Below are positions 1 through 64,000 of a stretch of DNA of 64,000 nucleotides, in pieces. The notes under the pieces were generated by a model. That model did not search any database. It had not been told where the DNA came from and worked only from the letters and a program-made list of their open reading frames with translations. The stretch covers positions 62,001 to 126,000 of the forward strand of contig JAUXVD010000011.1 in assembly GCA_030684575.1 (NCBI GenBank), read 5' to 3'. Source of the DNA: Nitrospirota bacterium (GTDB taxonomy: Bacteria > Nitrospirota > Nitrospiria > Nitrospirales > Nitrospiraceae). The number at the start of each line of letters is the position of its first letter. Position 1 is the stretch's first letter. The translations under genes were made by a program, and so were the position numbers.

Positions 1-810
1 GACATTCTGCACATTGATCGGGGCAAGGCGAACCTGACGAATCGTGCCGGAAAATTGATACCCCGGATAGGCATCGACCGTGAAAGTCGCCTCTTTCCCT
101 TCGGCAATCCCTCCGATATCCGACTCGCTGACGTTGGTATCGACTTGCATCTTCGTGAGGTCCAGCGCGATTAAGAACAGATTGGGTGTAGCAAAACTCG
201 CCGCAATCGTTTGACCGACTTCCACATTTCTGGCCACCACGATCCCGTTTACCGGCGACCGGATCACGGTATATTTCAATTCCAACTCAGCTGAATTCAG
301 CACCGCCTCAGCCTGTTTTACTTGCGCCCCTGCCACATTGACCTGCGCTTCAGCCCCCTGGAAATTTGTTGCCGCAACGTCGACGTCGTTCTCAGAGACG
401 AACTGTTGTGCCACCAAAGATTTCACCCGATCGAGTTCTCGCTTGCGTTGCGCCAAATCGGTCTTAGCTCTTGCGACATTCGCTTTCGACATCTCAAGAT
501 TGCTAGAGGCCTGATCGCGACGGGCTCTGAAGGGCTCCGGATCGATCAGTGCGACGATGTCGCCCGCTTTGACCACCGAATTGAAGTCGGCATGCAGGCT
601 CTTGATCATGCCGGAGACCTGCGTCCCGACCTGAACAGAGACGACCGGATTGATCGTTCCCGTTGCGGTTACCAGGGAAATCACCGGTCCTCGCTCAACC
701 ATGGCGGTCCGGTAGCGAACCGGGACTTTGCGCTCCCCGTTGAAGAAGACATACCCTCCGATGACTAAGCCGATAGCCAGAACCCCAATAATCAGTACAG
801 CACGACGCAT
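1..810 (-). CDS. RND-type efflux periplasmic adaptor (HlyD/MacA family), 3' end cut off by window edge
   Basis: The frame stays open from an ATG at 808-810 to the left edge, so only the first 270 codons are visible. The product starts with an uncleaved or signal-type hydrophobic helix (about residues 3-22), then a biotinyl-lipoyl-like hairpin half, a helical coiled-coil hairpin (about 85-165), the second lipoyl half with the typical 'SPVNGIVVARNVEVGQTI' pattern, and the start of the beta-barrel domain. This order is that of periplasmic adaptors that link an inner-membrane pump (MacB-type ABC or RND) to a TolC-type channel. A GGAGAAGAAG stretch 8 nt upstream of the ATG supports the start. The pump gene should lie further left, outside the window. 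Substrate cannot be told. MacA-like is preferred over AcrA-like because of the long helical hairpin and the 'VERGPVISLVTATGTINPV' type N-terminus. Confidence 0.85.
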   Translation of the reverse strand, partial: MRRAVLIIGVLAIGLVIGGYVFFNGERKVPVRYRTAMVERGPVISLVTATGTINPVVSVQVGTQVSGMIKSLHADFNSVVKAGDIVALIDPEPFRARRDQASSNLEMSKANVARAKTDLAQRKRELDRVKSLVAQQFVSENDVDVAATNFQGAEAQVNVAGAQVKQAEAVLNSAELELKYTVIRSPVNGIVVARNVEVGQTIAASFATPNLFLIALDLTKMQVDTNVSESDIGGIAEGKEATFTVDAYPGYQFSGTIRQVRLAPINVQNV

Positions 811-847
811 CGACTTCTTCTCCAATTCCCTCACCTATGTAGATGGC

Positions 848-856
848 ATTGTATCA
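848..856 (-). promoter_or_regulatory. possible extended -10 promoter of the efflux adaptor
   Basis: The minus strand reads TGATACAAT, an extended -10 (TGnTACAAT), about 38 nt upstream of the adaptor start. No good -35 is seen at the usual distance, so this is a weak call. Confidence 0.3.
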
Positions 857-901
857 ACAAGACGAGGGGGAATCACCTGCCAGAACGGTCCCTCTCCGTG
901 C

Positions 902-943
902 AGAAAAAGAAACAGGCCGTCCACCAATGAGGCGGACGGCCTG
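902..943 (-). terminator. intrinsic terminator of the lipoprotein gene
   Basis: On the minus strand a 10-bp stem (CAGGCCGTCC pairing with GGACGGCCTG) is followed by a T-rich run (TTTCTTTTTCT). It lies 25 nt past the stop of the lipoprotein gene and separates it from the adaptor gene. Confidence 0.75.
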
Positions 944-968
944 GCAATTTGAGTCGCAAGGACTCCGA

Positions 969-1673
969 TTAAGGACTGACGCTGATGCGATCCTTGATCA
1001 TATCGAACGTTTCCTTGGGCATGACGTTTTTCGCGACTAACTCACCCTTCACCCGATACGGACGATTCGTCACAATCCTGTCCGCCACATCTTTGGAGAG
1101 ACCAAGTACAAGCACCATGTCGCCGACAGATGCCTTATTGACGTTCATGGAAGAAGCCATGGCCTGCGGCGCGTTCACCGCCGGGGGAACAGGGGAGGCT
1201 ACGGAAGGGGCGCTCGGGGACGGCACGGCATGCGAGAGGCCTCCCGCCACAGAACGGGACTGATCTTTGAGCTCTTTCTGATAGCGGGCCACCAGAGCCT
1301 TGAGCGTATCGTTGTGCCGCTTCACATCCTCGTATTCATGACGCACCGCCTTGTTCTGCAAGGCCAGTTGCTTCGCGCGATCTTCAAGTTCTTTGGTCCG
1401 GCCCTCGACACTTCCACGCTCCTTGTCACGGCCATGCTGAATTCGCTCAAGCTCATCATGCGCAACCTGCGCTTCGTTCCCGAACTTCACATTGAGATCC
1501 TTGAGCGTCTTGACCTGCTGTTCCAACGCATTCTTCTGCGACCTAGTCCGCTCCAACTCCGACTTCGCCGTATCAACATCGACCATCGCCTCTTCATATT
1601 TCTTTTGACTGACACAGCCGACCATTGCGACTGCGCCGACCATCACCACCACCGTCATCCATCCTGACTTCAT
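969..1673 (-). CDS. coiled-coil lipoprotein with C-terminal helix-hairpin-helix-like domain
   Basis: A 234-residue product. The ATG at 1673 is chosen over an in-frame upstream start because a strong GGGGAGG lies 5 nt before it. The N-terminus is a lipoprotein signal peptide ending in 'AMVGC' (lipidated Cys about residue 20). Residues about 25-140 are a long heptad-rich coiled coil of the kind seen in envelope spacer proteins. A Pro/Ala-rich linker follows (about 145-175). The last 55 residues ('ASVGDMVLVLGLSKDVADRIV...') look like a ComEA/helix-hairpin-helix fold. Role unknown. It is probably a periplasmic structural protein tethered to a membrane; the HhH-like tail could bind DNA or simply be a protein-binding helical pair. 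Confidence 0.6.
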   Translation of the reverse strand: MKSGWMTVVVMVGAVAMVGCVSQKKYEEAMVDVDTAKSELERTRSQKNALEQQVKTLKDLNVKFGNEAQVAHDELERIQHGRDKERGSVEGRTKELEDRAKQLALQNKAVRHEYEDVKRHNDTLKALVARYQKELKDQSRSVAGGLSHAVPSPSAPSVASPVPPAVNAPQAMASSMNVNKASVGDMVLVLGLSKDVADRIVTNRPYRVKGELVAKNVMPKETFDMIKDRISVSP

Positions 1674-1957
1674 ACGAACCTCCCCTTCCACTGAGCATGG
1701 TATCGATAACAGATGTCGGCCAGCGCGCCTTATCCCTCAGACCTGTGGCATATGCAGCGCGCGATGCCTCAACTACGTACAATGTCTGTGTATGCCAAGC
1801 CTCTCACTTTGTCAACAGATTAACGGATCCACCGTCACGGCACCTCATCGAGAACCATCTGCGACGATTCATCGACCTGCTTGACGGACCGGCGCCACTT
1901 TGTGAATATGCCTAAGGTTCACCGTCAATCCCGTAACCTGTCTCAGAAAGACGATTC

Positions 1958-2836
1958 ATGAACGAATGGGGTCCTGGGCTCGCGACGATTTTGGGTATCG
2001 TGGAAGGGCTGACTGAGTTTCTACCCGTCTCTTCGACCGGCCACTTAATTCTTGTCGGCCATGTCCTTGGCTTTGAGGGAGATCTCGCGTCCAGCGCCGA
2101 GATCTCGATCCAACTTGGCGCCATCCTGGCCGTCATCGCCTACGAACGACACAAACTCGCCTCCATGGTCGGACAGGCCGGCCGGGAGCAACAAGATGCC
2201 GCCGCCATGATCCGAACGCGTGGTACAACTCCGTGGACAACCGTACTGAAGAAATCCTGGGAGGTTCACCGGAATCTCTGGTTTCTGCTTGGACTCGGCC
2301 TCGCCTTCTTACCGGCAGCCGCCATCGGCTTCCTGACCCATAGCTGGATCAAGAGCCATCTCTTTACCCCTCAAACCGTGGCGGCCTCCTCCATCGTTGG
2401 AGGGCTGATCATTCTCGCCGTCGAAGCGCGCCGCAGCCACATACGGGTTCAACAGCTCGAACAGGTCGATCTGCCGTCGGCATTCTGGATCGGTGTGGCG
2501 CAGTGCGCCTCATTGCTCCCTGGCATGTCCCGATCGGGATCCACGATCATTGGAGGACTCTTGGTGGGACTGGACCGGAAAGTCGCCACGGAATATTCGT
2601 TCTTTCTCGCGCTTCCGACCCTGATCGCCGCAACCTGCTATCAAATGTGGAAATCGCGGGACATCTTCCGGCAGGAAGACTATCTGGCACTCGGGGTCGG
2701 GATGTTCGTGTCGTTCATCGTCGCCTGGGTTGTGATCGCAGCCTTCCTCACCTTCGTGAAGCGCCATACCCTCCGACCGTTTGCCTACTACCGTATTTTG
2801 ATGGGCATTGCCGTCTTCTACATCTTCGGGTTCTAG
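1958..2836 (+). CDS. uppP: undecaprenyl-diphosphatase (UppP/BacA)
   Basis: UppP removes the terminal phosphate of undecaprenyl pyrophosphate and so recycles the lipid carrier for peptidoglycan and O-antigen synthesis; it also gives bacitracin tolerance. The 292-residue product has both family signatures: 'EGLTEFLPVSSTGH' (residues 16-29, with the catalytic Glu pair and the Ser/His region) and 'PGMSRSGST' near residue 188. Several hydrophobic helices fit the polytopic inner-membrane fold. The usual family length is 265-290. It is a single gene; its stop is followed after 2 nt by a long palindromic repeat. The ribosome-binding site is weak (AGAAAGACG). Confidence 0.95.
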   Translation: MNEWGPGLATILGIVEGLTEFLPVSSTGHLILVGHVLGFEGDLASSAEISIQLGAILAVIAYERHKLASMVGQAGREQQDAAAMIRTRGTTPWTTVLKKSWEVHRNLWFLLGLGLAFLPAAAIGFLTHSWIKSHLFTPQTVAASSIVGGLIILAVEARRSHIRVQQLEQVDLPSAFWIGVAQCASLLPGMSRSGSTIIGGLLVGLDRKVATEYSFFLALPTLIAATCYQMWKSRDIFRQEDYLALGVGMFVSFIVAWVVIAAFLTFVKRHTLRPFAYYRILMGIAVFYIFGF

Positions 2837-2838
2837 CC

Positions 2839-2959
2839 GGCTGCTGAAAAAGTCCGCCAGCTTCGTTCTCGGCTTATCGAAATCCTCAACGTACCCCTGA
2901 GGGTACGCTTCCGGTTTCGACTCGCCTGCGGCCTTGCTGGACGGACTTTTTGAGCAGCC
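2839..2959 (-). repeat. ~120-bp long-palindrome repeat, copy 1
   Basis: Outer arms GGCTGCT and AGCAGCC close the element. Inside, A-tract/T-tract pairing (AAAAAGTCCG with CGGACTTTTT) and a core hairpin around GTACCC...GGGTAC follow. Read on the minus strand it has the family core (AAGCGTACCCTC, GGTACGTTGAGGATTTCGA). It begins 2 nt after the uppP stop, between convergent uppP and lspA. It has no U-run after the outer stem, so it is not a classical intrinsic terminator. Confidence 0.85.
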
Positions 2960-3028
2960 TACCCGCCACAATGCGCAGACGATCGAACGACCATTCCATT
3001 TAATGTGATTTTCCCGAAAAGCGTCTGT

Positions 3029-3550
3029 CTAGGAAGCAGGAGGGAGCTGTTGTGGCAACAACGGCGCGTCTTGCTTCTCGAAAGCAAAGTGGATGATCAA
3101 GAAGACGACTCCCACGCTGATCGCCGAATCGGCGACATTGAACGCCGGCCAATGGTAGGAGCCCACATAGACATCGAGAAAATCGATCACCTCGCCATAC
3201 CGTAATCGGTCGATCAGGTTCCCGATTGCCCCGCCAAGAATCCCGGCAATACTCAGCTGCCCCATCCAATCCTTCTCCGGCAACCGGTAGAGGATCGTTC
3301 CCAGGAGGCCCAGTGCGAAGAGCGACGTGACCCCGAAAAAAACCATACGAAACGCATTGCTACTGCCGGCCAGTAACCCGAACGCCGCACCGGGATTGCG
3401 AATATAGGTCAGGCTGAAAAAGTCAGGAACGATCGGAATGGATTCATGCAGCCGCATCGACTCGACGATGGAAAGCTTCGTCGCCTGATCGGTCACGATA
3501 ATTGTGCCGGCGAGCAAGGCCAGGAGGAGATAACGAAGGGGCCGCGACAT
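3029..3550 (-). CDS. lspA: lipoprotein signal peptidase (signal peptidase II)
   Basis: LspA cleaves the signal peptide of prolipoproteins after diacylglyceryl transfer, in the inner membrane. The product of 173 residues has four hydrophobic helices, the 'TDQATK' motif in the first one, the 'NPGAAFGLL' motif, and the catalytic Asp pair in 'GNLIDRLRYGEVIDF' and 'FNVADSAI'. The ATG at 3548-3550 overlaps the ileS stop (TAATG), which argues for translational coupling; an in-frame start 21 nt upstream lies inside ileS and is not preferred. The ileS-lspA order is common in bacteria. Several lipoproteins in this window are likely substrates. Confidence 0.95.
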   Translation of the reverse strand: MSRPLRYLLLALLAGTIIVTDQATKLSIVESMRLHESIPIVPDFFSLTYIRNPGAAFGLLAGSSNAFRMVFFGVTSLFALGLLGTILYRLPEKDWMGQLSIAGILGGAIGNLIDRLRYGEVIDFLDVYVGSYHWPAFNVADSAISVGVVFLIIHFAFEKQDAPLLPQQLPPAS

Positions 3551-6363
3551 TACTGTACCGCCTCCACACAACGTTCACACAGGGTTGGGTGGCTCAGGTC
3601 TTTACCCACCGCATCGCGATAATTCCAGCACCGTTCGCATTTTCCGAAAGAGGACTTCGTCGCGGTAATCGCCAGCGAGCCTTTGGCCTCCCCGCCGGAG
3701 ATCAATTTGACCTGCGAGACAATGAAGACCGTGGTCAAATCATTGTGATAGGACTGAAGAAACTCGTAGGCGTCAGCATCGGCTCGAAGCTCCACCGCTG
3801 CCTCTAGTGAAGAGCCAATCACTTTATCCCGCCGACTTCCCTCCAGCACGCCCTGCACCTGCGTACGATAGCCCAACAGCCGCTCCCATCGCTGGGCCAA
3901 CTCGGCATCCTGCCAGTGAGGCTGAACCTCCGGGAATGTACTCAAATGGACACTGCTCACTCCAACAGGGCTTCCCTGCTGCGTGGCCAACGTCCGCCAG
4001 ATTTCTTCTGCCGTAAAGCTCAACACCGGCGCCATCAGCTTCGTCATGGCGATGAGGATCTCGAACAGTACCGTCTGCGATCCTCGACGCAAAGGCGAAT
4101 CTGCCCGGAACGTATACAGACGATCTTTCAGAATATCGAGATAGACAGAACTCAGATCCACCGAGCAGAAGTTGTTGAGCGCATGGAAGATCGTATGAAA
4201 CTCGAAATCGTCATAGGATTTCCGGACACGCGGGATCAGCTCACTGAGCCGATGCAGGGCCCAACGATCCAACTCTGGCAACTGCTCGTAGGGGATGCGG
4301 TCCTTCTCCGGATCGAAGTCGTACAGATTGCTCAATAGAAAGCGGCAGGTATTTCTGATCTTTCGATAGGCCTCGACCATATGGGTCAGGATTTCTGGAG
4401 AAATCCGGAGATCGTCTCGATAATCCTGCGCCGACACCCACAGACGCAGGATCTCTGCGCCCGATTGCTTGATCACATCCTGCGGCGCGACGACGTTGCC
4501 CGCCGACTTGGACATCTTCTTACCCTGCCCATCTAGGACAAATCCGTGGGTCAGAACAGCCTTGTAGGGCGCGCGACGATCGGTGACGACCCCGGCCAGC
4601 AAGGCGCTGTGGAACCAGCCCCGATGCTGATCCGATCCTTCGAGATAGAGATCGGCCGGCCACCACTTGCGTGGTTTCAAGACCGCGGCGTAACTGACGC
4701 CAGACTCGAACCAGACGTCGAGGATATCCCGTTCCTTCTCAAAATCCGCCCCGCCGCACTTCGGACAGGCCGTGCCCTTGGGCAATAGATCGGCCGCCGA
4801 TTGTTCGAACCAGACATCGGCCCCTTTGGATTCCATCAAGGTCGCCAGATGCTCGATCACGGTCGGATCGGCCAGCACAAACCGGCAGCCTGTACAGGTA
4901 AAACCGGGAATCGGCACGCCCCAGACCCGCTGCCGCGACAAACACCAATCGGGACGGTTCTGAATCATCCCGTTGATTCGATCGCGGCCGTAAGCTGGAA
5001 TCCAACGGACCCGCTCAATCTCCGCCAACGTCTCCTTCCGAAGGTCGTTCGTCTCCATCGACACGAACCACTGTTCGGTGGCGCGAAAGATGACGGGATT
5101 TTTGCAACGCCAACAATGCGGATAGGAATGGTTCAACGTCCCATGGCCCAGCAACCGCCCGTTGGCCTGGAGAAATTCCACAATCTTCGGATTGGCCTTC
5201 AACACATGCTGGCCGGCAAATTCCTTCACGATCTCGGTAAAGCGCCCGCCATTGTCGACCGGCGCCAGGATCTCTAACTTTTCCCCCGCTGACGCCTTGG
5301 CATTGTGTTCCAGGACGAGGATGTAGTCTTCCATGCCGTGGCCGGGCGCAATATGGACGCAACCGGTCCCCTGATCGAGCGTCACGAAGTCGCCGAGCAG
5401 AATCGGTGAAAGACCAGTCGTCAGGGGCCGTTGCGTCTCAAGACCTTCGAACCCCTCTTTCCCCTTCTTCACCCCGAAGACTCGTACCCCTTCGAGCTTG
5501 CAGCCCTTCGCCATACTTTCAACAAGCTTCTCCGCCACGATCAGCACTTCGTCGCCGACCTGGACGAAGGCATAGTCGATATCGCCATGGAGGCAGACCG
5601 CTTGATTGGCTGGAAGGGTCCAGGGGGTGGTCGTCCAGATGACGACGGAGACGAGCTTGATGCCGGCGGGGAAAGAGATATCGGGGAACGTCTTGCTGAG
5701 GGCCGTGGGCGACGTGACCACAGGAAACTTCACATAGATCGAGGAAGACGTATGGTCTTCGTATTCCACTTCCGCCTCGGCCAAGGCAGTTTGGTCCGCC
5801 GTGCACCAGAGCACCGGCTTCAGTCCCTTGTAGACGCCGCCCCGCTCCACGAATTTTCCGAACTCACGAATGATCGTGGCCTCATAGCCGGAATTCATCG
5901 TCAAATAAGGACGCTGCCAATCACCCAAGATCCCGAGCCGCTGAAACTCCTCACGCTGAATCGTATAAAACTTCTCCGCATATTCACGGCAAAGCTTACG
6001 AATGGCCGGCGTATCGAGCGTCTTTTTCTTATCCCCGAGTTCCTTGAGGACCTGATGTTCGATCGGCAGGCCATGACAGTCCCAGCCCGGTACATACGGC
6101 ACTTGATAGCCGGCCATCGTCTTCGATTTGATAATGATATCTTTGAGGATCTTGTTCAGCGCGTGACCGATATGAATCCGGCCATTGGCGTACGGTGGTC
6201 CATCGTGCAAGACATACAGCGGCCGGCCTTTCCCCGCCTCCTGAATCTGTTCATACAGACGTTCCTGTTCCCACGAAGCCAACAACTCAGGCTCCCGCTG
6301 CGGCAGGTTCGCCTTCATAGGGAAATCGGTCTTAGGGAGATTGAGCGTTGCTTTGTAATCCAT
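3550..6363 (-). CDS. ileS: isoleucyl-tRNA synthetase
   Basis: The enzyme charges tRNA(Ile) and edits misactivated valine. The product has 937 residues, the usual bacterial length. Visible class I signatures are HIGH at residues 64-67 (in '[11 protein letters not shown]'), KMSKS in '[11 protein letters not shown]', the editing domain between them, the anticodon-binding helical domain, and a C-terminal zinc finger ('CERCWNY...CERC'), which marks the bacterial IleS1 type. It shares TAATG with lspA downstream. There is a gap of 226 bp to nadA upstream, half of it taken by a palindromic repeat. Confidence 0.97.
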
Positions 6364-6461
6364 AACCTATTCTATTCTCTCTCGAAAATCTTAGGCGCGG
6401 GTGGAGTCAGGGGTAGGAATATACCGGAATGGCGACCGGGGCACCAGCCCATAGCTGTGAT

Positions 6462-6586
6462 GCGGGAGCGTCAAAAACGTCTTCCAGCAAGGCCGCAGCG
6501 AGCGAACATGCGAGGCGTACCCTTGCGGTACGTTGAGCCTGTGAGCGATGCGAGAACGACGCTGGAGGCGTTTTTCACGCTCCCGC
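6462..6586 (+). repeat. ~120-bp long-palindrome repeat, copy 2
   Basis: Perfect 10-bp outer arms GCGGGAGCGT and ACGCTCCCGC. Inner core GAGGCGTACCC...GGTACGTTGAG is flanked by ACATGC and GCCTGT, which pair. It lies 3 nt past the nadA stop (nadA is on the minus strand) and upstream of ileS. Confidence 0.85.
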
Positions 6587-6589
6587 TAG

Positions 6590-7693
6590 CTAGCTGACGG
6601 CCATCATCCGGTCTAGCGCAATCTTCGCCCAATGCTTCTCATCATCCGGCACCACAATATGGTTTACCACGTGGCCCTCGGCAAGGTTCTCCATCGCCCA
6701 GCAGAGATGCGCGCCATCGATCCGGAACATCGTCGCGCATTGACAGACCGTGGAGGAGAGAAAGAACACCTTCTTATCGGTCAGGTCGCGCTTCAATCGA
6801 TTGACCAGGTTCAATTCGGTTCCCACCGCCCAGGCCGTCCCGGCAGGCGCATCCGTCACCGTGCGGATAATCAATTCCGTGGACCCGGACAGGTCCGCTT
6901 TATTAACCACATCCTCGTGACATTCCGGATGGACGATCACCTTTCCATCCGGATACTGTTTGCGGAAATTGTCGATGTGCACAGGCTGAAACATCTGGTG
7001 CACGCTGCAATGGCCTTTCCAGAGAATCAGCTTGGCTCGCTTGATCGCCTCGCGTGTGTTGCCCCCGTTAGGTTGAAAGGGATCCCAGACGATCATCTCT
7101 TCTCGCGGCAGCCCCATTTTGTTGGCCGTGTTGCGGCCTAGATGCTCGTCCGGGAAAAAGAGAATCTTCTCACGCCTGGCCCAGGACCATTCCATCACCG
7201 CCCTCGCGTTAGAGGAGGTACAGGTAATCCCGCCATGTTCGCCGCAAAAAGCTTTCAGGACGGCAGCAGAGTTCACATAGACCGCCGGCATGACCATCTC
7301 TTCCACAGAAAGAATTCGTCCCAGCTCCTCCCAACATTGATCGACCTGTTCGATGGCCGCCATATCCGCCATGGAACAGCCTGCTGCCATGTCAGGAAGG
7401 ATCACGGTTTGTTTGGAACGGCTCAGGATGTCAGCGGTCTCGGCCATGAAGTGCACGCCGCAGAAAACGATATAGGGCCGCTCGGACCGCTCGGCTGACA
7501 GCTTTGACAATAACAGCGAATCCCCGCGAAAGTCGGCATGCTCGATGACTTCGTCCCGTTGATAATTATGGCCCAGGATCATGACCCGGTCACCGAGCAC
7601 ACGTTTCGCCTCAACCGTCCGGCGGAACAGTTCCTCCGCAGACAATTGCTGATACTCTGTGATCGGCCTGGGAATCGTTGATAATGTTGGCAT
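6590..7693 (-). CDS. nadA: quinolinate synthase A
   Basis: NadA condenses iminoaspartate with dihydroxyacetone phosphate to quinolinate in de novo NAD synthesis and carries a [4Fe-4S] cluster. The 367-residue product has 'GHNYQRDEV', conserved Cys residues spread over the protein ('FCGEHGGITCTSSNAR', 'HPECHEDV', 'VCQCATMF') and the substrate-binding 'YVNSAA' motif. The length is that of the longer NadA type. nadB and nadC are not in the window. It is divergent from the thiamine block; NAD is also the substrate of Thi4, but no shared regulation is visible. Confidence 0.95.
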   Translation of the reverse strand: MPTLSTIPRPITEYQQLSAEELFRRTVEAKRVLGDRVMILGHNYQRDEVIEHADFRGDSLLLSKLSAERSERPYIVFCGVHFMAETADILSRSKQTVILPDMAAGCSMADMAAIEQVDQCWEELGRILSVEEMVMPAVYVNSAAVLKAFCGEHGGITCTSSNARAVMEWSWARREKILFFPDEHLGRNTANKMGLPREEMIVWDPFQPNGGNTREAIKRAKLILWKGHCSVHQMFQPVHIDNFRKQYPDGKVIVHPECHEDVVNKADLSGSTELIIRTVTDAPAGTAWAVGTELNLVNRLKRDLTDKKVFFLSSTVCQCATMFRIDGAHLCWAMENLAEGHVVNHIVVPDDEKHWAKIALDRMMAVS

Positions 7694-7827
7694 AGTTTCC
7701 TCAGCTCAAGAACGTGGAGAATGATTCTACGTTAGGGCTCCCCCACAATCAATGAACCAGCCATTGCGAGGAAGTCCTAGGCCCTCAATGGTCCACTCGG
7801 TTGGGCCACGGTAGGCCTAATACCCCG

Positions 7828-7856
7828 TTGACAACGAAGGGGGCCGGCGATACGAT
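7828..7856 (+). promoter_or_regulatory. sigma70-type promoter of the thiC leader
   Basis: TTGACA (7828-7833), a 17-nt spacer and TACGAT (7851-7856). The predicted transcript would start near 7863, just before the TPP riboswitch. This is one of the best promoter matches in the window. Confidence 0.75.
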
Positions 7857-7867
7857 TCTCCTTCGAA

Positions 7868-9971
<2,104 letters not shown>

Positions 9972-9980
9972 AACAAGCGA

Positions 9981-10100
9981 GGATGCTCAAAACGGTCATC
10001 CAACGAGGCCCGAGGTGATTCGAAACCGGAGGCGTACCCTCAAGGTACGTTGAGGATTTCGATGAGCCGAGAACGAAGTTGGTGATCGTTTTCAGCATCC
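9981..10100 (+). repeat. ~120-bp long-palindrome repeat, copy 3
   Basis: Outer arms GGATGCT and AGCATCC. The core GGAGGCGTACCCTCAAGGTA is flanked by CGAAACC and GGATTTCG, which pair. It starts 9 nt after the thiC stop and ends 19 nt before the thi4 ATG, inside the presumed thiC-thi4 transcript. Confidence 0.85.
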
Positions 10101-10119
10101 GTTGAACGGAGAACACAGA

Positions 10120-10923
10120 ATGGCAAAGCCCCCAACACCAGCCCCACTGCGCGAACGAGACATCACGCGCCAAATCGCGCGTGAGTACTACAAAGAGTTC
10201 GATCAGCTCATCGAAAGCGATGTGATCATCGTCGGCGCCGGCCCTTCCGGCTTGATCTGCGCCCATGACCTGGCCGAAATGGGATTCAAGACCGTCATCG
10301 TCGAGCAGAGCCTCGCCCTGGGAGGCGGTTTTTGGTCCGGTGGATATCTGATGAACAAAGCCACCATCTGCGAACCGGCCAATAAAATCCTCGAAGAAAT
10401 CGGCGTGCCTTGCAAGAAGATCACGGAATGCGAAGGCATGTACATGGTCGATCCCCCGCATGCCACCGGCGCGCTGATCGCCGCAGCCTACAGGGGCGGG
10501 GCCAAGATCATGAACCTCACGCGAGTGGTCGACCTGATTATTCGGCGCGATGCGGTCCTGGAAGGGGTGGTGGTCAATAGCACGACGGCAGAAATGGCCG
10601 GCCATGACATCATCCACGTAGACCCCATCGCCCTCGAAAGCAAGATCGTCGTGGATGCCACAGGCCACGATGCCATCGTCGTGGAGCTCCTGCACAAGCG
10701 GAACCTTCACAAGGCCATCCCCGGCAACGGGGCCATGTGGGTCGCGCAGTCTGAGCAAGAAATCATGGACCGCACCGGCGAAGTCTATCCCAACTGTTTC
10801 GTCATCGGATTGGCCGTGGCAGCCGTATACGGGACACCCCGCATGGGCCCGGCATTCGGCTCGATGTTGCTCTCAGGTCGCTATGGCGCAGAGTTGATTA
10901 AGAAGAAGCTAAAGAACGAATAG
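10120..10923 (+). CDS. thi4: thiazole synthase Thi4, His-type (sulfide-dependent)
   Basis: Thi4 makes the adenylated thiazole of thiamine from NAD, glycine and a sulfur source. The 267-residue product has an FAD/NAD-type Rossmann start ('DVIIVGAGPSGLICA'), the 'GGGFWSGGYLMN' motif and the C-terminal 'GPAFGSMLLSG' motif. Yeast-type suicide Thi4 has a sulfur-donating Cys; here the equivalent stretch reads 'HDIIHVDPIALES', with His, as in archaeal enzymes that use free sulfide and can turn over. The ATG at 10120 (GGAG 8 nt upstream) is chosen over a TTG at 10102. It probably shares the riboswitch-controlled transcript of thiC. It replaces the ThiG/ThiS/ThiO route, none of which is in the window. 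Confidence 0.9.
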   Translation: MAKPPTPAPLRERDITRQIAREYYKEFDQLIESDVIIVGAGPSGLICAHDLAEMGFKTVIVEQSLALGGGFWSGGYLMNKATICEPANKILEEIGVPCKKITECEGMYMVDPPHATGALIAAAYRGGAKIMNLTRVVDLIIRRDAVLEGVVVNSTTAEMAGHDIIHVDPIALESKIVVDATGHDAIVVELLHKRNLHKAIPGNGAMWVAQSEQEIMDRTGEVYPNCFVIGLAVAAVYGTPRMGPAFGSMLLSGRYGAELIKKKLKNE

Positions 10924-10938
10924 TCAAACCCGTCTCCC

Positions 10939-11061
10939 GCGGCTTCTCAAAAAGGTCTCCAGCAAGGCCGCAGGGAGTGAAATCGACGAGGCGTACTATT
11001 TCAGTACGCCGAGTTGATTGAACGATCGAGAACGCAGCTGGAGGCGTTTTTCAGAAGCCGC
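10939..11061 (+). repeat. ~120-bp long-palindrome repeat, copy 4
   Basis: Perfect 9-bp outer arms GCGGCTTCT and AGAAGCCGC. The inner core GAGGCGTACT...AGTACGCCGAG is flanked by AATCGAC and GTTGATT, which pair. It begins 15 nt after the thi4 stop and ends only 3 nt before the ATG of the TPR gene, so it would occupy the whole ribosome-binding region of that gene. Confidence 0.85.
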
Positions 11062-11064
11062 ACT

Positions 11065-11580
11065 ATGGATGTACAAGACTTTTTAATACAAGGCGAAGGC
11101 CACGAAGAAGATAAACGCGAAGCCTGGCAGCTGTTTCAGCAGGCCTATGAACGCCAGATGAAGGGCGAACTGGAAGAGGCTGTCACGCTCTATAAAAAAT
11201 CGATTCAGACCCATCCCACGGCCGAGGCCTATACCTTTCTCGGCTGGACGTACAGCTTCATGGGGCGGCTCGATGATGCGATCGAGGAATGTCACCACGC
11301 GATCGCGCAGGACCCTGAATTCGGCAACCCCTACAATGACATCGGGGCGTACCTGATCGAAAAGGGTGAACTGACCGAAGCGATCGCCTGGTTCCAGAAA
11401 GCCTTACAGGCCAGACGGTATGAGAGCCCCGCCTTCCCCCATCTCAACCTGGGTCGCGTCTACGAGAAGAAGGGCCAATGGACCGAGGCCATCGACTCCT
11501 ACAAGAAAGCCCTGGCCCTCAATCCTAATTATGCGTTGGCCAAGAAAGCGCTGGGGCGGTTGATCAGTTCATTGAACTGA
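11065..11580 (+). CDS. TPR-repeat protein
   Basis: A 171-residue soluble protein with three to four tetratricopeptide repeats ('AYTFLGWTYSFMGRLDDAIEECHHAIAQDPEFGNPYNDIG...', 'NLGRVYEKKGQWTEAIDSYKKALALNPNYALAKKALG'). No signal peptide is seen, so it is probably a cytoplasmic protein-protein scaffold. The ATG at 11065 is chosen because an in-frame start at 11014 lies inside the palindromic repeat. No ribosome-binding site separate from the repeat arm can be seen; translation may depend on how that arm folds. Partner unknown. Confidence 0.75.
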   Translation: MDVQDFLIQGEGHEEDKREAWQLFQQAYERQMKGELEEAVTLYKKSIQTHPTAEAYTFLGWTYSFMGRLDDAIEECHHAIAQDPEFGNPYNDIGAYLIEKGELTEAIAWFQKALQARRYESPAFPHLNLGRVYEKKGQWTEAIDSYKKALALNPNYALAKKALGRLISSLN

Positions 11581-11693
11581 ACGGACTTGTTTGGTTTATT
11601 GCATGTAGCTGGTTTCTCTCGACTCGGACTATGCAGTTGAACCGTATGCCTCCCCTCTTCAACCCAAGAAACTAGAAAAACCAAACAAACCAC

Positions 11694-12080
11694 ATGGACC
11701 AGACAAACCCAAAAGCCATCCTCGTCGGCGTCACCGACATCTTCTTTTACACCAAAGTCCGTGACGCCTTGATGGCGAAAGGCTACAAGATCGAACGGGC
11801 TCGAACGCAGCAGGACATCGCCGACAAGGCTTCGGCCATGGCCCCGGTCGCCTTCATCTTGAACATGAATGACGAAACGTTGAACGCCTTCCAAGCCTTG
11901 GAGACGCTCAAAGCCGATGCGAGTTTGAAGTCCATTCCCATCCTGGCCTTCGCCAATCACGAAGAAGTCGATACGTTCAACCGGGCCAGAACGTTGGGCG
12001 TGACCAAGATTGTCTCGCGCAATGAGTTCTCCGCTCGATTGAAAGACTTGGTTGAGGAAGTCACAGGGAGTCACGCATGA
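11694..12080 (+). CDS. degenerate receiver (CheY-like) domain protein
   Basis: A 128-residue stand-alone domain with the alternating beta/alpha pattern of response-regulator receivers ('KAILVGVTD', 'VAFILNMND', 'IPILAFANHEE', 'VTKIVSRNEF'). The residues for phosphorylation are changed: the phospho-acceptor Asp position reads Asn in 'FILNMN', the Thr/Ser of strand 4 reads Ala/Asn, and the strand 5 Lys is not conserved. It is likely a pseudo-receiver acting by binding. Its stop overlaps the start of the YgfZ-like gene (ATGA), so the two are translationally coupled. Confidence 0.65.
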   Translation: MDQTNPKAILVGVTDIFFYTKVRDALMAKGYKIERARTQQDIADKASAMAPVAFILNMNDETLNAFQALETLKADASLKSIPILAFANHEEVDTFNRARTLGVTKIVSRNEFSARLKDLVEEVTGSHA

Positions 12081-13168
12081 AACAGTCACGCATCCACGAT
12101 CTCCACGTAAAGCTTGGCGCCACCTTTGAAGAGGTCGCCGGGTGGGACATGCCTGCTCATTATGGGGCATGGACTGCCGAGTATCAGGCGGTCCGTCAGG
12201 CCGTCGGACTCTCCGATCTCTCCCACCGGGGCAAGATCCGCGTCACCGGCGACGACCGCGTGAAATGGCTGCAGGGACTCATCAGCAACGACATTCTTCC
12301 GCTCCAGCCTGGCCAGGGCCGCTATTCGAGCTTCCTCACACACAAGGGCAAGATGCTCGGCTACTTTCGAGTCTATGCAACGGCTGACAGCCTCTGGGTG
12401 GAGGATGTCGGAGAGGTCGGCGAGGCCACCATTCTCGCGCTCAAAAAATTTCTGCTCTACGGTATCAAAGCGAAGATGGAGAATTGTGCAGAATCCTGGG
12501 GGCTCTTGCTGGTCAGCGGGCCCAAGGCCTGTGCAACCGTCAGCGCCGCGTTCGGTGTCGAGATGAGCGATCTCAAGCCGGTCAGCGCCGTCGCAGCCCA
12601 GATCGGCGGCCAGGCCTCGTTCGTCCTACGGACAGAAGAGACGGGAGAGACGGACCTCGAAATATTACTGCCCGTTGAGGCCCTCAGCACGGCCTGGGAG
12701 CGACTCATGGAAGCAGGCGCGACCTACGGAATCAAAGCCGTTGGCGGCCAGGCTCGTGAAGCGCTCCGGATCGAAGCGGGCCTGCCCAAAGCGGGGCCGG
12801 ACCTCAATGAAGAAATCGTTCCGCCAGAAGCGAACCTGGAAGGAAAAGCGTTCAGTTTGAGCAAGGGCTGCTATCCTGGGCAGGAAGTCGTTGCGCGGAT
12901 GGATACCTATGGAAACGTCCGGCGGCACTTAGTCGGGTTGGTCATGAAAGGATCGATCATCCCGCCAAAGGGAGCCAAGCTCTTCATTGGAGACCGGGAA
13001 ATCGGTTGGGTCAGCAGCGCGACACAATCCCCACAGCTCAAGGCCCCGATCGCCCTGGCCTTCCCACTCCGGGACTTTTCAGCCCCCGACACCACCATCG
13101 CGGTTGAAATCGAAGGCGTTCGGCACGACGCGACGGTTCAGACACTCCCCTTCTACCGTCACGCATAG
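12077..13168 (+). CDS. ygfZ: folate-binding YgfZ/GcvT-like protein
   Basis: A 363-residue protein of the aminomethyltransferase (GcvT) fold. The YgfZ signature K-G-C-Y-x-G-Q-E is present as 'KGCYPGQEVVARMDTYGN', which separates YgfZ from true GcvT. YgfZ helps assembly or repair of iron-sulfur enzymes using tetrahydrofolate. No glycine-cleavage partners (gcvH, gcvP) lie nearby, which agrees with YgfZ. The start overlaps the receiver gene by 4 nt. A perfect hairpin lies just after the stop. Confidence 0.85.
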   Translation: MKQSRIHDLHVKLGATFEEVAGWDMPAHYGAWTAEYQAVRQAVGLSDLSHRGKIRVTGDDRVKWLQGLISNDILPLQPGQGRYSSFLTHKGKMLGYFRVYATADSLWVEDVGEVGEATILALKKFLLYGIKAKMENCAESWGLLLVSGPKACATVSAAFGVEMSDLKPVSAVAAQIGGQASFVLRTEETGETDLEILLPVEALSTAWERLMEAGATYGIKAVGGQAREALRIEAGLPKAGPDLNEEIVPPEANLEGKAFSLSKGCYPGQEVVARMDTYGNVRRHLVGLVMKGSIIPPKGAKLFIGDREIGWVSSATQSPQLKAPIALAFPLRDFSAPDTTIAVEIEGVRHDATVQTLPFYRHA

Positions 13169-13170
13169 TT

Positions 13171-13206
13171 CCGCAGGATAGCCAATCTCGCTCGGCTATC
13201 CTGCGG
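13171..13206. terminator. bidirectional terminator-like hairpin
   Basis: A perfect 13-bp stem (CCGCAGGATAGCC / GGCTATCCTGCGG) with a 10-nt loop lies between the convergent ygfZ-like gene and the gene at 13215-13697. A short T-run (TTTT) follows some 11 nt further on the plus strand. Confidence 0.6.
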
Positions 13207-13214
13207 ATGGATCG

Positions 13215-13697
13215 CTACTTTTCTGGGTTTCTGACTGCCGCCACCGCGCTGGCAAAGGCCAACAAGCTCGTTCGCTCGTCATCTTCCAGCGCCAACAAGA
13301 GGTGGGCCTCTTCAGCATGCATCAGGCGGAGGCTCAGGAACGGCTCTTCCTTGCGCTTTTCCTTGTTGTCCCACATCGCATCGATGACCTGGACCTTGTC
13401 CAACTGCCCGACCGACACGACATCGTAACGAAAGTACGAATCCCCGATGACCATGTCGAAGACGACATTGCCGGCGGTGAGGAGCAACAAGTTGAATCGC
13501 CCCTGATCTTCGTAGCCCTCCGGCAAAAACTTGTTGATATGGCAGCGCGCCACTTTGCGATCGCCCAAGGCCGCACGGATTTTTTCTTTGAGTGCCGGGT
13601 AATCGATCTGCATGGCCTTTTCATCGGGGTTCGTGGCCGCCGCCGCTGCATTTTGCGCCTTCTCGAAAATTTCATCCGCTGACATCAATCCCGCCAT
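13215..13697 (-). CDS. conserved-looking protein of unknown function
   Basis: I do not recognise this 160-residue protein. It is soluble, has no signal peptide, an Ala-rich helical N-terminus (about 5-25), a mixed alpha/beta middle ('ARCHINKFLPEGYEDQGRFNLLLLTAGNVVFDMVIGDSYFRYDVV') and a helical, charged C-terminus. An AAAGGA stretch 9 nt before the ATG supports the start. It lies 27 bp downstream of the small membrane protein at 13725-13976, same strand, so the two are probably cotranscribed. Confidence 0.6.
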   Translation of the reverse strand: MAGLMSADEIFEKAQNAAAAATNPDEKAMQIDYPALKEKIRAALGDRKVARCHINKFLPEGYEDQGRFNLLLLTAGNVVFDMVIGDSYFRYDVVSVGQLDKVQVIDAMWDNKEKRKEEPFLSLRLMHAEEAHLLLALEDDERTSLLAFASAVAAVRNPEK

Positions 13698-13724
13698 CTG
13701 TATAGTCCTTTCATTCGAACCCTG

Positions 13725-13976
13725 TTAATTCGTAGTACGCCTGGCCTTGACGGCCCTGACGACACCGACCAATCCAAGGCCGGCCCACGCAAACTCTAAG
13801 AAAATGAATCCCACCCGCTGATCCGCAATCGCAACAATCCCTAAAAGCAGCGACCCGACGATGTTCAACGCCAGATAGCCTGCGTCCAGCTCACGCCAGA
13901 CACCACCCTGAATCAGACCATAGGCCGACAGCACCATCAGGGCACCCAGCATAGAAATCAGCTGCAACAGCACCAA
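13725..13976 (-). CDS. small membrane protein, CBU_0592-like
   Basis: An 83-residue protein with two to three hydrophobic helices ('LLQLISMLGALMVLSAYGLI', 'YLALNIVGSLLLGIVAIAD', 'FIFLEFAWAGLGLVGVV'). The pattern 'LGAL..LSAYGLIQ......YL.LNIVGSLLLGI' resembles the small CBU_0592 membrane-domain family of unknown role. First gene of a likely two-gene unit with 13215-13697. Confidence 0.6.
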   Translation of the reverse strand: MVLLQLISMLGALMVLSAYGLIQGGVWRELDAGYLALNIVGSLLLGIVAIADQRVGFIFLEFAWAGLGLVGVVRAVKARRTTN

Positions 13977-14071
13977 TCACCTCATCAAACCTCAAACCGG
14001 CACGCAAGAGAACATGTACCGTAACTGGCAACCTGCCCCCATTTCAAGAGGATTTTCGCAGAAGACAGCGG

Positions 14072-15547
14072 TTACTTGGTCGCTAGATGGTGGGAAAACC
14101 GCATGGCGCCGGCCTCGTCAAGGATCGTGACGTCGAAGAAGGACCGGGTGACCCGAATGAGACCGAAATTCATGTACCCGGTTTCGTTAATCAAAGTCGT
14201 CGGCCGTAATCCCACCGTAGGTGGCATCAGCCAGCCGGGCGCAGCAGACAATGGACCTGCGACAAATTCATGGAAGTCGGGAACCCCATCCCCGTTCGGA
14301 TCGTACGCATTCGCCTGCACCAAATGGACATCGCCGGACAGAAACACCACGTTCTTCATCTGTTGTCCGAGAATGGCCTCCACGATCACCTGCCGTTCCC
14401 GCTCAAACCCTGAACCGCCAGGCCCCCCGGCCCAGCCATCGTACCCCGAGGCACCTCCGCCTCTGCTCTTCGGAACCGAGAGAGGCACGCTGGACACAAT
14501 CACTTTCCATGTCGCGGTCGACTCGGTCAGCCCCTTCAGCAACCACTGAAGCTGAGGCGCGCCCAGCATTGTCTTCGCCGGACCGTCCTGATCGGCGTTG
14601 CGGCTCCGATACTGCCGCGTATCCAGGATAAACAGTTCAAGATCCGCCCCGACAGGCACCCTGCGATAGAAGCGATGAGGATCGTCGGCTGCAACAGGCA
14701 TCGGCCAATATTCGCGTAAAGCCTGACGCCCGGCCTCCATCTGGCTATCGAAGGGCCCGGCAAAGTCGTTCCGTACTTCATGATCGTCCCAGATGACAAA
14801 CACGGGAACATTCGCAAGAAACCGCCGTAGCGCCTCCGCACTCCGCTGATCGCGATGGCGGGCACGGTACTCGGCCAGGTTCGTCGCCCGAAAGTCGGCT
14901 CCAGGTTCATTCGGGGGAGAGGGACAGAGATCGTCCCCGTATATCGTATCGCCGAGGAACAAAAAGAAATCGAGCGGCTGCTTCCGCAACCTATCGAAGA
15001 TGGGATAGCCAGCAGCGCCCCGCCGACAATGTCCTTGACCGCCCAAATCCCCGCTCCAGGCAAAGGTCACAGGCGCATGACTCTTCACATCGGGAAGCGT
15101 CGTAAATTCACCTTGCAACGCCGTACGGGCCTCCGTCGGTGTTCCCTCGCGCCCCTTGCTGCCGGCAACGACGTAGAATCGATACCTGGTGGCCGGAGTC
15201 AATCCCTCAATGGGAATCGCCAGAGTGAAATCCGCATCAGGGCCGGTCGTGAACAGCGGCGAGCGCGCGACGGGAGCGACGGCTGTCGCCATCTTCGATA
15301 CGGTATCCCAGGCCGCCACCGGAGCCCACTCGACTTGCACCGTCATCGAGCCATCGGTCCGCAGCCAGAGCAGAGCCGACCGGCTCGTCACATCTCCCAC
15401 TGCAATCCCCTGAGGTAAGAGATTCGTCGCAGCCGTCTCGGCAAAGGGACTCCCGGGAGGAAGCCCTTCACGTGATGCCGACACACAGCCGGGAAGAACA
15501 ATGAGCGAGGCCAGGAGGAGGGCGAGGATATTCAGCGAGCCAATCAT
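14072..15547 (-). CDS. PhoD-family alkaline phosphatase/phosphodiesterase, lipoprotein
   Basis: A 491-residue metallophosphoesterase with an N-terminal lipoprotein signal ('LIVLPGC', Cys near residue 21), an Ig-like PhoD_N domain (about 45-150) and a PhoD catalytic domain with 'SGDLGGQG', 'FLGDTIYGDD', 'IWDDHEVRND' and 'LSGDVHL', the metal-binding motifs. PhoD enzymes are Ca/Fe-dependent periplasmic or secreted phosphodiesterases/monoesterases used to take phosphate from organic sources. The second of two close ATGs (15547) is preferred because AAGG lies 8 nt before it. No Pho-box was recognised. It stands alone. Confidence 0.88.
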   Translation of the reverse strand: MIGSLNILALLLASLIVLPGCVSASREGLPPGSPFAETAATNLLPQGIAVGDVTSRSALLWLRTDGSMTVQVEWAPVAAWDTVSKMATAVAPVARSPLFTTGPDADFTLAIPIEGLTPATRYRFYVVAGSKGREGTPTEARTALQGEFTTLPDVKSHAPVTFAWSGDLGGQGHCRRGAAGYPIFDRLRKQPLDFFLFLGDTIYGDDLCPSPPNEPGADFRATNLAEYRARHRDQRSAEALRRFLANVPVFVIWDDHEVRNDFAGPFDSQMEAGRQALREYWPMPVAADDPHRFYRRVPVGADLELFILDTRQYRSRNADQDGPAKTMLGAPQLQWLLKGLTESTATWKVIVSSVPLSVPKSRGGGASGYDGWAGGPGGSGFERERQVIVEAILGQQMKNVVFLSGDVHLVQANAYDPNGDGVPDFHEFVAGPLSAAPGWLMPPTVGLRPTTLINETGYMNFGLIRVTRSFFDVTILDEAGAMRFSHHLATK

Positions 15548-15649
15548 AGCCATGGCCTTACCGGAACGGAGGTTGATGCGTCAAGCTGAGCCTGGTTGAT
15601 AATCAATCCGTCCGTCCTGCATACTATGCACTCTAATTCGGAGGATGGA

Positions 15650-15889
15650 ATGCACGACCTGACCTGTCTAATTAAGGGCTGCCAAACGAGAGTCTACGCC
15701 CCAGCCGGCACCCACAGCATCTGCCGGGAACACTTTCTTGCCTATCTCACCTGGCGCCGCCGCAAAGGTCCGCAGATGTTTATGAAGTATGCCGGGATGA
15801 CGATGGAAGAACGAGACCCCCTCGTCGCCGAATGGGCCAACACCATCCGAGTAGAAGAAGCTCCAGAAGCATCATTGCCAAAGTCCTGA
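15650..15889 (+). CDS. small Cys-containing protein, possible zinc binder
   Basis: A 79-residue protein starting at an ATG 5 nt after GGAGG; earlier in-frame starts lack a ribosome-binding site. The N-terminus holds C-x4-C ('CLIKGC') and, 15 residues on, C-x2-H ('ICREH'), which could form one zinc site. A basic stretch 'TWRRRKG' follows. No known family was recognised. Confidence 0.6.
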   Translation: MHDLTCLIKGCQTRVYAPAGTHSICREHFLAYLTWRRRKGPQMFMKYAGMTMEERDPLVAEWANTIRVEEAPEASLPKS

Positions 15890-16022
15890 CATCCTTCGTC
15901 ATCCCATCGGAACACCGTTTCTGCCGACAAGTTCCCGCAAGCTAGAGTCCGCCCTCTGCAGGCGCGGACGACCGACGAAAACGTCGGATACAATAGTCCT
16001 CCCCATTATCCTCTCTTGAATT

Positions 16023-16031
16023 TGCTATACT
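16023..16031 (+). promoter_or_regulatory. extended -10 promoter of the PilZ gene
   Basis: TGCTATACT fits the extended -10 (TGnTATAnT). The expected transcription start would be only about 4-6 nt before the PilZ ATG, so the mRNA may be nearly leaderless; no Shine-Dalgarno is seen there. Confidence 0.4.
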
Positions 16032-16041
16032 TTTTCCTGAC

Positions 16042-16440
16042 ATGCCACCTGATGCACCGACTTCACAGCCGTCCGCAAAAGACCGTCGCGCGTATTTTCG
16101 CATCACCGTCGTCTTGCCCATCAGCATTCAGGCCGAAACGGACAGAACAGAGGGTGCGCTCATAGAGAAGTCGGTCAACATTAGCGGCGGGGGTCTTGGC
16201 GTGACCGTGAACGAGGTCTACAAGCCGGACGAAATTCTGTCACTCACGCTGATTCTGCCAGATAAAGTCATCTTCAAAGCCTACGCAGAAGTGTTGCGGC
16301 TAGAGCCCCTCCCCTATCAGGCCGATACCTACCGCCTACATACCCGCTTCGTCAGAATGACCACACAGGACCAGGAATTACTGATCAGACACATCATGCG
16401 CTTCCAACGCGACCACCTAGAACAACACTATTCCGCATAA
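16042..16440 (+). CDS. PilZ-domain protein (c-di-GMP receptor)
   Basis: A 132-residue single-domain PilZ protein. The c-di-GMP-binding elements are present: 'RRAYFR' (RxxxR) near residue 14 and 'NISGGGLG' (D/NxSxxG) near residue 50, followed by the beta-barrel. It would bind c-di-GMP and act on an unknown partner, for example in motility or polysaccharide secretion. A second c-di-GMP-related gene (HD-GYP, 42262-42963) is in the window, but nothing links them directly. The ATG lies just behind an extended -10. Confidence 0.88.
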   Translation: MPPDAPTSQPSAKDRRAYFRITVVLPISIQAETDRTEGALIEKSVNISGGGLGVTVNEVYKPDEILSLTLILPDKVIFKAYAEVLRLEPLPYQADTYRLHTRFVRMTTQDQELLIRHIMRFQRDHLEQHYSA

Positions 16441-16678
16441 TACGGACAACGCCCACGCTCATTCAGACAGGGCAACACCATCCGCATTGGAGAAGATCCA
16501 ACCGCTTCAGCGCCAAAAGCCTAGCGCCCCGCGCATCACGGAGGAGCACGACTCCTGCTACGTTATTCCTACCTATCCCCGTTATCATCCCTAACGTGTT
16601 GGTATGCGGCGGGCCAGCACGGCCAATTGCAATGCAGGACGCTGGCGACCTGTCCACACCACCTGTGGTGAGCCCACA

Positions 16679-16993
16679 TCATGGTGCAACGCCCCCAAGT
16701 GCCCAAGCCGTGAATGCAAAAGCAGTGGGAAAACAAGGCACTAAAAGTACGACACAGATGGCGACCGTCACGGCCACACGTTTGAAAGTTCTGGCCGGAT
16801 GAAGTATCAGCAATAGCGGCCAGACGAGCCACGCCCAAAACATTAGCAGCCACCAACTTCCTGGGATGAAGTCTAAGTCGGCATAGAAAACGCCGAGCCA
16901 TAACAACAGGACAATAAGCGCGTGCACGATTGCTGCGACGGCTAGTACACGGAATTGGTGGAGCACTGGGTCAAAAACGGCTACGGCGTTCAT
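16679..16993 (-). CDS. small membrane protein, possibly a gene-cassette ORF
   Basis: A 104-residue protein with three hydrophobic helices ('LAVAAIVHALIVLLLWLGVFY', 'WWLLMFWAWLVWPLLLIL', 'VAVTVAICVVLLVPCF'). No family recognised. The ATG at 16993 comes 11 nt after GTTAGGC (17005-17011), the arrangement seen at the start of integron gene cassettes; an alternative ATG at 17020 lies before that site. Its composition is Trp/Leu/Val-rich, unlike the neighbouring genes. Confidence 0.5.
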   Translation of the reverse strand: MNAVAVFDPVLHQFRVLAVAAIVHALIVLLLWLGVFYADLDFIPGSWWLLMFWAWLVWPLLLILHPARTFKRVAVTVAICVVLLVPCFPTAFAFTAWALGGVAP

Positions 16994-17004
16994 TTCTTGA
17001 TGTG

Positions 17005-17071
17005 GCCTAACGTTTGACATGAGTCGCAGGCGGCAGGCACAACCCGTTGACTGTCCGCTTGATTGAAAGGC
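17005..17071 (-). other. attC-like recombination site remnant
   Basis: Read on the minus strand: GCCTTTC (a damaged R'' box), TCAAGCGGAC (L''-like), GTCAACGGGTTGTGCCTG, a partly complementary CTGCCGCCTGCGA, and ATGTCAAACGTTAGGC ending in a perfect GTTRRRY core. Size (67 bp) and order fit an integron attC site; the R'' box lacks its AAC. No integrase gene is in the window. Confidence 0.35.
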
Positions 17072-17200
17072 TACCCCCTTCGAGCGATCCTTCCCATTCC
17101 CCCACTCCATAAATGGGGCAGAGAGGGTTGTCACTCAACTGCGCCCGTCCACCTCGCACATTCTGATGTGGGGGGTGCGGGAGCAAGAGGGACACCCCCT

Positions 17201-17593
17201 CTACCCCATGACCGCACTTCCATGATGATGGATCAGCAACCACTCATCCCCGATCCGCTCGAAGAGATTCGTGGCCAAGACCTGCGCCTGCTGCGGTTCA
17301 TCAGCTTGATGAGTGGTGATGTTCTCCACGCAAACGACCCAGGCCATATCGCCCGCCACCTGGACCGTCACGTCGGTCAGCTCGAACGTCATGGAAAACG
17401 TATTATTGAAGATCAGGACCCATGAGTCGCGCACGGCAGGCCAGTCCGACCGCAATGACCAGCCCGGATGGATGCAGGTCACATATTCCTGATGCGCCCA
17501 CACCTTATCCATCTCGGCAATGTCGAGATTGCCGAACGCGGCATAGAAGGCATGGTTCGCTTTATTCACTTCATCGATGCGTTGCTCCAGCAT
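17201..17593 (-). CDS. SnoaL/NTF2-like fold protein
   Basis: A 130-residue protein with the small cone-like alpha+beta NTF2 pattern: an N-terminal helix pair ('INKANHAFYAAFGNLDIAEMDKVWA' type), 'CIHPGWSL' and the C-terminal strands 'VATNLFERIGDEWLLIHHHGS'. Members include hydrolases, isomerases and binding proteins, so the function is open. The ATG at 17593 is chosen because GGAG lies about 8 nt upstream. It stands alone on the minus strand. Confidence 0.75.
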   Translation of the reverse strand: MLEQRIDEVNKANHAFYAAFGNLDIAEMDKVWAHQEYVTCIHPGWSLRSDWPAVRDSWVLIFNNTFSMTFELTDVTVQVAGDMAWVVCVENITTHQADEPQQAQVLATNLFERIGDEWLLIHHHGSAVMG

Positions 17594-17681
17594 GCAGGGC
17601 TCCTTAGCTGAAAAATGAGCCGTATCATACTGCAATCACCGTGAGAAGGGCGAGAGGGGCGGAACGGGCCCAATCTGAGCA

Positions 17682-17800
17682 GGCTGCTCAAAAAGGCCGT
17701 CAGCAAGGCCGCAGCGAGCGAAGGCCCGAGGCGTACCCTTTAGGGTACGTTGAGGGCCTGAACGATGCGAGAACGAAGCTGGCGGGATTTTTCAGCAGCC
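17682..17800 (+). repeat. ~120-bp long-palindrome repeat, copy 5
   Basis: Outer arms GGCTGCT and AGCAGCC. The core CGAGGCGTACCC...GGGTACGTTGAG is flanked by AGGCC and GGCCT, which pair. It ends 2 nt from the stop codon of the minus-strand transporter gene. Confidence 0.85.
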
Positions 17801-17802
17801 GA

Positions 17803-18714
17803 CTAAGTGGTAAGCCGGGAGGTTTGCCGATCGACCACCCACACCCCAGCCAAAATCAGCGCGATGCCGAGGATTTCACTTGTTCCCACGGATTCTTTTA
17901 AGAACACCGCAGAGAGAATGATAGCGGCCACAGGAGTCAGGTTGCCCAGGACTGAAGCGCGAGATGGCCCGATGCCCTTCACACCAAACAGCCAGGCCTG
18001 TTGTGCGATGGCCGTGGCAAACAGGACCAGATAGGCCAGCGCCATCCAATCCGCCTCTGTCACGGACCCGAGCCCCGCATCCAGCATCTTACGATCCGTC
18101 CACAAGAGAGGAAGTTGGAGCACGGTGGCGACGAGGAGCGTCGTCCAATTGACGGTGAGAGCCGAGTGGCGCTCCATGAGCTGTCGGCTGCCGATACTAT
18201 AGAGGGCCCAGCTCACCACACCGAGAAAGACCAGCAGACTGCCGAGCAGCGGCTGATCGCCCGCGGCCTGGAACCCTGCCACAGAAACCAACCCCACACC
18301 CGCGAAGGACAGGAGACCGCCCGCCCAGACGGCGCGTAGAGGAACATCCTGAATCAACAGAGCCGAGAGCAGCGCAGTCACCACCGGACTCGATCCGATG
18401 ATCACCCCACCCACGGCCCCGCTCACATAGTTGAGCCCCATGAGAATGAAGAGGTGGTTACCCAACACACCGAGCCCGAGCCATCCCAATAGACGTAGAT
18501 CCGCCTTGGTCAACTTGGCCAGGGTCCCTTCCTGCCACCACCAGATCGTCAGGAGAATGGCCAAACCACCGATATCGCGCAGGACCGAGGCCTCGACGGC
18601 AGAGAACGACCCGAGAGCCATCTTCTGCGCCACAATCGAACCGCCCCAGAGCGCCGCCGCGAGAAGGACCGACCCATAGGCCAAGCTGGTGGAGGAGGCG
18701 TTAGGGGATTTCAC
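17803..18714 (-). CDS. DMT-superfamily (EamA) transporter
   Basis: A 303-residue inner-membrane protein with ten predicted helices arranged as two EamA repeats (about 12-145 and 160-298; 'LRDIGGLAIL', 'LLGVLGNHLFILMGLNYVSGA', 'LFGVKGIGPSRASVLGNLTPVAAIILS'). Such proteins export or import amino acids and other small metabolites; the substrate cannot be told. It starts at a GTG that overlaps the end of ccmI by 14 nt, so it is the last gene of the ccm transcript. Confidence 0.88.
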   Translation of the reverse strand: MKSPNASSTSLAYGSVLLAAALWGGSIVAQKMALGSFSAVEASVLRDIGGLAILLTIWWWQEGTLAKLTKADLRLLGWLGLGVLGNHLFILMGLNYVSGAVGGVIIGSSPVVTALLSALLIQDVPLRAVWAGGLLSFAGVGLVSVAGFQAAGDQPLLGSLLVFLGVVSWALYSIGSRQLMERHSALTVNWTTLLVATVLQLPLLWTDRKMLDAGLGSVTEADWMALAYLVLFATAIAQQAWLFGVKGIGPSRASVLGNLTPVAAIILSAVFLKESVGTSEILGIALILAGVWVVDRQTSRLTT

Positions 18715-19987
18715 GATCGATCACAACATTGATCCCATTCACCCCGGGCTTGACCGGCTGACTCATGCCCTGCAAATCGCCGCTCTTCGCCATGGCCTCG
18801 CCGGACTTCGAGAGACGGGCCACAATCACCACCTTGCCAACATCGGATAGCTTTCTGGACGGCATGGGGCTCGTTGAATCGTCGAGCCGGAAGGTGAAGG
18901 GTAAATCTTTTCTCATGACGCGTACGATCGAGACCGGCATAGGCGGACCTTCCACCGCCTTCGCAAACACAAACAGGGTATCGGTGGGCGATCCTTTACC
19001 GGCCAACTGCGGTGCGAGGGTGACCGTTCCGGCGATTGCAAGCTCCTGCCCTGTTTGTTTGGCGAGAGCGGCCGGTCCTGCTGGCGCAACCTTCACGGTT
19101 GCCGCCGTTCCTTTCTCTCCCGCGAGGCCCTTCGCTTCATCAATGGCAGAGGCTAACTCTTGAAGCACCTCCGGCTCCGCATCGGGCGGCAAGTTCGCAC
19201 GTGCCTGGACCCAATACCTCGCCGCATCCGCATACTGTTTTCGATCGAAGGCCACGGTGCCGACCATCATCAGCGCTTTCACATTCTGTGGATCGCGTTT
19301 CAGTGCTTGCTGAATCAGCAACTCCGGCTTCCCCTCCAATGAACGGCCCTGGACGACGCCCAACGCGTCGGCATAGTCGGCCAGTAACTGGGCATCGTCA
19401 GGAATCAGGCTGACGGCTTTCTCGTATGTCGTCACGGCCTCGCTATACCGCCCCATGCTCACATAGGAGCGGGCGAGCAACGCCCATCCCACTCCGTCCT
19501 TGGGATTTTGCTCGAGCTTTTTCTTGAGACGTTCCAACAGGGACTCGATCCCCTCAGCACTCATGCGGTCGGAGTCCGAGTTGCCCTGCGCCGAAAATGC
19601 CGATCCGGATGGATGCGTGATCGCAAGCGGATTCCCGATCGTCCAGTACAGGGCCACACTCGCCAGAGGAACGACGATGGCGACGACTGCTGCGACCAGA
19701 CGGCTATTGACCTGCCATCGTGCTGCTGTCGGCGCCGTATCGGCGCTCCCGGTTTCATCGAGCAGCCGACGCTCGAGCTCAGACCGAGCCTGCAGGTAGA
19801 GCTCATCGGTCAACACCCCATTCTTCCGGTCCTGTTCGAGTTCGACAAACTGCTGCCGGTAGACCGCCAACCTGTTCTCGCGTTCGCCCATCGCGACCGC
19901 AGTGGTTCGCCTGAGCAACGGCCACAGGAGGAGCGCGATCACACCGAGGGTCATAGCCGACACGATGAGCCAGAACATGAGTGTCAT
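18701..19987 (-). CDS. ccmI: cytochrome c biogenesis protein CcmI
   Basis: CcmI is the apocytochrome chaperone of system I. The 428-residue product has two N-terminal membrane helices (about 3-24 and 97-118) with the cytoplasmic leucine-zipper-like loop between them ('RENRLAVYRQQFVELEQDRKNGVLTDELY'), then periplasmic TPR repeats ('VGWALLARSYVSMGRYSEAVTTYEKAVSLIPDD') and a C-terminal beta domain. It overlaps ccmH by 4 nt. Confidence 0.9.
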   Translation of the reverse strand: MTLMFWLIVSAMTLGVIALLLWPLLRRTTAVAMGERENRLAVYRQQFVELEQDRKNGVLTDELYLQARSELERRLLDETGSADTAPTAARWQVNSRLVAAVVAIVVPLASVALYWTIGNPLAITHPSGSAFSAQGNSDSDRMSAEGIESLLERLKKKLEQNPKDGVGWALLARSYVSMGRYSEAVTTYEKAVSLIPDDAQLLADYADALGVVQGRSLEGKPELLIQQALKRDPQNVKALMMVGTVAFDRKQYADAARYWVQARANLPPDAEPEVLQELASAIDEAKGLAGEKGTAATVKVAPAGPAALAKQTGQELAIAGTVTLAPQLAGKGSPTDTLFVFAKAVEGPPMPVSIVRVMRKDLPFTFRLDDSTSPMPSRKLSDVGKVVIVARLSKSGEAMAKSGDLQGMSQPVKPGVNGINVVIDREIP

Positions 19988-20445
19988 GAGCGTTTGGTTC
20001 CTTCCGAGAGCATTTGCGCGACCGCTCGATGGTCCTCATCGGAGAGCGCGGGATCGGGCACCGTCTTCGCCCGGCGCCGTAACGCGAGGGCTAATGTGAC
20101 CCCTCCTACCACGAGCAAGAGAAACGGGCCCAGCCAGAGAAACGTCGTCGCGGCCTTGAGCGGAGGCCGGTATAACACGAAGTCGCCATACCGTTGGACC
20201 AGGAAGTCGCGGATCTCCTGATCGCTCATATTTTTCGCGATCATCTCGCGGACTTCACGGCGCAAATCTTCGGCCAATGGCGCGGTCGAGTCTGCCAGCG
20301 TTTGGTTCTGACAGACCAGACAGCGCAACTCCAGAGCAAGGGTCTTCAGACGCGCCTCGGCCTGCGGGTTCTCCGCCAGCGGTTTCGCTTCCTCTGCCGA
20401 CACGAGGCAGGGAATCAAGAGCAACACCAGTAACCAGCGTTTCAT
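19984..20445 (-). CDS. ccmH: cytochrome c maturation protein CcmH
   Basis: A 153-residue thiol-disulfide protein with a signal peptide (about 1-18), the family motif 'LRCLVCQNQ' (redox CxxC near residues 42-45), a three-helix periplasmic domain and one C-terminal membrane helix ('FLWLGPFLLLVVGGVTLALAL'). It keeps the apocytochrome CxxCH reduced for heme ligation. Both neighbours overlap by 4 nt. Confidence 0.95.
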   Translation of the reverse strand: MKRWLLVLLLIPCLVSAEEAKPLAENPQAEARLKTLALELRCLVCQNQTLADSTAPLAEDLRREVREMIAKNMSDQEIRDFLVQRYGDFVLYRPPLKAATTFLWLGPFLLLVVGGVTLALALRRRAKTVPDPALSDEDHRAVAQMLSEGTKRS

Positions 20446-20969
20446 TGTTGTTGTAACTCCCGCACCAGGGGCATAATTTTCTTGTCCAAAATACTCTCAT
20501 CCAGCGGACCAATCTGCTTGTAGCGGATCACCCCCGCCTTATCGATCACGTACGTTTCAGGAACGCCATAGACTCCATAGTTGATGCCCACACGCCCCGA
20601 TTCATCAACCGCAATGACCGAATAGGGATTCCCCCATCGTTGCAGCCAGGCAATCCCCTCGTCCCGCCGGTCCTTGTAGTCCATGCCGTAGATCGGAACT
20701 TCGCCGGTTTTCGCGAGCTGCATCAGCACCGGATGCTCTTCCTTGCAGCCACCGCACCACGAAGCCCAGAAGTTCAGCAGCCAGACTTTGCCGCGCAAAT
20801 CCTGCAGCGACAACATCTGCTGAGGCTCGTGTAATTGCGGCAGGGCAAACTCCGGCGCCGGTTTACCCACTAACGGCGATGGCACTTCGCGTGGATTCAA
20901 GGTCAGTCCAACACCTAGAAACCCGACGACCACCACAAAGATCGCAAGAGGAAGGAGGAACCGTTTCAT
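20442..20969 (-). CDS. ccmG: thiol:disulfide interchange protein CcmG/DsbE
   Basis: A 175-residue membrane-anchored thioredoxin-like protein. It has an N-terminal anchor helix (about 5-24), 'WASWCGGCKEEHP' with the redox CxxC, and the cis-Pro stretch 'YGVPETYVID'. It supplies electrons to CcmH/apocytochrome. In-operon overlaps of 4 nt with ccmF and ccmH. Confidence 0.95.
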   Translation of the reverse strand: MKRFLLPLAIFVVVVGFLGVGLTLNPREVPSPLVGKPAPEFALPQLHEPQQMLSLQDLRGKVWLLNFWASWCGGCKEEHPVLMQLAKTGEVPIYGMDYKDRRDEGIAWLQRWGNPYSVIAVDESGRVGINYGVYGVPETYVIDKAGVIRYKQIGPLDESILDKKIMPLVRELQQQ

Positions 20970-22957
20970 GAGACCTCTGGTCCCACCGGCTGCGGCAGGT
21001 CTGACACCGGCGATTCTTCACGTCGCCCGGCTAAGCGATAACGACGATCGGTCATCGCAAGGACTCCACCCAACGCCATAATCAAACAACCGCCCCAGAT
21101 CCAGTCGATGAAGGGCTTGTGGTACAACCGCACGCTCCAGGCTCCCCCAGGCAGCGGTTCCCCGAGCGATACATAGAGGTCGCGCAGCAGTCCCGTATCG
21201 ATCGCGGCTTCGGTCATCGCCTGATTCTGAACCGGATAATGCCGCTTTTCAGGGAACATATCGGTAACGTCATGTCCTCCCTGGCTCACGTGAAACATCC
21301 CGCGTGCCGCCGTATAGTTCGGCCCCTTGATGTTTTGCACGCCATCGAACCGGAAGGTATAACCTCCGATAGTGGAGGTCTCACCGACATTCATGCGCAG
21401 ATCTTGTTCAACCTCGAACCCTTTGACCATGGTGACGCCGACGATAAACACCGCAATGCCGCAATGGGCGACCACCATGCCCCAATAGGCCCGCGGAAGC
21501 GTGGCCAAACCACTCATGACACCGGTGCCGACGAGGCGGCTCACTCGCTCCCACACATTCACCGCTGCCGTCGTCACAATCCAGGATGCCAACAGCAGCC
21601 CCAAGCTGAGGAGCGGCGTCCACTTGCCCAGCACGAACGGGAGTAGCAACGCGGTGACGACGCTCGCGCCGAAGGCCCAACGCAGGCGCAACGCCAAGTC
21701 CGGCAAGCTTGCTTTCTTCCACTGCGCTAATGGGCCGATTCCCATGAGGAAAATGGCCGGTGTCATGAGCGGGACAAACACCGTATCGAAATAGGGCGGG
21801 CCGACTGAAATCTTCCCGAGACCCATCGCGTCGAGAAACAACGGGTAGAGCGTACCCAGGAAGACCGATCCCAAGGCCGCGATCAGCAACACATTGTTCC
21901 CCAGCAGCATCGCCTCACGCGAGACCATGTCGAAGCCGCCCCCTAACCCCACACGCGGGGCACGCCAGGCATAGAGGACCAACGACCCGCCAATGACGAT
22001 TGCGAGAAAGACCAGTATAAACAAGCCGCGTTTGGGATCGGTCGCGAAGGCATGGACCGAAGTCAAAACACCGGATCGGACCAAGAAGGTCCCGACCAAA
22101 CTCAATGAGAAGGCAAGAATCGCGAGCAGCACTGTCCAGACTTTGAAACCGCCACGTTTATCCGTCACGGCCAGCGAGTGGATCAGCGCGGTCCCTGCCA
22201 GCCACGGCATGAAGGAGGCGTTTTCCACCGGGTCCCAGAACCACCAACCGCCCCAGCCGAGTTCGTAATAGGCCCAGCCGCTGCCTAACGCGATTCCCAC
22301 GGTGAGAAAACACCAGGCGGCGGTCGTCCAGGGGCGCGACCAGCGGGCCCAGGCTGCGTCCAGGTTGCCTCCCAACAGGGCCGCAATTGCAAAGGCGAAC
22401 GCCACGGAAAATCCCACGTACCCCATATAGAGCATCGGCGGGTGCATGACCATGCCGGGGTCCTGCAGCAAGGGATTGAGATCTCGCCCATCGGCTGCGG
22501 CCGGGATCAACCGTTCGAATGGATTCGACACGGTCAACATAAATAAGATAAATCCCAGGCTGACCAACCCCATGACACCGAGAATACGGGCCCGCATCAC
22601 CGCCGGCAGATGTTCGGAGAAGAACGTCACGGCAAGCATCCAGAGGGTGAGAATGAACGTCCAGAGGAGCAACGACCCCTCATGTGCGCCCCAGATGGCC
22701 GCGAGACGATAATGCAGGGGGAGCTGAGAGTTCGACGTGGCCGCGACGTACAGAACGGAGAAGTCTTTGACGGCGAACGCATAACCCAGGCAACAGAAGG
22801 CCAACAGGACCAGGACAAACTGCCCGCGCGCCGCCGGTTTCGCGACCGACATCAAGGCCGCGTTCCCGACTGCGGCCCCATAAATGGGCAGGCTCCCCTG
22901 CACGACCGCGACGCAGAGCGCAAGAATCAACGCAAAATGACCGATTTCTGGAATCAT
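20966..22957 (-). CDS. ccmF: heme lyase subunit CcmF
   Basis: CcmF ligates heme to apocytochrome c. The 663-residue inner-membrane protein has about 15 hydrophobic helices, the WWD domain ('GWGGWWFWDPVENASFMPW') and conserved His residues in flanking loops ('WGAHEGSLLLW', 'TSVHAFATDP'). The length is typical. It lies between ccmE and ccmG. Confidence 0.97.
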   Translation of the reverse strand: MIPEIGHFALILALCVAVVQGSLPIYGAAVGNAALMSVAKPAARGQFVLVLLAFCCLGYAFAVKDFSVLYVAATSNSQLPLHYRLAAIWGAHEGSLLLWTFILTLWMLAVTFFSEHLPAVMRARILGVMGLVSLGFILFMLTVSNPFERLIPAAADGRDLNPLLQDPGMVMHPPMLYMGYVGFSVAFAFAIAALLGGNLDAAWARWSRPWTTAAWCFLTVGIALGSGWAYYELGWGGWWFWDPVENASFMPWLAGTALIHSLAVTDKRGGFKVWTVLLAILAFSLSLVGTFLVRSGVLTSVHAFATDPKRGLFILVFLAIVIGGSLVLYAWRAPRVGLGGGFDMVSREAMLLGNNVLLIAALGSVFLGTLYPLFLDAMGLGKISVGPPYFDTVFVPLMTPAIFLMGIGPLAQWKKASLPDLALRLRWAFGASVVTALLLPFVLGKWTPLLSLGLLLASWIVTTAAVNVWERVSRLVGTGVMSGLATLPRAYWGMVVAHCGIAVFIVGVTMVKGFEVEQDLRMNVGETSTIGGYTFRFDGVQNIKGPNYTAARGMFHVSQGGHDVTDMFPEKRHYPVQNQAMTEAAIDTGLLRDLYVSLGEPLPGGAWSVRLYHKPFIDWIWGGCLIMALGGVLAMTDRRYRLAGRREESPVSDLPQPVGPEVS

Positions 22958-22969
22958 ACAGGTGGTGTC

Positions 22970-23452
22970 CTACTGCGGTTGTACGACCAACGTGCTGCTG
23001 CTCTGTGCGCCTTTCGCCTTGGCTTTAGCCAACGCCTCAGCGACTTCCGGCGGCATATAGTTCTCATCGTGCTTGGCCAGCACCTCGCTGGCAATAAACG
23101 TCCCATCGGCCCCGAGTTGCCCCTGCGCCACGGCGCCCTTCCCCTCCTTGAAGAGGTCAGGAAGAATCCCTTTGAACCTCACGGGAACGCGCTTCGCCAT
23201 GTCGGTCACGATGAAATGAACGGTGAGGCCGTCGCCCTCACGCGTCAGACTTCCAGTTTCAACCATCCCGCCGATGCGGAAGCTGTGGCCCTGCGGCACC
23301 TCGCCATTGGCGACTTGTGTCGGCGTAAAAAAGAACACGAGGTTACTTTGGAATGCATTGAGCACCAACACCGCCGCGACGGCCAACGCCACGAGACCGA
23401 GCCCGATGAGCACAAAACGTTTCTGTCTGGGTTTCATCGTCGTTCCATTCAC
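22970..23452 (-). CDS. ccmE: heme chaperone CcmE
   Basis: CcmE carries heme covalently on a His before handing it to CcmF. The product (about 155-160 residues) has one N-terminal anchor helix, an OB-fold beta-barrel, and the heme-binding '[11 protein letters not shown]' with the reactive His. It may start at the GTG that overlaps the ccmD stop (GTGA), or at an ATG 15 nt further in (23437); the overlap pattern of this operon favours the GTG. Confidence 0.95.
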
Positions 23453-23616
23453 TGGTCATGAAATAATTGACGGGCGCCCTCACGCGCCGCCGCATGTCGC
23501 CGCCGCAAAGCGAATACTTCCCACAGCATACCGAACGCCGTGACGCCAAACGACGTCCACACGTAGAAGCCGTACCCGCCCATATCCACAAACTCTGACA
23601 CACTGCCCCACTGCAT
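23449..23616 (-). CDS. ccmD: heme exporter protein CcmD
   Basis: A 55-residue protein with one membrane helix and a basic cytoplasmic tail ('[18 protein letters not shown]', '[11 protein letters not shown]'), as in CcmD, which helps release holo-CcmE from CcmABC. The ATG overlaps the ccmC stop (TGATG), and its stop overlaps the ccmE GTG. Small and easily missed; context decides the call. Confidence 0.88.
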
Positions 23617-24380
23617 CAGCGCACCTCCAACGCGTCTGGCTGCGATGAACGGGTGTCCCAAGAGGCTTGCCGCGCACGTTCGAGGATCACACAACGCATC
23701 CGTGCCAGCGTGACGGCGAGACTGTACATCCAGAACCCCAGCGTCATGACTAACATTGCCGTGAGCATCGTCGCCGCCATTTTTGGCGCAGCCGTCATGC
23801 TCACCGAGGCACCCTGGTGGAGCGTATTCCACCAACGCACGGAAAAATAAATAATGGGCACGTTGACGACCCCGACTAGCGCGAAGACGGCGCTGGCACG
23901 ATCGGCACGTCGGGAATCATCGATCGACGTGCGGAGCAGCATCACCCCACCGTACAGAAACAAGAGAATCAATTCGGATGTCAACCGGGCATCCCAGACC
24001 CACCAGGCGCCCCAAGTCGGCTTGCCCCACATAGCGCCGGTCACCAGCGCAAGGAAGGTAAAGAGCGCACCGGTCGGAGCAATCGCTTGGGCCATCATGA
24101 ACGAGGGGCGCGCATTGAGGCCCAATCCAAGCCCGGCCCAGATGGCCATGACCACATAGAGGAACATCGACATCCAGGCAGCCGGGACATGGACGAAAAT
24201 AATGCGATAGGACTGTCCTTGCTGGAAATCGGTCGGCGCGACAAAGAATCCAAGGTAGAGACCCACCCCGATCAACAGAATCGCTGCGGCAGCACACCAA
24301 GGCATCAGCCATCCGGCCAGGGGATAGAACGCCTGCGGCGACGAATACTTGAACCAATTGATGCGAGCGAAACCCATCAT
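23616..24380 (-). CDS. ccmC: heme exporter/loading protein CcmC
   Basis: CcmC loads heme onto CcmE. The 254-residue product has six membrane helices, the WWD motif ('WGKPTWGAWWVWDARLTSELILL') and two conserved His positions in periplasmic loops ('FVHVPAAWMS', 'NTLHQGAS'). Order and overlaps fit the system I operon. Confidence 0.96.
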   Translation of the reverse strand: MMGFARINWFKYSSPQAFYPLAGWLMPWCAAAAILLIGVGLYLGFFVAPTDFQQGQSYRIIFVHVPAAWMSMFLYVVMAIWAGLGLGLNARPSFMMAQAIAPTGALFTFLALVTGAMWGKPTWGAWWVWDARLTSELILLFLYGGVMLLRTSIDDSRRADRASAVFALVGVVNVPIIYFSVRWWNTLHQGASVSMTAAPKMAATMLTAMLVMTLGFWMYSLAVTLARMRCVILERARQASWDTRSSQPDALEVR

Positions 24381-24388
24381 AGTCGTGG

Positions 24389-25072
24389 TTACTCCAGCGC
24401 GATCCGAAGCGATGTGGCCGTGGCCCAGGGCGCCAGTGCGAGGGCCAGTAACAGACCCGCGCCCAAGAGCGAGAGATGCGCCCCGGCGCCGATACCCGAT
24501 GCACTGCTCGACACGGCGCCGGCGCCGAAAATCAGGACCGGAATAAACAATGGCAACACGAGGAGCGCAATCAGCACACTACTGCCACGTACCCCCAGGG
24601 TCAACGCGGCACCGATCGCCCCGATGAAGCTCAACGTCGGCGTGCCCAGCAAGAGCGAGAGGGTCAGGACCCCCAACGCCTCCCCGGTCAGACCGAATTG
24701 CAGGCCAAGGAGCGGCGAAAGGAGCACCACCGGCAACCCGGAAATCAGCCAATGCGCCGTCACCTTCCCGATGACCAACAGGGACAATGGTTGGGGGATC
24801 AGCAGCATCTGTTCCAATACTCCGTCGGCATAGTCCGCCGTAAACAGACGCCCTAGCGACAGCAAGCACGAAAGCAGCGCAGCGACCCACAAGACTCCCG
24901 GTGCGATCGTCCGCAGCACCGCTGGTTCCGGGCCGACGCCCAAAGGGAAGAGGCTCCCGACCAGGATGAAAAATAGCACCGTCGTCAGGACATCCGAACG
25001 GCGTCTCAGCGCCAACAAGAGATCCCGCCGAATGATTTCACGCAGGGCTGCGAACATGCCAAGCTGATTCAT
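24389..25072 (-). CDS. ccmB: heme exporter membrane subunit CcmB
   Basis: A 227-residue ABC-type membrane subunit with six hydrophobic helices; the N-terminal 'LREIIRRDLLLALRRRSDVLTTVLFF' is typical of CcmB. With CcmA it forms the ATPase that releases holo-CcmE. It overlaps ccmA by 4 nt. Confidence 0.93.
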   Translation of the reverse strand: MNQLGMFAALREIIRRDLLLALRRRSDVLTTVLFFILVGSLFPLGVGPEPAVLRTIAPGVLWVAALLSCLLSLGRLFTADYADGVLEQMLLIPQPLSLLVIGKVTAHWLISGLPVVLLSPLLGLQFGLTGEALGVLTLSLLLGTPTLSFIGAIGAALTLGVRGSSVLIALLVLPLFIPVLIFGAGAVSSSASGIGAGAHLSLLGAGLLLALALAPWATATSLRIALE

Positions 25073-25689
25073 CCAACGAGCCTCAGCTGATCGAGGCGAT
25101 CGGCTCCGACATCGATCTCTTGATGAGTTGCCGCAATGACGATCCCACCGTTACTGAGATGCGCCCGCAGCTGCTGCATCAGCAAACCGGTCGACGTCAC
25201 ATCGAGCGCCGCGAACGGTTCGTCCAAAATCCAGAGCGGCTGCTGTGAGACCCACAAGCGCGCCAGTGAGACCCGGCGCTTCTGTCCCTGTGACAGTACC
25301 CTCGTCGGCAACCGGTGAATGGCCCGTGCAAGGCCAACCGCGTCCAAGGCCTCACAGGTTTTCCCTTCCGAGATCTCCTCACCGGCCAAGCGCGCTGAGG
25401 TGGTCACATTTTCGACAGGCGTCAGGTCATCTTTCAAGCTGTTCAAATGACCGATATAGATGAGGCCGGCCAGGTACCGTTCCCTGCATGCACGGACGTC
25501 TTCCCCATCCCACAGCACACGTCCCTGCTCCGCCGACAGCAGGCCGCACAACATACGCAAGAGGCTGGTTTTTCCGCTCCCGTTCGCGCCCGTCACCGCG
25601 AGGAGCCTGCCCCGCTCTACCGTAAAGCTCAGCGCCGTAATGAGCCGTCGTTCTCCACGAACACAACTTACGTTGTCTGCCTTCAACAT
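25069..25689 (-). CDS. ccmA: cytochrome c biogenesis ATP-binding protein CcmA
   Basis: A 206-residue ABC ATPase with Walker A 'GANGSGKTSLLR', signature 'LSQGQKRRVSLARL' (Gln in place of the usual second Gly, as in other CcmA) and Walker B 'LWILDEPFAALD'. It is the first gene of the ccm operon; the 209-bp region upstream must hold the promoter, but no clear boxes were seen. Confidence 0.95.
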   Translation of the reverse strand: MLKADNVSCVRGERRLITALSFTVERGRLLAVTGANGSGKTSLLRMLCGLLSAEQGRVLWDGEDVRACRERYLAGLIYIGHLNSLKDDLTPVENVTTSARLAGEEISEGKTCEALDAVGLARAIHRLPTRVLSQGQKRRVSLARLWVSQQPLWILDEPFAALDVTSTGLLMQQLRAHLSNGGIVIAATHQEIDVGADRLDQLRLVG

Positions 25690-25898
25690 GCTAGGAAAAG
25701 TCCCACCGCTCGAATACAGAATCGTTCAGACGAGCCATGCCCCTCGACTTGCGAACTCGAAATATTACCGGCATTCACCGCGAGAACCGTACTCTCAAAC
25801 GGAGGCTGCATCTCGACCTCGCAAATCGTACGAGGATCAGATATTGCCAGTCCGAGGCAACCGCTTGCAAGGAAGCAGGAGGCGTGAAAAAGTCTCCC

Positions 25899-26549
25899 CT
25901 ACCGTTTATCGTTCAGCCTCACCACCAGGACTCCGTCCCGGATCGTGACGAGCACGGCAGACACACGTGGATCGTTCGACACTGTTCGATTCAGCTCTTG
26001 AATGGCCGCCGTCTTCTCATCAGGCGGAGGCTGCTTGAGGACATCGCCGTCCCAGAGGACGTTATCGATGAGGATGACGCCGGTCGGCGAGAGCAGATCC
26101 AAGGCCCGCCGGTAGTAATTGAGATAGTTCACCTTGTCGGCATCGATAAAGATCAGATCGAACGGTCCCGTGAGCTCGCGCATCGTATCGAGTGCGGGCC
26201 CCATGCGAATCTCGATCTTCTTGCCAACGGGCGAGCGCGTGAAATACTGGCGCGCGAGGGCGGCGGACGCTTCATCGACTTCGCAGGTGATCACGGCCCC
26301 ATCTGCCGGTAACGCTTCCGCAAAACAGAGGGCGCTATAGCCGGTGAACATGCCGATCTCCAGCACCCTCCTGGCCCCTACCAGCTGCGTCATCATTTTA
26401 AGAAAGGCCCCTTCAAGCGGCCCCACGATCATCTGCGGAGACTCCATGCGCCGCTGCGTCTCGTCTCGCAAGGCGCGACAGAGGTCCGACTCCGGCATGG
26501 AATGGGCCTGGGCATAGGCGTCGATGTCGGCAGAAACGAGCGTCTTCAT
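25899..26549 (-). CDS. SAM-dependent O-methyltransferase (CCoAOMT-like)
   Basis: A 216-residue class I methyltransferase of the catechol/caffeoyl-CoA O-methyltransferase family. Visible: 'VGARRVLEIGMFTGYSALCFA' (SAM-binding loop), 'VITCEVDEASAALARQYF', and the metal/catalytic 'LIFIDADKVNYLNYY' and 'LIDNVLWDG'. The methyl acceptor is unknown. The ATG at 26549 is preferred over one 48 nt upstream because of an AGGAG 11 nt before it and the family start. Divergent from the M32 peptidase. Confidence 0.9.
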   Translation of the reverse strand: MKTLVSADIDAYAQAHSMPESDLCRALRDETQRRMESPQMIVGPLEGAFLKMMTQLVGARRVLEIGMFTGYSALCFAEALPADGAVITCEVDEASAALARQYFTRSPVGKKIEIRMGPALDTMRELTGPFDLIFIDADKVNYLNYYRRALDLLSPTGVILIDNVLWDGDVLKQPPPDEKTAAIQELNRTVSNDPRVSAVLVTIRDGVLVVRLNDKR

Positions 26550-26663
26550 TTCTCGGTCGCACTCCTGGTTTGAAAACGGATAGATCGTTGCGTACACTGC
26601 GTAGCTGAACGATGCAACTGCGCGCGATCATACCATGACGATTCCTGGAGGAGACACCCTACC

Positions 26664-28205
26664 GTGAAGACCCTGAAAACCGTGGAAGCTTTGACGACCA
26701 GACTCTTGGAGATCCAGCGCATTAACAGCGCGGCCTCACTTCTCTCATGGGATCAAGAGACCTATATGCCGGCCGGCGGAGGCGAAGCCCGTGCCGAACA
26801 GATTTCGACGCTCCAAGGCATTGCACACCAGAAGCTCGTCTCACCGAACATTGAACGCTTGCTCTCCGCCTGGATCGATCCACAAACCGGCGCCATCCAG
26901 GACAGCCCAGGGGATGCCTGGGACGAACCCTCTCGCTCCTTGCTCCGCGAAGTCTGGCGTGACTATAGTCGCGCCAAAAAACTCCCCTCCGATTTTGTGG
27001 TGACACTCAGCCGGGAATGTTCACTGGCGCAACAAGTATGGGTCGAAGCGAAAAAGGCGAGCAACTTCGCCATGTTTCTGCCAAACCTGCGCACCATCCT
27101 GTCGCTCAAACGGCAGGAAGCCCAGTATCTCGGCTACAAGGACTCACCCTACGATGCGTTACTGGATGTATATGAACCGGGCTCAACGATTGCCGCGCTC
27201 CGCCCGCTGTTCGCACAGGTGAAGGCACGGCTCGTTCCGCTATTGCAGAAGATTCAAAACAGTTCAGTGCAAGTCGACGATGCCGCGCTCTTCCGCAGCT
27301 TCGACGTGACCCGACAGATGGAATTCGGCCGACTGGTCTTGACTGCCATGGGTTACGACTTCGAGCGGGGACGCCTCGATCTGTCGGCCCATCCCTTCAC
27401 GACCTCCTTTCACCCGACGGACGTGCGCGTCACGACGCGTATCTTCGAACATGACCTGCAATCCTGCTTATTCAGCTGTATCCATGAAGGGGGCCATGGC
27501 CTGTACGACCAGGGACTCGACACACGCTACTACGGAACGCCGCTCGGCGATTCCGTCTCGCTGGGCATTCACGAAAGCCAGTCGCGTATGTGGGAGAACT
27601 GCGTGGGCCGCTCGCGATCGTTCTGGCGCTTCTTTTATCCCCTGCTGCAACAGACGTTTCCTCAGCAACTGGGTGCGCTCGATGGGGAACAATTCTATGC
27701 CGCCATCAATCGCGTCAAACCGTCGATGATTCGAGTCGAAGCCGATGAGCTCACCTACAATCTCCACATCATGCTACGGTTTGAAATCGAACAGGACCTC
27801 ATCGAAGGACGGACGAACCCTGAGGATCTGCCGGGTATCTGGAACCGGAAGATGGAAGAGTATCTGGGCATCGTCCCCGCGAACGATGCGGAAGGAGTAC
27901 TGCAAGACGTGCATTGGTCCTTCGGCGCCTTCGGCTACTTTCCAACCTACACGCTCGGAAACCTGTACTCCGTTCAATTCTACGAACAGGCCCAGCGGGA
28001 AATTCCACGGCTGGAGGAAAAAATTACGACGGGGCAACTCATCGAGCTACGACGCTGGCTCGAGCAGAAGATTCACCGCTGGGGCCGGATGTTCACGCCG
28101 GACCACCTGGCTCAACGCGTGACAGGGAAAAGCCTCGATCCTGAACCGTTCTTATCGTATGTCGAGAAAAAGTATGGCGAGATCTACCGGCTCACGGGAT
28201 CGTAG
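26664..28205 (+). CDS. M32-family metallocarboxypeptidase
   Basis: A 513-residue cytoplasmic zinc (or cobalt) carboxypeptidase of the Taq type. The HExxH motif is 'HEGGHGLYDQG', followed by the family hallmark 'HESQSRMWENCVGRS' that carries the third ligand, and 'VEADELTYNLHIMLRFE'. It trims C-terminal residues from peptides. It starts at a GTG with GGAGGAG 10 nt upstream. Its last 22 nt overlap the 3' end of the convergent gene at 28184-28762. Confidence 0.95.
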   Translation: MKTLKTVEALTTRLLEIQRINSAASLLSWDQETYMPAGGGEARAEQISTLQGIAHQKLVSPNIERLLSAWIDPQTGAIQDSPGDAWDEPSRSLLREVWRDYSRAKKLPSDFVVTLSRECSLAQQVWVEAKKASNFAMFLPNLRTILSLKRQEAQYLGYKDSPYDALLDVYEPGSTIAALRPLFAQVKARLVPLLQKIQNSSVQVDDAALFRSFDVTRQMEFGRLVLTAMGYDFERGRLDLSAHPFTTSFHPTDVRVTTRIFEHDLQSCLFSCIHEGGHGLYDQGLDTRYYGTPLGDSVSLGIHESQSRMWENCVGRSRSFWRFFYPLLQQTFPQQLGALDGEQFYAAINRVKPSMIRVEADELTYNLHIMLRFEIEQDLIEGRTNPEDLPGIWNRKMEEYLGIVPANDAEGVLQDVHWSFGAFGYFPTYTLGNLYSVQFYEQAQREIPRLEEKITTGQLIELRRWLEQKIHRWGRMFTPDHLAQRVTGKSLDPEPFLSYVEKKYGEIYRLTGS

Positions 28206-28762
28206 CCCATCGCCTGATTCAGCTTGGCGAGCACCGGCGCAGGCAGCAAAAACTCCGCCTGCACCTCGATCCTGGACGGCACCAGAAGCGTCGTATGGAA
28301 GACAATATCGCGAATCGAGATCTTAAACTCAGGATCCTGCGGCGTACTGAGTTCAACTGACTCGACCGACTGGGTAATGGCGCCGCTATCTTGCGGGCCG
28401 TACACCGTGACGACCGCCTTCAAAATCTCCACGACCTTCTCGTTCGTCTCAACTCCCTCAATCCCCTTCTCCAACAAGGGAATGGCCTCTTCCCGTGCCT
28501 GGTCAGACAGCGTGAAATTCTCTACCCGCTCTTTCCGGCGCAATGAGGTAAGATCGTTGTCGAGATCCTTGCTGAACGCCCCGTAGGCAAACCGAAAGAA
28601 TTCGAAGTGAAAGCCCTTGAATCCCTTGCCGAACATTTGCAGTTCGCATAAGAAGCAGAGTTGCTGCAGCTTCACATCGCTGAGCAGCCCATGCGGTTCC
28701 GCCAGATGCAGGACATAGAGCAGAAGGGCCCGGTCGACCGTAATTTGATTAGGTTTTCGCAT
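28184..28762 (-). CDS. unknown protein with Panacea/YwgA-like N-terminus
   Basis: A 192-residue soluble protein. The N-terminal half ('LLYVLHLAEPHGLLSDVKLQQLCFLCELQMFG...FHFEFFRFAYGAFSKDLDNDL') has the pattern of the winged-helix Panacea (DUF4065/SocA) and YwgA families: a 'KLQ.L.FL' helix and a 'F....YGPFS.DL' turn. The Panacea domain often acts as an antitoxin-type adaptor, but no toxin gene is adjacent here. The C-terminal part is not recognised. It ends inside the M32 gene (22-nt convergent overlap). Confidence 0.5.
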   Translation of the reverse strand: MRKPNQITVDRALLLYVLHLAEPHGLLSDVKLQQLCFLCELQMFGKGFKGFHFEFFRFAYGAFSKDLDNDLTSLRRKERVENFTLSDQAREEAIPLLEKGIEGVETNEKVVEILKAVVTVYGPQDSGAITQSVESVELSTPQDPEFKISIRDIVFHTTLLVPSRIEVQAEFLLPAPVLAKLNQAMGYDPVSR

Positions 28763-28913
28763 TCGTTGATGCCTCGCTCGTGCCGTGAGTGGAACGGCGC
28801 ACTATAAACAGCGCCGGAGTTCTCCGTCAATTCTTCTACTCCGGCTCCCGACACAATGCCCCTTGACCGGCTGGGCGGTTTCGTCTTTAATGAGGCCCCA
28901 TCGGAGGCCCGTC

Positions 28914-29348
28914 ATGGCAGCGAAGCATGTGAAAGAAATGGAGGCGCTGAAGGAGCACCTCGGCAAACATCAGCTCAAACTCACGCGCCAACGTGAATTG
29001 ATTCTGAGTGCCTTCCTCCGGCAAGAGCACATTACCGCGGAAGCCATGTACCACCAACTGGCCAAGTCCGATCCCCATCTCGGGCTCGCCACCATCTATC
29101 GAACACTCAATCTGTTCTGCGATGCCGGCCTTGCACAAGCCCGCCACTTCGGCTCTCAGACGCAGTACGACAACATCGCGCACAAGGGCCACCACGATCA
29201 CCTGATCTGCACCGGCTGCGATAAGATTGTAGAGTTTGAAAACTGCGACATTGAGCGTCTTCAGGAAGAAGTGGCGGCCCAGAACGGATTTATCATCAAA
29301 ACTCATCGACTTGAACTCTACGGCCTCTGCTCCCGCTGCCGCCATTGA
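28914..29348 (+). CDS. fur: Fur-family ferric uptake regulator
   Basis: A 144-residue Fur protein: N-terminal winged helix ('LTRQRELILSAFL...TAEAMYHQL...LGLATIYRTLNLF') and C-terminal dimerisation domain with the His-rich site 'HKGHHDHLICTGC' and two CxxC pairs ('CTGC', 'CSRC'). The ATG at 28914 (GGAGG 6 nt upstream) is chosen over an upstream in-frame start. It lies 66 bp before a ferric-iron importer whose promoter holds a palindrome, so iron control is likely. PerR or Zur function cannot be excluded from sequence alone. Confidence 0.9.
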   Translation: MAAKHVKEMEALKEHLGKHQLKLTRQRELILSAFLRQEHITAEAMYHQLAKSDPHLGLATIYRTLNLFCDAGLAQARHFGSQTQYDNIAHKGHHDHLICTGCDKIVEFENCDIERLQEEVAAQNGFIIKTHRLELYGLCSRCRH

Positions 29349-29381
29349 CGAAACCGCTTTTTTTTAGTATCATTTTGATAC
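29345..29381 (+). promoter_or_regulatory. promoter with overlapping palindromic operator, upstream of fbpA
   Basis: TTGACG (29345-29350), 17-nt spacer and TATCAT (29368-29373). A perfect 15-bp palindrome GTATCATTTTGATAC (29367-29381) covers the -10 box. An A/T-rich TTATCAATTTCAATT follows. The place and composition fit a Fur-type operator; the -35 box overlaps the stop of fur. Confidence 0.65.
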
Positions 29382-29413
29382 AGCTTATCAATTTCAATTC
29401 CATAAGGATCCCC

Positions 29414-30454
29414 ATGGCATTTGTATGCGCTCACCCAACATGGCGACGGACCCTGCTCTCCTCTCTCATGCTGCTCGTGGTCGCCGGGATCTTCGCACCC
29501 TCCGCCCCGGCCGCCGATAAAATCACCATCTACTCCGGCCGCTCGGAACGGCTCATCAAGCCGGTGCTCGATGCCTTTACGGCAAGTACCGGGATCCAGG
29601 TCGAACTGTTGTCCTCCGGCACGACGGAATTGGTCAACCGCCTGAAGGCGGAAGGTGAGCGCACATCGGCCGACCTCCTGATCACCAACGACGCCGGCAG
29701 TTTGGAGTTGGCACGGACCGCCGGCCTCCTCCGCCCCCTGAACATGCGGGAAATCGAACGAGCGATTCCAGCACAGTTTCGCGCACCGGACAATGCATGG
29801 GTGGGTCTCTCCGGACGATTCTGGATCGTGGTCTACAACACCACGATGGTCAAGCCGGACCAAGTGAAGTCGCTCCTCGACCTCGCCGATCCAAAGTGGA
29901 AAGATAAGATTGCGATTCCGAATTCGGGCAGTGAATATCTGCAAGCCGGCGTCTCGGTCATACGCGCCACGCATGGCGAAGAGAAGACCAAGCAATTCCT
30001 GCAAGGCCTCAAGACCAATGCGGATAACCAGGTCTACCAAAAAAGCTCACAGATCGTGGATGCCGTCGCCAAGGGGCAGGTCGCATTGGGCATCGTGAAT
30101 CACTACTACGTCTATCGTCATCTTGCCGCGCAACCCACCGCGCCGATCGCCGTGGTGATGCCGGACCAGCAGGAAGGCGGCATGGGGGCGATCATGAATG
30201 TCGCCGGCGTCGGCATCGTCAAGTCGACTAAACATCTCGACAGCGCAAAGCTGCTCGTGGAATTCCTGGTCGCTCAAGCGGGACAGAAGTTGTTTGCCGA
30301 CCTCGACAAGGAGTACCCCCTCCATGCAGATGTGAAAGCAGATCCGGCCCTCGTGGACCGAAAGAGTTTCCGGGCCGCGCAGGTCCCCCTCACCAAGTTG
30401 GCTGAATTGCGCGAACCGACCCTCACATTGATCGAACAAGTGGGTCTCCGGTAA
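29414..30454 (+). CDS. fbpA: ferric-iron ABC transporter, substrate-binding protein
   Basis: A 346-residue periplasmic protein with a signal peptide ending near 'APSAPAAD'. The mature start 'ITIYSGRSERLIKPV' is the classic FbpA/FutA N-terminus and 'VNHYYVYRHLA' carries the Tyr pair that binds Fe(III). The ATG at 29414 has AAGGA 6 nt upstream; an earlier in-frame start overlaps fur and lacks support. First gene of fbpABC. Confidence 0.93.
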   Translation: MAFVCAHPTWRRTLLSSLMLLVVAGIFAPSAPAADKITIYSGRSERLIKPVLDAFTASTGIQVELLSSGTTELVNRLKAEGERTSADLLITNDAGSLELARTAGLLRPLNMREIERAIPAQFRAPDNAWVGLSGRFWIVVYNTTMVKPDQVKSLLDLADPKWKDKIAIPNSGSEYLQAGVSVIRATHGEEKTKQFLQGLKTNADNQVYQKSSQIVDAVAKGQVALGIVNHYYVYRHLAAQPTAPIAVVMPDQQEGGMGAIMNVAGVGIVKSTKHLDSAKLLVEFLVAQAGQKLFADLDKEYPLHADVKADPALVDRKSFRAAQVPLTKLAELREPTLTLIEQVGLR

Positions 30455-30468
30455 TCGAAGGACCCACC

Positions 30469-32052
30469 GTGAACATGCTTCGCCGCCACCTGACGTCGCC
30501 ACTCCAACTCTTCGCCTTAGCCACGGCCGGCATCATCCTGCTCCCGCTCGGGTACGTCACCTCACAAGCCCTCTCGGCCGATCCTGCCGTCTGGAGCCGA
30601 TTGTGGGCAACCCGGATCCCCGAGCTCCTGTTCAACACCGTCTCACTCGCCGCCAGCGTGGCAGTCATCACCTTGTTCCTCGGCGTGTCGACCGCCTGGC
30701 TGGTCACTCGTGTGGAATTTCCCGGACGAAGACTATGGGAGGGGGCTCTGATCCTTCCATTGGCGATGCCGACCTATGTGCTGGCCTACGTCTATTCCTA
30801 CATCCTTGGGTTCGGCGGTCCCGTCGAACATGTCTGGCAACTCCTGGCAGGGCCTCAAGCCAGGATTTTTTCTCCCCATAGTTATTGGGGTGCGACGCTG
30901 GTGATGGCGCTGGATACATTTCCCTTCGTCTATCTGCTCAGCCGGAGTGCGCTCCTCAGCATGAACGTGTCGTTCGAAGAGGTGGCGAGAGCCAGCGGCG
31001 TCTCCCGCCTCTCAACCCTCTGGCGCGTCACCCTGCCGCTGATGCGCCCCTCGATTGCCGCCGGTGTCGCGCTCGTCATTTTGTATGTCGTGTCGGACTT
31101 CGGCGCGGTGTCGTTGCTGCGCTACCAGACCCTCACCTATGCCGTATTCCAGCAGATGACCGGTCGGTCCGACAATACCGCGGCGAGCATCTTGAGCCTC
31201 TTATTGGTCGGGCTGGCGCTGATCTTCCTAATCACGGAACGCTGGTTCCGGCAGAAGAGCCGGTTCTACCAGACCACCGGGCGCTACCGGGCACCGCAAC
31301 GGCAGCGTTATGGATGGCTCGGTACGCTTGCCGTCACCGGCTATCTCGGACTGATCGTCGGCGCAGCCTTCGCAATCCCAGCCGCACTCTTGATTCAATG
31401 GAGCCTGTCGCCGGAGGCACAGGCCACTCTCGACAGCCGCTTCTTCGGGTTCGTCTGGAACAGCGGAATCCTCGCGGCCAGCGCTGCCACCGGCGGCGTC
31501 TTAATCGGCTTGCCACTCGCCTATCTGGCGAGCCGCCGTCCGACCTTCCTGAACCTAAGCTGCCTCCAGGCTGCCTATGCCGGCTATGTGCTGCCTGGGC
31601 CGGTTGCAGCCCTAGCCGTCCTCGTCCTCTTTACCAAACTAGCCCCGGTGTTCTATGGCTCCGTCCTGATCCTGATCGTGGCCTACGTGATTCACTTTCT
31701 CCCGGCCGGCCTTCAGTCGCTAGAGCCGGCTCTCCAGCAAATTACGCCAAATTTGGAAGAAGTCGCACGCACACTCGGCCTTGGCATGCATGGGACCTGG
31801 CGCCGAGTCACCCTGCCGCTCGTCCGGAACGGATTCGTCGTCGCCTGGGTCTTGATGTTCCTGCAAACGATGAAGGAGTTGCCCGCAACCCTCTTGTTGC
31901 GGCCGGTGGGATTCGACACCCTGGCTATTCGCGTCTGGATGGAAGCGAGCGAGGAATATTTTCAGCTCGCGGCCCCTTCGGCACTCTTGATTGTCGTACT
32001 GAGTCTTCCGGCATTGGCCTTGCTGGTTTCAAAAGATTGGCGCGCAGCCTAA
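30469..32052 (+). CDS. fbpB: ferric-iron ABC transporter, fused permease
   Basis: A 527-residue inner-membrane protein with about twelve helices in two halves, each with the EAA loop of importer permeases ('FEEVARASGVSRLSTLWRVTLPLMRPS' and 'LEEVARTLGLGMHGTWRRVTLPLVRNG'). This two-in-one permease is typical of FbpB. GTG start with AAGGA 7 nt upstream, 14 nt after fbpA. Confidence 0.93.
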   Translation: MNMLRRHLTSPLQLFALATAGIILLPLGYVTSQALSADPAVWSRLWATRIPELLFNTVSLAASVAVITLFLGVSTAWLVTRVEFPGRRLWEGALILPLAMPTYVLAYVYSYILGFGGPVEHVWQLLAGPQARIFSPHSYWGATLVMALDTFPFVYLLSRSALLSMNVSFEEVARASGVSRLSTLWRVTLPLMRPSIAAGVALVILYVVSDFGAVSLLRYQTLTYAVFQQMTGRSDNTAASILSLLLVGLALIFLITERWFRQKSRFYQTTGRYRAPQRQRYGWLGTLAVTGYLGLIVGAAFAIPAALLIQWSLSPEAQATLDSRFFGFVWNSGILAASAATGGVLIGLPLAYLASRRPTFLNLSCLQAAYAGYVLPGPVAALAVLVLFTKLAPVFYGSVLILIVAYVIHFLPAGLQSLEPALQQITPNLEEVARTLGLGMHGTWRRVTLPLVRNGFVVAWVLMFLQTMKELPATLLLRPVGFDTLAIRVWMEASEEYFQLAAPSALLIVVLSLPALALLVSKDWRAA

Positions 32053-32072
32053 TTAGGAAGGATTGTGACTTC

Positions 32073-33197
32073 GTGATCTCAGACCATTCCACCGCACCAA
32101 GTCCATCCGGGGAGGGCATCGTCCAGGGCAACCTCTTTACACCGGCCTCCTCGGTCTTGGAACTGCGCCATGTGTCCTGTTCCTATGAAACCGGTCGCCC
32201 CGCAGTTCAGGAGATCTCCTTCGCGGCCAGGGAGGGAGAAATTCTCTGTTTGCTCGGCCCCTCCGGCTGTGGCAAAACCACAATTCTGCGCGCGATTGCA
32301 GGCTTTGAACCGGTTCGTTCAGGCCAGATCTTTTTGTCCGGCCAACTCATGTCGTCGCCGGACGTGATGACTCCCACAGAAAACCGCCGGGTTGGCATGG
32401 TCTTTCAAGAATACGCACTATTTCCCCACTTGCGAGTGCAAGACAACATCGCCTTTGGACTCCAACAGCTCACTCGAAACATACGTGCCGAGCGGGTCCA
32501 GGAGATGTTGAGGCTCACGGGGCTGGAAGGATTCGAGCAGCGTTACCCGCACGAATTATCGGGAGGCCAGCAACAGCGGGTTGCCCTGGCGCGCGCGCTG
32601 GTTCAAAGCCCAGTCGTGCTGCTGCTCGATGAGCCCTTTAGCAACCTAGACCCGGACATGGCCGGGCGCATGCGCCAGGAATTGCACGAACTGCTGCGCC
32701 GGACAAAGACAACGACCGTGCTCGTCACACATGACCATGACGAGGCATTTGCCATGGCCGATCGAATCGCCGTGCTCAACCAAGGTCGCCTGGAGCAATT
32801 CGACACCCCGGAAATGATCTACCACATGCCGGCGACGCCGTTCGTGGCCGATTTTGTCGGCCAAGCGGACTTCATTCCCGGAACCGTATCCCACGGCATG
32901 GTCCAGACCGAACTGGGAGAGTTTCCCGACACGATCGGGTGCACAGACGACACCGCCGTCGTCGTCATGATCAGGCCGGACGACATTCATCTCGTACCTA
33001 CGGAAGGCGCCCGCGCTCGCGTCCTCTCCCGTCAATTCCGCGGATCTGAAAATCTCTACACGGTCAGCCTCCCCTCCGGTCAAATCGTCCATAGCAGTCA
33101 AAGCTCTACGAGCGTATATCAAGCAGGTACAAGCGTAGAACTTCGTGTCTTGGCGACCCATACGGTGCTCTTCAGGCAAGAAAAATCCGCGAGCTAG
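32073..33197 (+). CDS. fbpC: ferric-iron ABC transporter, ATP-binding protein
   Basis: A 374-residue ABC ATPase: Walker A 'GPSGCGKTTILR', Q-loop 'FQEYALFPH', signature 'LSGGQQQRVALARAL', Walker B 'VLLLDEPFSNLD', then a C-terminal TOBE-like regulatory domain (about 250-374). The GTG at 32073, 10 nt after AGGAAGGA, is the start; the same frame is open far upstream but that part lies over fbpB and reads as non-protein. A palindromic repeat begins at the last base of its stop. Confidence 0.93.
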   Translation: MISDHSTAPSPSGEGIVQGNLFTPASSVLELRHVSCSYETGRPAVQEISFAAREGEILCLLGPSGCGKTTILRAIAGFEPVRSGQIFLSGQLMSSPDVMTPTENRRVGMVFQEYALFPHLRVQDNIAFGLQQLTRNIRAERVQEMLRLTGLEGFEQRYPHELSGGQQQRVALARALVQSPVVLLLDEPFSNLDPDMAGRMRQELHELLRRTKTTTVLVTHDHDEAFAMADRIAVLNQGRLEQFDTPEMIYHMPATPFVADFVGQADFIPGTVSHGMVQTELGEFPDTIGCTDDTAVVVMIRPDDIHLVPTEGARARVLSRQFRGSENLYTVSLPSGQIVHSSQSSTSVYQAGTSVELRVLATHTVLFRQEKSAS

Positions 33198-33310
33198 CAG
33201 GATGCTGAATACGTCCGCCAGCGTCGTTCCCTGCCTTCGCCGATGCGGCTTCGCGCAGGCAGGCCTTCACTCGCTGCGGCCTTTCCGGACGGCATTTTTG
33301 AGCATCCTGC
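33197..33310 (-). repeat. ~115-bp long-palindrome repeat, copy 6 (variant core)
   Basis: Perfect 10-bp outer arms GCAGGATGCT and AGCATCCTGC. It shares the arm motifs GGCCGCAGCGAG and GACGCTGGCGGAC (minus strand) with the other copies, but the GTACCC core is replaced by a different hairpin (CCTGCCT...AGGCAGG). The first arm starts on the G of the fbpC stop codon. The following 209 bp up to exbB hold no gene; a TTGACA at 33424 lacks a good -10. Confidence 0.8.
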
Positions 33311-33519
33311 GAGAGGCCATTCCTCTTGCCTCAGGCATGGAGACCATCAAAATTCTTACTCGCAAAAATAGCTTGTCCGAAGCCTGCGAAAGGTCCATCA
33401 GTCCGACCGGCCACACGAGAGCATTGACAGGCTTTTTCACGATCTGGCATTGATAGATCCTCACGACAGGTCCAACCTCACCGGGCCGTGAATCACACAG
33501 AGAAAGTGAGACCTCGCGT

Positions 33520-33951
33520 ATGAATGCGTTACACAACCTGGTCGATTATGGAATCATCGGCCTCTTACTGGCACTCAGCCTCTGGACCGTCGCCGTTGCG
33601 GTGGAGCGGTGGCTCTTTTACCGCCGTGTCGATCTCGCGCAATACCCCACCAACCTGGGGCTGGAAATGGCGCTCACCAAACATCTGGTCATCATCGGCA
33701 CGGTGGCCGCGAACGCCCCCTACATCGGCTTGCTGGGGACCGTGCTCGGCATCATGCTCACCTTCCATACGATGGGAACCTCCGGCACCATGGCGGTCAA
33801 TGCCATCATGATCGGACTCAGCCTTGCGCTCAAAGCCACGGCGGTCGGACTGCTGGTCGCCATTCCCTGTGTCGTCATGAACAACGTACTCAGACGGAAG
33901 GTGACCGAACTCCTCGCCCAACACAAGGAGCAGCATGCAACGAGACATTGA
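33520..33951 (+). CDS. exbB: TonB-system energiser ExbB (short type)
   Basis: A 143-residue MotA/TolQ/ExbB protein with three membrane helices ('YGIIGLLLALSLWTVAVAVERW', 'ANAPYIGLLGTVLGIMLTF', 'ALKATAVGLLVAIPCVVMNNVL'). The conserved 'APYIGLLGTVLGI' and 'ALKATAVGL' stretches line the proton path. It is the short ExbB type (about 140-150 residues), not the 240-residue enterobacterial type. It overlaps exbD by 17 nt. Confidence 0.9.
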   Translation: MNALHNLVDYGIIGLLLALSLWTVAVAVERWLFYRRVDLAQYPTNLGLEMALTKHLVIIGTVAANAPYIGLLGTVLGIMLTFHTMGTSGTMAVNAIMIGLSLALKATAVGLLVAIPCVVMNNVLRRKVTELLAQHKEQHATRH

Positions 33952-34309
33952 CCAGATCAACGTCATCCCCCTCGTGGATGTGATGCTGGTCCTGCTGGTC
34001 ATCGTCCTGACCACCGCCACCTTCATCAGCAGCGGACAAATTCCCGTCAATTTGGCCAAGGCGAAAGAAGTCGGCGATCGTAAAGAAACCCCGGTCGTGA
34101 TCACCCTCACTGCCGACGGGGCGCTTTTTCTCAACGACCATGCCATTCCTGAGGGAGGGCTTCCCAATGCCCTGGCCACGGAACCTCGAGAGTCGGCTGT
34201 CGTCGTACGGGCAGACAAGGTCACCTTGCTCGAACGATTCGTGTCTGTGGTGGATGAAGTGCGGGGCCTGGGGTTTCAACAGGTCAGTCTGGAGGTCATT
34301 CGTCTGTGA
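33935..34309 (+). CDS. exbD: TonB-system component ExbD
   Basis: A 124-residue protein with one N-terminal helix that carries the proton-binding Asp in 'INVIPLVDVMLVLLVIV', followed by a periplasmic domain. ExbB-ExbD uses the proton gradient to drive TonB. It overlaps both neighbours (17 nt with exbB, 4 nt with tonB). Confidence 0.92.
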   Translation: MQRDIDQINVIPLVDVMLVLLVIVLTTATFISSGQIPVNLAKAKEVGDRKETPVVITLTADGALFLNDHAIPEGGLPNALATEPRESAVVVRADKVTLLERFVSVVDEVRGLGFQQVSLEVIRL

Positions 34310-35286
34310 TCGCTGCCGGACCACCTCGATCAGGGCTCCAAAAAGAGGCGCACAGCCTGGGCTGGCTTGTCTCCGTCCTCTTACATGGTGCCGTGGCACT
34401 CTTCGCGATCGTACTGGTGACGCAGATTCAAGACTCGCCTCAAGACGAATCTTTCAAGTGGAACGTCGCCATGGTGTCGCCGACACAACCGGTCACACCC
34501 ACTGCATCGCCACCCCATCAATCCACAGCTCCATCAGTTTCACCTCCACCCCAGACTCCTGCCTCTCCCCTGCAGCAGAATGCGCCGACACAGCTCCTCG
34601 CAGCACCTCAGCCCCTTGCGCAACAAACGACTCCCTCGATTGCTGAGCGAACGCCCGTCACTCCAATGGTCGCTGAGCCTCCCACACCAACGCCACTCGA
34701 ACCAGTGCCGCCCTTACAATCAGCAGCTCCTACGGCACGACCAGCCGAGCCCTTCAGACATGAGGCTGTGGCACCGAGAGCTCCCGAAGCCACACCGATT
34801 CAGAAACCAGCCGAGGAACCGCCAATCGTACCAGTGCCATCTGATGCACATACGGCGCCATCGACCCCATCCGCCGCTCCCGCTTCACCACCGATCCAGA
34901 CGGCCACCCTTTCCCCGACACCAACGCCCCTGACCGACGCAGCGCCCGCGCAAAATGCCGCCATCGCTCGGGCACCAGCGAACACACCGATGAAGCGCGA
35001 CTATGGCTGGCTCTCAGAAGCAATTTTACGGCGAGTAGAAGAGCTGAAGCGTTATCCGGCCTCGGCCCGGGCGGAACGAGCTGAAGGGAAAGTTGTGGTG
35101 AAAGCCGTGATCAGCGAGGACGGAAGTATCAGCGAGATGGAAGTGTTTCAAAGCTCCGGGCATCCCGGTCTCGACAAGGCCGCGATGGACACCATGAAAC
35201 AGGCAGCTCCCTTTCACTTGCCTCATCCATTAGGCCAGCCACGTATGACGATCAAGATTCCAATGAGTTATCGCTTGGATCGATAG
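34306..35286 (+). CDS. tonB: TonB family protein
   Basis: A 326-residue protein: one membrane helix (about 16-38), a very long Pro/Ala/Thr/Gln-rich periplasmic spacer (about 55-225), and the TonB C-terminal domain (about 235-326; 'RRVEELKRYPASARAERAEGKVVVKAVISEDGSI', 'GLDKAAMDTMKQAAPF'). It starts at a GTG overlapping the exbD stop. The spacer is long enough to span a wide periplasm. No TonB-dependent receptor lies in the window, so the partner is elsewhere. Confidence 0.92.
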   Translation: MIAAGPPRSGLQKEAHSLGWLVSVLLHGAVALFAIVLVTQIQDSPQDESFKWNVAMVSPTQPVTPTASPPHQSTAPSVSPPPQTPASPLQQNAPTQLLAAPQPLAQQTTPSIAERTPVTPMVAEPPTPTPLEPVPPLQSAAPTARPAEPFRHEAVAPRAPEATPIQKPAEEPPIVPVPSDAHTAPSTPSAAPASPPIQTATLSPTPTPLTDAAPAQNAAIARAPANTPMKRDYGWLSEAILRRVEELKRYPASARAERAEGKVVVKAVISEDGSISEMEVFQSSGHPGLDKAAMDTMKQAAPFHLPHPLGQPRMTIKIPMSYRLDR

Positions 35287-35313
35287 ACCGAACGTGGAAC
35301 GGAACACGTCCAG

Positions 35314-35628
35314 CTAATTTCGGCAATCCAGCTGCTGCCAGTCTCTCAATGTCCCTTCGCGATCGAATGTCAGCACATAGGCGCGGCAAAAGGATGAACG
35401 GGCCGTACCAGCGTAGCCGGAGTTGGCGCTCCCTCGGTCAAAGTACGTCCAGACTACGTGACGGTCCAGACGCTCCTCAACCTTATGGGGCGAGCCATAA
35501 CGCTTCGCCACCCGTTCGGCCGTGGCCTCATTGACGCGATCTTTGAAGTAGTGGGTGTCGATCTCCGAACAGGCGCCGACGACCCCTACGGCACAGAGAA
35601 GCAGAAATTGCTGAACGGTCCGCATCAT
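35314..35628 (-). CDS. small lipoprotein with BamE/SmpA-like fold
   Basis: A 104-residue lipoprotein: signal peptide ending 'GVVGAC' (Cys about residue 20), then 'ERVAKRYGSPHKVEERLDRHVVWTYFDRG...RAYVLTFDREGTLRDWQ', which resembles the alpha-alpha-beta-beta-beta SmpA/BamE fold. Start overlaps the apbE stop (ATGA), so it is made with ApbE. It may sit in the outer membrane and help assembly of a partner, but this is inference. Confidence 0.65.
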   Translation of the reverse strand: MMRTVQQFLLLCAVGVVGACSEIDTHYFKDRVNEATAERVAKRYGSPHKVEERLDRHVVWTYFDRGSANSGYAGTARSSFCRAYVLTFDREGTLRDWQQLDCRN

Positions 35629-36677
35629 TGCCCCTGCCCTCTGCCATCCGACTGCCCTGGAAACCGAACCCGGTCCTGTAACCCTGAAGAAAGAAACAGG
35701 CGGCCATCAGCACCGACGATAATCGCTTCAACATCCGGCAGCCGTTCAATGAGCTCTATGCCCTGCTCCGGCCCCATCACAAAGATACCCGTGTCAAGTC
35801 CATCCGCCCAGACCCCTTCTTTGGCGATCACCGTCACACTCTGGCAGCCCCGGGCCGGCTGAAGGGTTTGTGGATCAAGGATATGATGATACCGAACCCC
35901 GTCACGCTCGAAAAATCGTTCATAATCACCTGCTGTTGAAATGGCTTCATCTTCCAAGTCGATATAGACAAGAACTGCGCCCTCTTTGCGGGGATGTTGA
36001 ATACCGACGGGAAACGTTCTTCCACCCGGTAGCTGTCCGAATGTTTTGATATCACCGGAGAGCGCCACCACTCCAGCCAAAGCCCCCGCCTTCTTCATCG
36101 CCATCACGGCATGATCTGCGGCAAAGCCCTTTCCGATTCCTCCGACATCGATCCGCATGCCCGTCTTTTCCAGATAGAGCGTCTGCTCGTGCAGATCGGT
36201 CCGAACTGCCTGCAAATTCACCAAGGGACGAAGAGCCGCTAACTCAGCCTCTGTCGGTATCCTTTGGCCTTCCGTGACATGCCAGAGATCGACGGCCGGA
36301 CCGATGGCAATATTGAATCCACCACCGGTTAATTCCGCAGCCTGCTTCGCACGCTGAACAACCGTCCAGGTCTCAAGGCTCACAGGGACAGGCTTGATTC
36401 CGGCCGCCGCATTCACGCGAGAAAGCTCGCTGCTTGGGATCCAGGTGCTCAGGAGTTGCTCAAGCCGTTTCACTTCATGAAAGCCGGCATTGATCGCACT
36501 GTGCGCGGCCTGATCGGTTGGCGCCACAGCCGTAATGGACACCAACGTTCCCATGTGCATCTGCGCTCGTTTCACCACCACGGATGGAGAGCCAGGTGAC
36601 AGCCCGACACATCCGGATTGCATCACCAGAACGAGGCAGAGACAGCATGAGGATGCCATTGTTCGAACCATAGACAT
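35625..36677 (-). CDS. apbE: FAD:protein FMN transferase ApbE (lipoprotein)
   Basis: ApbE attaches FMN from FAD covalently to a Thr or Ser in target proteins in the periplasm. The 350-residue product starts at an ATG with AGGAGG 7 nt upstream; an upstream GTG is rejected. It has a lipoprotein signal ('LVMQSGC'), the FAD/Mg site 'RIDVGGIGKGFAAD', 'STAGDYERFF', 'HHILDPQTLQP' and 'WADGLDTGIFVMG'. The likely client is the FMN-binding protein at 39232-39912, which has the target motif SGAT. Divergent from the Fur-box promoter at 36893. Confidence 0.94.
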   Translation of the reverse strand: MSMVRTMASSCCLCLVLVMQSGCVGLSPGSPSVVVKRAQMHMGTLVSITAVAPTDQAAHSAINAGFHEVKRLEQLLSTWIPSSELSRVNAAAGIKPVPVSLETWTVVQRAKQAAELTGGGFNIAIGPAVDLWHVTEGQRIPTEAELAALRPLVNLQAVRTDLHEQTLYLEKTGMRIDVGGIGKGFAADHAVMAMKKAGALAGVVALSGDIKTFGQLPGGRTFPVGIQHPRKEGAVLVYIDLEDEAISTAGDYERFFERDGVRYHHILDPQTLQPARGCQSVTVIAKEGVWADGLDTGIFVMGPEQGIELIERLPDVEAIIVGADGRLFLSSGLQDRVRFPGQSDGRGQGQ

Positions 36678-36892
36678 GAACTGCCTCCTACCTGACATAA
36701 CCGTGAAAAATGCAAGGAGAGCCATGACTACGACTTCCGCATCACTAAATCCTGAGCCAGCCAACGAGCTCCGAGAGCTCCGATTCACCTGATCAATCAC
36801 AAGGATTACTGAGCCATCCTGGCAGAATTATAGGCAATATCCTGCAGGAAAGCATGCGCTTCCTCCTCCCAAAAACATGTACAAGGCCCCCC

Positions 36893-36940
36893 TTGACAAT
36901 CGAGCCACCATCAGGATATTAATAATCGTTCTCAATTTCA
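36893..36940 (+). promoter_or_regulatory. promoter with Fur-box-like site upstream of the com-like/porin genes
   Basis: TTGACA (36893-36898) and TATTAA (36917-36922, 18-nt spacer) form a promoter. AATAATCGTTCTCAATTTCA (36921-36940) overlaps and follows the -10 and resembles a Fur box (compare ATAATCATTCTC). Predicted to give iron-repressed transcription of the genes from 36963 on. Confidence 0.6.
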
Positions 36941-36962
36941 TTTAGATCGATTGGCGCTCACA

Positions 36963-37154
36963 ATGGTCACAACAAATGCTCCTACATCACATGCCCATCA
37001 CAGCGACGAAACACGTTGCGAGTGCGGACAGCTCATCGCCAAGGTACGAGGGCAAGGCCTCGAGTTGAAATGCAAACGTTGCAAACGGATTGTTGTCATC
37101 CCCTTCACCGCCATAGAGGGCTGGACAGATCTCCCGTCCAGCACCGCCTCATGA
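36963..37154 (+). CDS. Com-like zinc-finger protein
   Basis: A 63-residue protein with the pattern C-x-C-x(15)-C-x2-C ('CECGQLIAKVRGQGLELKCKRCKRIVVI'), close in form to phage Mu Com, a small zinc protein that binds mRNA and switches on translation of mom. An N-terminal His-rich stretch ('SHAHHSDE') precedes it. The ATG at 36963 is chosen; a TTG 12 nt upstream is possible and no clear ribosome-binding site is seen. It is the first gene after the Fur-box promoter and 113 bp before the porin gene, so a role in control of the porin mRNA is a guess worth testing. Confidence 0.6.
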   Translation: MVTTNAPTSHAHHSDETRCECGQLIAKVRGQGLELKCKRCKRIVVIPFTAIEGWTDLPSSTAS

Positions 37155-37267
37155 AAGGAGGATTTCGCTCATCGTCTCGTGCGAGCAGTCACGATGGAAC
37201 GTCAACACGACCAGAGACCGCCGAGTCCCGAGTCGGACCACAACCCTACTCACCGTGGAGGATACCG

Positions 37268-38731
37268 ATGAAGATCCGGTCAATCCTCGGGGCTCTTATT
37301 ATCGCCAGTTTGCCGGTCATGCCGGCGTTGGCAGAGAACATGACCCCGGAGGACATTAAGAAGCTCGTCGACGAAGCCGTCAACAAACGAATGCAGGAAC
37401 ATGAACGCCACGATAGTCCCATGGAACGAGCCATGGAAAAGAAGGAGGGTCAGCCTGGTGCCGTCCAATACCCCACCGCGACCGGACCCATGACCGATAT
37501 CAGGGTCGAGCGGAAGGGAGAAGAAAAGGTTGCCTTAGGCTTCGGTTCAACCGGGTCAGGAAAACTGATCTATGCCAAACCATTCTTGAGCGCCCCGAAG
37601 GCTACGGTTGGCGGTTATGCGGATGTCATGTACAACAACCTGTCGCGTCAGAACCTGGACAATCCCAGCCGCCATAGCTTCGGACAACAGCGAATGGTGC
37701 CCTTCATCTATGCAGACATCACCGACCACATCAAGTTCGCCACGGAAATCGAGATCGAACGCGGAGGGCAGAACGCGCCCCAAAGCGGCGACGGCTCGAT
37801 GCAGATCGAGTTTGCGCAAATCGACTACCTAGTACACGAGGCCGTCAACCTCCGTGCCGGTATCCTCCTGATGCCGGTTGGCAAGTTCAACTTGCTGCAC
37901 GATTCACCTTTGAACGATCTCGTAGATCGTCCCATGGTCTCTAGAATCATCATCCCCAGCACCTGGTTTGAATCGGGTGCCGGCATCTACGGCACCCTCT
38001 ACCCGTCATCCCAGTCCAAGCTGGACTATGAAGTCTATGCGGTCAACGGCATGAGTCAGACTGCAGGCTCAATTACTGATGCGGGAGTGCGAGGTGCACG
38101 AGGCAGCGTCTCTCGTGATCGTGACGACAACAAGGCTGTCGTCGGCCGCCTTGCCTTCAGCCCGATGCTCGGGATTGAAGTGGCAGGGTCCGGTTATCAT
38201 GGTGCCTACAAACCCTCTTCCGGGGCCATCGGAACCGGACGCATCAGCATCTTCGCACTCGACTGGACTCTCCAGAAAGGGCCATTCGAAGTGATTGGAG
38301 AATCCGCCTGGACCAGAATCAGTAATAACAACGCGACTGGTACCCCTGGGAGCGGGATCGGACCAGCCGGCATGCAGGGTTACTACATCCAGGGGAACTA
38401 TCACTTCATGCCTGACGTCCTGAAAAAATGGGCTCCCAGCCACTTCTCAGATGCCTCGACCTTCACAGCGGTTGTGCGTTGGGAACATGTCGATACCGAC
38501 ACGGACAATCGCACGCGGAATGCGCCCAATACTTTAGGAAATCGGCGGGAGTTGGAGCGGTTGACGCTCGGTCTGAACTTCAGGCCGATCGAAGACACCG
38601 TGTTCAAGTTTGACTGGCAGTTCAACACACAGAAAAATGCAACTGGCCTGGTCAATGCTGGAGACCTGGGCACGTCGAACAGCCCGATGAATGGGAACGG
38701 ATTCCTAATTCAAGCAGCGACATACTTCTAA
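37268..38731 (+). CDS. outer-membrane beta-barrel porin, paralogue 1
   Basis: A 487-residue outer-membrane protein. Signal peptide ends near 'MPALAEN'; a short coiled coil (about 25-60, 'EDIKKLVDEAVNKRMQEHE') precedes a barrel of alternating strands, and the chain ends in Phe ('AATYF'), the BAM signal. GGAGG lies 6 nt before the ATG. It shares long blocks with the product of 40673-42190 ('GSTGSGKLIYAKPF', 'GKFNLLHDSPLNDLVDRP'). No plug domain or TonB box was seen, so it is not a TonB-dependent receptor. The substrate is unknown; position behind a Fur-box-like promoter suggests a role under iron limitation. Confidence 0.8.
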   Translation: MKIRSILGALIIASLPVMPALAENMTPEDIKKLVDEAVNKRMQEHERHDSPMERAMEKKEGQPGAVQYPTATGPMTDIRVERKGEEKVALGFGSTGSGKLIYAKPFLSAPKATVGGYADVMYNNLSRQNLDNPSRHSFGQQRMVPFIYADITDHIKFATEIEIERGGQNAPQSGDGSMQIEFAQIDYLVHEAVNLRAGILLMPVGKFNLLHDSPLNDLVDRPMVSRIIIPSTWFESGAGIYGTLYPSSQSKLDYEVYAVNGMSQTAGSITDAGVRGARGSVSRDRDDNKAVVGRLAFSPMLGIEVAGSGYHGAYKPSSGAIGTGRISIFALDWTLQKGPFEVIGESAWTRISNNNATGTPGSGIGPAGMQGYYIQGNYHFMPDVLKKWAPSHFSDASTFTAVVRWEHVDTDTDNRTRNAPNTLGNRRELERLTLGLNFRPIEDTVFKFDWQFNTQKNATGLVNAGDLGTSNSPMNGNGFLIQAATYF

Positions 38732-38738
38732 CTGACCA

Positions 38739-38774
38739 GGCAGGGGCTTCCCGCTGTAGCGGGAAGCCCCTGCC
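38739..38774. terminator. perfect GC-rich hairpin after porin 1
   Basis: A perfect 17-bp inverted repeat (left arm 38739-38755, right arm 38758-38774; GGCAGGGGCTTCCCGCT and its complement) starts 7 nt after the porin stop. There is no T-run, so it may act as a partial terminator or as an mRNA stabiliser that gives more porin than downstream product. Confidence 0.6.
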
Positions 38775-38791
38775 AAGGATTGAGTCGATTC

Positions 38792-39247
38792 ATGGATCTA
38801 ACAAAAGTCAGCCTCCTCATCATGACCGGCCTCCTGACAGCCTGCGCCTCCATGAGCGACATGCAGCAGCGATTTGCCGTCTGCAGCTATGACCATGCCT
38901 GGGAAGCGGCCCTTGAGGCCGTGAAAGATCGGGCGATCAACACGAAGGATAAGAATGGCGGGCTGATCGTGACCGGCTGGCTGGAAATCCCGATGCCGGG
39001 ACGGACCTTTGGTGCCCTCCAACGCGACGTGGGGGACAGCAGAGATCGGTCCCGTATTACCCTCACGGTGAAACGACTCGACGACGTGACAAAGATCAGT
39101 TTCGTAGAAGAGCGGCAACGGTGGGCGTTCCGAGGCGGCTCTCGTCTCTTTGGCTGGGCCTCCACGGACCCATCGGACGATGTCATGCGCGATGTCCAGA
39201 GCCGACTGGACACCAAACTCAAGGAGCACAAATGTTCGCTCTCGTAA
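38792..39247 (+). CDS. lipoprotein of unknown function
   Basis: A 151-residue lipoprotein with signal 'MTGLLTAC' (Cys about residue 18) and a domain with 'YDHAWEAALEAVKDRAINTKDKNGGLIVTGW', a pattern of small outer-membrane lipoproteins with a BamC/YajI-like helix-grip. The ATG at 38792 has AAGGA upstream at about 11 nt. Its last 16 nt overlap the start of the FMN-binding protein gene, so the two are coupled. Confidence 0.65.
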   Translation: MDLTKVSLLIMTGLLTACASMSDMQQRFAVCSYDHAWEAALEAVKDRAINTKDKNGGLIVTGWLEIPMPGRTFGALQRDVGDSRDRSRITLTVKRLDDVTKISFVEERQRWAFRGGSRLFGWASTDPSDDVMRDVQSRLDTKLKEHKCSLS

Positions 39248-39912
39248 CACTCTCAGCTCTTCTGTTCTCGACGGGGTTGATACTCACCGCCGAGGCATCT
39301 GCCGCCGAACGCGTCTGGGACAGTGAACTGCGCCGCTACGTCACAGAAGACGACTTTAAATACGAAGAGTTCATGACAGAAGAAGACGCGCTGAAAACCG
39401 TGCTGCCAAAATCTCAACAGGTTCGCAAGGAACTGATCCGGCTCACCGCAGAAAAAAAAGAGCTGATCGAGCAGCGGATCGGATGGAAATTTCCGGAGGA
39501 TTCGTTCGAACTCTACATCGGTCAAACCGGCGACAAGATCGACGGCTATGCCATGATTCACAATACTATCGGCAAGTATAAACCCATGACTTACATGGTC
39601 GGAGTCGATGCCAAGGGCACCTGCACCGATGTCGAGCTCCTCGTCTTTCGAGATGCCAAAGGCAGTGAAGTCAGGACAAAGCGTTTCAACGCTCAGTACG
39701 ACGGAAAAACAGTGACGGATCCAATTCGGATCAACAAGGACATTATCAACATCAGTGGCGCAACGATGTCCGTCCGTTCCATGAGCGCCGGCGTCAAGCG
39801 GGTCCTTGTCCTCGTGGATGAGTTTTATTTGAAACCGGCAGGATTGGGCAGCGATACGGTCGCATCCCGCAAGAGTGACAAGGGATTTTTCACATCGATT
39901 TTCGGCAACTAG
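39232..39912 (+). CDS. FMN-binding (flavinylated) periplasmic protein
   Basis: A 226-residue secreted protein: signal peptide ending 'AEASAAE', a charged helical region (about 40-90), and an FMN_bind domain (about 95-205; 'GYAMIHNTIGKYKPMTYMVGVDAKG') like that of NqrC/RnfG. 'INISGATMS' near residue 180 is the S/D-G-A-T-type motif to which ApbE attaches FMN. It would be a one-electron carrier outside the cytoplasm. The ATG at 39232 with AAGGAG upstream lies within the end of the lipoprotein gene. The next gene encodes a likely membrane partner. Confidence 0.88.
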   Translation: MFALVTLSALLFSTGLILTAEASAAERVWDSELRRYVTEDDFKYEEFMTEEDALKTVLPKSQQVRKELIRLTAEKKELIEQRIGWKFPEDSFELYIGQTGDKIDGYAMIHNTIGKYKPMTYMVGVDAKGTCTDVELLVFRDAKGSEVRTKRFNAQYDGKTVTDPIRINKDIINISGATMSVRSMSAGVKRVLVLVDEFYLKPAGLGSDTVASRKSDKGFFTSIFGN

Positions 39913-39924
39913 AAGAAGAGGACC

Positions 39925-40455
39925 GTGCGTCCCACTATGAAAAATTTCAATCAGCGATTCAAACTTCGCGACTCCGATCGCCACATCAGAATGCTCTATA
40001 CGCAGTTCTTACTGCTGATGTTGATCGGATTTTTATTTTCATTCTTTTGGGCCCATAGCATGACAAGCTTATCCCCTCAGGGCATTGCCGACCATTACCG
40101 CGGATCGGATGCGACCTTCGGCGAACCCATGTCGTTCCGTGAATTGGCCGAGATCACGCATTTCCATTTGTTTACCATGCCGGTGGTATTCATGATTCTC
40201 GTCCATGTCCTGTTTCTGACCAACGCCAGCCCCGCCATGAAAGTGTGGCTCTCATGGCTCTCCTTCGCCGGAGTGGGGCTCGATCTCCTGTCTCCGTGGC
40301 TCATCAGTTACGTCTCTCCTATCTTCGTCTTGACCATGCTGACCGGCGATACGCTCATGATGGTGACCTTTCTCATCATGATGTGGATTCCCCTGTATGA
40401 AATGTGGATTTTGAAACAACCGCTCATGTCCGGGAAACGCCCAGACCCGACATAA
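39925..40455 (+). CDS. four-helix inner-membrane protein, likely partner of the FMN-binding protein
   Basis: A 176-residue membrane protein with four hydrophobic helices. The second contains 'THFHLFTMPVVFMILVHVLF', where two His are 13 residues apart on one helix side, and other His lie near the first helix end ('FFWAHS'). Such His could bind heme b or a quinol site, but this is inference. The GTG at 39925 sits too close to AGGA; the ATG at 39937 is a little far; both remain possible. Placed 12 nt after the FMN-binding protein gene, it may feed electrons to it. Confidence 0.6.
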   Translation: MRPTMKNFNQRFKLRDSDRHIRMLYTQFLLLMLIGFLFSFFWAHSMTSLSPQGIADHYRGSDATFGEPMSFRELAEITHFHLFTMPVVFMILVHVLFLTNASPAMKVWLSWLSFAGVGLDLLSPWLISYVSPIFVLTMLTGDTLMMVTFLIMMWIPLYEMWILKQPLMSGKRPDPT

Positions 40456-40507
40456 TCTCGCAGCAGTGATTCGCACAACTTAGCCCGGCCAGAGGTTTTT
40501 CACCCAG

Positions 40508-40541
40508 AGCCCAAGATCACAAGAGTGGTCTTGGGCTTTTC
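40508..40541 (+). terminator. intrinsic terminator after the FMN-binding operon
   Basis: AGCCCAAGA-CAC pairs with GTG-TCTTGGGCT around an AAGA loop, and TTT/TCATTT follows. It ends the transcript that begins at the Fur-box promoter and separates porin 2. Confidence 0.8.
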
Positions 40542-40672
40542 ATTTATTGCCCCAATGTTCATCATGAAAATATTGGAGGAGTAAACGCATCAAGATCGTT
40601 CGATCAACGAGAGACCAGAGGCCTCAGAGTCCCGAGTCAATACCCATCTCTAAACCATATTGGAGGATATCC

Positions 40673-42190
40673 GTGAAGACGGCATTACGACTCGGGGTAC
40701 TCATCATCGCCTTGTGGCCTGGCATTTCAGCATTCGCCGAAGATACATCGCTTGAGGGTCGCATCAAACAGATCGAAGAAGAACTACGGCAGCAACGAGA
40801 AATGGTCAGGCAATATCAGGAGCATGACCGCCAGGGAAGCGCCGGTGAGCGGCGGGAGGGACCTGCAGGACAGCCCCAGGAACCAGGGATAGGGTCGCTC
40901 CCAGAGGTAGGACGGGAACGACGTATGGATCAGCAGCCGGCCCTCTCATTCGGGTCAACCGGATCTGGTCGATTGGTGTATGCCAAGCCATTCGTCACTG
41001 CGCCAAAAGCAATTGTTGGGGGATATGCAGATGCCTCCTTCCGTTCTCAACGGAAGGGGACGATCGAAAACGGTTATTCAACCATACGAAATGGCCAAGG
41101 CATCACCAATAATTTCGACCAACAACGTTTTGTCCCCTTCATCTATGGAGATATTACAGAACACCTTAAGTTTGCTGCCGAAATAGAAATTGAGCATGGG
41201 ATCCGTGAGGAGGGTGGACCTGATCGTGAAATCGAATTCGGGCTTGAATTTGCGCATTTCGACTACCTGATCAAGGAGGCCATCAATTTCAGGGCAGGCA
41301 TCCTGCTCTTACCTATCGGGAAGTTCAACCTGTTGCACGATTCCCCCTTGAACGATTTGACGGATCGCCCCCTCGTCAGCCAGCTTATTATCCCCACCAC
41401 TGTGTCGGAAACTGGAGCCGGATTCTACGGAACATTCTACCCAGGCACCACGGACAAAGTAGATTACGAGCTCTACGTGAGCACCGGGCCCTGCGGACAT
41501 GAATCGGATGGAACTCCAACGATCAACGAGGAAAATGGGACCAGAGGAGCCCGCCAGCGGAAATGCGGCGCCAGCGATGGCTTCGACATCAATAACGGTA
41601 AAGCGGTTACCGGCCGGCTCGCTTACAGCCCGTTTCTCGGCGTTGAAATTGCCGGGTCTGGATACTACGGCAATGCCTCGCCCAGCAGCTACAACCCCCT
41701 GAGCATTACCGCACTCGATTGGACGCTCCAACGAGGACCATTTGAAATCCTCGGCGAAGCGGCATGGGCCTATGCCAGAGGTAATTCCAAAGCCATCCCG
41801 AATAATCAATTAGGATTCGCACCAGGATCGCTCCTGACTAGCCTCGGCGGCAACAGCCTCGGCATCGCCCCTCAACGCATGGACGGTCTCTATCTGCAAG
41901 GCAACTATCATTTCATGCCTGAATGGCTGTCGAAGCTATCCCCTAAACGATTCGGACCAGGCTCAACATTCACCGCCGTCTTTCGCTACGACCGGGTGAA
42001 TACAAACCAGGACAATAAGCAGGGAGGGTTTGGGGAACTTGAGCAATATTCTTTCGGGATTAATTATCGCCCCCTCGAAGATGCCGTCATTAAAGCAAGC
42101 TGGCAATATCAACCCAAGGCCTTTGACCCGAACTCTACGTCGAGAATTCATAACAATGCCTTGGTGCTCTCTGTCGCCACATACTTCTAG
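40673..42190 (+). CDS. outer-membrane beta-barrel porin, paralogue 2
   Basis: A 505-residue paralogue of the protein at 37268-38731. It has a signal peptide ('AFAED' end), an N-terminal coiled coil (about 25-55), a Gly/Pro/Arg-rich linker, the shared block 'GSTGSGRLVYAKPF', 'GKFNLLHDSPLNDLTDRP', and a terminal 'VATYF'. GTG start with GGAGG 6 nt upstream. The leaders of the two porin genes share GAGTCCCGAGTC and a similar layout, so the duplication took in the leader too. This copy follows its own terminator and so has its own promoter, not recognised. Confidence 0.8.
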   Translation: MKTALRLGVLIIALWPGISAFAEDTSLEGRIKQIEEELRQQREMVRQYQEHDRQGSAGERREGPAGQPQEPGIGSLPEVGRERRMDQQPALSFGSTGSGRLVYAKPFVTAPKAIVGGYADASFRSQRKGTIENGYSTIRNGQGITNNFDQQRFVPFIYGDITEHLKFAAEIEIEHGIREEGGPDREIEFGLEFAHFDYLIKEAINFRAGILLLPIGKFNLLHDSPLNDLTDRPLVSQLIIPTTVSETGAGFYGTFYPGTTDKVDYELYVSTGPCGHESDGTPTINEENGTRGARQRKCGASDGFDINNGKAVTGRLAYSPFLGVEIAGSGYYGNASPSSYNPLSITALDWTLQRGPFEILGEAAWAYARGNSKAIPNNQLGFAPGSLLTSLGGNSLGIAPQRMDGLYLQGNYHFMPEWLSKLSPKRFGPGSTFTAVFRYDRVNTNQDNKQGGFGELEQYSFGINYRPLEDAVIKASWQYQPKAFDPNSTSRIHNNALVLSVATYF

Positions 42191-42261
42191 TACAAGGGCC
42201 ATCAAGGGTCATCGGAGGCCACCAGCCATATGAACCACGGGCATCGGAAACCTTGACGGCC

Positions 42262-42963
42262 ATGGATACAGCGACAATGCCACCTCCGCTCGCCAGCATC
42301 TTATTCATGCTGGATAAGATTGATCGTCTTCGCATACCCGCGTCCACTGGCCGGGAGGTCGAATGTATCCTCGTACGGCAAGTGAGCAGGGAGTTGGATC
42401 GTGGGCTCCCGTGGCAAGAAGGTCACGGGCGCCGCACGGCTGCGACCTCGTTACTGATCGGAGAAGCACTCGGTCTCGCTCCTGCCCAGTTGCACGACCT
42501 CACGCTCGCCGCGTTGCTGCATGACATCGGACTGTTGATGCTCCCGTCCCATCTTGCTGAACGCACGGACTCCCTCAATCACGAATGCTATCTCGCCATT
42601 CAGAACCATTCACGACTTGGCGCGACGCTCCTTGAGCCATTTCTGTTCTTGAAGGAAGCGGCAATCCTTATTGCCCATCACCACGAACGCTGGGACGGGT
42701 CCGGCTATCCCTACGGAATCAGAGGCGCCTTTGTCCCCCTCGGAGCAAGAATTTTGGCCATTGCCGACGCGTACGACGCGATCAAAGTGCCGGACTCAAG
42801 TTCTTCTATCAGAAATCTGGTTGCGCTCAGGATTCTCCAGGTGTCATCAGGGACCCAATTCGATCCGGCTTTGGTGCAAGTCCTTTTTCGGATTATGAAC
42901 GCCCTACCAGAGCATGACCGCACGAATTTCCCACTTACGACCAACACTTTACTAACACAGTAG
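42262..42963 (+). CDS. HD-GYP domain protein (c-di-GMP phosphodiesterase-like)
   Basis: A 233-residue stand-alone HD-GYP protein: 'GHGRRTAATSLLIG', 'HDIGLLMLP', 'HHERWDGSGYPYG' and 'ARILAIADAYDAI'. The metal ligands and the GYP motif are kept, but the usual Lys of HDxGK is Leu, so activity is uncertain. No sensor domain is present. Start chosen at the ATG 42262; a TTG 9 nt upstream is possible. It lies between porin 2 and a di-heme cytochrome, same strand. Confidence 0.82.
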   Translation: MDTATMPPPLASILFMLDKIDRLRIPASTGREVECILVRQVSRELDRGLPWQEGHGRRTAATSLLIGEALGLAPAQLHDLTLAALLHDIGLLMLPSHLAERTDSLNHECYLAIQNHSRLGATLLEPFLFLKEAAILIAHHHERWDGSGYPYGIRGAFVPLGARILAIADAYDAIKVPDSSSSIRNLVALRILQVSSGTQFDPALVQVLFRIMNALPEHDRTNFPLTTNTLLTQ

Positions 42964-42979
42964 AAATAGGAGCACCTCA

Positions 42980-44737
42980 ATGGTTGCCTTATCCGCTCGG
43001 CTCATCCCCCACGCAGTCTCAGCCATTCTTGGCTCTCTGTTCCTCGTTGCATGCGGATCTGGCGGAAATACGGGAGCCGCTCCGGCTTCTGTTGCTGCGA
43101 CAGGGACTCCCGGCGCAGAAGAAGCCGTCGGTGAACGACTGTTTCTTGAAACCAGGTTCGCGCAAGCCTTCAAAGTATTCTTGGATAATAACGGCAACGT
43201 GAACGATCCGAACGCCGACGACGCCGTCGTCAGAACCGTCGAAACCACCATGCCTGGATCGCCGATACCAGGATCAATCAGCCCGGGCCCCTTCAACGGT
43301 CTCTCCATGAATTGCCGCGCCTGCCATATGGTAGATGAGGTGCCGACAGCGGCGGGGGGAGGTATGCGGACCTATGCCGACTTCGCGCGCCGGAGCCCAA
43401 TTCCAGCGCGTGCCGACGGCAAGACGCATGCACCGCGTAATTCTCCTGCGCTGGTCAATTCTACGCTGGATCGAACCGGTGGGGGCCTGTTCCATTTCGA
43501 TGCGGAATTCAACTCGATGGAAGATTTAGTCGCGGCCACATTCACAGGCAGGAACTACGGATGGCTCCCCGGTGAACGAACGCAAGCCATTGCCCACCTC
43601 GCACGAGTGGTGCGAGGCGACAATGGATCGTTCAACCTCGCAGATCCATCCAGCGGTTTGTCCTACCGCATTCTGTTCACCGGAACGAATGCCGCCATCC
43701 CAGACGATCTCCGCCTTCCGCCACAGTTCCGTGCCTTTGTGGGATCGGGCACCGATCAGGAGATATTCGACGCCGTCGTAAAAGTCGTCGCCGCCTATGT
43801 CAACGGCCTCCTCTTCTCGCAAACCGACGACAATGGCACCCCGATTCGCTCGCCCTTCGATGTGTTCCTGGAGATCAATGGCCTGCCTCAGCAGCCGAAC
43901 ACCAATGAGTCGCCGCTCGACTACAGCCGACGGCTGCGGGCCCTTCTCAACGCGCCAGGGTTCAGCCCGCAATTCGTGACGTCCAACCCGAACCGACCGG
44001 ATGGCCAGTTTCAGTTCCATCCCTCGCAGAACTTCGAATTCGGAGCGGCTGAGTTGGCAGGGCTAAAGATATTTTTAGCAGAGCCGGCAGCGCTGCCCGC
44101 TTCACCGGGTGAATTGACTGCGGGAAGGATCGGTAACTGCATCAGCTGTCATGCTGCGCCGAACTTTACGGACTTCAAACTGCACAATACGGGCACGACC
44201 CAACAAGAGTTCGACGACGTGGCGGTCGGCGCCGGCCATGCCCCTGGATCGTTTATGGCGCTCTCCATCCCCACCCTAGCCGCACGAACAGCCAACGATC
44301 TTCCTGCGACCGAACAACATCCCACCGCGAGCGACCGGTTCCGATCGATCCCTTCAGCGGGAACCACGTTGACAGATTTAGGGGTCTGGAATGTCTTTGC
44401 CAATCCCGACATGCCTGGCCCTCAAGCTAAGATCAGAGCCATCTTATGCGATGACCAACAGCCCTGCCCGCTAGGAGAGAGCACTCTGCTCGATCGGGCT
44501 ATCGCCCGATTCAAAACTCCAGGCCTTCGGGACCTGAGCCACTCTGCTCCCTATATGCATACGGGACAGTTCGACACATTGGACGACATCATCGGGTTCT
44601 ATCGCGGAGTCTCCGCGCAAGCGCGCGCGGGATCACTGCGAAATGGCGCAGCCCAACTCCAGGGCATCGCGTTGACCGCCGGCGATCTCGCGTCGCTGGT
44701 CGCATTTTTACAATCGCTGAACGAGGACTACCAATAG
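42980..44737 (+). CDS. di-heme cytochrome c, MauG/cytochrome c peroxidase family, lipoprotein
   Basis: A 585-residue lipoprotein (signal 'LFLVACGSG') with two heme c sites: 'CRACH' near residue 113 and 'CISCH' near residue 391. The end 'APYMHTGQFDTLDDIIGFYRG' is the family signature of bacterial di-heme peroxidases/MauG-like oxidases; the protein is longer than classical peroxidases (about 330) and has an inserted N-terminal region. AGGAG precedes the ATG. It depends on the ccm operon for heme. Electron partner unknown; periplasmic. Confidence 0.85.
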   Translation: MVALSARLIPHAVSAILGSLFLVACGSGGNTGAAPASVAATGTPGAEEAVGERLFLETRFAQAFKVFLDNNGNVNDPNADDAVVRTVETTMPGSPIPGSISPGPFNGLSMNCRACHMVDEVPTAAGGGMRTYADFARRSPIPARADGKTHAPRNSPALVNSTLDRTGGGLFHFDAEFNSMEDLVAATFTGRNYGWLPGERTQAIAHLARVVRGDNGSFNLADPSSGLSYRILFTGTNAAIPDDLRLPPQFRAFVGSGTDQEIFDAVVKVVAAYVNGLLFSQTDDNGTPIRSPFDVFLEINGLPQQPNTNESPLDYSRRLRALLNAPGFSPQFVTSNPNRPDGQFQFHPSQNFEFGAAELAGLKIFLAEPAALPASPGELTAGRIGNCISCHAAPNFTDFKLHNTGTTQQEFDDVAVGAGHAPGSFMALSIPTLAARTANDLPATEQHPTASDRFRSIPSAGTTLTDLGVWNVFANPDMPGPQAKIRAILCDDQQPCPLGESTLLDRAIARFKTPGLRDLSHSAPYMHTGQFDTLDDIIGFYRGVSAQARAGSLRNGAAQLQGIALTAGDLASLVAFLQSLNEDYQ

Positions 44738-44788
44738 GAGCAGTCGAAAGCGCTTTGACCGTGCAGCCGGTGCCCGACACACCGGCCA

Positions 44789-44853
44789 CGAAGTGGGAGT
44801 GCCATCCCACTTCGAGTGGCGGGGGCCCTCACGTCCTCCTGAGGCCCCCCGCC
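44789..44853. terminator. two strong hairpins between convergent genes
   Basis: First hairpin: CGAAGTGGGA / TCCCACTTCG, perfect 10-bp stem, 6-nt loop (44789-44814). Second: GGCGGGGGCCCTCA / TGAGGCCCCCCGCC, 14-bp stem with one mismatch (44818-44853). They lie between the di-heme cytochrome gene (+) and the bacterioferritin gene (-) and probably stop readthrough both ways, although no T-run is seen. Confidence 0.6.
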
Positions 44854-44915
44854 CTCTCATACATGCAGGAGCATAGAGCTGTGCTGGATCGTGCAGGGCG
44901 AAGAGGGAACAGCAG

Positions 44916-45386
44916 CTACTTCTTGATGTGCTCGGCGAGGTACCGGTCGAGTCCCACTTGATCGATCGTTCTGAGCTGGGTCTCAAACCAATCGACATGC
45001 TCCTCCGAGTCCACCACCATGTCTTCCATCAAGTGGCGGGTGGTGAAATCTCCAACCTTCACGCAATGGACAATGGCTTTGCGGAGAGACTCGACATCTT
45101 CACGTTCAAATCCAAGATCAGCCGTGAACAGGTCTTGTACCGTGCGGCCCGCCATCACCTGATCGAGATGCGAGACATCCGGAGTCCCGTCCAGATAGAG
45201 AATGTGATCGATCAGACCTGAAGAATGACTGACTTCCTCTTGCGCCAGATGGCTGAAATGTTCATGCAGCCGCTCATAACCCCAATTCTTACACATGGCC
45301 GCATGCAGCAGGTATTGATGTACGGCTGTCAGCTCCGACTTCAACACCTGATTGAGGAACTCGACGACGCCTTCTTTGGCTTTCAT
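44916..45386 (-). CDS. bfr: bacterioferritin, ferroxidase-type subunit lacking the heme Met
   Basis: A 156-residue four-helix ferritin. By alignment to E. coli Bfr, Glu18, Glu51 and His54 of the ferroxidase centre are kept, but the heme ligand Met52 is Val ('EEVSH'). Near the fourth helix it reads 'VDSEEHVDW', where the Glu127 position looks shifted. It is 8 nt downstream of a second bfr with the opposite set of residues. Iron storage and detoxification in the cytosol; likely a mixed shell with its neighbour. The ATG at 45386 starts the conserved 'MKAKEGVVEFLN'. Confidence 0.88.
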   Translation of the reverse strand: MKAKEGVVEFLNQVLKSELTAVHQYLLHAAMCKNWGYERLHEHFSHLAQEEVSHSSGLIDHILYLDGTPDVSHLDQVMAGRTVQDLFTADLGFEREDVESLRKAIVHCVKVGDFTTRHLMEDMVVDSEEHVDWFETQLRTIDQVGLDRYLAEHIKK

Positions 45387-45394
45387 GGTCTCCC

Positions 45395-45871
45395 TCAGCT
45401 CTCTTTCTTGATCTGTTCGGCGAGATAGTTCTCCAGGCCGACTTGCTTGATCGTTTCCATCTGCGTTTCGATCCAGTCGATATGCACATCGACATCCTTC
45501 GCCATATCTTCGAACATGTGGCGGGTCGTGAAGTCCAGAACCTTCGTGCAATGGACGATGCCTTCGTTCAGCAATGTCAGCATTTCATGCTCAGCCTTGA
45601 GGTCGAGCTTGAGCTGCTCAGGAACCGTTTCCCCCACCTGAACGGTATTCATGCGTTGCACGTTCGGCACACCCTCCAGATAGAGGATGTGCCCAATGAG
45701 TTCATCGGCATCCTTCATCTCGTCGATGCTGCGTTCCCGAACTTTATGCTGGAGCCGCTCATAGCCCCAGTTCTCACACATCTTGGCATGGACGAAGTAT
45801 TGATTGATCGCGGTCAGATCTGCAGTCAGCACCTTATTCAGGACGTTGACGACACCCTCTTTAGCTTTCAT
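45395..45871 (-). CDS. bfr: bacterioferritin, heme-type subunit with altered ferroxidase site
   Basis: A 158-residue bacterioferritin. Met52 for heme is present ('SIDEMKDAD'), but ferroxidase residues are changed: Glu18 to Asp, His54 to Asp, and the Glu127 position to Val ('KDVDVHIDW'). This complements the adjacent subunit and suggests one carries heme and the other oxidises iron, as known for two-subunit bacterioferritins of other bacteria. It comes first in the two-gene unit; upstream 250 bp up to topA hold no gene and no clear promoter was picked. Confidence 0.9.
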   Translation of the reverse strand: MKAKEGVVNVLNKVLTADLTAINQYFVHAKMCENWGYERLQHKVRERSIDEMKDADELIGHILYLEGVPNVQRMNTVQVGETVPEQLKLDLKAEHEMLTLLNEGIVHCTKVLDFTTRHMFEDMAKDVDVHIDWIETQMETIKQVGLENYLAEQIKKES

Positions 45872-46123
45872 GGTTTCTCCCCTTTCTTACATTGGATTGG
45901 CCCTCATCGTCAGGGGCGCACAGGTGGGTCATCCGAACCGAAGGCTCAGGTAGAACACATACGTCCATTATCGGCACCTGCCAGCCATTCGTCAACCGAG
46001 CGGCAGGAGATAAGGCCGTTCATCAGCCGGCACCGATGACATGATTGCTCATTGTCGATTCAATCGAGAAGGCGAGGAAAGGAAAGAGACAATAGCCGTG
46101 GCTCGAAATGGCGTGAACGATGT

Positions 46124-48502
46124 TTACCCGGCCTCGCGATAGCCACAGGCTTCGTCGCGGCATTGGACGCTTCGTCCAACTTGTTTAGTCACTTTTTCTA
46201 TGAGAAACGGGGCGCTGCAGGTCGGGCAGGCCTTGTTAATCGGACGATCCCACATGGCATATTCGCATGCCGGATATTTGCTGCAGGCGAAAAATGCCCG
46301 CGCGCCCTTCTTGGTGCGTTTCTGAACGAGATCGCCTCCACAGTCTGGCTGTGGACATTTCACACCCAGCGCAAGCGGCTTGGTCGTCTTACATTCCGGG
46401 TACGCGGAGCAGGCAATGAACTTGCCAAATCGCCCGGTCTTCACCACCATCGGACTACTGCATTTCTCGCACTTCTCATCCGTCGTCAGCTCAATCTTCG
46501 GGACGATCTTAATGGTGCCGTCCGCAAGCTTTTCGAAGTTCTGCGTGTTCTTGCAAGGCGGCTTATCCTTATACGCAGGACAGGCGAGAAACTTTCCATT
46601 CCGTCCCCATTTAATCTCCATCATCTTGCCGCACTTCTCGCAGGGAAGATCCGTCGGTGGCTCGACGATGTCCTTGGGGCCTGGAATAGTTTTGGCCTTC
46701 TCCAGATCTGTGGTGAAGGTCCCGTAAAACTCACGCACGGCCGTCACCCAGGGCTTATTGCCTTCTTCGACTGCGTCCAACTCCTCTTCCATGTGCGAGG
46801 TGAAGTCGACATTGATCAGGTCAGGAAATCCCTTCAGCAGGAAGTCGTTGACGGTCCTCCCGGTTTCGGTGGGGCCGAACCGCCCATCCACCTTCTCGGC
46901 ATATTTCCGATCCTGAATCGTCGAAATGATGCTCGCGTACGTGGATGGCCGACCGATGCCTTTTTCTTCCAATTCTTTAATCAACAATGCTTCGTTATAC
47001 CGGGGAGGCGGTTGGGTGAAATGCTGCTTCGAAAGTACGCCAGGAACCGTCTGCCCCTCCAACGACACAAGCTGTAACGTCTCTCCCTCGTTCAACATCG
47101 GCAACTGACGTTCCGCCTCGTCCTCAACCTCCTGTTCGCCTTTTTGCTTCTGTGCGAACAACTCCTTATCGACTCCCTCCATATAGACGATCGTATGGCC
47201 TGGAAACTTCACGACGGTGCCGGTCGAGCGAAAGAGAAACTTCTCCTTCGTCTTGACAGGGCTCGAGTCTACGCGAGTCACGTCGAAGATCGCGGGGACC
47301 ATCTGTGAGGCAATAAATCGATTCCAGATCAACTGGTACAGCCGATAGACATCCAGCTCTAAGTACTGCTTGATCGATTCCGGGTCACGGGACGCCGACG
47401 TGGGGCGAATCGCTTCATGTGCTTCTTGCGCCGCTTTCTGCGTTTTATAGAGGTTCGGCGTGGCAGGCAAATATTCTGCCCCGAACCGCTCCTGAATCAC
47501 CTGCCGCGCTTCGTTCATCGCCTCGGTCGAGATACGGGGAGAGTCTGTTCTCATGTAGGTGATGAGACCGGTCTGGCCCTCCGCCCCTATTTCGATGCCT
47601 TCATAGAGCTTCTGCGCCAACGTCATCGTTTTCTTCGACGAGAAATGCAGCTTACGCGCCGCTTCCTGTTGCAGCCGGCTGGTGATGAAGGGGGCGACCG
47701 GATTCCGTTTCTTTTCTTTTCGCTCAATCGAATCGACGACGAACGCCTTCCCCTGGATGGCATCGACGACGCGCTGCGCGTCGGTCGCGGTCTCAATCGA
47801 CGCGTCCTGTCCATTGATCTTCATCAGCTTGGCGTCGAACGACGGAGGGTTGGTCCCGGACAACAACACGGCAATCGACCAGTACTCTTCCGCCCGAAAC
47901 GCTTCTCGTTCCTGTTCCCGTTCGCAAATCAATCGCATCGCCACGGACTGAACCCGACCCATACTGAGTCCTCGCCGCACTTTGGTCCAGAGCAATTGGC
48001 TGCCTTGATACCCGACGATCCGATCCAGCACCCGGCGGGCCTGCTGCGCATTTACCAGTTTCATATCGACTTGCCCGGGCGACTGCAGGGCGCGCTTAAT
48101 AGCCGATTCCGTGATTTCATTGAAGAGGACCCGGAACACCTTACCCTCTGGTTGACCCTTCGATTTCAACTTGGATTTGGACTTCGATTTTGTTTTGGGC
48201 TTTTCGAGCAATTCCTGTTCGAGATGCCAGGCGATGGCTTCGCCTTCTCGATCGGGGTCCGACGCAAGATATACCTTGTCGGCCTCTTCCGCCTTTTTCT
48301 TAATGTCCGCCAAGACCTTCGTCTTCCCCTTGATCGTCACATATTGGGGCTCAAAATCGTGCTCCAAATCGACCCCAAGCTTGCTGGTGGGAAGATCCTT
48401 AATATGTCCGACCGAGGCCATGACGGTATACCCACGCCCCAGGTACTTGCTAATGGTGCGCGCTTTCGTCGGGGACTCGACAATGATGAGTGACTTGGCC
48501 AT
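46124..48502 (-). CDS. topA: DNA topoisomerase I
   Basis: A 792-residue type IA topoisomerase that relaxes negative supercoils. It has the TOPRIM start 'IIVESPTKARTISKYLG', the acidic 'ASDPDREGEAIAWH', the catalytic Tyr in 'GLITYMRTDSPRIS', and three to four C-terminal zinc ribbons of the C-x2-C...C-x(n)-C type ('CEKCGKMMEIKWGRNGKFLAC', 'CEKCSSPMVVKTGRFGKFIAC', 'CPTCSAPF'). A Lys/Ser-rich insert 'KPKTKSKSKSKLKSKG' (about residues 95-110) is unusual but lies in a loop. 75 bp separate it from dprA upstream. Confidence 0.97.
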   Translation of the reverse strand: MAKSLIIVESPTKARTISKYLGRGYTVMASVGHIKDLPTSKLGVDLEHDFEPQYVTIKGKTKVLADIKKKAEEADKVYLASDPDREGEAIAWHLEQELLEKPKTKSKSKSKLKSKGQPEGKVFRVLFNEITESAIKRALQSPGQVDMKLVNAQQARRVLDRIVGYQGSQLLWTKVRRGLSMGRVQSVAMRLICEREQEREAFRAEEYWSIAVLLSGTNPPSFDAKLMKINGQDASIETATDAQRVVDAIQGKAFVVDSIERKEKKRNPVAPFITSRLQQEAARKLHFSSKKTMTLAQKLYEGIEIGAEGQTGLITYMRTDSPRISTEAMNEARQVIQERFGAEYLPATPNLYKTQKAAQEAHEAIRPTSASRDPESIKQYLELDVYRLYQLIWNRFIASQMVPAIFDVTRVDSSPVKTKEKFLFRSTGTVVKFPGHTIVYMEGVDKELFAQKQKGEQEVEDEAERQLPMLNEGETLQLVSLEGQTVPGVLSKQHFTQPPPRYNEALLIKELEEKGIGRPSTYASIISTIQDRKYAEKVDGRFGPTETGRTVNDFLLKGFPDLINVDFTSHMEEELDAVEEGNKPWVTAVREFYGTFTTDLEKAKTIPGPKDIVEPPTDLPCEKCGKMMEIKWGRNGKFLACPAYKDKPPCKNTQNFEKLADGTIKIVPKIELTTDEKCEKCSSPMVVKTGRFGKFIACSAYPECKTTKPLALGVKCPQPDCGGDLVQKRTKKGARAFFACSKYPACEYAMWDRPINKACPTCSAPFLIEKVTKQVGRSVQCRDEACGYREAG

Positions 48503-48577
48503 GAAGACTCCGATTCGCTACGAGGGTGACCCTCTCATCCGTACCAAATAATACACGTCCGTGCAACTGTTCGATAA

Positions 48578-49768
48578 TTATGTTCGAAGATACCGCTGTC
48601 CCGGCAGCTGTGCGACTTGCTGTCGAAGCTCCAAGGACAAGAGCGCGGCCATCACGGTGGGCACCGGCATCCCTGTGGCAACAATCACGTCGTCCACGGT
48701 GAGCGGATCGTACGACAAGACATCATACACCAGCTGTTCTTCTTTACCCAACTGATCGCTGCCCCCTTTCTTCGTCTGAGAAGGCCGCAGGCGCAGGCGT
48801 AACGCCGGCTCCAGTTGCGGCAACACCACATCGATGACGTCCTGTGCATGCTCGATCAAGGCCGCACCATCTTTGAGCAAGGCGTTCGTCCCGCGACTGG
48901 TGTCTTGCTTCACAAAACCAGGAACGGCAAAGACCTCCCGGCCTTGCTCAGCAGCCAGTCTCGCGGTAATCAACGATCCGCTGTTGATCGCCGCCTCTGT
49001 GACGATCACCCCCAGAGACAGACCGCTGATGATACGATTTCGCCTGGGGAAATGGTGGCTATGGGGAGGCGCGCCCACCGGCGCCTCAGATAGGATGGCC
49101 CCGCGCTCCTCAATCTGTCGGCGTAATCGGTCATGTTCCGGCGGATAGGTTCGATCGATTCCGCATCCAAGGACGGCAATGGTTCGACCCTGCGCGGCCA
49201 GCGCGCCTCGGTGGGCAGCCGCGTCAATACCGCGTGCAAGTCCACTCACCATCGTCATACCTGCTGCCGCCAAATTGTAACTGAGCTCCTCGGTCATGAT
49301 ACGCCCGGCCGCCGTCGCCCGCCTGGCGCCTACGATGGCGATCGCCAGCTCATCCTGCTCAGTCAATGTGCCGGTGATATACAAGAGAGGTGGAGGGTCC
49401 GCAATCATCTTCAGCCGGGCGGGATAGGTGGGGTCCAGCACGCTCCGGATTTCAATGCGCCCATGCTCGATCGCCCGGATCTCCCGCTCAAGAGTCCGGC
49501 AGGCAGAATCATCAGGTCCTCGCCTGATCGCGTCTGCCAACTCCAAACTGCACCCGCGCTGGATCAATTCATCACGGGAGGCGCCCAGAACGGCTTCTGG
49601 TGAGTGCCAAGCCCGAACGAGTCGCAGAACCGTCAGGTCCCCCACTCCATCGATCGCTTGCAGGCGGAGCCAGGACTCTAACCGCGCCCTGGTCATCGGC
49701 TGACCAAAGGAAGGCTGGGGCACCTCAAAAGAAGAGTCCTCACGTACAGGCTGGCTAGAAGGCTGCAT
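48578..49768 (-). CDS. dprA: DNA-processing protein DprA
   Basis: DprA loads RecA on incoming single-stranded DNA in natural transformation. The 396-residue product has an N-terminal helix-hairpin-helix/SAM-like part ('IDGVGDLTVLRLV'), the Rossmann core ('IVGARRATAAGRIMTEEL', 'VSGLARGIDAAAHRGAL', 'VLGCGIDRTYPPEH') and a C-terminal winged helix. The ATG at 49768 is chosen; the longer frame would run over the rng stop. The dprA-topA order is common. No com genes for DNA uptake are in the window. Confidence 0.93.
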   Translation of the reverse strand: MQPSSQPVREDSSFEVPQPSFGQPMTRARLESWLRLQAIDGVGDLTVLRLVRAWHSPEAVLGASRDELIQRGCSLELADAIRRGPDDSACRTLEREIRAIEHGRIEIRSVLDPTYPARLKMIADPPPLLYITGTLTEQDELAIAIVGARRATAAGRIMTEELSYNLAAAGMTMVSGLARGIDAAAHRGALAAQGRTIAVLGCGIDRTYPPEHDRLRRQIEERGAILSEAPVGAPPHSHHFPRRNRIISGLSLGVIVTEAAINSGSLITARLAAEQGREVFAVPGFVKQDTSRGTNALLKDGAALIEHAQDVIDVVLPQLEPALRLRLRPSQTKKGGSDQLGKEEQLVYDVLSYDPLTVDDVIVATGMPVPTVMAALLSLELRQQVAQLPGQRYLRT

Positions 49769-49797
49769 AGGCCTCGTCGCACGGGAAACTGCAATCG

Positions 49798-51318
49798 TTA
49801 CAGCACTGCGAGATCGTACTGTTCCAGATGCAAATGTTCGTCCGGCATGACAATGATTTTTGCGGCGCACTCGCGTTCCACGGCCTCAAGGCCTGGCCGC
49901 TCTTCATCTTGCATCAGCCCGACGACTGAGGGATGGGCACCGACAACGATCCGTTGCGGCTCGGGACCGCTGCCGATCCGGCGGACATCGCGGAAGATCT
50001 CATAGACCACTGTGGTCGGAGACTTCGTATAACCCCGCCCTTCGCAATAGTGGCAGGGCTCGGAGAGGGAACGCAGAAGATCCTCCCGCACCCGTTCACG
50101 AGAAATCTCGATCAACCCCAAGTCGGAAATCCTGGACACTCTAGTGCGAGCCTTGTCGGTGGACATCGCATCGAGCAACGCGTGATAGACCTTGTCGCGA
50201 TTTTTCTCCCGTTCCATGTCGATGAAGTCGACGATGATGATCCCGCCGATTCCGCGCAACTTCATCTGATAGGCCACTTCTTTCGCGGCCTCCAGATTGT
50301 TCCGAAGAATGGTCTCCTCCTGATCGCGCTTCCCCACGAACCGGCCGGTATTGACGTCGATGACGGTCATCGCTTCCGTATGGTCGATTACGAGATGCCC
50401 GCCGGACTTGAGCCAGACTTTGCGGCTAAGCGCCCGCGCCATTTCCTGCTCCACGCCCAGATGATCGAACAGGCTTTCGTCTTTGTCGTAGAAGTGAATG
50501 CGCGAGGTCTGTTCTGGCGAGAATCGCTGCACGAAATCACGGACGGCCTGATATTCTTCCCGCGAATCGATCCAGAGTCGATCGACTTTCTTGCCGAACA
50601 GATCGCGCACGACGCGGAAGCTCAAGCTCAGGTCGGCATGGAGCAACGCCGGGGCTCCCTTCTGCTCGCGCTTCGACAGAATGTCCTGCCAAAGCACATG
50701 CAAAAAGTCGACGTCGGATCGCAGTTCGTCTTCCTTGACCCCTTCGCTCACCGTACGGACAATGTAACCACAGCCGGGATGCCGGACGCGCTTCATAATG
50801 TCCTTGAGCCTGGCTCGCTCCTCATCGCGGGCGATGCGGCGGGACACGCCGATGTGCTCGACGTTGGGCATGAAGACGAGATACCGGCCTGGGAGCGACA
50901 CATAGGTCGTGACCCGTGAGCCCTTGGTGCCGATCGGGCCCTTAGAGATCTGCACCATCAGCTCCTGCCCTTCACTCAGCAACTGCTCGATCGGCTTGGA
51001 GCTTTGACGGCGAGGACCCAGCATATCCCCATCTTTGTCGGCATCCTTGTCGTCCTCATCCGCATCGACAAGTGTGTCGCCCGGCTCGGAGTCCAACGAC
51101 AGATCCGACACGTGCATGAAGGCCGCCTTCTCAAGGCCGATATCCACAAAGGCCGCCTGCATACCAGGCAACACCTTCGCGACTTTTCCTTTATAAATAT
51201 TCCCGACGAAGTCCTTGTGTTTGGCGCGATCTCCGAAGAGATCCGTCACCACTCCGCCGTCCAAGACCGCCACGCGAGTTTCCTCGCGTGCGACTGTAAT
51301 GGCAATTTCTACTCCCAT
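49798..51318 (-). CDS. rng: ribonuclease G
   Basis: A 506-residue RNase E/G family endonuclease. It has an S1 domain near residues 38-130 ('KDFVGNIYKGKVAKVLPGMQAAFVDIG'), the RNase-H-like and DNase-I-like core with the Mg-binding 'VIDVNTGRF' and 'IIIVDFIDME', and the zinc link 'CHYCEGRG'. It lacks the long C-terminal scaffold of RNase E. An acidic insert in the S1 domain ('VDADEDDKDADKDGD') is present. ATG at 51318 with AAGGGGTGGG upstream. It processes 16S rRNA and decays mRNA. Confidence 0.95.
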   Translation of the reverse strand: MGVEIAITVAREETRVAVLDGGVVTDLFGDRAKHKDFVGNIYKGKVAKVLPGMQAAFVDIGLEKAAFMHVSDLSLDSEPGDTLVDADEDDKDADKDGDMLGPRRQSSKPIEQLLSEGQELMVQISKGPIGTKGSRVTTYVSLPGRYLVFMPNVEHIGVSRRIARDEERARLKDIMKRVRHPGCGYIVRTVSEGVKEDELRSDVDFLHVLWQDILSKREQKGAPALLHADLSLSFRVVRDLFGKKVDRLWIDSREEYQAVRDFVQRFSPEQTSRIHFYDKDESLFDHLGVEQEMARALSRKVWLKSGGHLVIDHTEAMTVIDVNTGRFVGKRDQEETILRNNLEAAKEVAYQMKLRGIGGIIIVDFIDMEREKNRDKVYHALLDAMSTDKARTRVSRISDLGLIEISRERVREDLLRSLSEPCHYCEGRGYTKSPTTVVYEIFRDVRRIGSGPEPQRIVVGAHPSVVGLMQDEERPGLEAVERECAAKIIVMPDEHLHLEQYDLAVL

Positions 51319-51490
51319 ACCCACCCCTTCCATTCAGAAGAACCGTCGAGCCGATGTACAAGACGAACGCGGGGAAATCCCCAGGTTCCGGCCTCCACTC
51401 GACACCTCATCGGCTGACGGTCCACACCGTACATAATATAATCTCTTGCCTCGATCTCGATTGATTCGAGACCACACAATCACCCGATCG

Positions 51491-52606
51491 CTAAAAAAAA
51501 CTTAATCGACGACGTTTGACGTTCAAGAGCAGACCGAGCGACGCCATCGTCATAATCGTCGCGCTTCCGCCGTAACTCATGAGCGGAAGGGGAATGCCCA
51601 CAATGGGAAACATCCCCGCCGTCATCCCGATATTGACCACCACACAAAAACACAACATGCAGATGACCCCGACCGCCAGCAACGCCCCGAGTTGATCCTT
51701 CGCGCGCGCGACAATTTCTAATGACAGCCAGATCAACGCCACAAACAGGATCAAAAGCGCCAACACTCCGAGAAATCCCCATTCTTCGGCAAAAACAGAA
51801 AAGACAAAGTCCGTATGCCCCTCGGGCAAAAACTTTAATTGGCTTTGGGTCCCTCCGTAGAGGCCCTTCCCTGTCAGCTCTCCCGCGCCAATAGCAATTC
51901 TCGATTGGAGCGCATGGTATCCCTTGCCTCCAGGATCGTAGGCCGGATCGACGAAGGCCATAATGCGCTGCCGCTGATAATCATGCAATGACCCCCACAT
52001 CATCTCCCAGGCGAAGGGAAACAACATCAGCGAAAACAGGAGGATCACACCCAATGCCTTCGACCGCATCCCTACCATCAACAACATCGCGGCATAAACC
52101 GCCAAGAAGCTCAATCCGCTCCCAAGGTCAGGCTGCTTCAGGATCAGGAGTAGCCCCGGCAGGACCAATAACCCTGGGAGGACCACTCGCTGAAGCCAAC
52201 CGACTCGTGGCGCCTTTGAATAATAGTGCGCCAAGGTCACAATGAGCACCAGCTTTGCGAACTCCGATGGCTGGAACGCGAAGGGCCCCATCGGGATCCA
52301 CCGTTGCGCACCTCGGCTGCTTTTCCCCTCAAACAGCACGACCGCCAGCAGGACGAGGATGATGACATACGCAGGATACGCTAACCGGGCGATTCGATGA
52401 TAGTCCGAGAGCCACATCACCAGAAATGCGACCGTACCGAGCGCAATCCACACAATCTGTTTGGCATAAAACGGGAACGCGACGCTTTGATCATGCGTCA
52501 CGCTATAAATCGACAGGACGCCGACCCCCAGGATGACAAAGATCAGCCCGATAAAACGGAAGTCGAAATTGTCAAAACCCCGGCTATTGATCACCCGATC
52601 GATCAT
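51491..52606 (-). CDS. rodA: rod-shape peptidoglycan polymerase RodA
   Basis: A 371-residue SEDS glycosyltransferase with about ten helices. Typical motifs: 'KSSRGAQRWIPMGPFAFQPSEFAKL', 'LKQPDLGSGLSF' (catalytic Asp loop) and 'GIPLPLMSYGGSA'. It polymerises glycan strands for side-wall growth with PBP2. It overlaps mrdA by 4 nt. Confidence 0.95.
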   Translation of the reverse strand: MIDRVINSRGFDNFDFRFIGLIFVILGVGVLSIYSVTHDQSVAFPFYAKQIVWIALGTVAFLVMWLSDYHRIARLAYPAYVIILVLLAVVLFEGKSSRGAQRWIPMGPFAFQPSEFAKLVLIVTLAHYYSKAPRVGWLQRVVLPGLLVLPGLLLILKQPDLGSGLSFLAVYAAMLLMVGMRSKALGVILLFSLMLFPFAWEMMWGSLHDYQRQRIMAFVDPAYDPGGKGYHALQSRIAIGAGELTGKGLYGGTQSQLKFLPEGHTDFVFSVFAEEWGFLGVLALLILFVALIWLSLEIVARAKDQLGALLAVGVICMLCFCVVVNIGMTAGMFPIVGIPLPLMSYGGSATIMTMASLGLLLNVKRRRLSFF

Positions 52607-54483
52607 CTCGTTTCCTGTCCTCCGATATCCGCTTCCCGCGCCACGGTACCATCCGGCACCGCGGCAGGAGCGGGGAGATTCAATTTCACATAGGTCTCGA
52701 TCAGCACTTTGGCGAGGGGGGCCGAGGCGGACCCTCCGTGGCCCATATGTTCACCCAACACTGCGACGGCGATCGTAGGCGCCTCGACCGGAGCGAAGGC
52801 CACAAACCAGGCATGATCGCGAAACTTCTTGGGAATATCCTTCTCCGCCCTCTTCTCTTTGCTCAACGCCGTCGTCTGAGCCGTACCGGTCTTTCCTGCA
52901 ATGGTTATCAACGCCGACTTCGCCCGCGTAGCCGTACCCTCTGTCACCACCCCGGCCAACGCCTCTTTGATCAATGGCAGAATTTCAGGCCTCAGCTTCA
53001 AGGTGCGCTTGGGGACCACAGGTCTTTCTTCAAACACTCCAGTCGCCCGATCCATCACAGCCCTGACCAATCGCGGACGAAAGGTCACGCCGTCGTTTGC
53101 GACCGTACCGATCAAACTCGCCATCTGGAGCGGGGTCACATTGACATAGCCCTGACCAATCGATGCCGAGATCGTTTCGCCCGGCAACCACGGCTCATTC
53201 TTGGCTTTCTGTTTCCAAGCCGCAGACGGCACGATTCCAATCCGTTCTGACGGCAGCTCAATCCCCGTCTCCTCACCCAAGCCGAACATATGCGCGAAGG
53301 AGGCCATCGTCTCGATCCCCATCCGCTGACCGACCGTGTAGAAATACACATCGCACGATTGTATGAGTGCGCGCCGGAGGTCGACCGAGCCATGTCCGCC
53401 GGCCTTCCAGTCGCGATAGAGCCGCCGGCCGAACTGATACCCTCCATTACAATGAATCGTCGTCGACGGGGTGACCGTATTGGACTCTAACGCTGCCGCG
53501 GCCATCATCACTTTGAAGACCGAACCAGGCGGGTACTGGCCTTGCGAGGCACGATTGTTCAATGGGCGCCCTTCATTTTGCACGATCTCAGCCCATTGTT
53601 TCGGCGTAAGTTCACGCGAAAGGACATTCGGATCGAAACCAGGACGGCTGGCCATAGCCAAGACATCACCCGTCCTGGGGTCAAGCGCGACGATTGCACC
53701 CGACTCCTCCCCCAAGAGGCTTTCTGCCACTTTTTGCAGCCGCACATCGATCGTGAGGTATAAATTATCTCCGGCGTGAGCCTGCTCCACAACCACGGTT
53801 CGCTTCTCGTGACCTAACGCATCGACTTCAATACTTTTCTGCCCGGCCTGCCCGCGCACGAGCCGGTCGAAAAACTTCTCCACACCATATTGGCCGACAA
53901 TACTGCCCTGGTGCAGATCGGCAAATTCAGGCTTCTCTAACTGCTCGGGCGAGACTTCCCCGACGTACCCCAATAGATGCGAGGCTGTGACACCACCGGG
54001 ATAGTTCCGCTGCGATTCGACTTGTACCATCACGCCAGGCAAATCCAAACGATGCGATTCGATGAGCGTCGCCTCTCGCAAAGATAGACGGTCCTTCACC
54101 TTGCGCGGGAGTTGCTTGCTGCCGCGAGCCGTCAGCTTCTTCCTCACGAGGGCCTCATCCAGGCCCAAGAGATTGGTCAGTTGTTCGATGAGCAGCTCGC
54201 GATTTTTGACGTCTTCGAGCGAGACATAGAGCGTAAAACTGGGGACATTGTTCGCCAGCAACACTCCGTTGCGATCGTAGATCAGGCCTCGAGCCGGCTC
54301 CATGATGACGGAACGGGTACGATTGTTCTCGGAGAGATCGCGGTAGTAGGGGCCTTCACGAATCTGTAAATGCCAGAGCCGCAACGCCAATAAGCCCACG
54401 ACGAGCAGCAACCCCACGCGCAGAATGATCAGTCGGCGTTGGAGCTCACCAAGTTCAGAATCGTGCAGACCTGCTGTTGCCAT
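52603..54483 (-). CDS. mrdA: penicillin-binding protein 2 (MrdA)
   Basis: A 626-residue class B PBP: one N-terminal membrane helix, a dimerisation/pedestal domain, and the transpeptidase domain with SxxK 'PGSVFKVMMAA', the SxN-type loop and KTG 'IAGKTGTAQT'. It cross-links side-wall peptidoglycan in the elongasome with RodA and MreBCD, which are encoded next to it. Confidence 0.95.
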   Translation of the reverse strand: MATAGLHDSELGELQRRLIILRVGLLLVVGLLALRLWHLQIREGPYYRDLSENNRTRSVIMEPARGLIYDRNGVLLANNVPSFTLYVSLEDVKNRELLIEQLTNLLGLDEALVRKKLTARGSKQLPRKVKDRLSLREATLIESHRLDLPGVMVQVESQRNYPGGVTASHLLGYVGEVSPEQLEKPEFADLHQGSIVGQYGVEKFFDRLVRGQAGQKSIEVDALGHEKRTVVVEQAHAGDNLYLTIDVRLQKVAESLLGEESGAIVALDPRTGDVLAMASRPGFDPNVLSRELTPKQWAEIVQNEGRPLNNRASQGQYPPGSVFKVMMAAAALESNTVTPSTTIHCNGGYQFGRRLYRDWKAGGHGSVDLRRALIQSCDVYFYTVGQRMGIETMASFAHMFGLGEETGIELPSERIGIVPSAAWKQKAKNEPWLPGETISASIGQGYVNVTPLQMASLIGTVANDGVTFRPRLVRAVMDRATGVFEERPVVPKRTLKLRPEILPLIKEALAGVVTEGTATRAKSALITIAGKTGTAQTTALSKEKRAEKDIPKKFRDHAWFVAFAPVEAPTIAVAVLGEHMGHGGSASAPLAKVLIETYVKLNLPAPAAVPDGTVAREADIGGQETR

Positions 54484-54525
54484 GACTCACCATCACTATT
54501 CCAGCACATCCATCAAAAGGACGAG

Positions 54526-55017
54526 TTATTCGGTTCTCAGGCGGGTCACATCAAATCGTTGGGAGAGCAGCCAATAGAGCCCCGCTCCAACCGCCCCGTC
54601 AAAACAAGCCTGAGGCAGGACGGTCGACTCCACGACCCCCCACATTTGAGACATATCGATATTTTTGAAATTTACCAAGGCCAGCAACCCACTTGCCACG
54701 GAGACCAGCAGCAACCCCACGCCCAACGAGATCGACGTCACTTGCGACACCTGCCGTCCTAAGAATCCGGCCAAGAGCCCAACGCCCCCGTACGTGAGAA
54801 GGCTGAGCCAAAGTTCACCGGCCGAGAACAGGCTCAGGACCCATCCGATCGCGAGCCCCAGGAGAAGACCTTCCATTTCGCCGGCAAAAAGTCCGATAAA
54901 CACAGCAGCCACAAGTCCCATATCCGGTTTGATATTCCACACACTCACATGCGGCAACACCGTCGTTTGCAGGGGAACGAGCAGTACGACCAACGTCAGA
55001 TAGAAGAGAAATTTCAT
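54526..55017 (-). CDS. mreD: rod shape-determining protein MreD
   Basis: A 163-residue inner-membrane protein with five or six helices, typical for MreD ('LVVLLVPLQTTVLPHVSVWNIKPDMGLVAAVFIGLFAGEMEGLLLGLAIGW'-type opening). It overlaps mreC by 4 nt (ATGA) and precedes mrdA by 42 bp. Confidence 0.9.
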   Translation of the reverse strand: MKFLFYLTLVVLLVPLQTTVLPHVSVWNIKPDMGLVAAVFIGLFAGEMEGLLLGLAIGWVLSLFSAGELWLSLLTYGGVGLLAGFLGRQVSQVTSISLGVGLLLVSVASGLLALVNFKNIDMSQMWGVVESTVLPQACFDGAVGAGLYWLLSQRFDVTRLRTE

Positions 55018-55895
55018 GGCGACGGCTTTCCTGGAAGATCCATTTCTCCCATCGCCTTCGTCGACTGTCCGTACGATGTCTGAATCACCAACACCTCTTC
55101 GACCCGACCGACATCGACTTCCGGCATGAGTTCAGCCGATTGAAACAATGCGCCTTCCTGCTTGTCGATATGTGTAATCGTGCCGAGCGCGAGGCCGCGC
55201 GGGAAACCTCCAACCAAGCCAGAGGTCACGACCCGATCACCGTCTCGAAGCGTCGAGAGCAACGGGATATATTTCAACTGGGCCAGACCTTGCTGGGTCC
55301 CTTCCACAATGCCTTCGTCTCTTGTCCGCTGAATAAGACCGGCAATGGCGTTGTTCGGATCCGTAATCAAGAGCACCACCGAGGATGCTCCCGTCGTTTT
55401 CACCACACGCCCGACAACGCCAGCGGGCGTGATCACCCCCATGTCCGGCTTGATTCCGTCGCTCTCACCCTTATTGAGGATGATGGCACGATAGCGGTTC
55501 GTGGCATCACGCCCGATGACTTGCGCGGCCACCATGGCCGGAAGCGCTTGCTCCTTAAATTGCAGCAAGGCCGTCAATCGTTCAGTGGCGGCAGCCGACT
55601 CGCGCAACTGGCTGTTTTGCCCGCGCAACGACTCCATGTCTTTCCGTAATTGTTGATTTTCCTCCCGGACCCCTTGCAACGCCACATACTGCTGCCACCG
55701 GTCGGCGATGCCCGTATCGATCGATGCAACAGCCTCAAGCGGAACACGCACGACGTGTCCGACTGGCCCATCCAGATATTGTAAGAGTCCTTGGATTTGA
55801 CCGGGAAGCAGGAAAAGCGCCGCCACGAGCAGTGCGAAGCAGACAAACGCCAGACGTCTGGCACCGGAGGAAAAACGAGAGTTTACCATCCACAT
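55014..55895 (-). CDS. mreC: rod shape-determining protein MreC
   Basis: A 293-residue bitopic protein: one membrane helix (about 14-32), a coiled coil (about 65-105), and the two-barrel periplasmic domain ('VIGRDATNRYRAIILNKGESDGIKPDMGVITPAGVVGRV', 'VVTSGLVGGFPRGLALG'). It links MreB to the periplasmic synthases. An ATG 6 nt further in (MVNSRF) is also possible as start. Confidence 0.94.
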   Translation of the reverse strand: MWMVNSRFSSGARRLAFVCFALLVAALFLLPGQIQGLLQYLDGPVGHVVRVPLEAVASIDTGIADRWQQYVALQGVREENQQLRKDMESLRGQNSQLRESAAATERLTALLQFKEQALPAMVAAQVIGRDATNRYRAIILNKGESDGIKPDMGVITPAGVVGRVVKTTGASSVVLLITDPNNAIAGLIQRTRDEGIVEGTQQGLAQLKYIPLLSTLRDGDRVVTSGLVGGFPRGLALGTITHIDKQEGALFQSAELMPEVDVGRVEEVLVIQTSYGQSTKAMGEMDLPGKPSP

Positions 55896-55916
55896 AAGGA
55901 AGTGAGGGATGGAACC

Positions 55917-56984
<1,068 letters not shown>

Positions 56985-57004
56985 TCAACCTCTGAACTGC
57001 GCAC

Positions 57005-57463
57005 TCAGTCGGGCAACGCCAGTCGACCCGCATCGAGCACCTGAGTACCGGCGATCTCGTCACCAAGACGCCGCCCCTGTTCGTTCCCAATGATCAAAAC
57101 CCCTTCGAGCGCTATGATCGCGACCGATACAATCCACCCCACATACGGGATGGCAAAAGCTAATTGCGCGACCGCAAAGGGTAAATTTCGAATAATGGAT
57201 TCCCGAAACCCTGCAGACTCATGCCGGTCTGGAAGCACCGTCTGGAGACCGATCAACCGTTTCCCGATACTACGCCCGCCGGCAAATCCATCAGCAATCA
57301 GTATATACGCCAATCCTGCAAGAAAACCTACTGGCACGATCATTTGATCGGCTGCTGCGACGATGAATACATCGATGAGCTTGGCAATACCTCGGTTCAG
57401 GACCTGCGCCTTCGGATAGATCCCAGCACCGATTGAATGACCCCCGCGAACCTCCTCGGCCAA
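57005..57463 (-). CDS. RDD-family membrane protein
   Basis: A 152-residue membrane protein with the RDD pattern: 'AKLIDVFIVAAADQMIV' (Asp in the first helix), 'DGFAGGRSIGKRLIGLQTV' and 'RESIIRNLPF'. Three helices. The function of the family is mostly unknown; some members act in ion transport. 38 bp before mreB, same strand, so it may be cotranscribed. Confidence 0.85.
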   Translation of the reverse strand: MAEEVRGGHSIGAGIYPKAQVLNRGIAKLIDVFIVAAADQMIVPVGFLAGLAYILIADGFAGGRSIGKRLIGLQTVLPDRHESAGFRESIIRNLPFAVAQLAFAIPYVGWIVSVAIIALEGVLIIGNEQGRRLGDEIAGTQVLDAGRLALPD

Positions 57464-57686
57464 GTGCTCTCCTTACAATTAGGGGCAAAGTATAACAAAT
57501 CACATTACTGAGCACAAACAAAGACCGTTCTCCAGCAGGTCGACAGGACAAATGCGACGCCGTGCCTTCACGGACAGAGACCGCTGCTCAATCGTGAAAT
57601 CCCAACACAGGAAGCGCGGTCGTGCCTTGCCTTTACACAGATCCCTGAGTACAATCCGTGTGCACGAAAATTTCCGAGGAGTTGTC

Positions 57687-58385
57687 ATGATCAAATTGAT
57701 GCGTGAAGCGTCCCATAGTTATCCCTGGCTCCTCAAGGGCCTCATGGGGATCCTTGCCCTCGCCTTCGTCATCACCATGGGCTGGTGGGGTTTTGACGAA
57801 CAGTCCGGCTCCGTCGTTGCCTCAGTCGGAGACCTCACCGTATCTCGCGACGAGTTTCGCCGGGCCTACGAAAATACCTACCGCTTCTACAAGGATAAAG
57901 TCCCCGGAGAGTTCAAGGACGAAACGATCAAGCAGTTTGTCGTGGATCAACTCATCGACAATCGGACCTGGCTCATCGCGGCCAAAAACATGGGCCTCAC
58001 CGTGGCGGATGAGGACCTGCGAGAAGTCATCATGCAGATCCCCGACTTTCAAAAAAATGGAGTATTTGACCCCGAAATCTACCAACGACTCCTGGCAGCG
58101 AACCATCTGACGCCCGCGACATTTGAAGCCATGGAAGAGAAGGAAGTACTGAGCAACAAAGCCAGGCTGATCATCCGTGACGCCATCGCCCTGACCCCCG
58201 CCGAACTTGCCGAGGCACAGGCCCTCACTGTGCGGCAAACGGAATCGGACCCGGCAAAGGCCGCCGAAGCCAAGGACCGCGCGTTACAGGACGTCCTCTT
58301 TCAAAAGCAACAACGCGCGCTGCTAGCCTATACCGAATCGCTCAAAACAACGCTTCCCATTACCATTCACCGCGAGCTCTTGTGA
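57687..58385 (+). CDS. SurA_N-domain envelope chaperone-like protein (PpiD-like, no PPIase domain)
   Basis: A 232-residue protein with one membrane helix (about 14-38) and the SurA N-terminal chaperone domain ('VGDLTVSRDEFRRAYENTYRFYKDKVPGEF...QFVVDQLIDNRTWLIAAKNMGLTVADEDLREVIMQIPDFQKNGVFDPEIYQRLL' type). It resembles the front of PpiD but ends before any parvulin PPIase domain. Probably a membrane-anchored periplasmic chaperone. ATG with CGAGGAG upstream. Convergent with queA. Confidence 0.85.
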   Translation: MIKLMREASHSYPWLLKGLMGILALAFVITMGWWGFDEQSGSVVASVGDLTVSRDEFRRAYENTYRFYKDKVPGEFKDETIKQFVVDQLIDNRTWLIAAKNMGLTVADEDLREVIMQIPDFQKNGVFDPEIYQRLLAANHLTPATFEAMEEKEVLSNKARLIIRDAIALTPAELAEAQALTVRQTESDPAKAAEAKDRALQDVLFQKQQRALLAYTESLKTTLPITIHRELL

Positions 58386-58463
58386 GAAACAGGCGCGTGG
58401 CCTGAGGCAAGAGGCTAACAGTTTTCTCGCGACACCTCTTTCCACCATCCGCTTGCTCACCAC

Positions 58464-59483
58464 TTACAAAATCAGCATCGCGTCGCCATAACTATAGAAG
58501 CGGTACCGCTCGCGAACCGCCTCGGCATAGGCCTCTCGAAGAAATTCTGTCCCGGCCAACGCGGAAACCAGCATCAACAATGTGGTACGCGGCAGGTGAA
58601 AATTCGTGAAGAGCGCGTCGATCACTTTGAAGGAAAACCCTGGCGTCATGAAGATGTCCGTCTCGCCCCGATAGGGCCTGATCTGGCCGTCAGCACGAGC
58701 CGCCGTTTCGAGCGCACGTACGGCAGTCGTCCCAACCGCGACGATCCGTCCTCCTTCCGCCCGCGTATGCTCGATGGCACGAACCGCCTCTGCTCCGACA
58801 TCGATCCATTCTGTGCCCATCTGATGGTCTTCGATGTGATCGACTTTCACCGGCTTGAATGTTCCGATACCGACATGGAGCGTGATGCTCGTAAGACCGA
58901 CTCCTCGCTGTTGCAGCCGTGCCAGCAATTCCGCGGTGAAATGGAGCCCAGCCGTCGGTGCGGCAATCGCACCCTCATGTTGCGCAAACAGCGTTTGGTA
59001 CCATTCACGATCTTGATCGGTCGGCGCTCGTTTTAAATAGGGCGGAAGCGGCATTCGGCCATGTTCCCGTAACCACTCAACGAACGGGACCTGACTCTCG
59101 ACCCGCACCGTCGTTCTGGCCGAGTCACGCTCGATCACCTCCGCAGAGGCCGCGGCATCCATCTCGATGATCTGTCCTGGACGGAACGTACCCTTGATCA
59201 ATACTTCCCATGTCGCATCCCCAAGATCTTTCACAAAAAGAATCTCGACTTCCGCACCGGAAGGACACTTTCGTCCAACCACGCGCGCGGCCAACACCTT
59301 CGTATTATTGACCACGAGGAGATCCCCTGGCTGAAGCAGCTCAGGCAAGTCGTCAACGCGTCGATGGGCAAGCGACTGGGTGTGCGGCTGCAGGACGAGT
59401 AACTTCGCGTGATCGCGTGGAAGGACCGGACACGTCGCAATCAGCGAGGGATCGAACGCAAAGTCGAACTCGGAGAGCTGCAT
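58464..59483 (-). CDS. queA: S-adenosylmethionine:tRNA ribosyltransferase-isomerase QueA
   Basis: QueA transfers the ribosyl part of SAM to preQ1 in tRNA, giving epoxyqueuosine. The 339-residue product has 'FDFAFDPSLIATCPVLPRDHAKLLVL', 'LPLPPYLKR'-like 'MPLPPYLKRAP', 'IAAPTAGLHFT' and 'TNFHLPRTTLLMLVSALAG', all typical. The start overlaps the stop of the SpoIID-like gene (TGATG). Confidence 0.96.
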   Translation of the reverse strand: MQLSEFDFAFDPSLIATCPVLPRDHAKLLVLQPHTQSLAHRRVDDLPELLQPGDLLVVNNTKVLAARVVGRKCPSGAEVEILFVKDLGDATWEVLIKGTFRPGQIIEMDAAASAEVIERDSARTTVRVESQVPFVEWLREHGRMPLPPYLKRAPTDQDREWYQTLFAQHEGAIAAPTAGLHFTAELLARLQQRGVGLTSITLHVGIGTFKPVKVDHIEDHQMGTEWIDVGAEAVRAIEHTRAEGGRIVAVGTTAVRALETAARADGQIRPYRGETDIFMTPGFSFKVIDALFTNFHLPRTTLLMLVSALAGTEFLREAYAEAVRERYRFYSYGDAMLIL

Positions 59484-60712
59484 CAGGAGGACGGCGGGGT
59501 CGGAGGTTTAGTCAACGTCATATTCTGCAATTCCGTACCGGGGTAATAATACCGAAGAATCGTCGAGAAGGGATAGCCCAGCTCCGCCAGTTCTTTTGCG
59601 CCCCACTGACACATGCCGACGGCGTGCCCTGCGCCAAATCCTGACAGCACCACCTCGCGCCCGATCGATTCGATGGCAAACTGCGTACTGGGAATAATGG
59701 TGTAGCCGACCGCTTTCCGCAACTCTTCGCCTCGAAGGATGAGCTCCCCCCCGGAGTGCAGGATGCGCAGCTTCGCGACTCGCCCTCCGCGACTGAACGA
59801 AAGTGGGGTCATCGTCGCAATCGTTCCCACGGAAAATCCCTGTTGTCGCAAGTTCTGTTCAAGGGTATCGACTTTGAAAGAGGATTTCCATTGATAGTAG
59901 GGAGATGCAAGGTCAAAGGGACATTCGACGCCCTTCAGATAGGGATACTCTTTCGACCACACATTCATGGCATCTTCTGTCAATCCGGCCGCCGTCGATG
60001 AGAACGCGGCATAGATCGGCGCATCCTCATAGGTGACGACAAGCCCACGCGTGTCTTCGACCGCGCGAAGAATCCCGGCATCCACCCCCTGCTTGCCCCG
60101 GTAGACTTGGTCTTGCACCGTCGCCGCCACGTCGTAGTCGCGAGTCGCGCTCAGCATCTGTTGATAGAGCGCATAGGTTCGAGCCGCCACCGCCTGGGCC
60201 TTCAACATCTCAGGATGCCAGGCCGAACTGACCTCTGCTGGCACGACCCCTTTCACGTATTCTTCAAAATCTACCCGATTGATAACGAGAAACCCTTTCC
60301 CTTTTCGCACAAGGTGAATAAGGCCACTCACCGAGATCGCCACCCCGGAATCGCCGGACGATACCGCCGCCCCGTGAGACTTCCTGTTAGGCCGCGGGAA
60401 GGTCAACGTGAGGCCTTGTTCTCCACCCTGGAGCGTCAACCGCTCCGTCGACACACGGACGCCATTCAAGAGAAAACCCTGTTCCCCGACTTGAACATGG
60501 ACCGACGCGCGCAGCGTCTGGCTATGCCCTTTGGCATCCGTCATCCACAGGGGACGGTCTGCGCGGACATCGAACTGCGAGACATTCGCTGATAACAGGA
60601 CACGAATCGACTGCGCCGCCTCTGTAGCAGAGGACAGGCCGAGAAGACAGGCTCCGACCGCGATAGCCTGGTACAATGCACCCTTGAATAGCTTCACCGG
60701 CGAAATATCCAT
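59483..60712 (-). CDS. SpoIID/LytB-domain amidase-enhancer-like protein
   Basis: A 409-residue exported protein with an N-terminal signal helix, a beta-rich front and the SpoIID domain ('RVDFEEYVKGVVPAEVSSAWHPEMLKAQAVAARTYAL', 'GHAVGMCQWGAKELAELGYPFSTILRYYYPGTEL'). In Bacillus SpoIID is a lytic transglycosylase acting on denuded glycan; in Gram-negatives similar proteins bind or trim peptidoglycan. It overlaps the DUF2905 gene by 19 nt. Confidence 0.88.
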   Translation of the reverse strand: MDISPVKLFKGALYQAIAVGACLLGLSSATEAAQSIRVLLSANVSQFDVRADRPLWMTDAKGHSQTLRASVHVQVGEQGFLLNGVRVSTERLTLQGGEQGLTLTFPRPNRKSHGAAVSSGDSGVAISVSGLIHLVRKGKGFLVINRVDFEEYVKGVVPAEVSSAWHPEMLKAQAVAARTYALYQQMLSATRDYDVAATVQDQVYRGKQGVDAGILRAVEDTRGLVVTYEDAPIYAAFSSTAAGLTEDAMNVWSKEYPYLKGVECPFDLASPYYQWKSSFKVDTLEQNLRQQGFSVGTIATMTPLSFSRGGRVAKLRILHSGGELILRGEELRKAVGYTIIPSTQFAIESIGREVVLSGFGAGHAVGMCQWGAKELAELGYPFSTILRYYYPGTELQNMTLTKPPTPPSS

Positions 60713-60948
60713 GATACGAGAAAGAATACCAGGCTCAGAAGGATGCTAAGGAGCAAACTGGTTGCGAGGGGAAACGAGAAGCTGAAGTTGTCTCGCCGAA
60801 TGGAGATATCCCCGGGCAACTTCCCGAACCATCCCAGGAGACTCCCAGCTCCTGGAATACGATCGATGATCAACAGCAGCAGACCGGCCAATACAATACA
60901 CAGTCCCACGATCACGAGGAATTTCCCGAGACTCCCCCACTCAGCCAT
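60694..60948 (-). CDS. DUF2905 membrane protein
   Basis: An 84-residue protein with two helices and the family motif 'GRIPGAGSLLGWFGKLPGDI'-like 'DRIPGAGSLLGWFGKLPGDISIRR' between them. The function is unknown. The start overlaps the asd stop (TGATG), and its end overlaps the SpoIID gene, so it sits in a tight operon. Confidence 0.85.
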   Translation of the reverse strand: MAEWGSLGKFLVIVGLCIVLAGLLLLIIDRIPGAGSLLGWFGKLPGDISIRRDNFSFSFPLATSLLLSILLSLVFFLVSWIFRR

Positions 60949-61964
60949 CAGCCTTTGGCCAAATGCTCAGCGATTTGCACCGCATTGAGAGCGGCCCCTT
61001 TGCGTAAATTATCCGCCACCACCCACAGATTGAGACCGTTCGAGATCGACTCATCTTCACGAATGCGACCGACGTAGACCTCGTCCTTCCCCGCAACCTC
61101 CAACGGCATGGGGTAGATCTGATGGGCCGGATCGTCGTACAGCAACACGCCAGGGGCCGTCGACAGAATGGCACGGGCCTCGTTGACCGATAGTTTTTTC
61201 TCAGTCTCAATATTGATGGCTTCCGAATGTCCGACATACACCGGAACCCGCACCGTCGTCGCCGTCACCTGAATCGACTGATCGCCCATGATTTTTCTCG
61301 TCTCATGGAGCATCTTCATTTCTTCTTTCGTATAGCCTGACGGAAGAAAGTCATCGATCTGCGGCAAGCAGTTGAAGGCGATCTGATAGGGATAGACCTT
61401 GGGGCTCGCCTCTTTGAAGCTCAACAGGTCCTGGCACTCCGTCATCAACTCGTCCATGGCGTCCTTCCCCGTGCCGGACACGGATTGAAAGGTCGTCACG
61501 ACAATTCGCTTAATCCTGGCCCGATCATGGAGTGGTTTCAAGGCCACGACCATTTGAATCGTGGAACAGTTCGGATTGGCAATGATGCCCTTATGCCGTG
61601 GGATATCGTGCGGGTTCACCTCAGGCACCACCAGCGGTACCTCAAGAGTCATCCGCCAGGCTGCGCTGTTATCGATCACCACCGCACCGGCCTTCACCGC
61701 AATCGGCGCGAACTCTCGGCTGAGCTCCGCCCCGGCAGAAAAGAGCGCGATGTCCACGCCGGCAAACGAATCCTTCGTCAAGACTTCGATCGGGATCTCG
61801 TTCCCTTGGAATGTCACCGTGCCGCCTGCAGAACGAGCCGACGCAAGAGGGACCAGCCGTGAAACGGGAAACTCTCGCTCCTCTAGCACCTCGATCATTT
61901 CAGTCCCGACTGCCCCGGTCGCACCGACAATCGCCACCACATACCCTGATTTTTTCTGTTTCAT
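60948..61964 (-). CDS. asd: aspartate-semialdehyde dehydrogenase
   Basis: Asd makes aspartate semialdehyde for lysine, diaminopimelate, methionine and threonine synthesis. The 338-residue product has the NADP-binding 'VAIVGATGAVGTEMIEVL', the catalytic Cys in 'IANPNCSTIQM' and 'SVSGTGKDAMDEL' and 'VYVGRIREDESISNGLNLW' near the end. Length fits. Confidence 0.97.
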   Translation of the reverse strand: MKQKKSGYVVAIVGATGAVGTEMIEVLEEREFPVSRLVPLASARSAGGTVTFQGNEIPIEVLTKDSFAGVDIALFSAGAELSREFAPIAVKAGAVVIDNSAAWRMTLEVPLVVPEVNPHDIPRHKGIIANPNCSTIQMVVALKPLHDRARIKRIVVTTFQSVSGTGKDAMDELMTECQDLLSFKEASPKVYPYQIAFNCLPQIDDFLPSGYTKEEMKMLHETRKIMGDQSIQVTATTVRVPVYVGHSEAINIETEKKLSVNEARAILSTAPGVLLYDDPAHQIYPMPLEVAGKDEVYVGRIREDESISNGLNLWVVADNLRKGAALNAVQIAEHLAKG

Positions 61965-61982
61965 TCTGAGCCTCGATCCTGC

Positions 61983-63197
61983 CTACAGCGCGATCTCGCG
62001 AATACGATGATTGAACGTATCGGCCACGAGCAGATACCCCGCACGAGCCATCACGATTCCAAACGGGTAACTCAGACTGGCGTCGAGAGCCGCGCGATCA
62101 TCGCCCCCATAGTTTGCCACACCAACACCGGCAATGCGCGTAATACGTCCGGTCGCGCGATCCCAGCGGCGGACCAGATGGTTGTCCGAATCGGTAAAAA
62201 ATAGGTTCCCCGCTTCGTCCAACACGATTCCGGACGGCCGTGACAGACTGCGGCTGGGCGGCTCATCCGGCCCCTGATACTTATATTCTCCACCGTCACC
62301 CGCCAGGGTGCTGATGAATCCAGTGCCGAGATCGACGGCTCGAATCCTTCCACTAAAGCTATCGGCAATGACTAACGTGCCATCTGCCGTCAGCGCCAAC
62401 CCGCCAGGACCGGCCAGACCGGTATCGGTGGCAGCCATGCCGTCTCCATTATACGCAGCCGTTCCCATCCCCGCGACCGTACGAATCACTCCGGACGCAA
62501 AATCGACCGCCCGCACGCGATTATTATTCTGATCGGCAATGTAGAGGTGGCCTGCATCACTCACGGCCAAGGCAACCGGTTCATTCAAGCCGGCCTCCAC
62601 GGCTAATCCCCCGTCTCCGGAATATCGCGGTTGTCCAAGGCCCGCGACCGTCGTGATGACACCCGTCACCGCATCCACGCGCCGCACGCGATGGTTCAGC
62701 GTATCGGCAATATAGAGATGCCCTCCCCGATCGACCACCACCGCTGTCGGAAAATTCAACAAGGCGTGCTCGGCAGGGCCGCCGTCGCCGCTAAAACGTT
62801 TTTCCGGTGCCGTACCGGCCACGACATACCGAACGGTCCCGCTCAAGTCGGTCTGTTGCGTGAACGCATGCGAATGGACGGCGTCGCTTTCGGCAAAGGG
62901 ATCGTCACTCGATCCTTCCGCTGCTGGGGGGGGCGGAACTGGCGCAGCCTCCGGTCCAACGCCCTGGATGCATCCCGCAACCGTCCTGATGCAGCCGGTC
63001 TTTCCGTCGATCCTCCGAATGACATGATTCTCAGAGTCGGCAATGAACAAGTTTCCCTCTCCATCGAGAGTCAGACTCTTGGGTTCATTGAGGCAGGCAG
63101 CGAGGGCCTCGGCTCCGTCACCGGACCAGCCAGGCTCTCCGGTGCCGGCGAAGGTTCGAATCAATCCAACGTTGAGCGGTACAGTCATCGAGTCCAC
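61983..63197 (-). CDS. NHL-repeat beta-propeller protein
   Basis: A 404-residue protein made of repeated blades of the form 'G..G.aGYSGDGG.A..A.L..P..va.D..GnlyiADs.NhrVRrvd..tG.I.TvAG' (at least six copies, for example 'NFPTAVVVDRGGHLYIADTLNHRVRRVDAVTGVITTVAG'). The propeller is predicted to bind a protein or ligand. No clear signal peptide is seen at either possible start (GTG 63197, ATG 63188), so its place in the cell is unclear. It is inserted between leuB and asd in a tight same-strand unit. Confidence 0.88.
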   Translation of the reverse strand: MDSMTVPLNVGLIRTFAGTGEPGWSGDGAEALAACLNEPKSLTLDGEGNLFIADSENHVIRRIDGKTGCIRTVAGCIQGVGPEAAPVPPPPAAEGSSDDPFAESDAVHSHAFTQQTDLSGTVRYVVAGTAPEKRFSGDGGPAEHALLNFPTAVVVDRGGHLYIADTLNHRVRRVDAVTGVITTVAGLGQPRYSGDGGLAVEAGLNEPVALAVSDAGHLYIADQNNNRVRAVDFASGVIRTVAGMGTAAYNGDGMAATDTGLAGPGGLALTADGTLVIADSFSGRIRAVDLGTGFISTLAGDGGEYKYQGPDEPPSRSLSRPSGIVLDEAGNLFFTDSDNHLVRRWDRATGRITRIAGVGVANYGGDDRAALDASLSYPFGIVMARAGYLLVADTFNHRIREIAL

Positions 63198-63205
63198 AAG
63201 CCTGG

Positions 63206-64000
63206 CTAGTTCAGGTTTCGCAAGATCGCCTCACCCATTTCCGTCGTACTGACAAGACGTGTCCCCTGGCTATGAATATCTTTGGTGCGATACCCGAGTT
63301 CAAGCGTTTTCACGATCGCCTGCTCGATGGCTGCCGCTTCCTGATCCAGCTTGAACCCATACGACAACATCATGGCCGCCGAGGCAATCGTCGCGATGGG
63401 ATTCGCGACATTCTTTCCGGCAATGTCCGGCGCGCTGCCGTGAATCGGCTCGAACAGCCCGACCTGCGCACCGATACTGGCCGACGGCAACATGCCGATG
63501 GAGCCGGTTAACATAGCCGCTTCATCGCTCAGAATATCGCCGAAGATATTATTACAGAGCATCACATCGAATTGACGCGGGTTGCGGACAAGCTGCATCG
63601 CGGCATTATCGACATAGATATGGCTCAGCTCCACATCCTGATAACCCTTATGGGTCTCGATGACGACTCGACGCCAGAGTTCTGACGACTCCAGCACGTT
63701 CGCCTTATCGACGGACATTACTTTGCTCCGACGTTTTCTCGCCGCTTCGAACGCCACTTTCGCGATACGCGCGATTTCTTCAGTCGTATAGACCTCGGTG
63801 TTGAACCCTCGTTCGCTCCCATTCGGCAGCTTCTCGATGCCTTTCGGTTTCCCGAAATAAATGCCGCCCGTCAGCTCCCGGATGACGAGGATGTCGATGC
63901 CCTCGATGACCTCGCGTTTGAGCGTAGAGGCATCGGCCAACATCGGGTACAACTTTGCCGGCCGCAAATTCGCATAGAGGCCCAGGTGCTCCCGTAAACC
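63206..64000 (-). CDS. leuB: 3-isopropylmalate dehydrogenase, 5' part beyond window
   Basis: The visible 264 residues are the C-terminal three quarters of LeuB, the leucine-pathway dehydrogenase. The frame stays open to the window end ('[20 protein letters not shown]'), so a start at 63967 would be false. Catalytic/metal features: '[17 protein letters not shown]', the Lys in 'SVDKANVL', '[29 protein letters not shown]' and '[15 protein letters not shown]'. leuB next to asd is a common order; here an NHL gene lies between. Confidence 0.95.

Follow-up and report, generated by a model that had tools for sequence, protein, structure and literature searches.

The locus and its genes

Between two genes of a Nitrospira chromosome, one encoding a SnoaL/NTF2-like protein (17201–17593, minus strand; Pfam SnoaL_3, 108.8 bits) and the other a PilZ-domain protein (16042–16440, plus strand; Pfam PilZ, 47.9 bits), lies a 104-amino-acid open reading frame (ORF; P0001, 16679–16993, minus strand) that is a candidate for the gene of an integron cassette. 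All positions are those of the window, the whole stretch of 64 kb that was analysed (G000:C11:62001-126000), which belongs to a genome of 3.79 Mb. The NTF2-like gene, on the upstream side of the ORF, is conserved, being at least 90% identical in 25 of the 32 genomes of the genus, its own included. On the downstream side, the PilZ gene is present in 12 of these genomes, and a conserved gene for a 97-amino-acid protein (15596–15889, plus strand), for which a Pfam search gave no match, is present in 29. Behind the NTF2-like gene follows a left chromosomal flank with short repeats (17081–17200, minus strand). A repeat at 17134–17190 matches four other places in the same genome, and another at 17679–17797 has further copies in several of the relatives' loci.

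No integrase is encoded within the 64-kb window, and a blastn search of 16450–17150 against plasmids gave no match. A promoter and terminator scan found none, which carries no information, as 0.7 and 1.3 were expected by chance. With gathering thresholds, an Rfam scan of the window returned only a TPP riboswitch (7861–7963, 70.2 bits), and an Rfam scan of 16300–17300 by E-value gave no match; the ORF downstream of the riboswitch (7968–9971) resembles thiC.

The original prediction described a lone, decayed integron gene cassette, in which an attC-like site on the minus strand is followed after 11 nt by the ATG of a small three-helix protein. The ATG is found at 16993, 11 nt after the core of this site (site 1 hereafter), and opens the 104-codon frame, which ends with a stop codon at 16681–16679 and lies between two cores spaced 416 bp apart. 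The protein is hydrophobic, and an AF2 model computed from the single sequence places helices at residues 4–39, 46–63 and 70–102, in agreement with the predicted three helices, at low confidence (mean pLDDT 66); it seems to say little beyond the presence of hydrophobic helices. Outside its own genome, the protein has no match in Pfam, NCBIfam, the contigs of close relatives, a set of 61 genomes, plasmids, viral contigs, phages, PHROGs or PADLOC: among the 61 genomes the ORF occurs in one, its own, and in none of the 60 related ones, and it is thus not the conserved small gene that would have spoken against a cassette. The ORF is likely, albeit unproven, to be coding.

A second short ORF of 41 codons (16463–16588, minus strand) had been proposed as a Nudix-like cassette gene. 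This assignment had to be abandoned: the ORF has no match in Pfam, NCBIfam or plasmids, it aligns, with insertions and deletions that break its frame, to relatives and to the spacer of one of them (G020), and it corresponds to the antisense tail of the 97-amino-acid gene and the chromosomal spacer 3' of it. Its resemblance to Nudix hydrolases is, to judge from these alignments, accidental. Partial copies of the 97-amino-acid gene lie beside cassettes in several relatives. A GTTAG at the tail of this gene was considered as the core of an insertion hot spot and dropped, since in the copies listed it is mostly the stop codon, TAA or TAG, plus one base; the full copy in the window ends in TGA.

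The two borders and the same spacer in relatives

Site 1 (17005–17076, minus strand) contains ATGTCAAACGTTAGGC, which ends at 17005 on the minus strand, and its R' is GTTAGGC (17005–17011), a full fit to GTTRRRY. Such a core is by itself uninformative because it is as frequent in the window as expected (84 heptamers observed against 85.8); AACGTTAGGC has one exact occurrence in the 64 kb. A pattern-and-fold scan for attC sites, tried first, found good sites and was too strict for eroded ones, and covariance models were built for this reason. The same scan found no attC at an Alteromonas plasmid locus where an integrase is present (L043), which was used as background for a separate arm-and-pairing score. 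Model R1 was trained on 23 attC sites, which came from plasmid-borne class 1 integrons, from three MAG loci that contain an integrase and from a Gemmatirosa array, and model R2 on 89 attC sites, none of them from the window. When R1 was run on 14 loci that hold an integrase or what is left of one, it gave 25 matches up to an E-value of 1, 4 of which were training sites; every one of the 25 lies downstream of the integrase and shares its strand.

Under both models, which are of the kind that had been proposed as a check on the predicted site, site 1 is the best attC match in the window. R1 ranks 17005–17074 first with 18.9 bits (E-value 0.033), and R2 gives 17005–17076 on the minus strand as the top match in the 64 kb with 25.4 bits (E-value 4.8e-4), the runner-up scoring 10.6 bits; these E-values are rough by the covariance-model tool's own statement. 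By the arm-and-pairing score, site 1 comes first among 444 candidates and exceeds the 99.9th percentile of a background of 773 candidates. The last 19 bases of site 1 (CTCATGTCAAACGTTAGGC) recur unchanged at the end of the attC at C14:1460-1537 (62.4 bits), an intact site in this genome; of these bases, the first 17 are also present in a plasmid attC beside aac(6')-Ib.

The R'' of site 1 was predicted to be damaged, and in the model alignment it indeed reads GGGTAGC, which fails the consensus RYYYAAC; site 1 would therefore be a relic rather than a working member of the attC class. The substrate of the integron integrase is the hairpin that the bottom strand of attC forms. Folded as single-stranded DNA, the bottom strand of site 1 forms a 10-bp stem with one bulged base, at a z-score of -0.85, and 43 of 200 shuffled sequences fold at least as well; the z-score of the intact C14 site is -6.78. 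Site 1 thus appears to be an attC by descent that is probably no longer working.

The second border (site 2; 16589–16672, minus strand) is presumed to hold the remains of the cassette's own attC, of which only the right end with the core GTTAGGG (16589–16595) is recognisable. As had been predicted, CACGTTAGGG lies 416 bp beyond the core of site 1, with its core at 16595–16589, and departs from GTTRRRY in the last base. Taken alone, site 2 makes a weak attC border: in the 64-kb window it has no match to R1 or R2, it has no stable fold, and it ranks fifth of the 444 candidates by the arm-and-pairing score. Support for its being a border came from the comparison of the locus in 13 relatives (14 loci). 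Homology of the right flank with one of them, G031, begins at ACGTTAG, which is the R' of a 47.1-bit attC in that genome, and the attC of another, G014, lies 149 bp from the PilZ stop codon, the GTTAGGG of the window lying 148 bp from it. Because of this start of homology and this distance, we accept site 2 as a former R' despite the lack of a model match.

None of the alignments to the loci of the 13 relatives spans 16602–17079. On the other side, the left flank aligns with G021 up to 17098 (94%) and with G027 up to 17081 (74%). The left border thus seems the weaker of the two, as it depends on one relative at 74% identity, the alignment with G021 ending at 17098 and the flank holding short repeats.

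Other cassettes are kept at the same locus in some of these relatives. Five of the 13 (G002, G009, G014, G026 and G031) carry attC there, seven sites in total and all in the orientation of the window site, intact sites being among them. In G002, an ORF ends at the attC; in G026, one attC is preceded by two genes that resemble BrnT and CopG, neither of them reaching its Pfam cut-off, and the second gene ends inside that attC; and in G014 and G031, an ORF with a GFA domain stands before the attC. In G009 and G014, the locus is split between contigs, with one side on each. The other eight relatives have no attC at the locus up to an E-value of 5, the contig of one of them (G012) ending within the interval. 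G015 and G020, which gave no attC match, show the NTF2-like and 97-amino-acid genes convergent with about 80 bp between them, and the 97-amino-acid gene of G015 has an internal stop. Genes for a ParE-like toxin and an addiction-module antitoxin adjoin the NTF2-like gene at four loci of relatives (L106 3055–3574, L108 4343–4862, L111 5522–6041 and L115 3069–3588; the Pfam assignment was made for the L106 pair only), and they are absent at the corresponding place in the window. At this one locus, stages from a cassette with a good attC to an empty spacer are seen, and it lends itself to tests of how cassettes are gained, kept and eroded where no integrase is resident.

Integron material in Nitrospira

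The genome under study has other attC sites, at C14:1460, C8:124258, C4:3751, C1:330 and C8:644650, and no integrase over the family cut-off. A decayed integron is found in the same genome (L018 9928–10610, corresponding to G000:C8:644027-644709), with a C-terminal integrase remnant (C8:644153-644287) followed by GTTAGGC, a small ORF and the attC at C8:644650. Within the genus, a full-length integron integrase over the family cut-off is encoded in 2 of the 32 genomes, some of which are incomplete, and the congener G019 carries an integrase-bearing contig (C10). At the integrase-bearing loci L024–L033 and L035, which come from Nitrospira and other phyla, attC matches follow the integrase on its downstream side and have its orientation.

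A search of the 32 genomes with R2 at an E-value of 0.01 returned at least 130 attC in at least 26 of them, 14 of the 130 being R2 training sites; with 130 candidates scored per genome, sites can escape the search, as did the window site and C8:644650. Applied to 29 genomes of the same order that do not belong to the genus, it gave at least 16 attC in at least 8 genomes. Grouped at a distance of 4 kb, the 130 attC form 106 loci, and 88 of these hold a single site, a number inflated by contig ends and missed sites. Among 20 of the stronger attC, which were not chosen at random, 15 have an ORF end at the attC equalled by at most 10% of control positions and 5 do not; a second attC at an E-value of 0.01 lies near 4 of the 20.

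We also searched the 32 Nitrospira genomes, and these only, with an attI-like query, the 176 bp that follow the G016 integrase, and obtained 89 matches in 28 genomes. Twenty-nine of them stop short of query position 166, are mostly short 5' pieces and were left out; the 60 that reach the core are distributed over 25 genomes. The genome under study has six attI-like matches (C8:121892, C4:2991, C4:9413, C14:648, C19:29465 and C8:644306), none on the window contig, C11. Of the 60 sites, 25 have an attC on their own strand not more than 3 kb downstream; 7 have one upstream and none has one on the opposite strand. Conversely, 27 of the 130 attC have an attI-like site upstream, and for most attI-like sites and most attC no partner was seen. 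Integrase sequence was found at 7 of the 63 loci tested, as the intact gene of G016 and as pieces in six others, the piece in L065 not being near its attI-like site. This directional pairing of attI-like sites and attC supports the existence of small integron units that would lack the enzyme, and these may be decayed integrons or attI-cassette units that moved as such. In this genus of nitrifying bacteria, attC are widespread, attI-like sites are too, and a full-length integrase was found in 2 of the 32 genomes.

Origin of the locus and comparison with known systems

Taken together, these results make it quite probable that an integron gene cassette has left its relic in this stretch, between conserved genes of a Nitrospira chromosome. 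One or more cassettes would have been placed by an integron integrase into the spacer that separates the NTF2-like gene from the convergent 97-amino-acid gene. Mutations would later have degraded the first attC in its R'' and its arms, and only the right half of the second would have been kept; what stood between the NTF2-like gene and site 1 was probably deleted. What remains would be an eroded attC, the ORF of a membrane-protein-like product and a right border. Such a unit should now be immobile, and its ORF, if expressed, would rely on read-through from the NTF2-like gene. The compact order of core, 11 nt, ATG, ORF, stop and second core favours this reading, and the decayed cassette without integrase that had been predicted finds further support in the 19 terminal bases that the eroded site shares with the intact C14 site, in the absence of an integrase from the window and in the integrase remnant present elsewhere in the genome. 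Of the epithet lone, a part is lost, traces of two attC-type borders being visible and the spacer of some relatives holding cassettes of its own. Against a cassette stand the misfit of R'', the ordinary hairpin of site 1, the unmatched and unfolded site 2, the weak left border, the unproven coding status of the ORF and the eight relatives without attC.

Three other explanations have to be weighed against this one. A single cassette could have entered the chromosome directly at a non-classical site of the attG type, through the action of an integrase encoded elsewhere or formerly present, without ever having been part of an array. The predominance of single attC loci in the genus and the rarity of the full-length integrase there agree with such a history, and insertion at attG is described for other bacteria, as far as the available part of the source goes (PMC12444791). 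We nevertheless hold it to be unlikely, as the 5' border has attC arms in addition to a core, a sign that another cassette came before it, and several of the single cassettes known from the genus are instead preceded by an attI-like site. The attC relic could also be real and the 104-amino-acid ORF a chance open frame in non-coding filler. The ORF has no relative in any search, its GC3 of 0.55 is below the 0.63–0.73 of six neighbouring genes in the window, and a longer frame of 151 amino acids, starting with a GTG at 17134, passes through the attC of site 1. However, the ORF is long and hydrophobic, with three predicted helices, it starts just after a core, and its stop adjoins the presumed second attC, as is usual in cassettes; we therefore regard a chance frame as rather improbable. 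That core-like heptamers and a spurious ORF came together without any integron history would suit the expected frequency of GTTRRRY, the unremarkable site 2 and the ordinary fold of site 1, yet it is very hard to reconcile with the scores and rank of site 1 (the R2 score already makes chance unlikely), its match to the C14 site and the attC at the same locus in 5 of the 13 relatives.

With the cassette relic as the preferred reading of the window, we tentatively suggest for the genus a picture that we put forward as one possibility. Rather than as one array, integron material in Nitrospira may exist as many small dispersed units that lack their own integrase and in which an attI-like site, or else a bare border, is usually joined by a single cassette and a single attC. 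A rare or passing IntI would have spread these units and filled them in trans, and erosion would have followed. The spacer between the NTF2-like and 97-amino-acid genes would be a recurrent station, and the window would show its last stage. Most of these loci would escape a survey that asks for an integrase or for two attC close together.

The closest known structures are CALIN, clusters of attC without integrase, which the window resembles in its attC-type site, its small ORF between cores and the lack of an adjacent integrase. As now reported, a CALIN has at least two attC and no integrase near (PMC9024848), whereas the window has one model match, a recognisable and eroded attC. It is not a complete integron, with intI and attI, either: the genome has no integrase over the cut-off and C11 no attI-like match. 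In the accessible text of the IntegronFinder 2.0 paper, 2 CALIN are listed for the phylum Nitrospira, both in N. inopinata, and single-attC CALIN are said to be possible true positives (PMC9024848). The origins proposed for CALIN, in the part of that work available, include off-target insertion and the loss of intI (PMC8618304). For dispersed single cassettes in Nitrospira, we found no description in the open-licence literature, judged by titles and the openings of abstracts.

Two systems from other phyla come close, according to the excerpts available. In Xanthomonas, CALIN are found at recurrent chromosomal loci and attG is mentioned (PMC12444791); the likeness lies in cassettes away from intI at loci common to several species, the integrase often being inactivated there. 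A paper on attG also appears among the accessible references of PMC11023631. In Treponema, the integrase is transcribed toward attI and integron remnants without intI exist (PMC3607928). The same atypical layout is seen in the integrase-bearing loci compared here, and the remnants are alike in that attC and cassettes are left after the loss of the integrase, as far as the excerpt tells; they differ in occupying one chromosomal location, in contrast to the dispersed single sites of Nitrospira. Measured against these systems, the window is a real, eroded relic of a known kind, and it is the genus-wide pattern that deserves more attention than the window itself.

Follow-up and report, generated by a model that had tools for sequence, protein, structure and literature searches.

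The last two genes of a Fur-type operon in a Nitrospirota bacterium (Nitrospiraceae) encode an FMN_bind protein, predicted to be periplasmic and flavinylated, and a small four-helix membrane protein that matches no family in the collections searched. We propose that this pair is a minimal two-part extracytoplasmic relay, which passes electrons from the membrane to a flavin for iron acquisition, and we put the probability of this reading at roughly 0.6. Pairs of a flavinylated protein and a membrane redox protein that serves it, often for iron, are already known; what is new is a membrane partner outside DUF4405 and outside the five partner classes given in the survey of flavinylated systems (NapH-, MsrQ-, PepSY-, DsbD- and NQR/RNF-like) (Meheust et al. 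2021, PMC8238504). Surveys have named several membrane partners and left many FMN_bind genes without one, and the protein described here is a further, very small partner, whose invariant residues are clear and which has its counterpart in a cytochrome version. No description of the pair was found in the literature on ApbE, FMN_bind and iron in Nitrospira, and an uncommented listing in survey supplements is possible.

The iron locus and its Fur-type operon

The window, a stretch of 64 000 nucleotides, covers positions 62001-126000 of its contig in a genome of 3.79 Mb. On the forward strand, the locus begins with the sole Fur-family regulator of the genome (28914-29348; PF01475, E 5.3e-33), followed by an ABC importer made up of an iron-type solute-binding protein (29414-30454; PF13343 SBP_bac_6, E 3.9e-22), a permease (30469-32052; PF00528 twice) and an ATPase (32061-33197, start approximate; PF00005 and TOBE_2), and then by ExbB, ExbD and TonB (33520-35286; PF01618, PF02472 and PF03544). 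The sole ApbE flavin transferase of the genome lies on the opposite strand (35625-36800; PF02424, E 2.9e-82). The operon itself, again on the forward strand, opens with a small CxCG...CxxC ribbon protein (36963-37154; motif in 46 loci), for which Pfam gives nothing above cutoff and which is perhaps an iron-responsive regulator. It continues with a porin O/P-like outer-membrane protein (37268-38731; PF07396, E 2.4e-7; family in 76 loci), a small lipoprotein with weak similarity to DUF3576 (38780-39247; PF12100, E 3.7e-4, below cutoff; family in 60 loci), the FMN_bind protein (39232-39912) and the four-helix membrane protein (39937-40455), and is ended by an intrinsic terminator with a 15-pair stem (40506-40539). 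Beyond the terminator are a second porin-like protein (40673-42190, forward strand), which has motifs in common with the first porin and no Pfam match, a CCP/MauG-like heme protein of 585 aa (42980-44737; Pfam matches below cutoff) and two overlapping ferritin-like genes on the reverse strand (44916-45871), which are kept beside the locus in many relatives. The initial annotation did not place the pair at the end of a Fur-type operon or within a locus for iron uptake.

A promoter scan found a sigma-70 promoter upstream of the operon, TTGACA-N16-GATATT, with the Fur-box-like sequence GATATTAATAATCGTTCTC overlapping its -10 element and the conserved element running on as AATTTCATT (36893-36942, forward strand). 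GATATTAATAATCGTTCTC agrees with the Fur consensus at 15 of 19 positions, the best match in the window, and none above 13 was obtained in five shuffles. The element is near-identical in 31 other loci, in an arrangement that mostly has TTGAC 16 nt ahead of the element and, behind it, a variable spacer followed by AATTTCAT. In 27 of 45 loci, the sequence upstream of the ribbon gene contains a match of at least 15, compared with 23 of 900 segments drawn at random from these loci, some of which may overlap the Fur-box-like site itself. Judged from this conserved promoter site, the operon is predicted to be regulated by Fur. Elsewhere in the window, a TPP riboswitch aptamer was detected at 7861-7963 on the forward strand (RF00059, 70.2 bits).

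The iron neighbourhood extends to distant homologues, in whose loci Fur, a porin and either FTR1 or an ABC importer are still found with the pair. At least one core iron gene is present in 35 of the 44 loci with long upstream flanks, and about a fifth have none in the stretch covered, the flank fetched for relatives stopping short of the distance at which Fur lies in the window (about 11 kb upstream). Loci of the latter kind, together with the CCP/MauG-like heme protein downstream, would fit a pair that serves some non-iron respiratory or detoxifying reduction and shares only its regulation with the iron locus. We consider this unlikely, since a lone Fur, a promoter of the Fur type and iron transporters recur with the pair across distant clades.

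The predicted flavoprotein and its obligate partner

The FMN_bind protein, the only one encoded in the genome according to a genome search, is 226 aa long, has a signal-peptide-like N-terminus and exceeds the Pfam cutoff for PF04205 (E 5.7e-8; 33.7 bits vs 22). Its flavinylation motif, [ST]GA[ST], is present as SGATMS, and by its sequence the protein should carry covalent FMN attached by ApbE. In the set of homologues, the motif reads SGAT, TGAT or SGAS in 81 FMN_bind sequences, AGAT in three from Methylomirabilota and GGAT in the one from Oligoflexia. The protein has the FMN_bind domain of RnfG and NqrC, and its modelled fold resembles theirs (E 4.6e-8). Unlike them, however, it falls below the NCBIfam cutoffs (RnfG, 25.4 bits vs 102), has no other Rnf/Nqr subunit among the ORFs listed around its gene and is distinct from the NqrC of other Nitrospiraceae; membership of Rnf/Nqr was therefore rejected. 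The initial annotation had described an SGATMS-bearing FMN_bind protein just before a four-helix protein, which PF04205 and the AlphaFold bundle bear out. The gap of 12 nt that it gave between the two genes holds for the longest frame of the membrane gene (39925-40455, GTG start), but the ATG at 39937, 24 nt past the FMN_bind stop, is the likelier start because nearly all homologues begin with M[KR]NF or similar.

Relatives of the membrane protein occur in 111 of 296 genomes of the phylum. A wider scan, which used short peptide patterns and the best 80 matches and thus gives a lower bound on taxonomic spread, recovered the protein from Nitrospirota (Ca. Manganitrophus among them), Ca. Methylomirabilota and one Oligoflexia genome; no relative was found in the viral contigs or plasmids searched. 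Of the 91 FMN-type loci (genes called as longest ORFs, with a few duplicates from two collections among the loci), 90 have an FMN_bind gene no more than about 425 nt upstream, and the lone exception is at a contig edge with only 219 nt upstream. In the window's family, for which genomes were counted by hand from the result tables, 65 of 79 genomes hold the membrane gene, and FMN_bind is present in all 65 and ApbE in 63 of them. Among the 14 genomes without it, 10 have no FMN_bind and four have only the NqrC type (about 277 aa, E about 1e-17), which was read directly in G102, where it is the NqrC of an nqrABCDEF-apbE operon, and assigned from length and score in the other three. Nine genomes with both types of FMN_bind carry two ApbE genes. 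The conservation and linkage of the pair are far beyond chance. Homologues away from FMN_bind, which the initial annotation had named as evidence against its proposal, were found only in distant, separate clades, most with a cytochrome c domain instead.

The association with ApbE goes as far as fusion. Several Nitrospirota encode the two as one chain with ApbE first, Oligoflexia as one chain with FMN_bind first, and in both groups the membrane gene follows directly; these single chains of opposite domain order are encoded at L031, L032, L034, L035 and L066. Two ApbE/FMN_bind fusions of opposite order suggest strong functional linkage. At three Methylomirabilota loci, ApbE stands between the FMN_bind and membrane genes, which makes it the nearest match in the linkage script. 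The membrane gene always adjoins the FMN_bind/ApbE pair in its clade, and one could therefore suppose that it encodes a maturation factor, for example an FAD/FMN exporter or a docking protein for ApbE, and no electron carrier. This seems very improbable to us, given that the long homologues bear a cytochrome c of their own with neither ApbE nor FMN_bind nearby, and that the genome with NqrC only has its own ApbE without the membrane gene.

The membrane protein and the proposed electron path

AlphaFold, run with 44 relatives, predicts the membrane protein with a pLDDT of 90 and a pTM of 0.82, with long helices at residues 15-43, 67-93, 99-125 and 128-157 and a short helix at 47-55. The N- and C-terminal tails are positive and the loop at 44-66 is negative, suggesting that both ends are cytoplasmic and that HxH lies near the periplasmic end of the second transmembrane helix. 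This second long helix carries HFHLFTMPVVFMILVH, and the motif E-x2-H-x-H-x12-H never varies within the FMN-linked clade, where Y54, E72, H75, H77, H90 and W121 are identical in 42 of 42 diverse sequences; identity to the nearest relatives, in Nitrospira species, reaches 92%. The two His noticed earlier, 13 residues apart on one helix, are H77 and H90 (ATG numbering), and the loss of conservation that would have spoken against the earlier proposal does not occur in these 42 sequences. In the model, H75 and H90 lie 15 residues apart on one helix face, separated by 60 degrees and a rise of 22.5 A.

In agreement with the earlier view that the partner fits no recognised family, searches of Pfam with 44 members (best chance E 0.01, in one member each), NCBIfam, PDB sequences, PDB folds and a viral fold library gave nothing. 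A likeness of HxH to helix II of heme-copper oxidase subunit I is tempting, but Foldseek gives E 5-9 over 69 columns. Membership of PepSY, MsrQ, NapH and DUF4405 was rejected for want of any match to PF03929, PF01794, PF12801 and PF14358, the last of which has no match at E 1 among the 44 members. The genome of the window has no PepSY_TM, Ferric_reduct (MsrQ-type) or Fer4_5 (NapH-type) gene, and DUF4405 appears only below cutoff, leaving the four-helix protein as the only candidate partner among the kinds tested. The locus resembles the flavinylated systems described in the survey in that a periplasmic substrate of ApbE is encoded beside ApbE itself and a membrane protein for electron transfer, often in the company of iron genes, and differs in that its membrane protein belongs to none of the families described there (PMC8238504). 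Likewise, it combines a flavinylated protein with an iron transporter, as do the P19-associated and FTR1 iron systems with FMN_bind genes in the same source, but with a different protein as membrane partner (PMC8238504).

In the proposed relay, the ApbE of the locus would couple FMN covalently to the motif threonine (SGATMS) of the secreted FMN_bind protein, and the four-helix protein would draw electrons from the membrane, with quinol as the most likely source and b-type heme as a possible carrier. The quinol site would be formed near the periplasmic face by Y54, E72, H75, H77 and W121; an invariant Tyr, a Glu and two His near this face suit a quinol-oxidising site. Electrons would then pass from the four-helix protein to FMN, and the reduced flavoprotein may in turn reduce ferric iron or ferric chelates arriving through the co-transcribed porin, after which uptake of the iron would fall to the ABC importer nearby, or to FTR1 in some relatives. 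Fur would repress the operon when iron is plentiful. Ferric iron is proposed as the acceptor because of the genomic context. FbpA-type importers usually take Fe(III), which is awkward to reconcile with reduction to Fe(II). A further point against the relay is H90, which lies near the cytoplasmic side and is unexplained by a purely periplasmic quinol site.

H90 does have a place in a variant of the relay, with another cofactor and another electron path, that we regard as a tentative possibility. The conserved His are on one transmembrane helix only, so that an ordinary two-helix bis-His heme is impossible in a monomer and would need dimerisation. As a diheme b cytochrome, the protein would be a homodimer in which the two second helices hold two stacked hemes, through H75/H75' and H90/H90', and electrons would cross the whole membrane to FMN. 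The position of H75 and H90 on one helix face and the invariance of all three His in the FMN clade suit such an arrangement, and it has a precedent in FezC, the ferrosome cytochrome related to the flavinylation-associated DUF4405, which binds heme B at sites modelled as formed by homodimerisation (Huang et al. 2024, PMC10979944). Like DUF4405/FezC, the protein is a small His-bearing membrane protein tied to flavinylation and iron; unlike them, it has four helices, with the conserved His on one transmembrane helix, where they have six helices and four central His (PMC10979944). Neither sequence nor fold relates it to DUF4405, PepSY or MsrQ, and the cytochrome c clade has lost H90. The initial annotation's idea of a quinol- or heme-linked electron donor is still the best reading, with redox role and cofactor standing as proposals, and its "new two-part" carrier is upheld by the obligate pairing, the invariant His and the lack of a known family, with ApbE as a third gene. 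Nitrifying Nitrospira depend on iron-rich enzymes, and the relay turns the question of how they free iron into one that can be tested.

Sister clades of the membrane protein

In the tree of the membrane protein, the FMN-linked clade (67 rows), a cytochrome group (17) and a third group, termed 'other' (5), are each in one piece. Members of the cytochrome clade (L137:5948-6724, L042:5061-5771 and others) are about 240-270 aa long and have a mono-heme cytochrome c domain inserted, whose CxxCH falls in the loop that joins helices 1 and 2, adjacent to HxH; they retain the Tyr and HxH, are without H90, and their membrane part has no Pfam family. The L137 member sits between a cytochrome c gene and Rieske and cytochrome b genes, and the L042 member has a cytochrome c and an FAD/NAD/2Fe-2S reductase in its stretch. 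The heme domain fills the periplasmic loop next to HxH that would be the docking site of the flavoprotein, and it is mainly for this reason that we ascribe an electron-transfer role to the membrane protein. The clade fits both a redox role and an exchange of flavin for cytochrome, which the survey reports for other flavinylated systems (PMC8238504). We are evenly divided on a broader claim, namely that Y...HxH...W marks an undescribed superfamily of membrane redox modules with four helices, in a flavin version, which serves iron acquisition and has a separate ApbE-flavinylated partner, and a cytochrome version, which belongs to cytochrome bc operons and has its cytochrome c domain inserted after the first helix, ahead of the second, the flavin version being the Fur-controlled ferric reductase of most Nitrospira.

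The 'other' clade (L146:5636-6310, L040:3388-3957) has neither CxxCH nor H90, and its neighbours are a CbiM/CbiQ metal importer in one case and a P-type ATPase in another, suggesting that HxH could bind metal. Together with the iron context, and with HxH being a common pattern of metal ligands, this would suit a membrane protein that handles metal, either as an Fe(II) permease or as a metal-binding partner receiving the iron reduced by the flavoprotein. Such a role is improbable, as the cytochrome c sister clade has a member in a cytochrome bc operon, the locus already has an iron importer, and acidic or polar residues are few along the helices. The L040 locus also holds an FMN_bind-like protein without the flavinylation motif.
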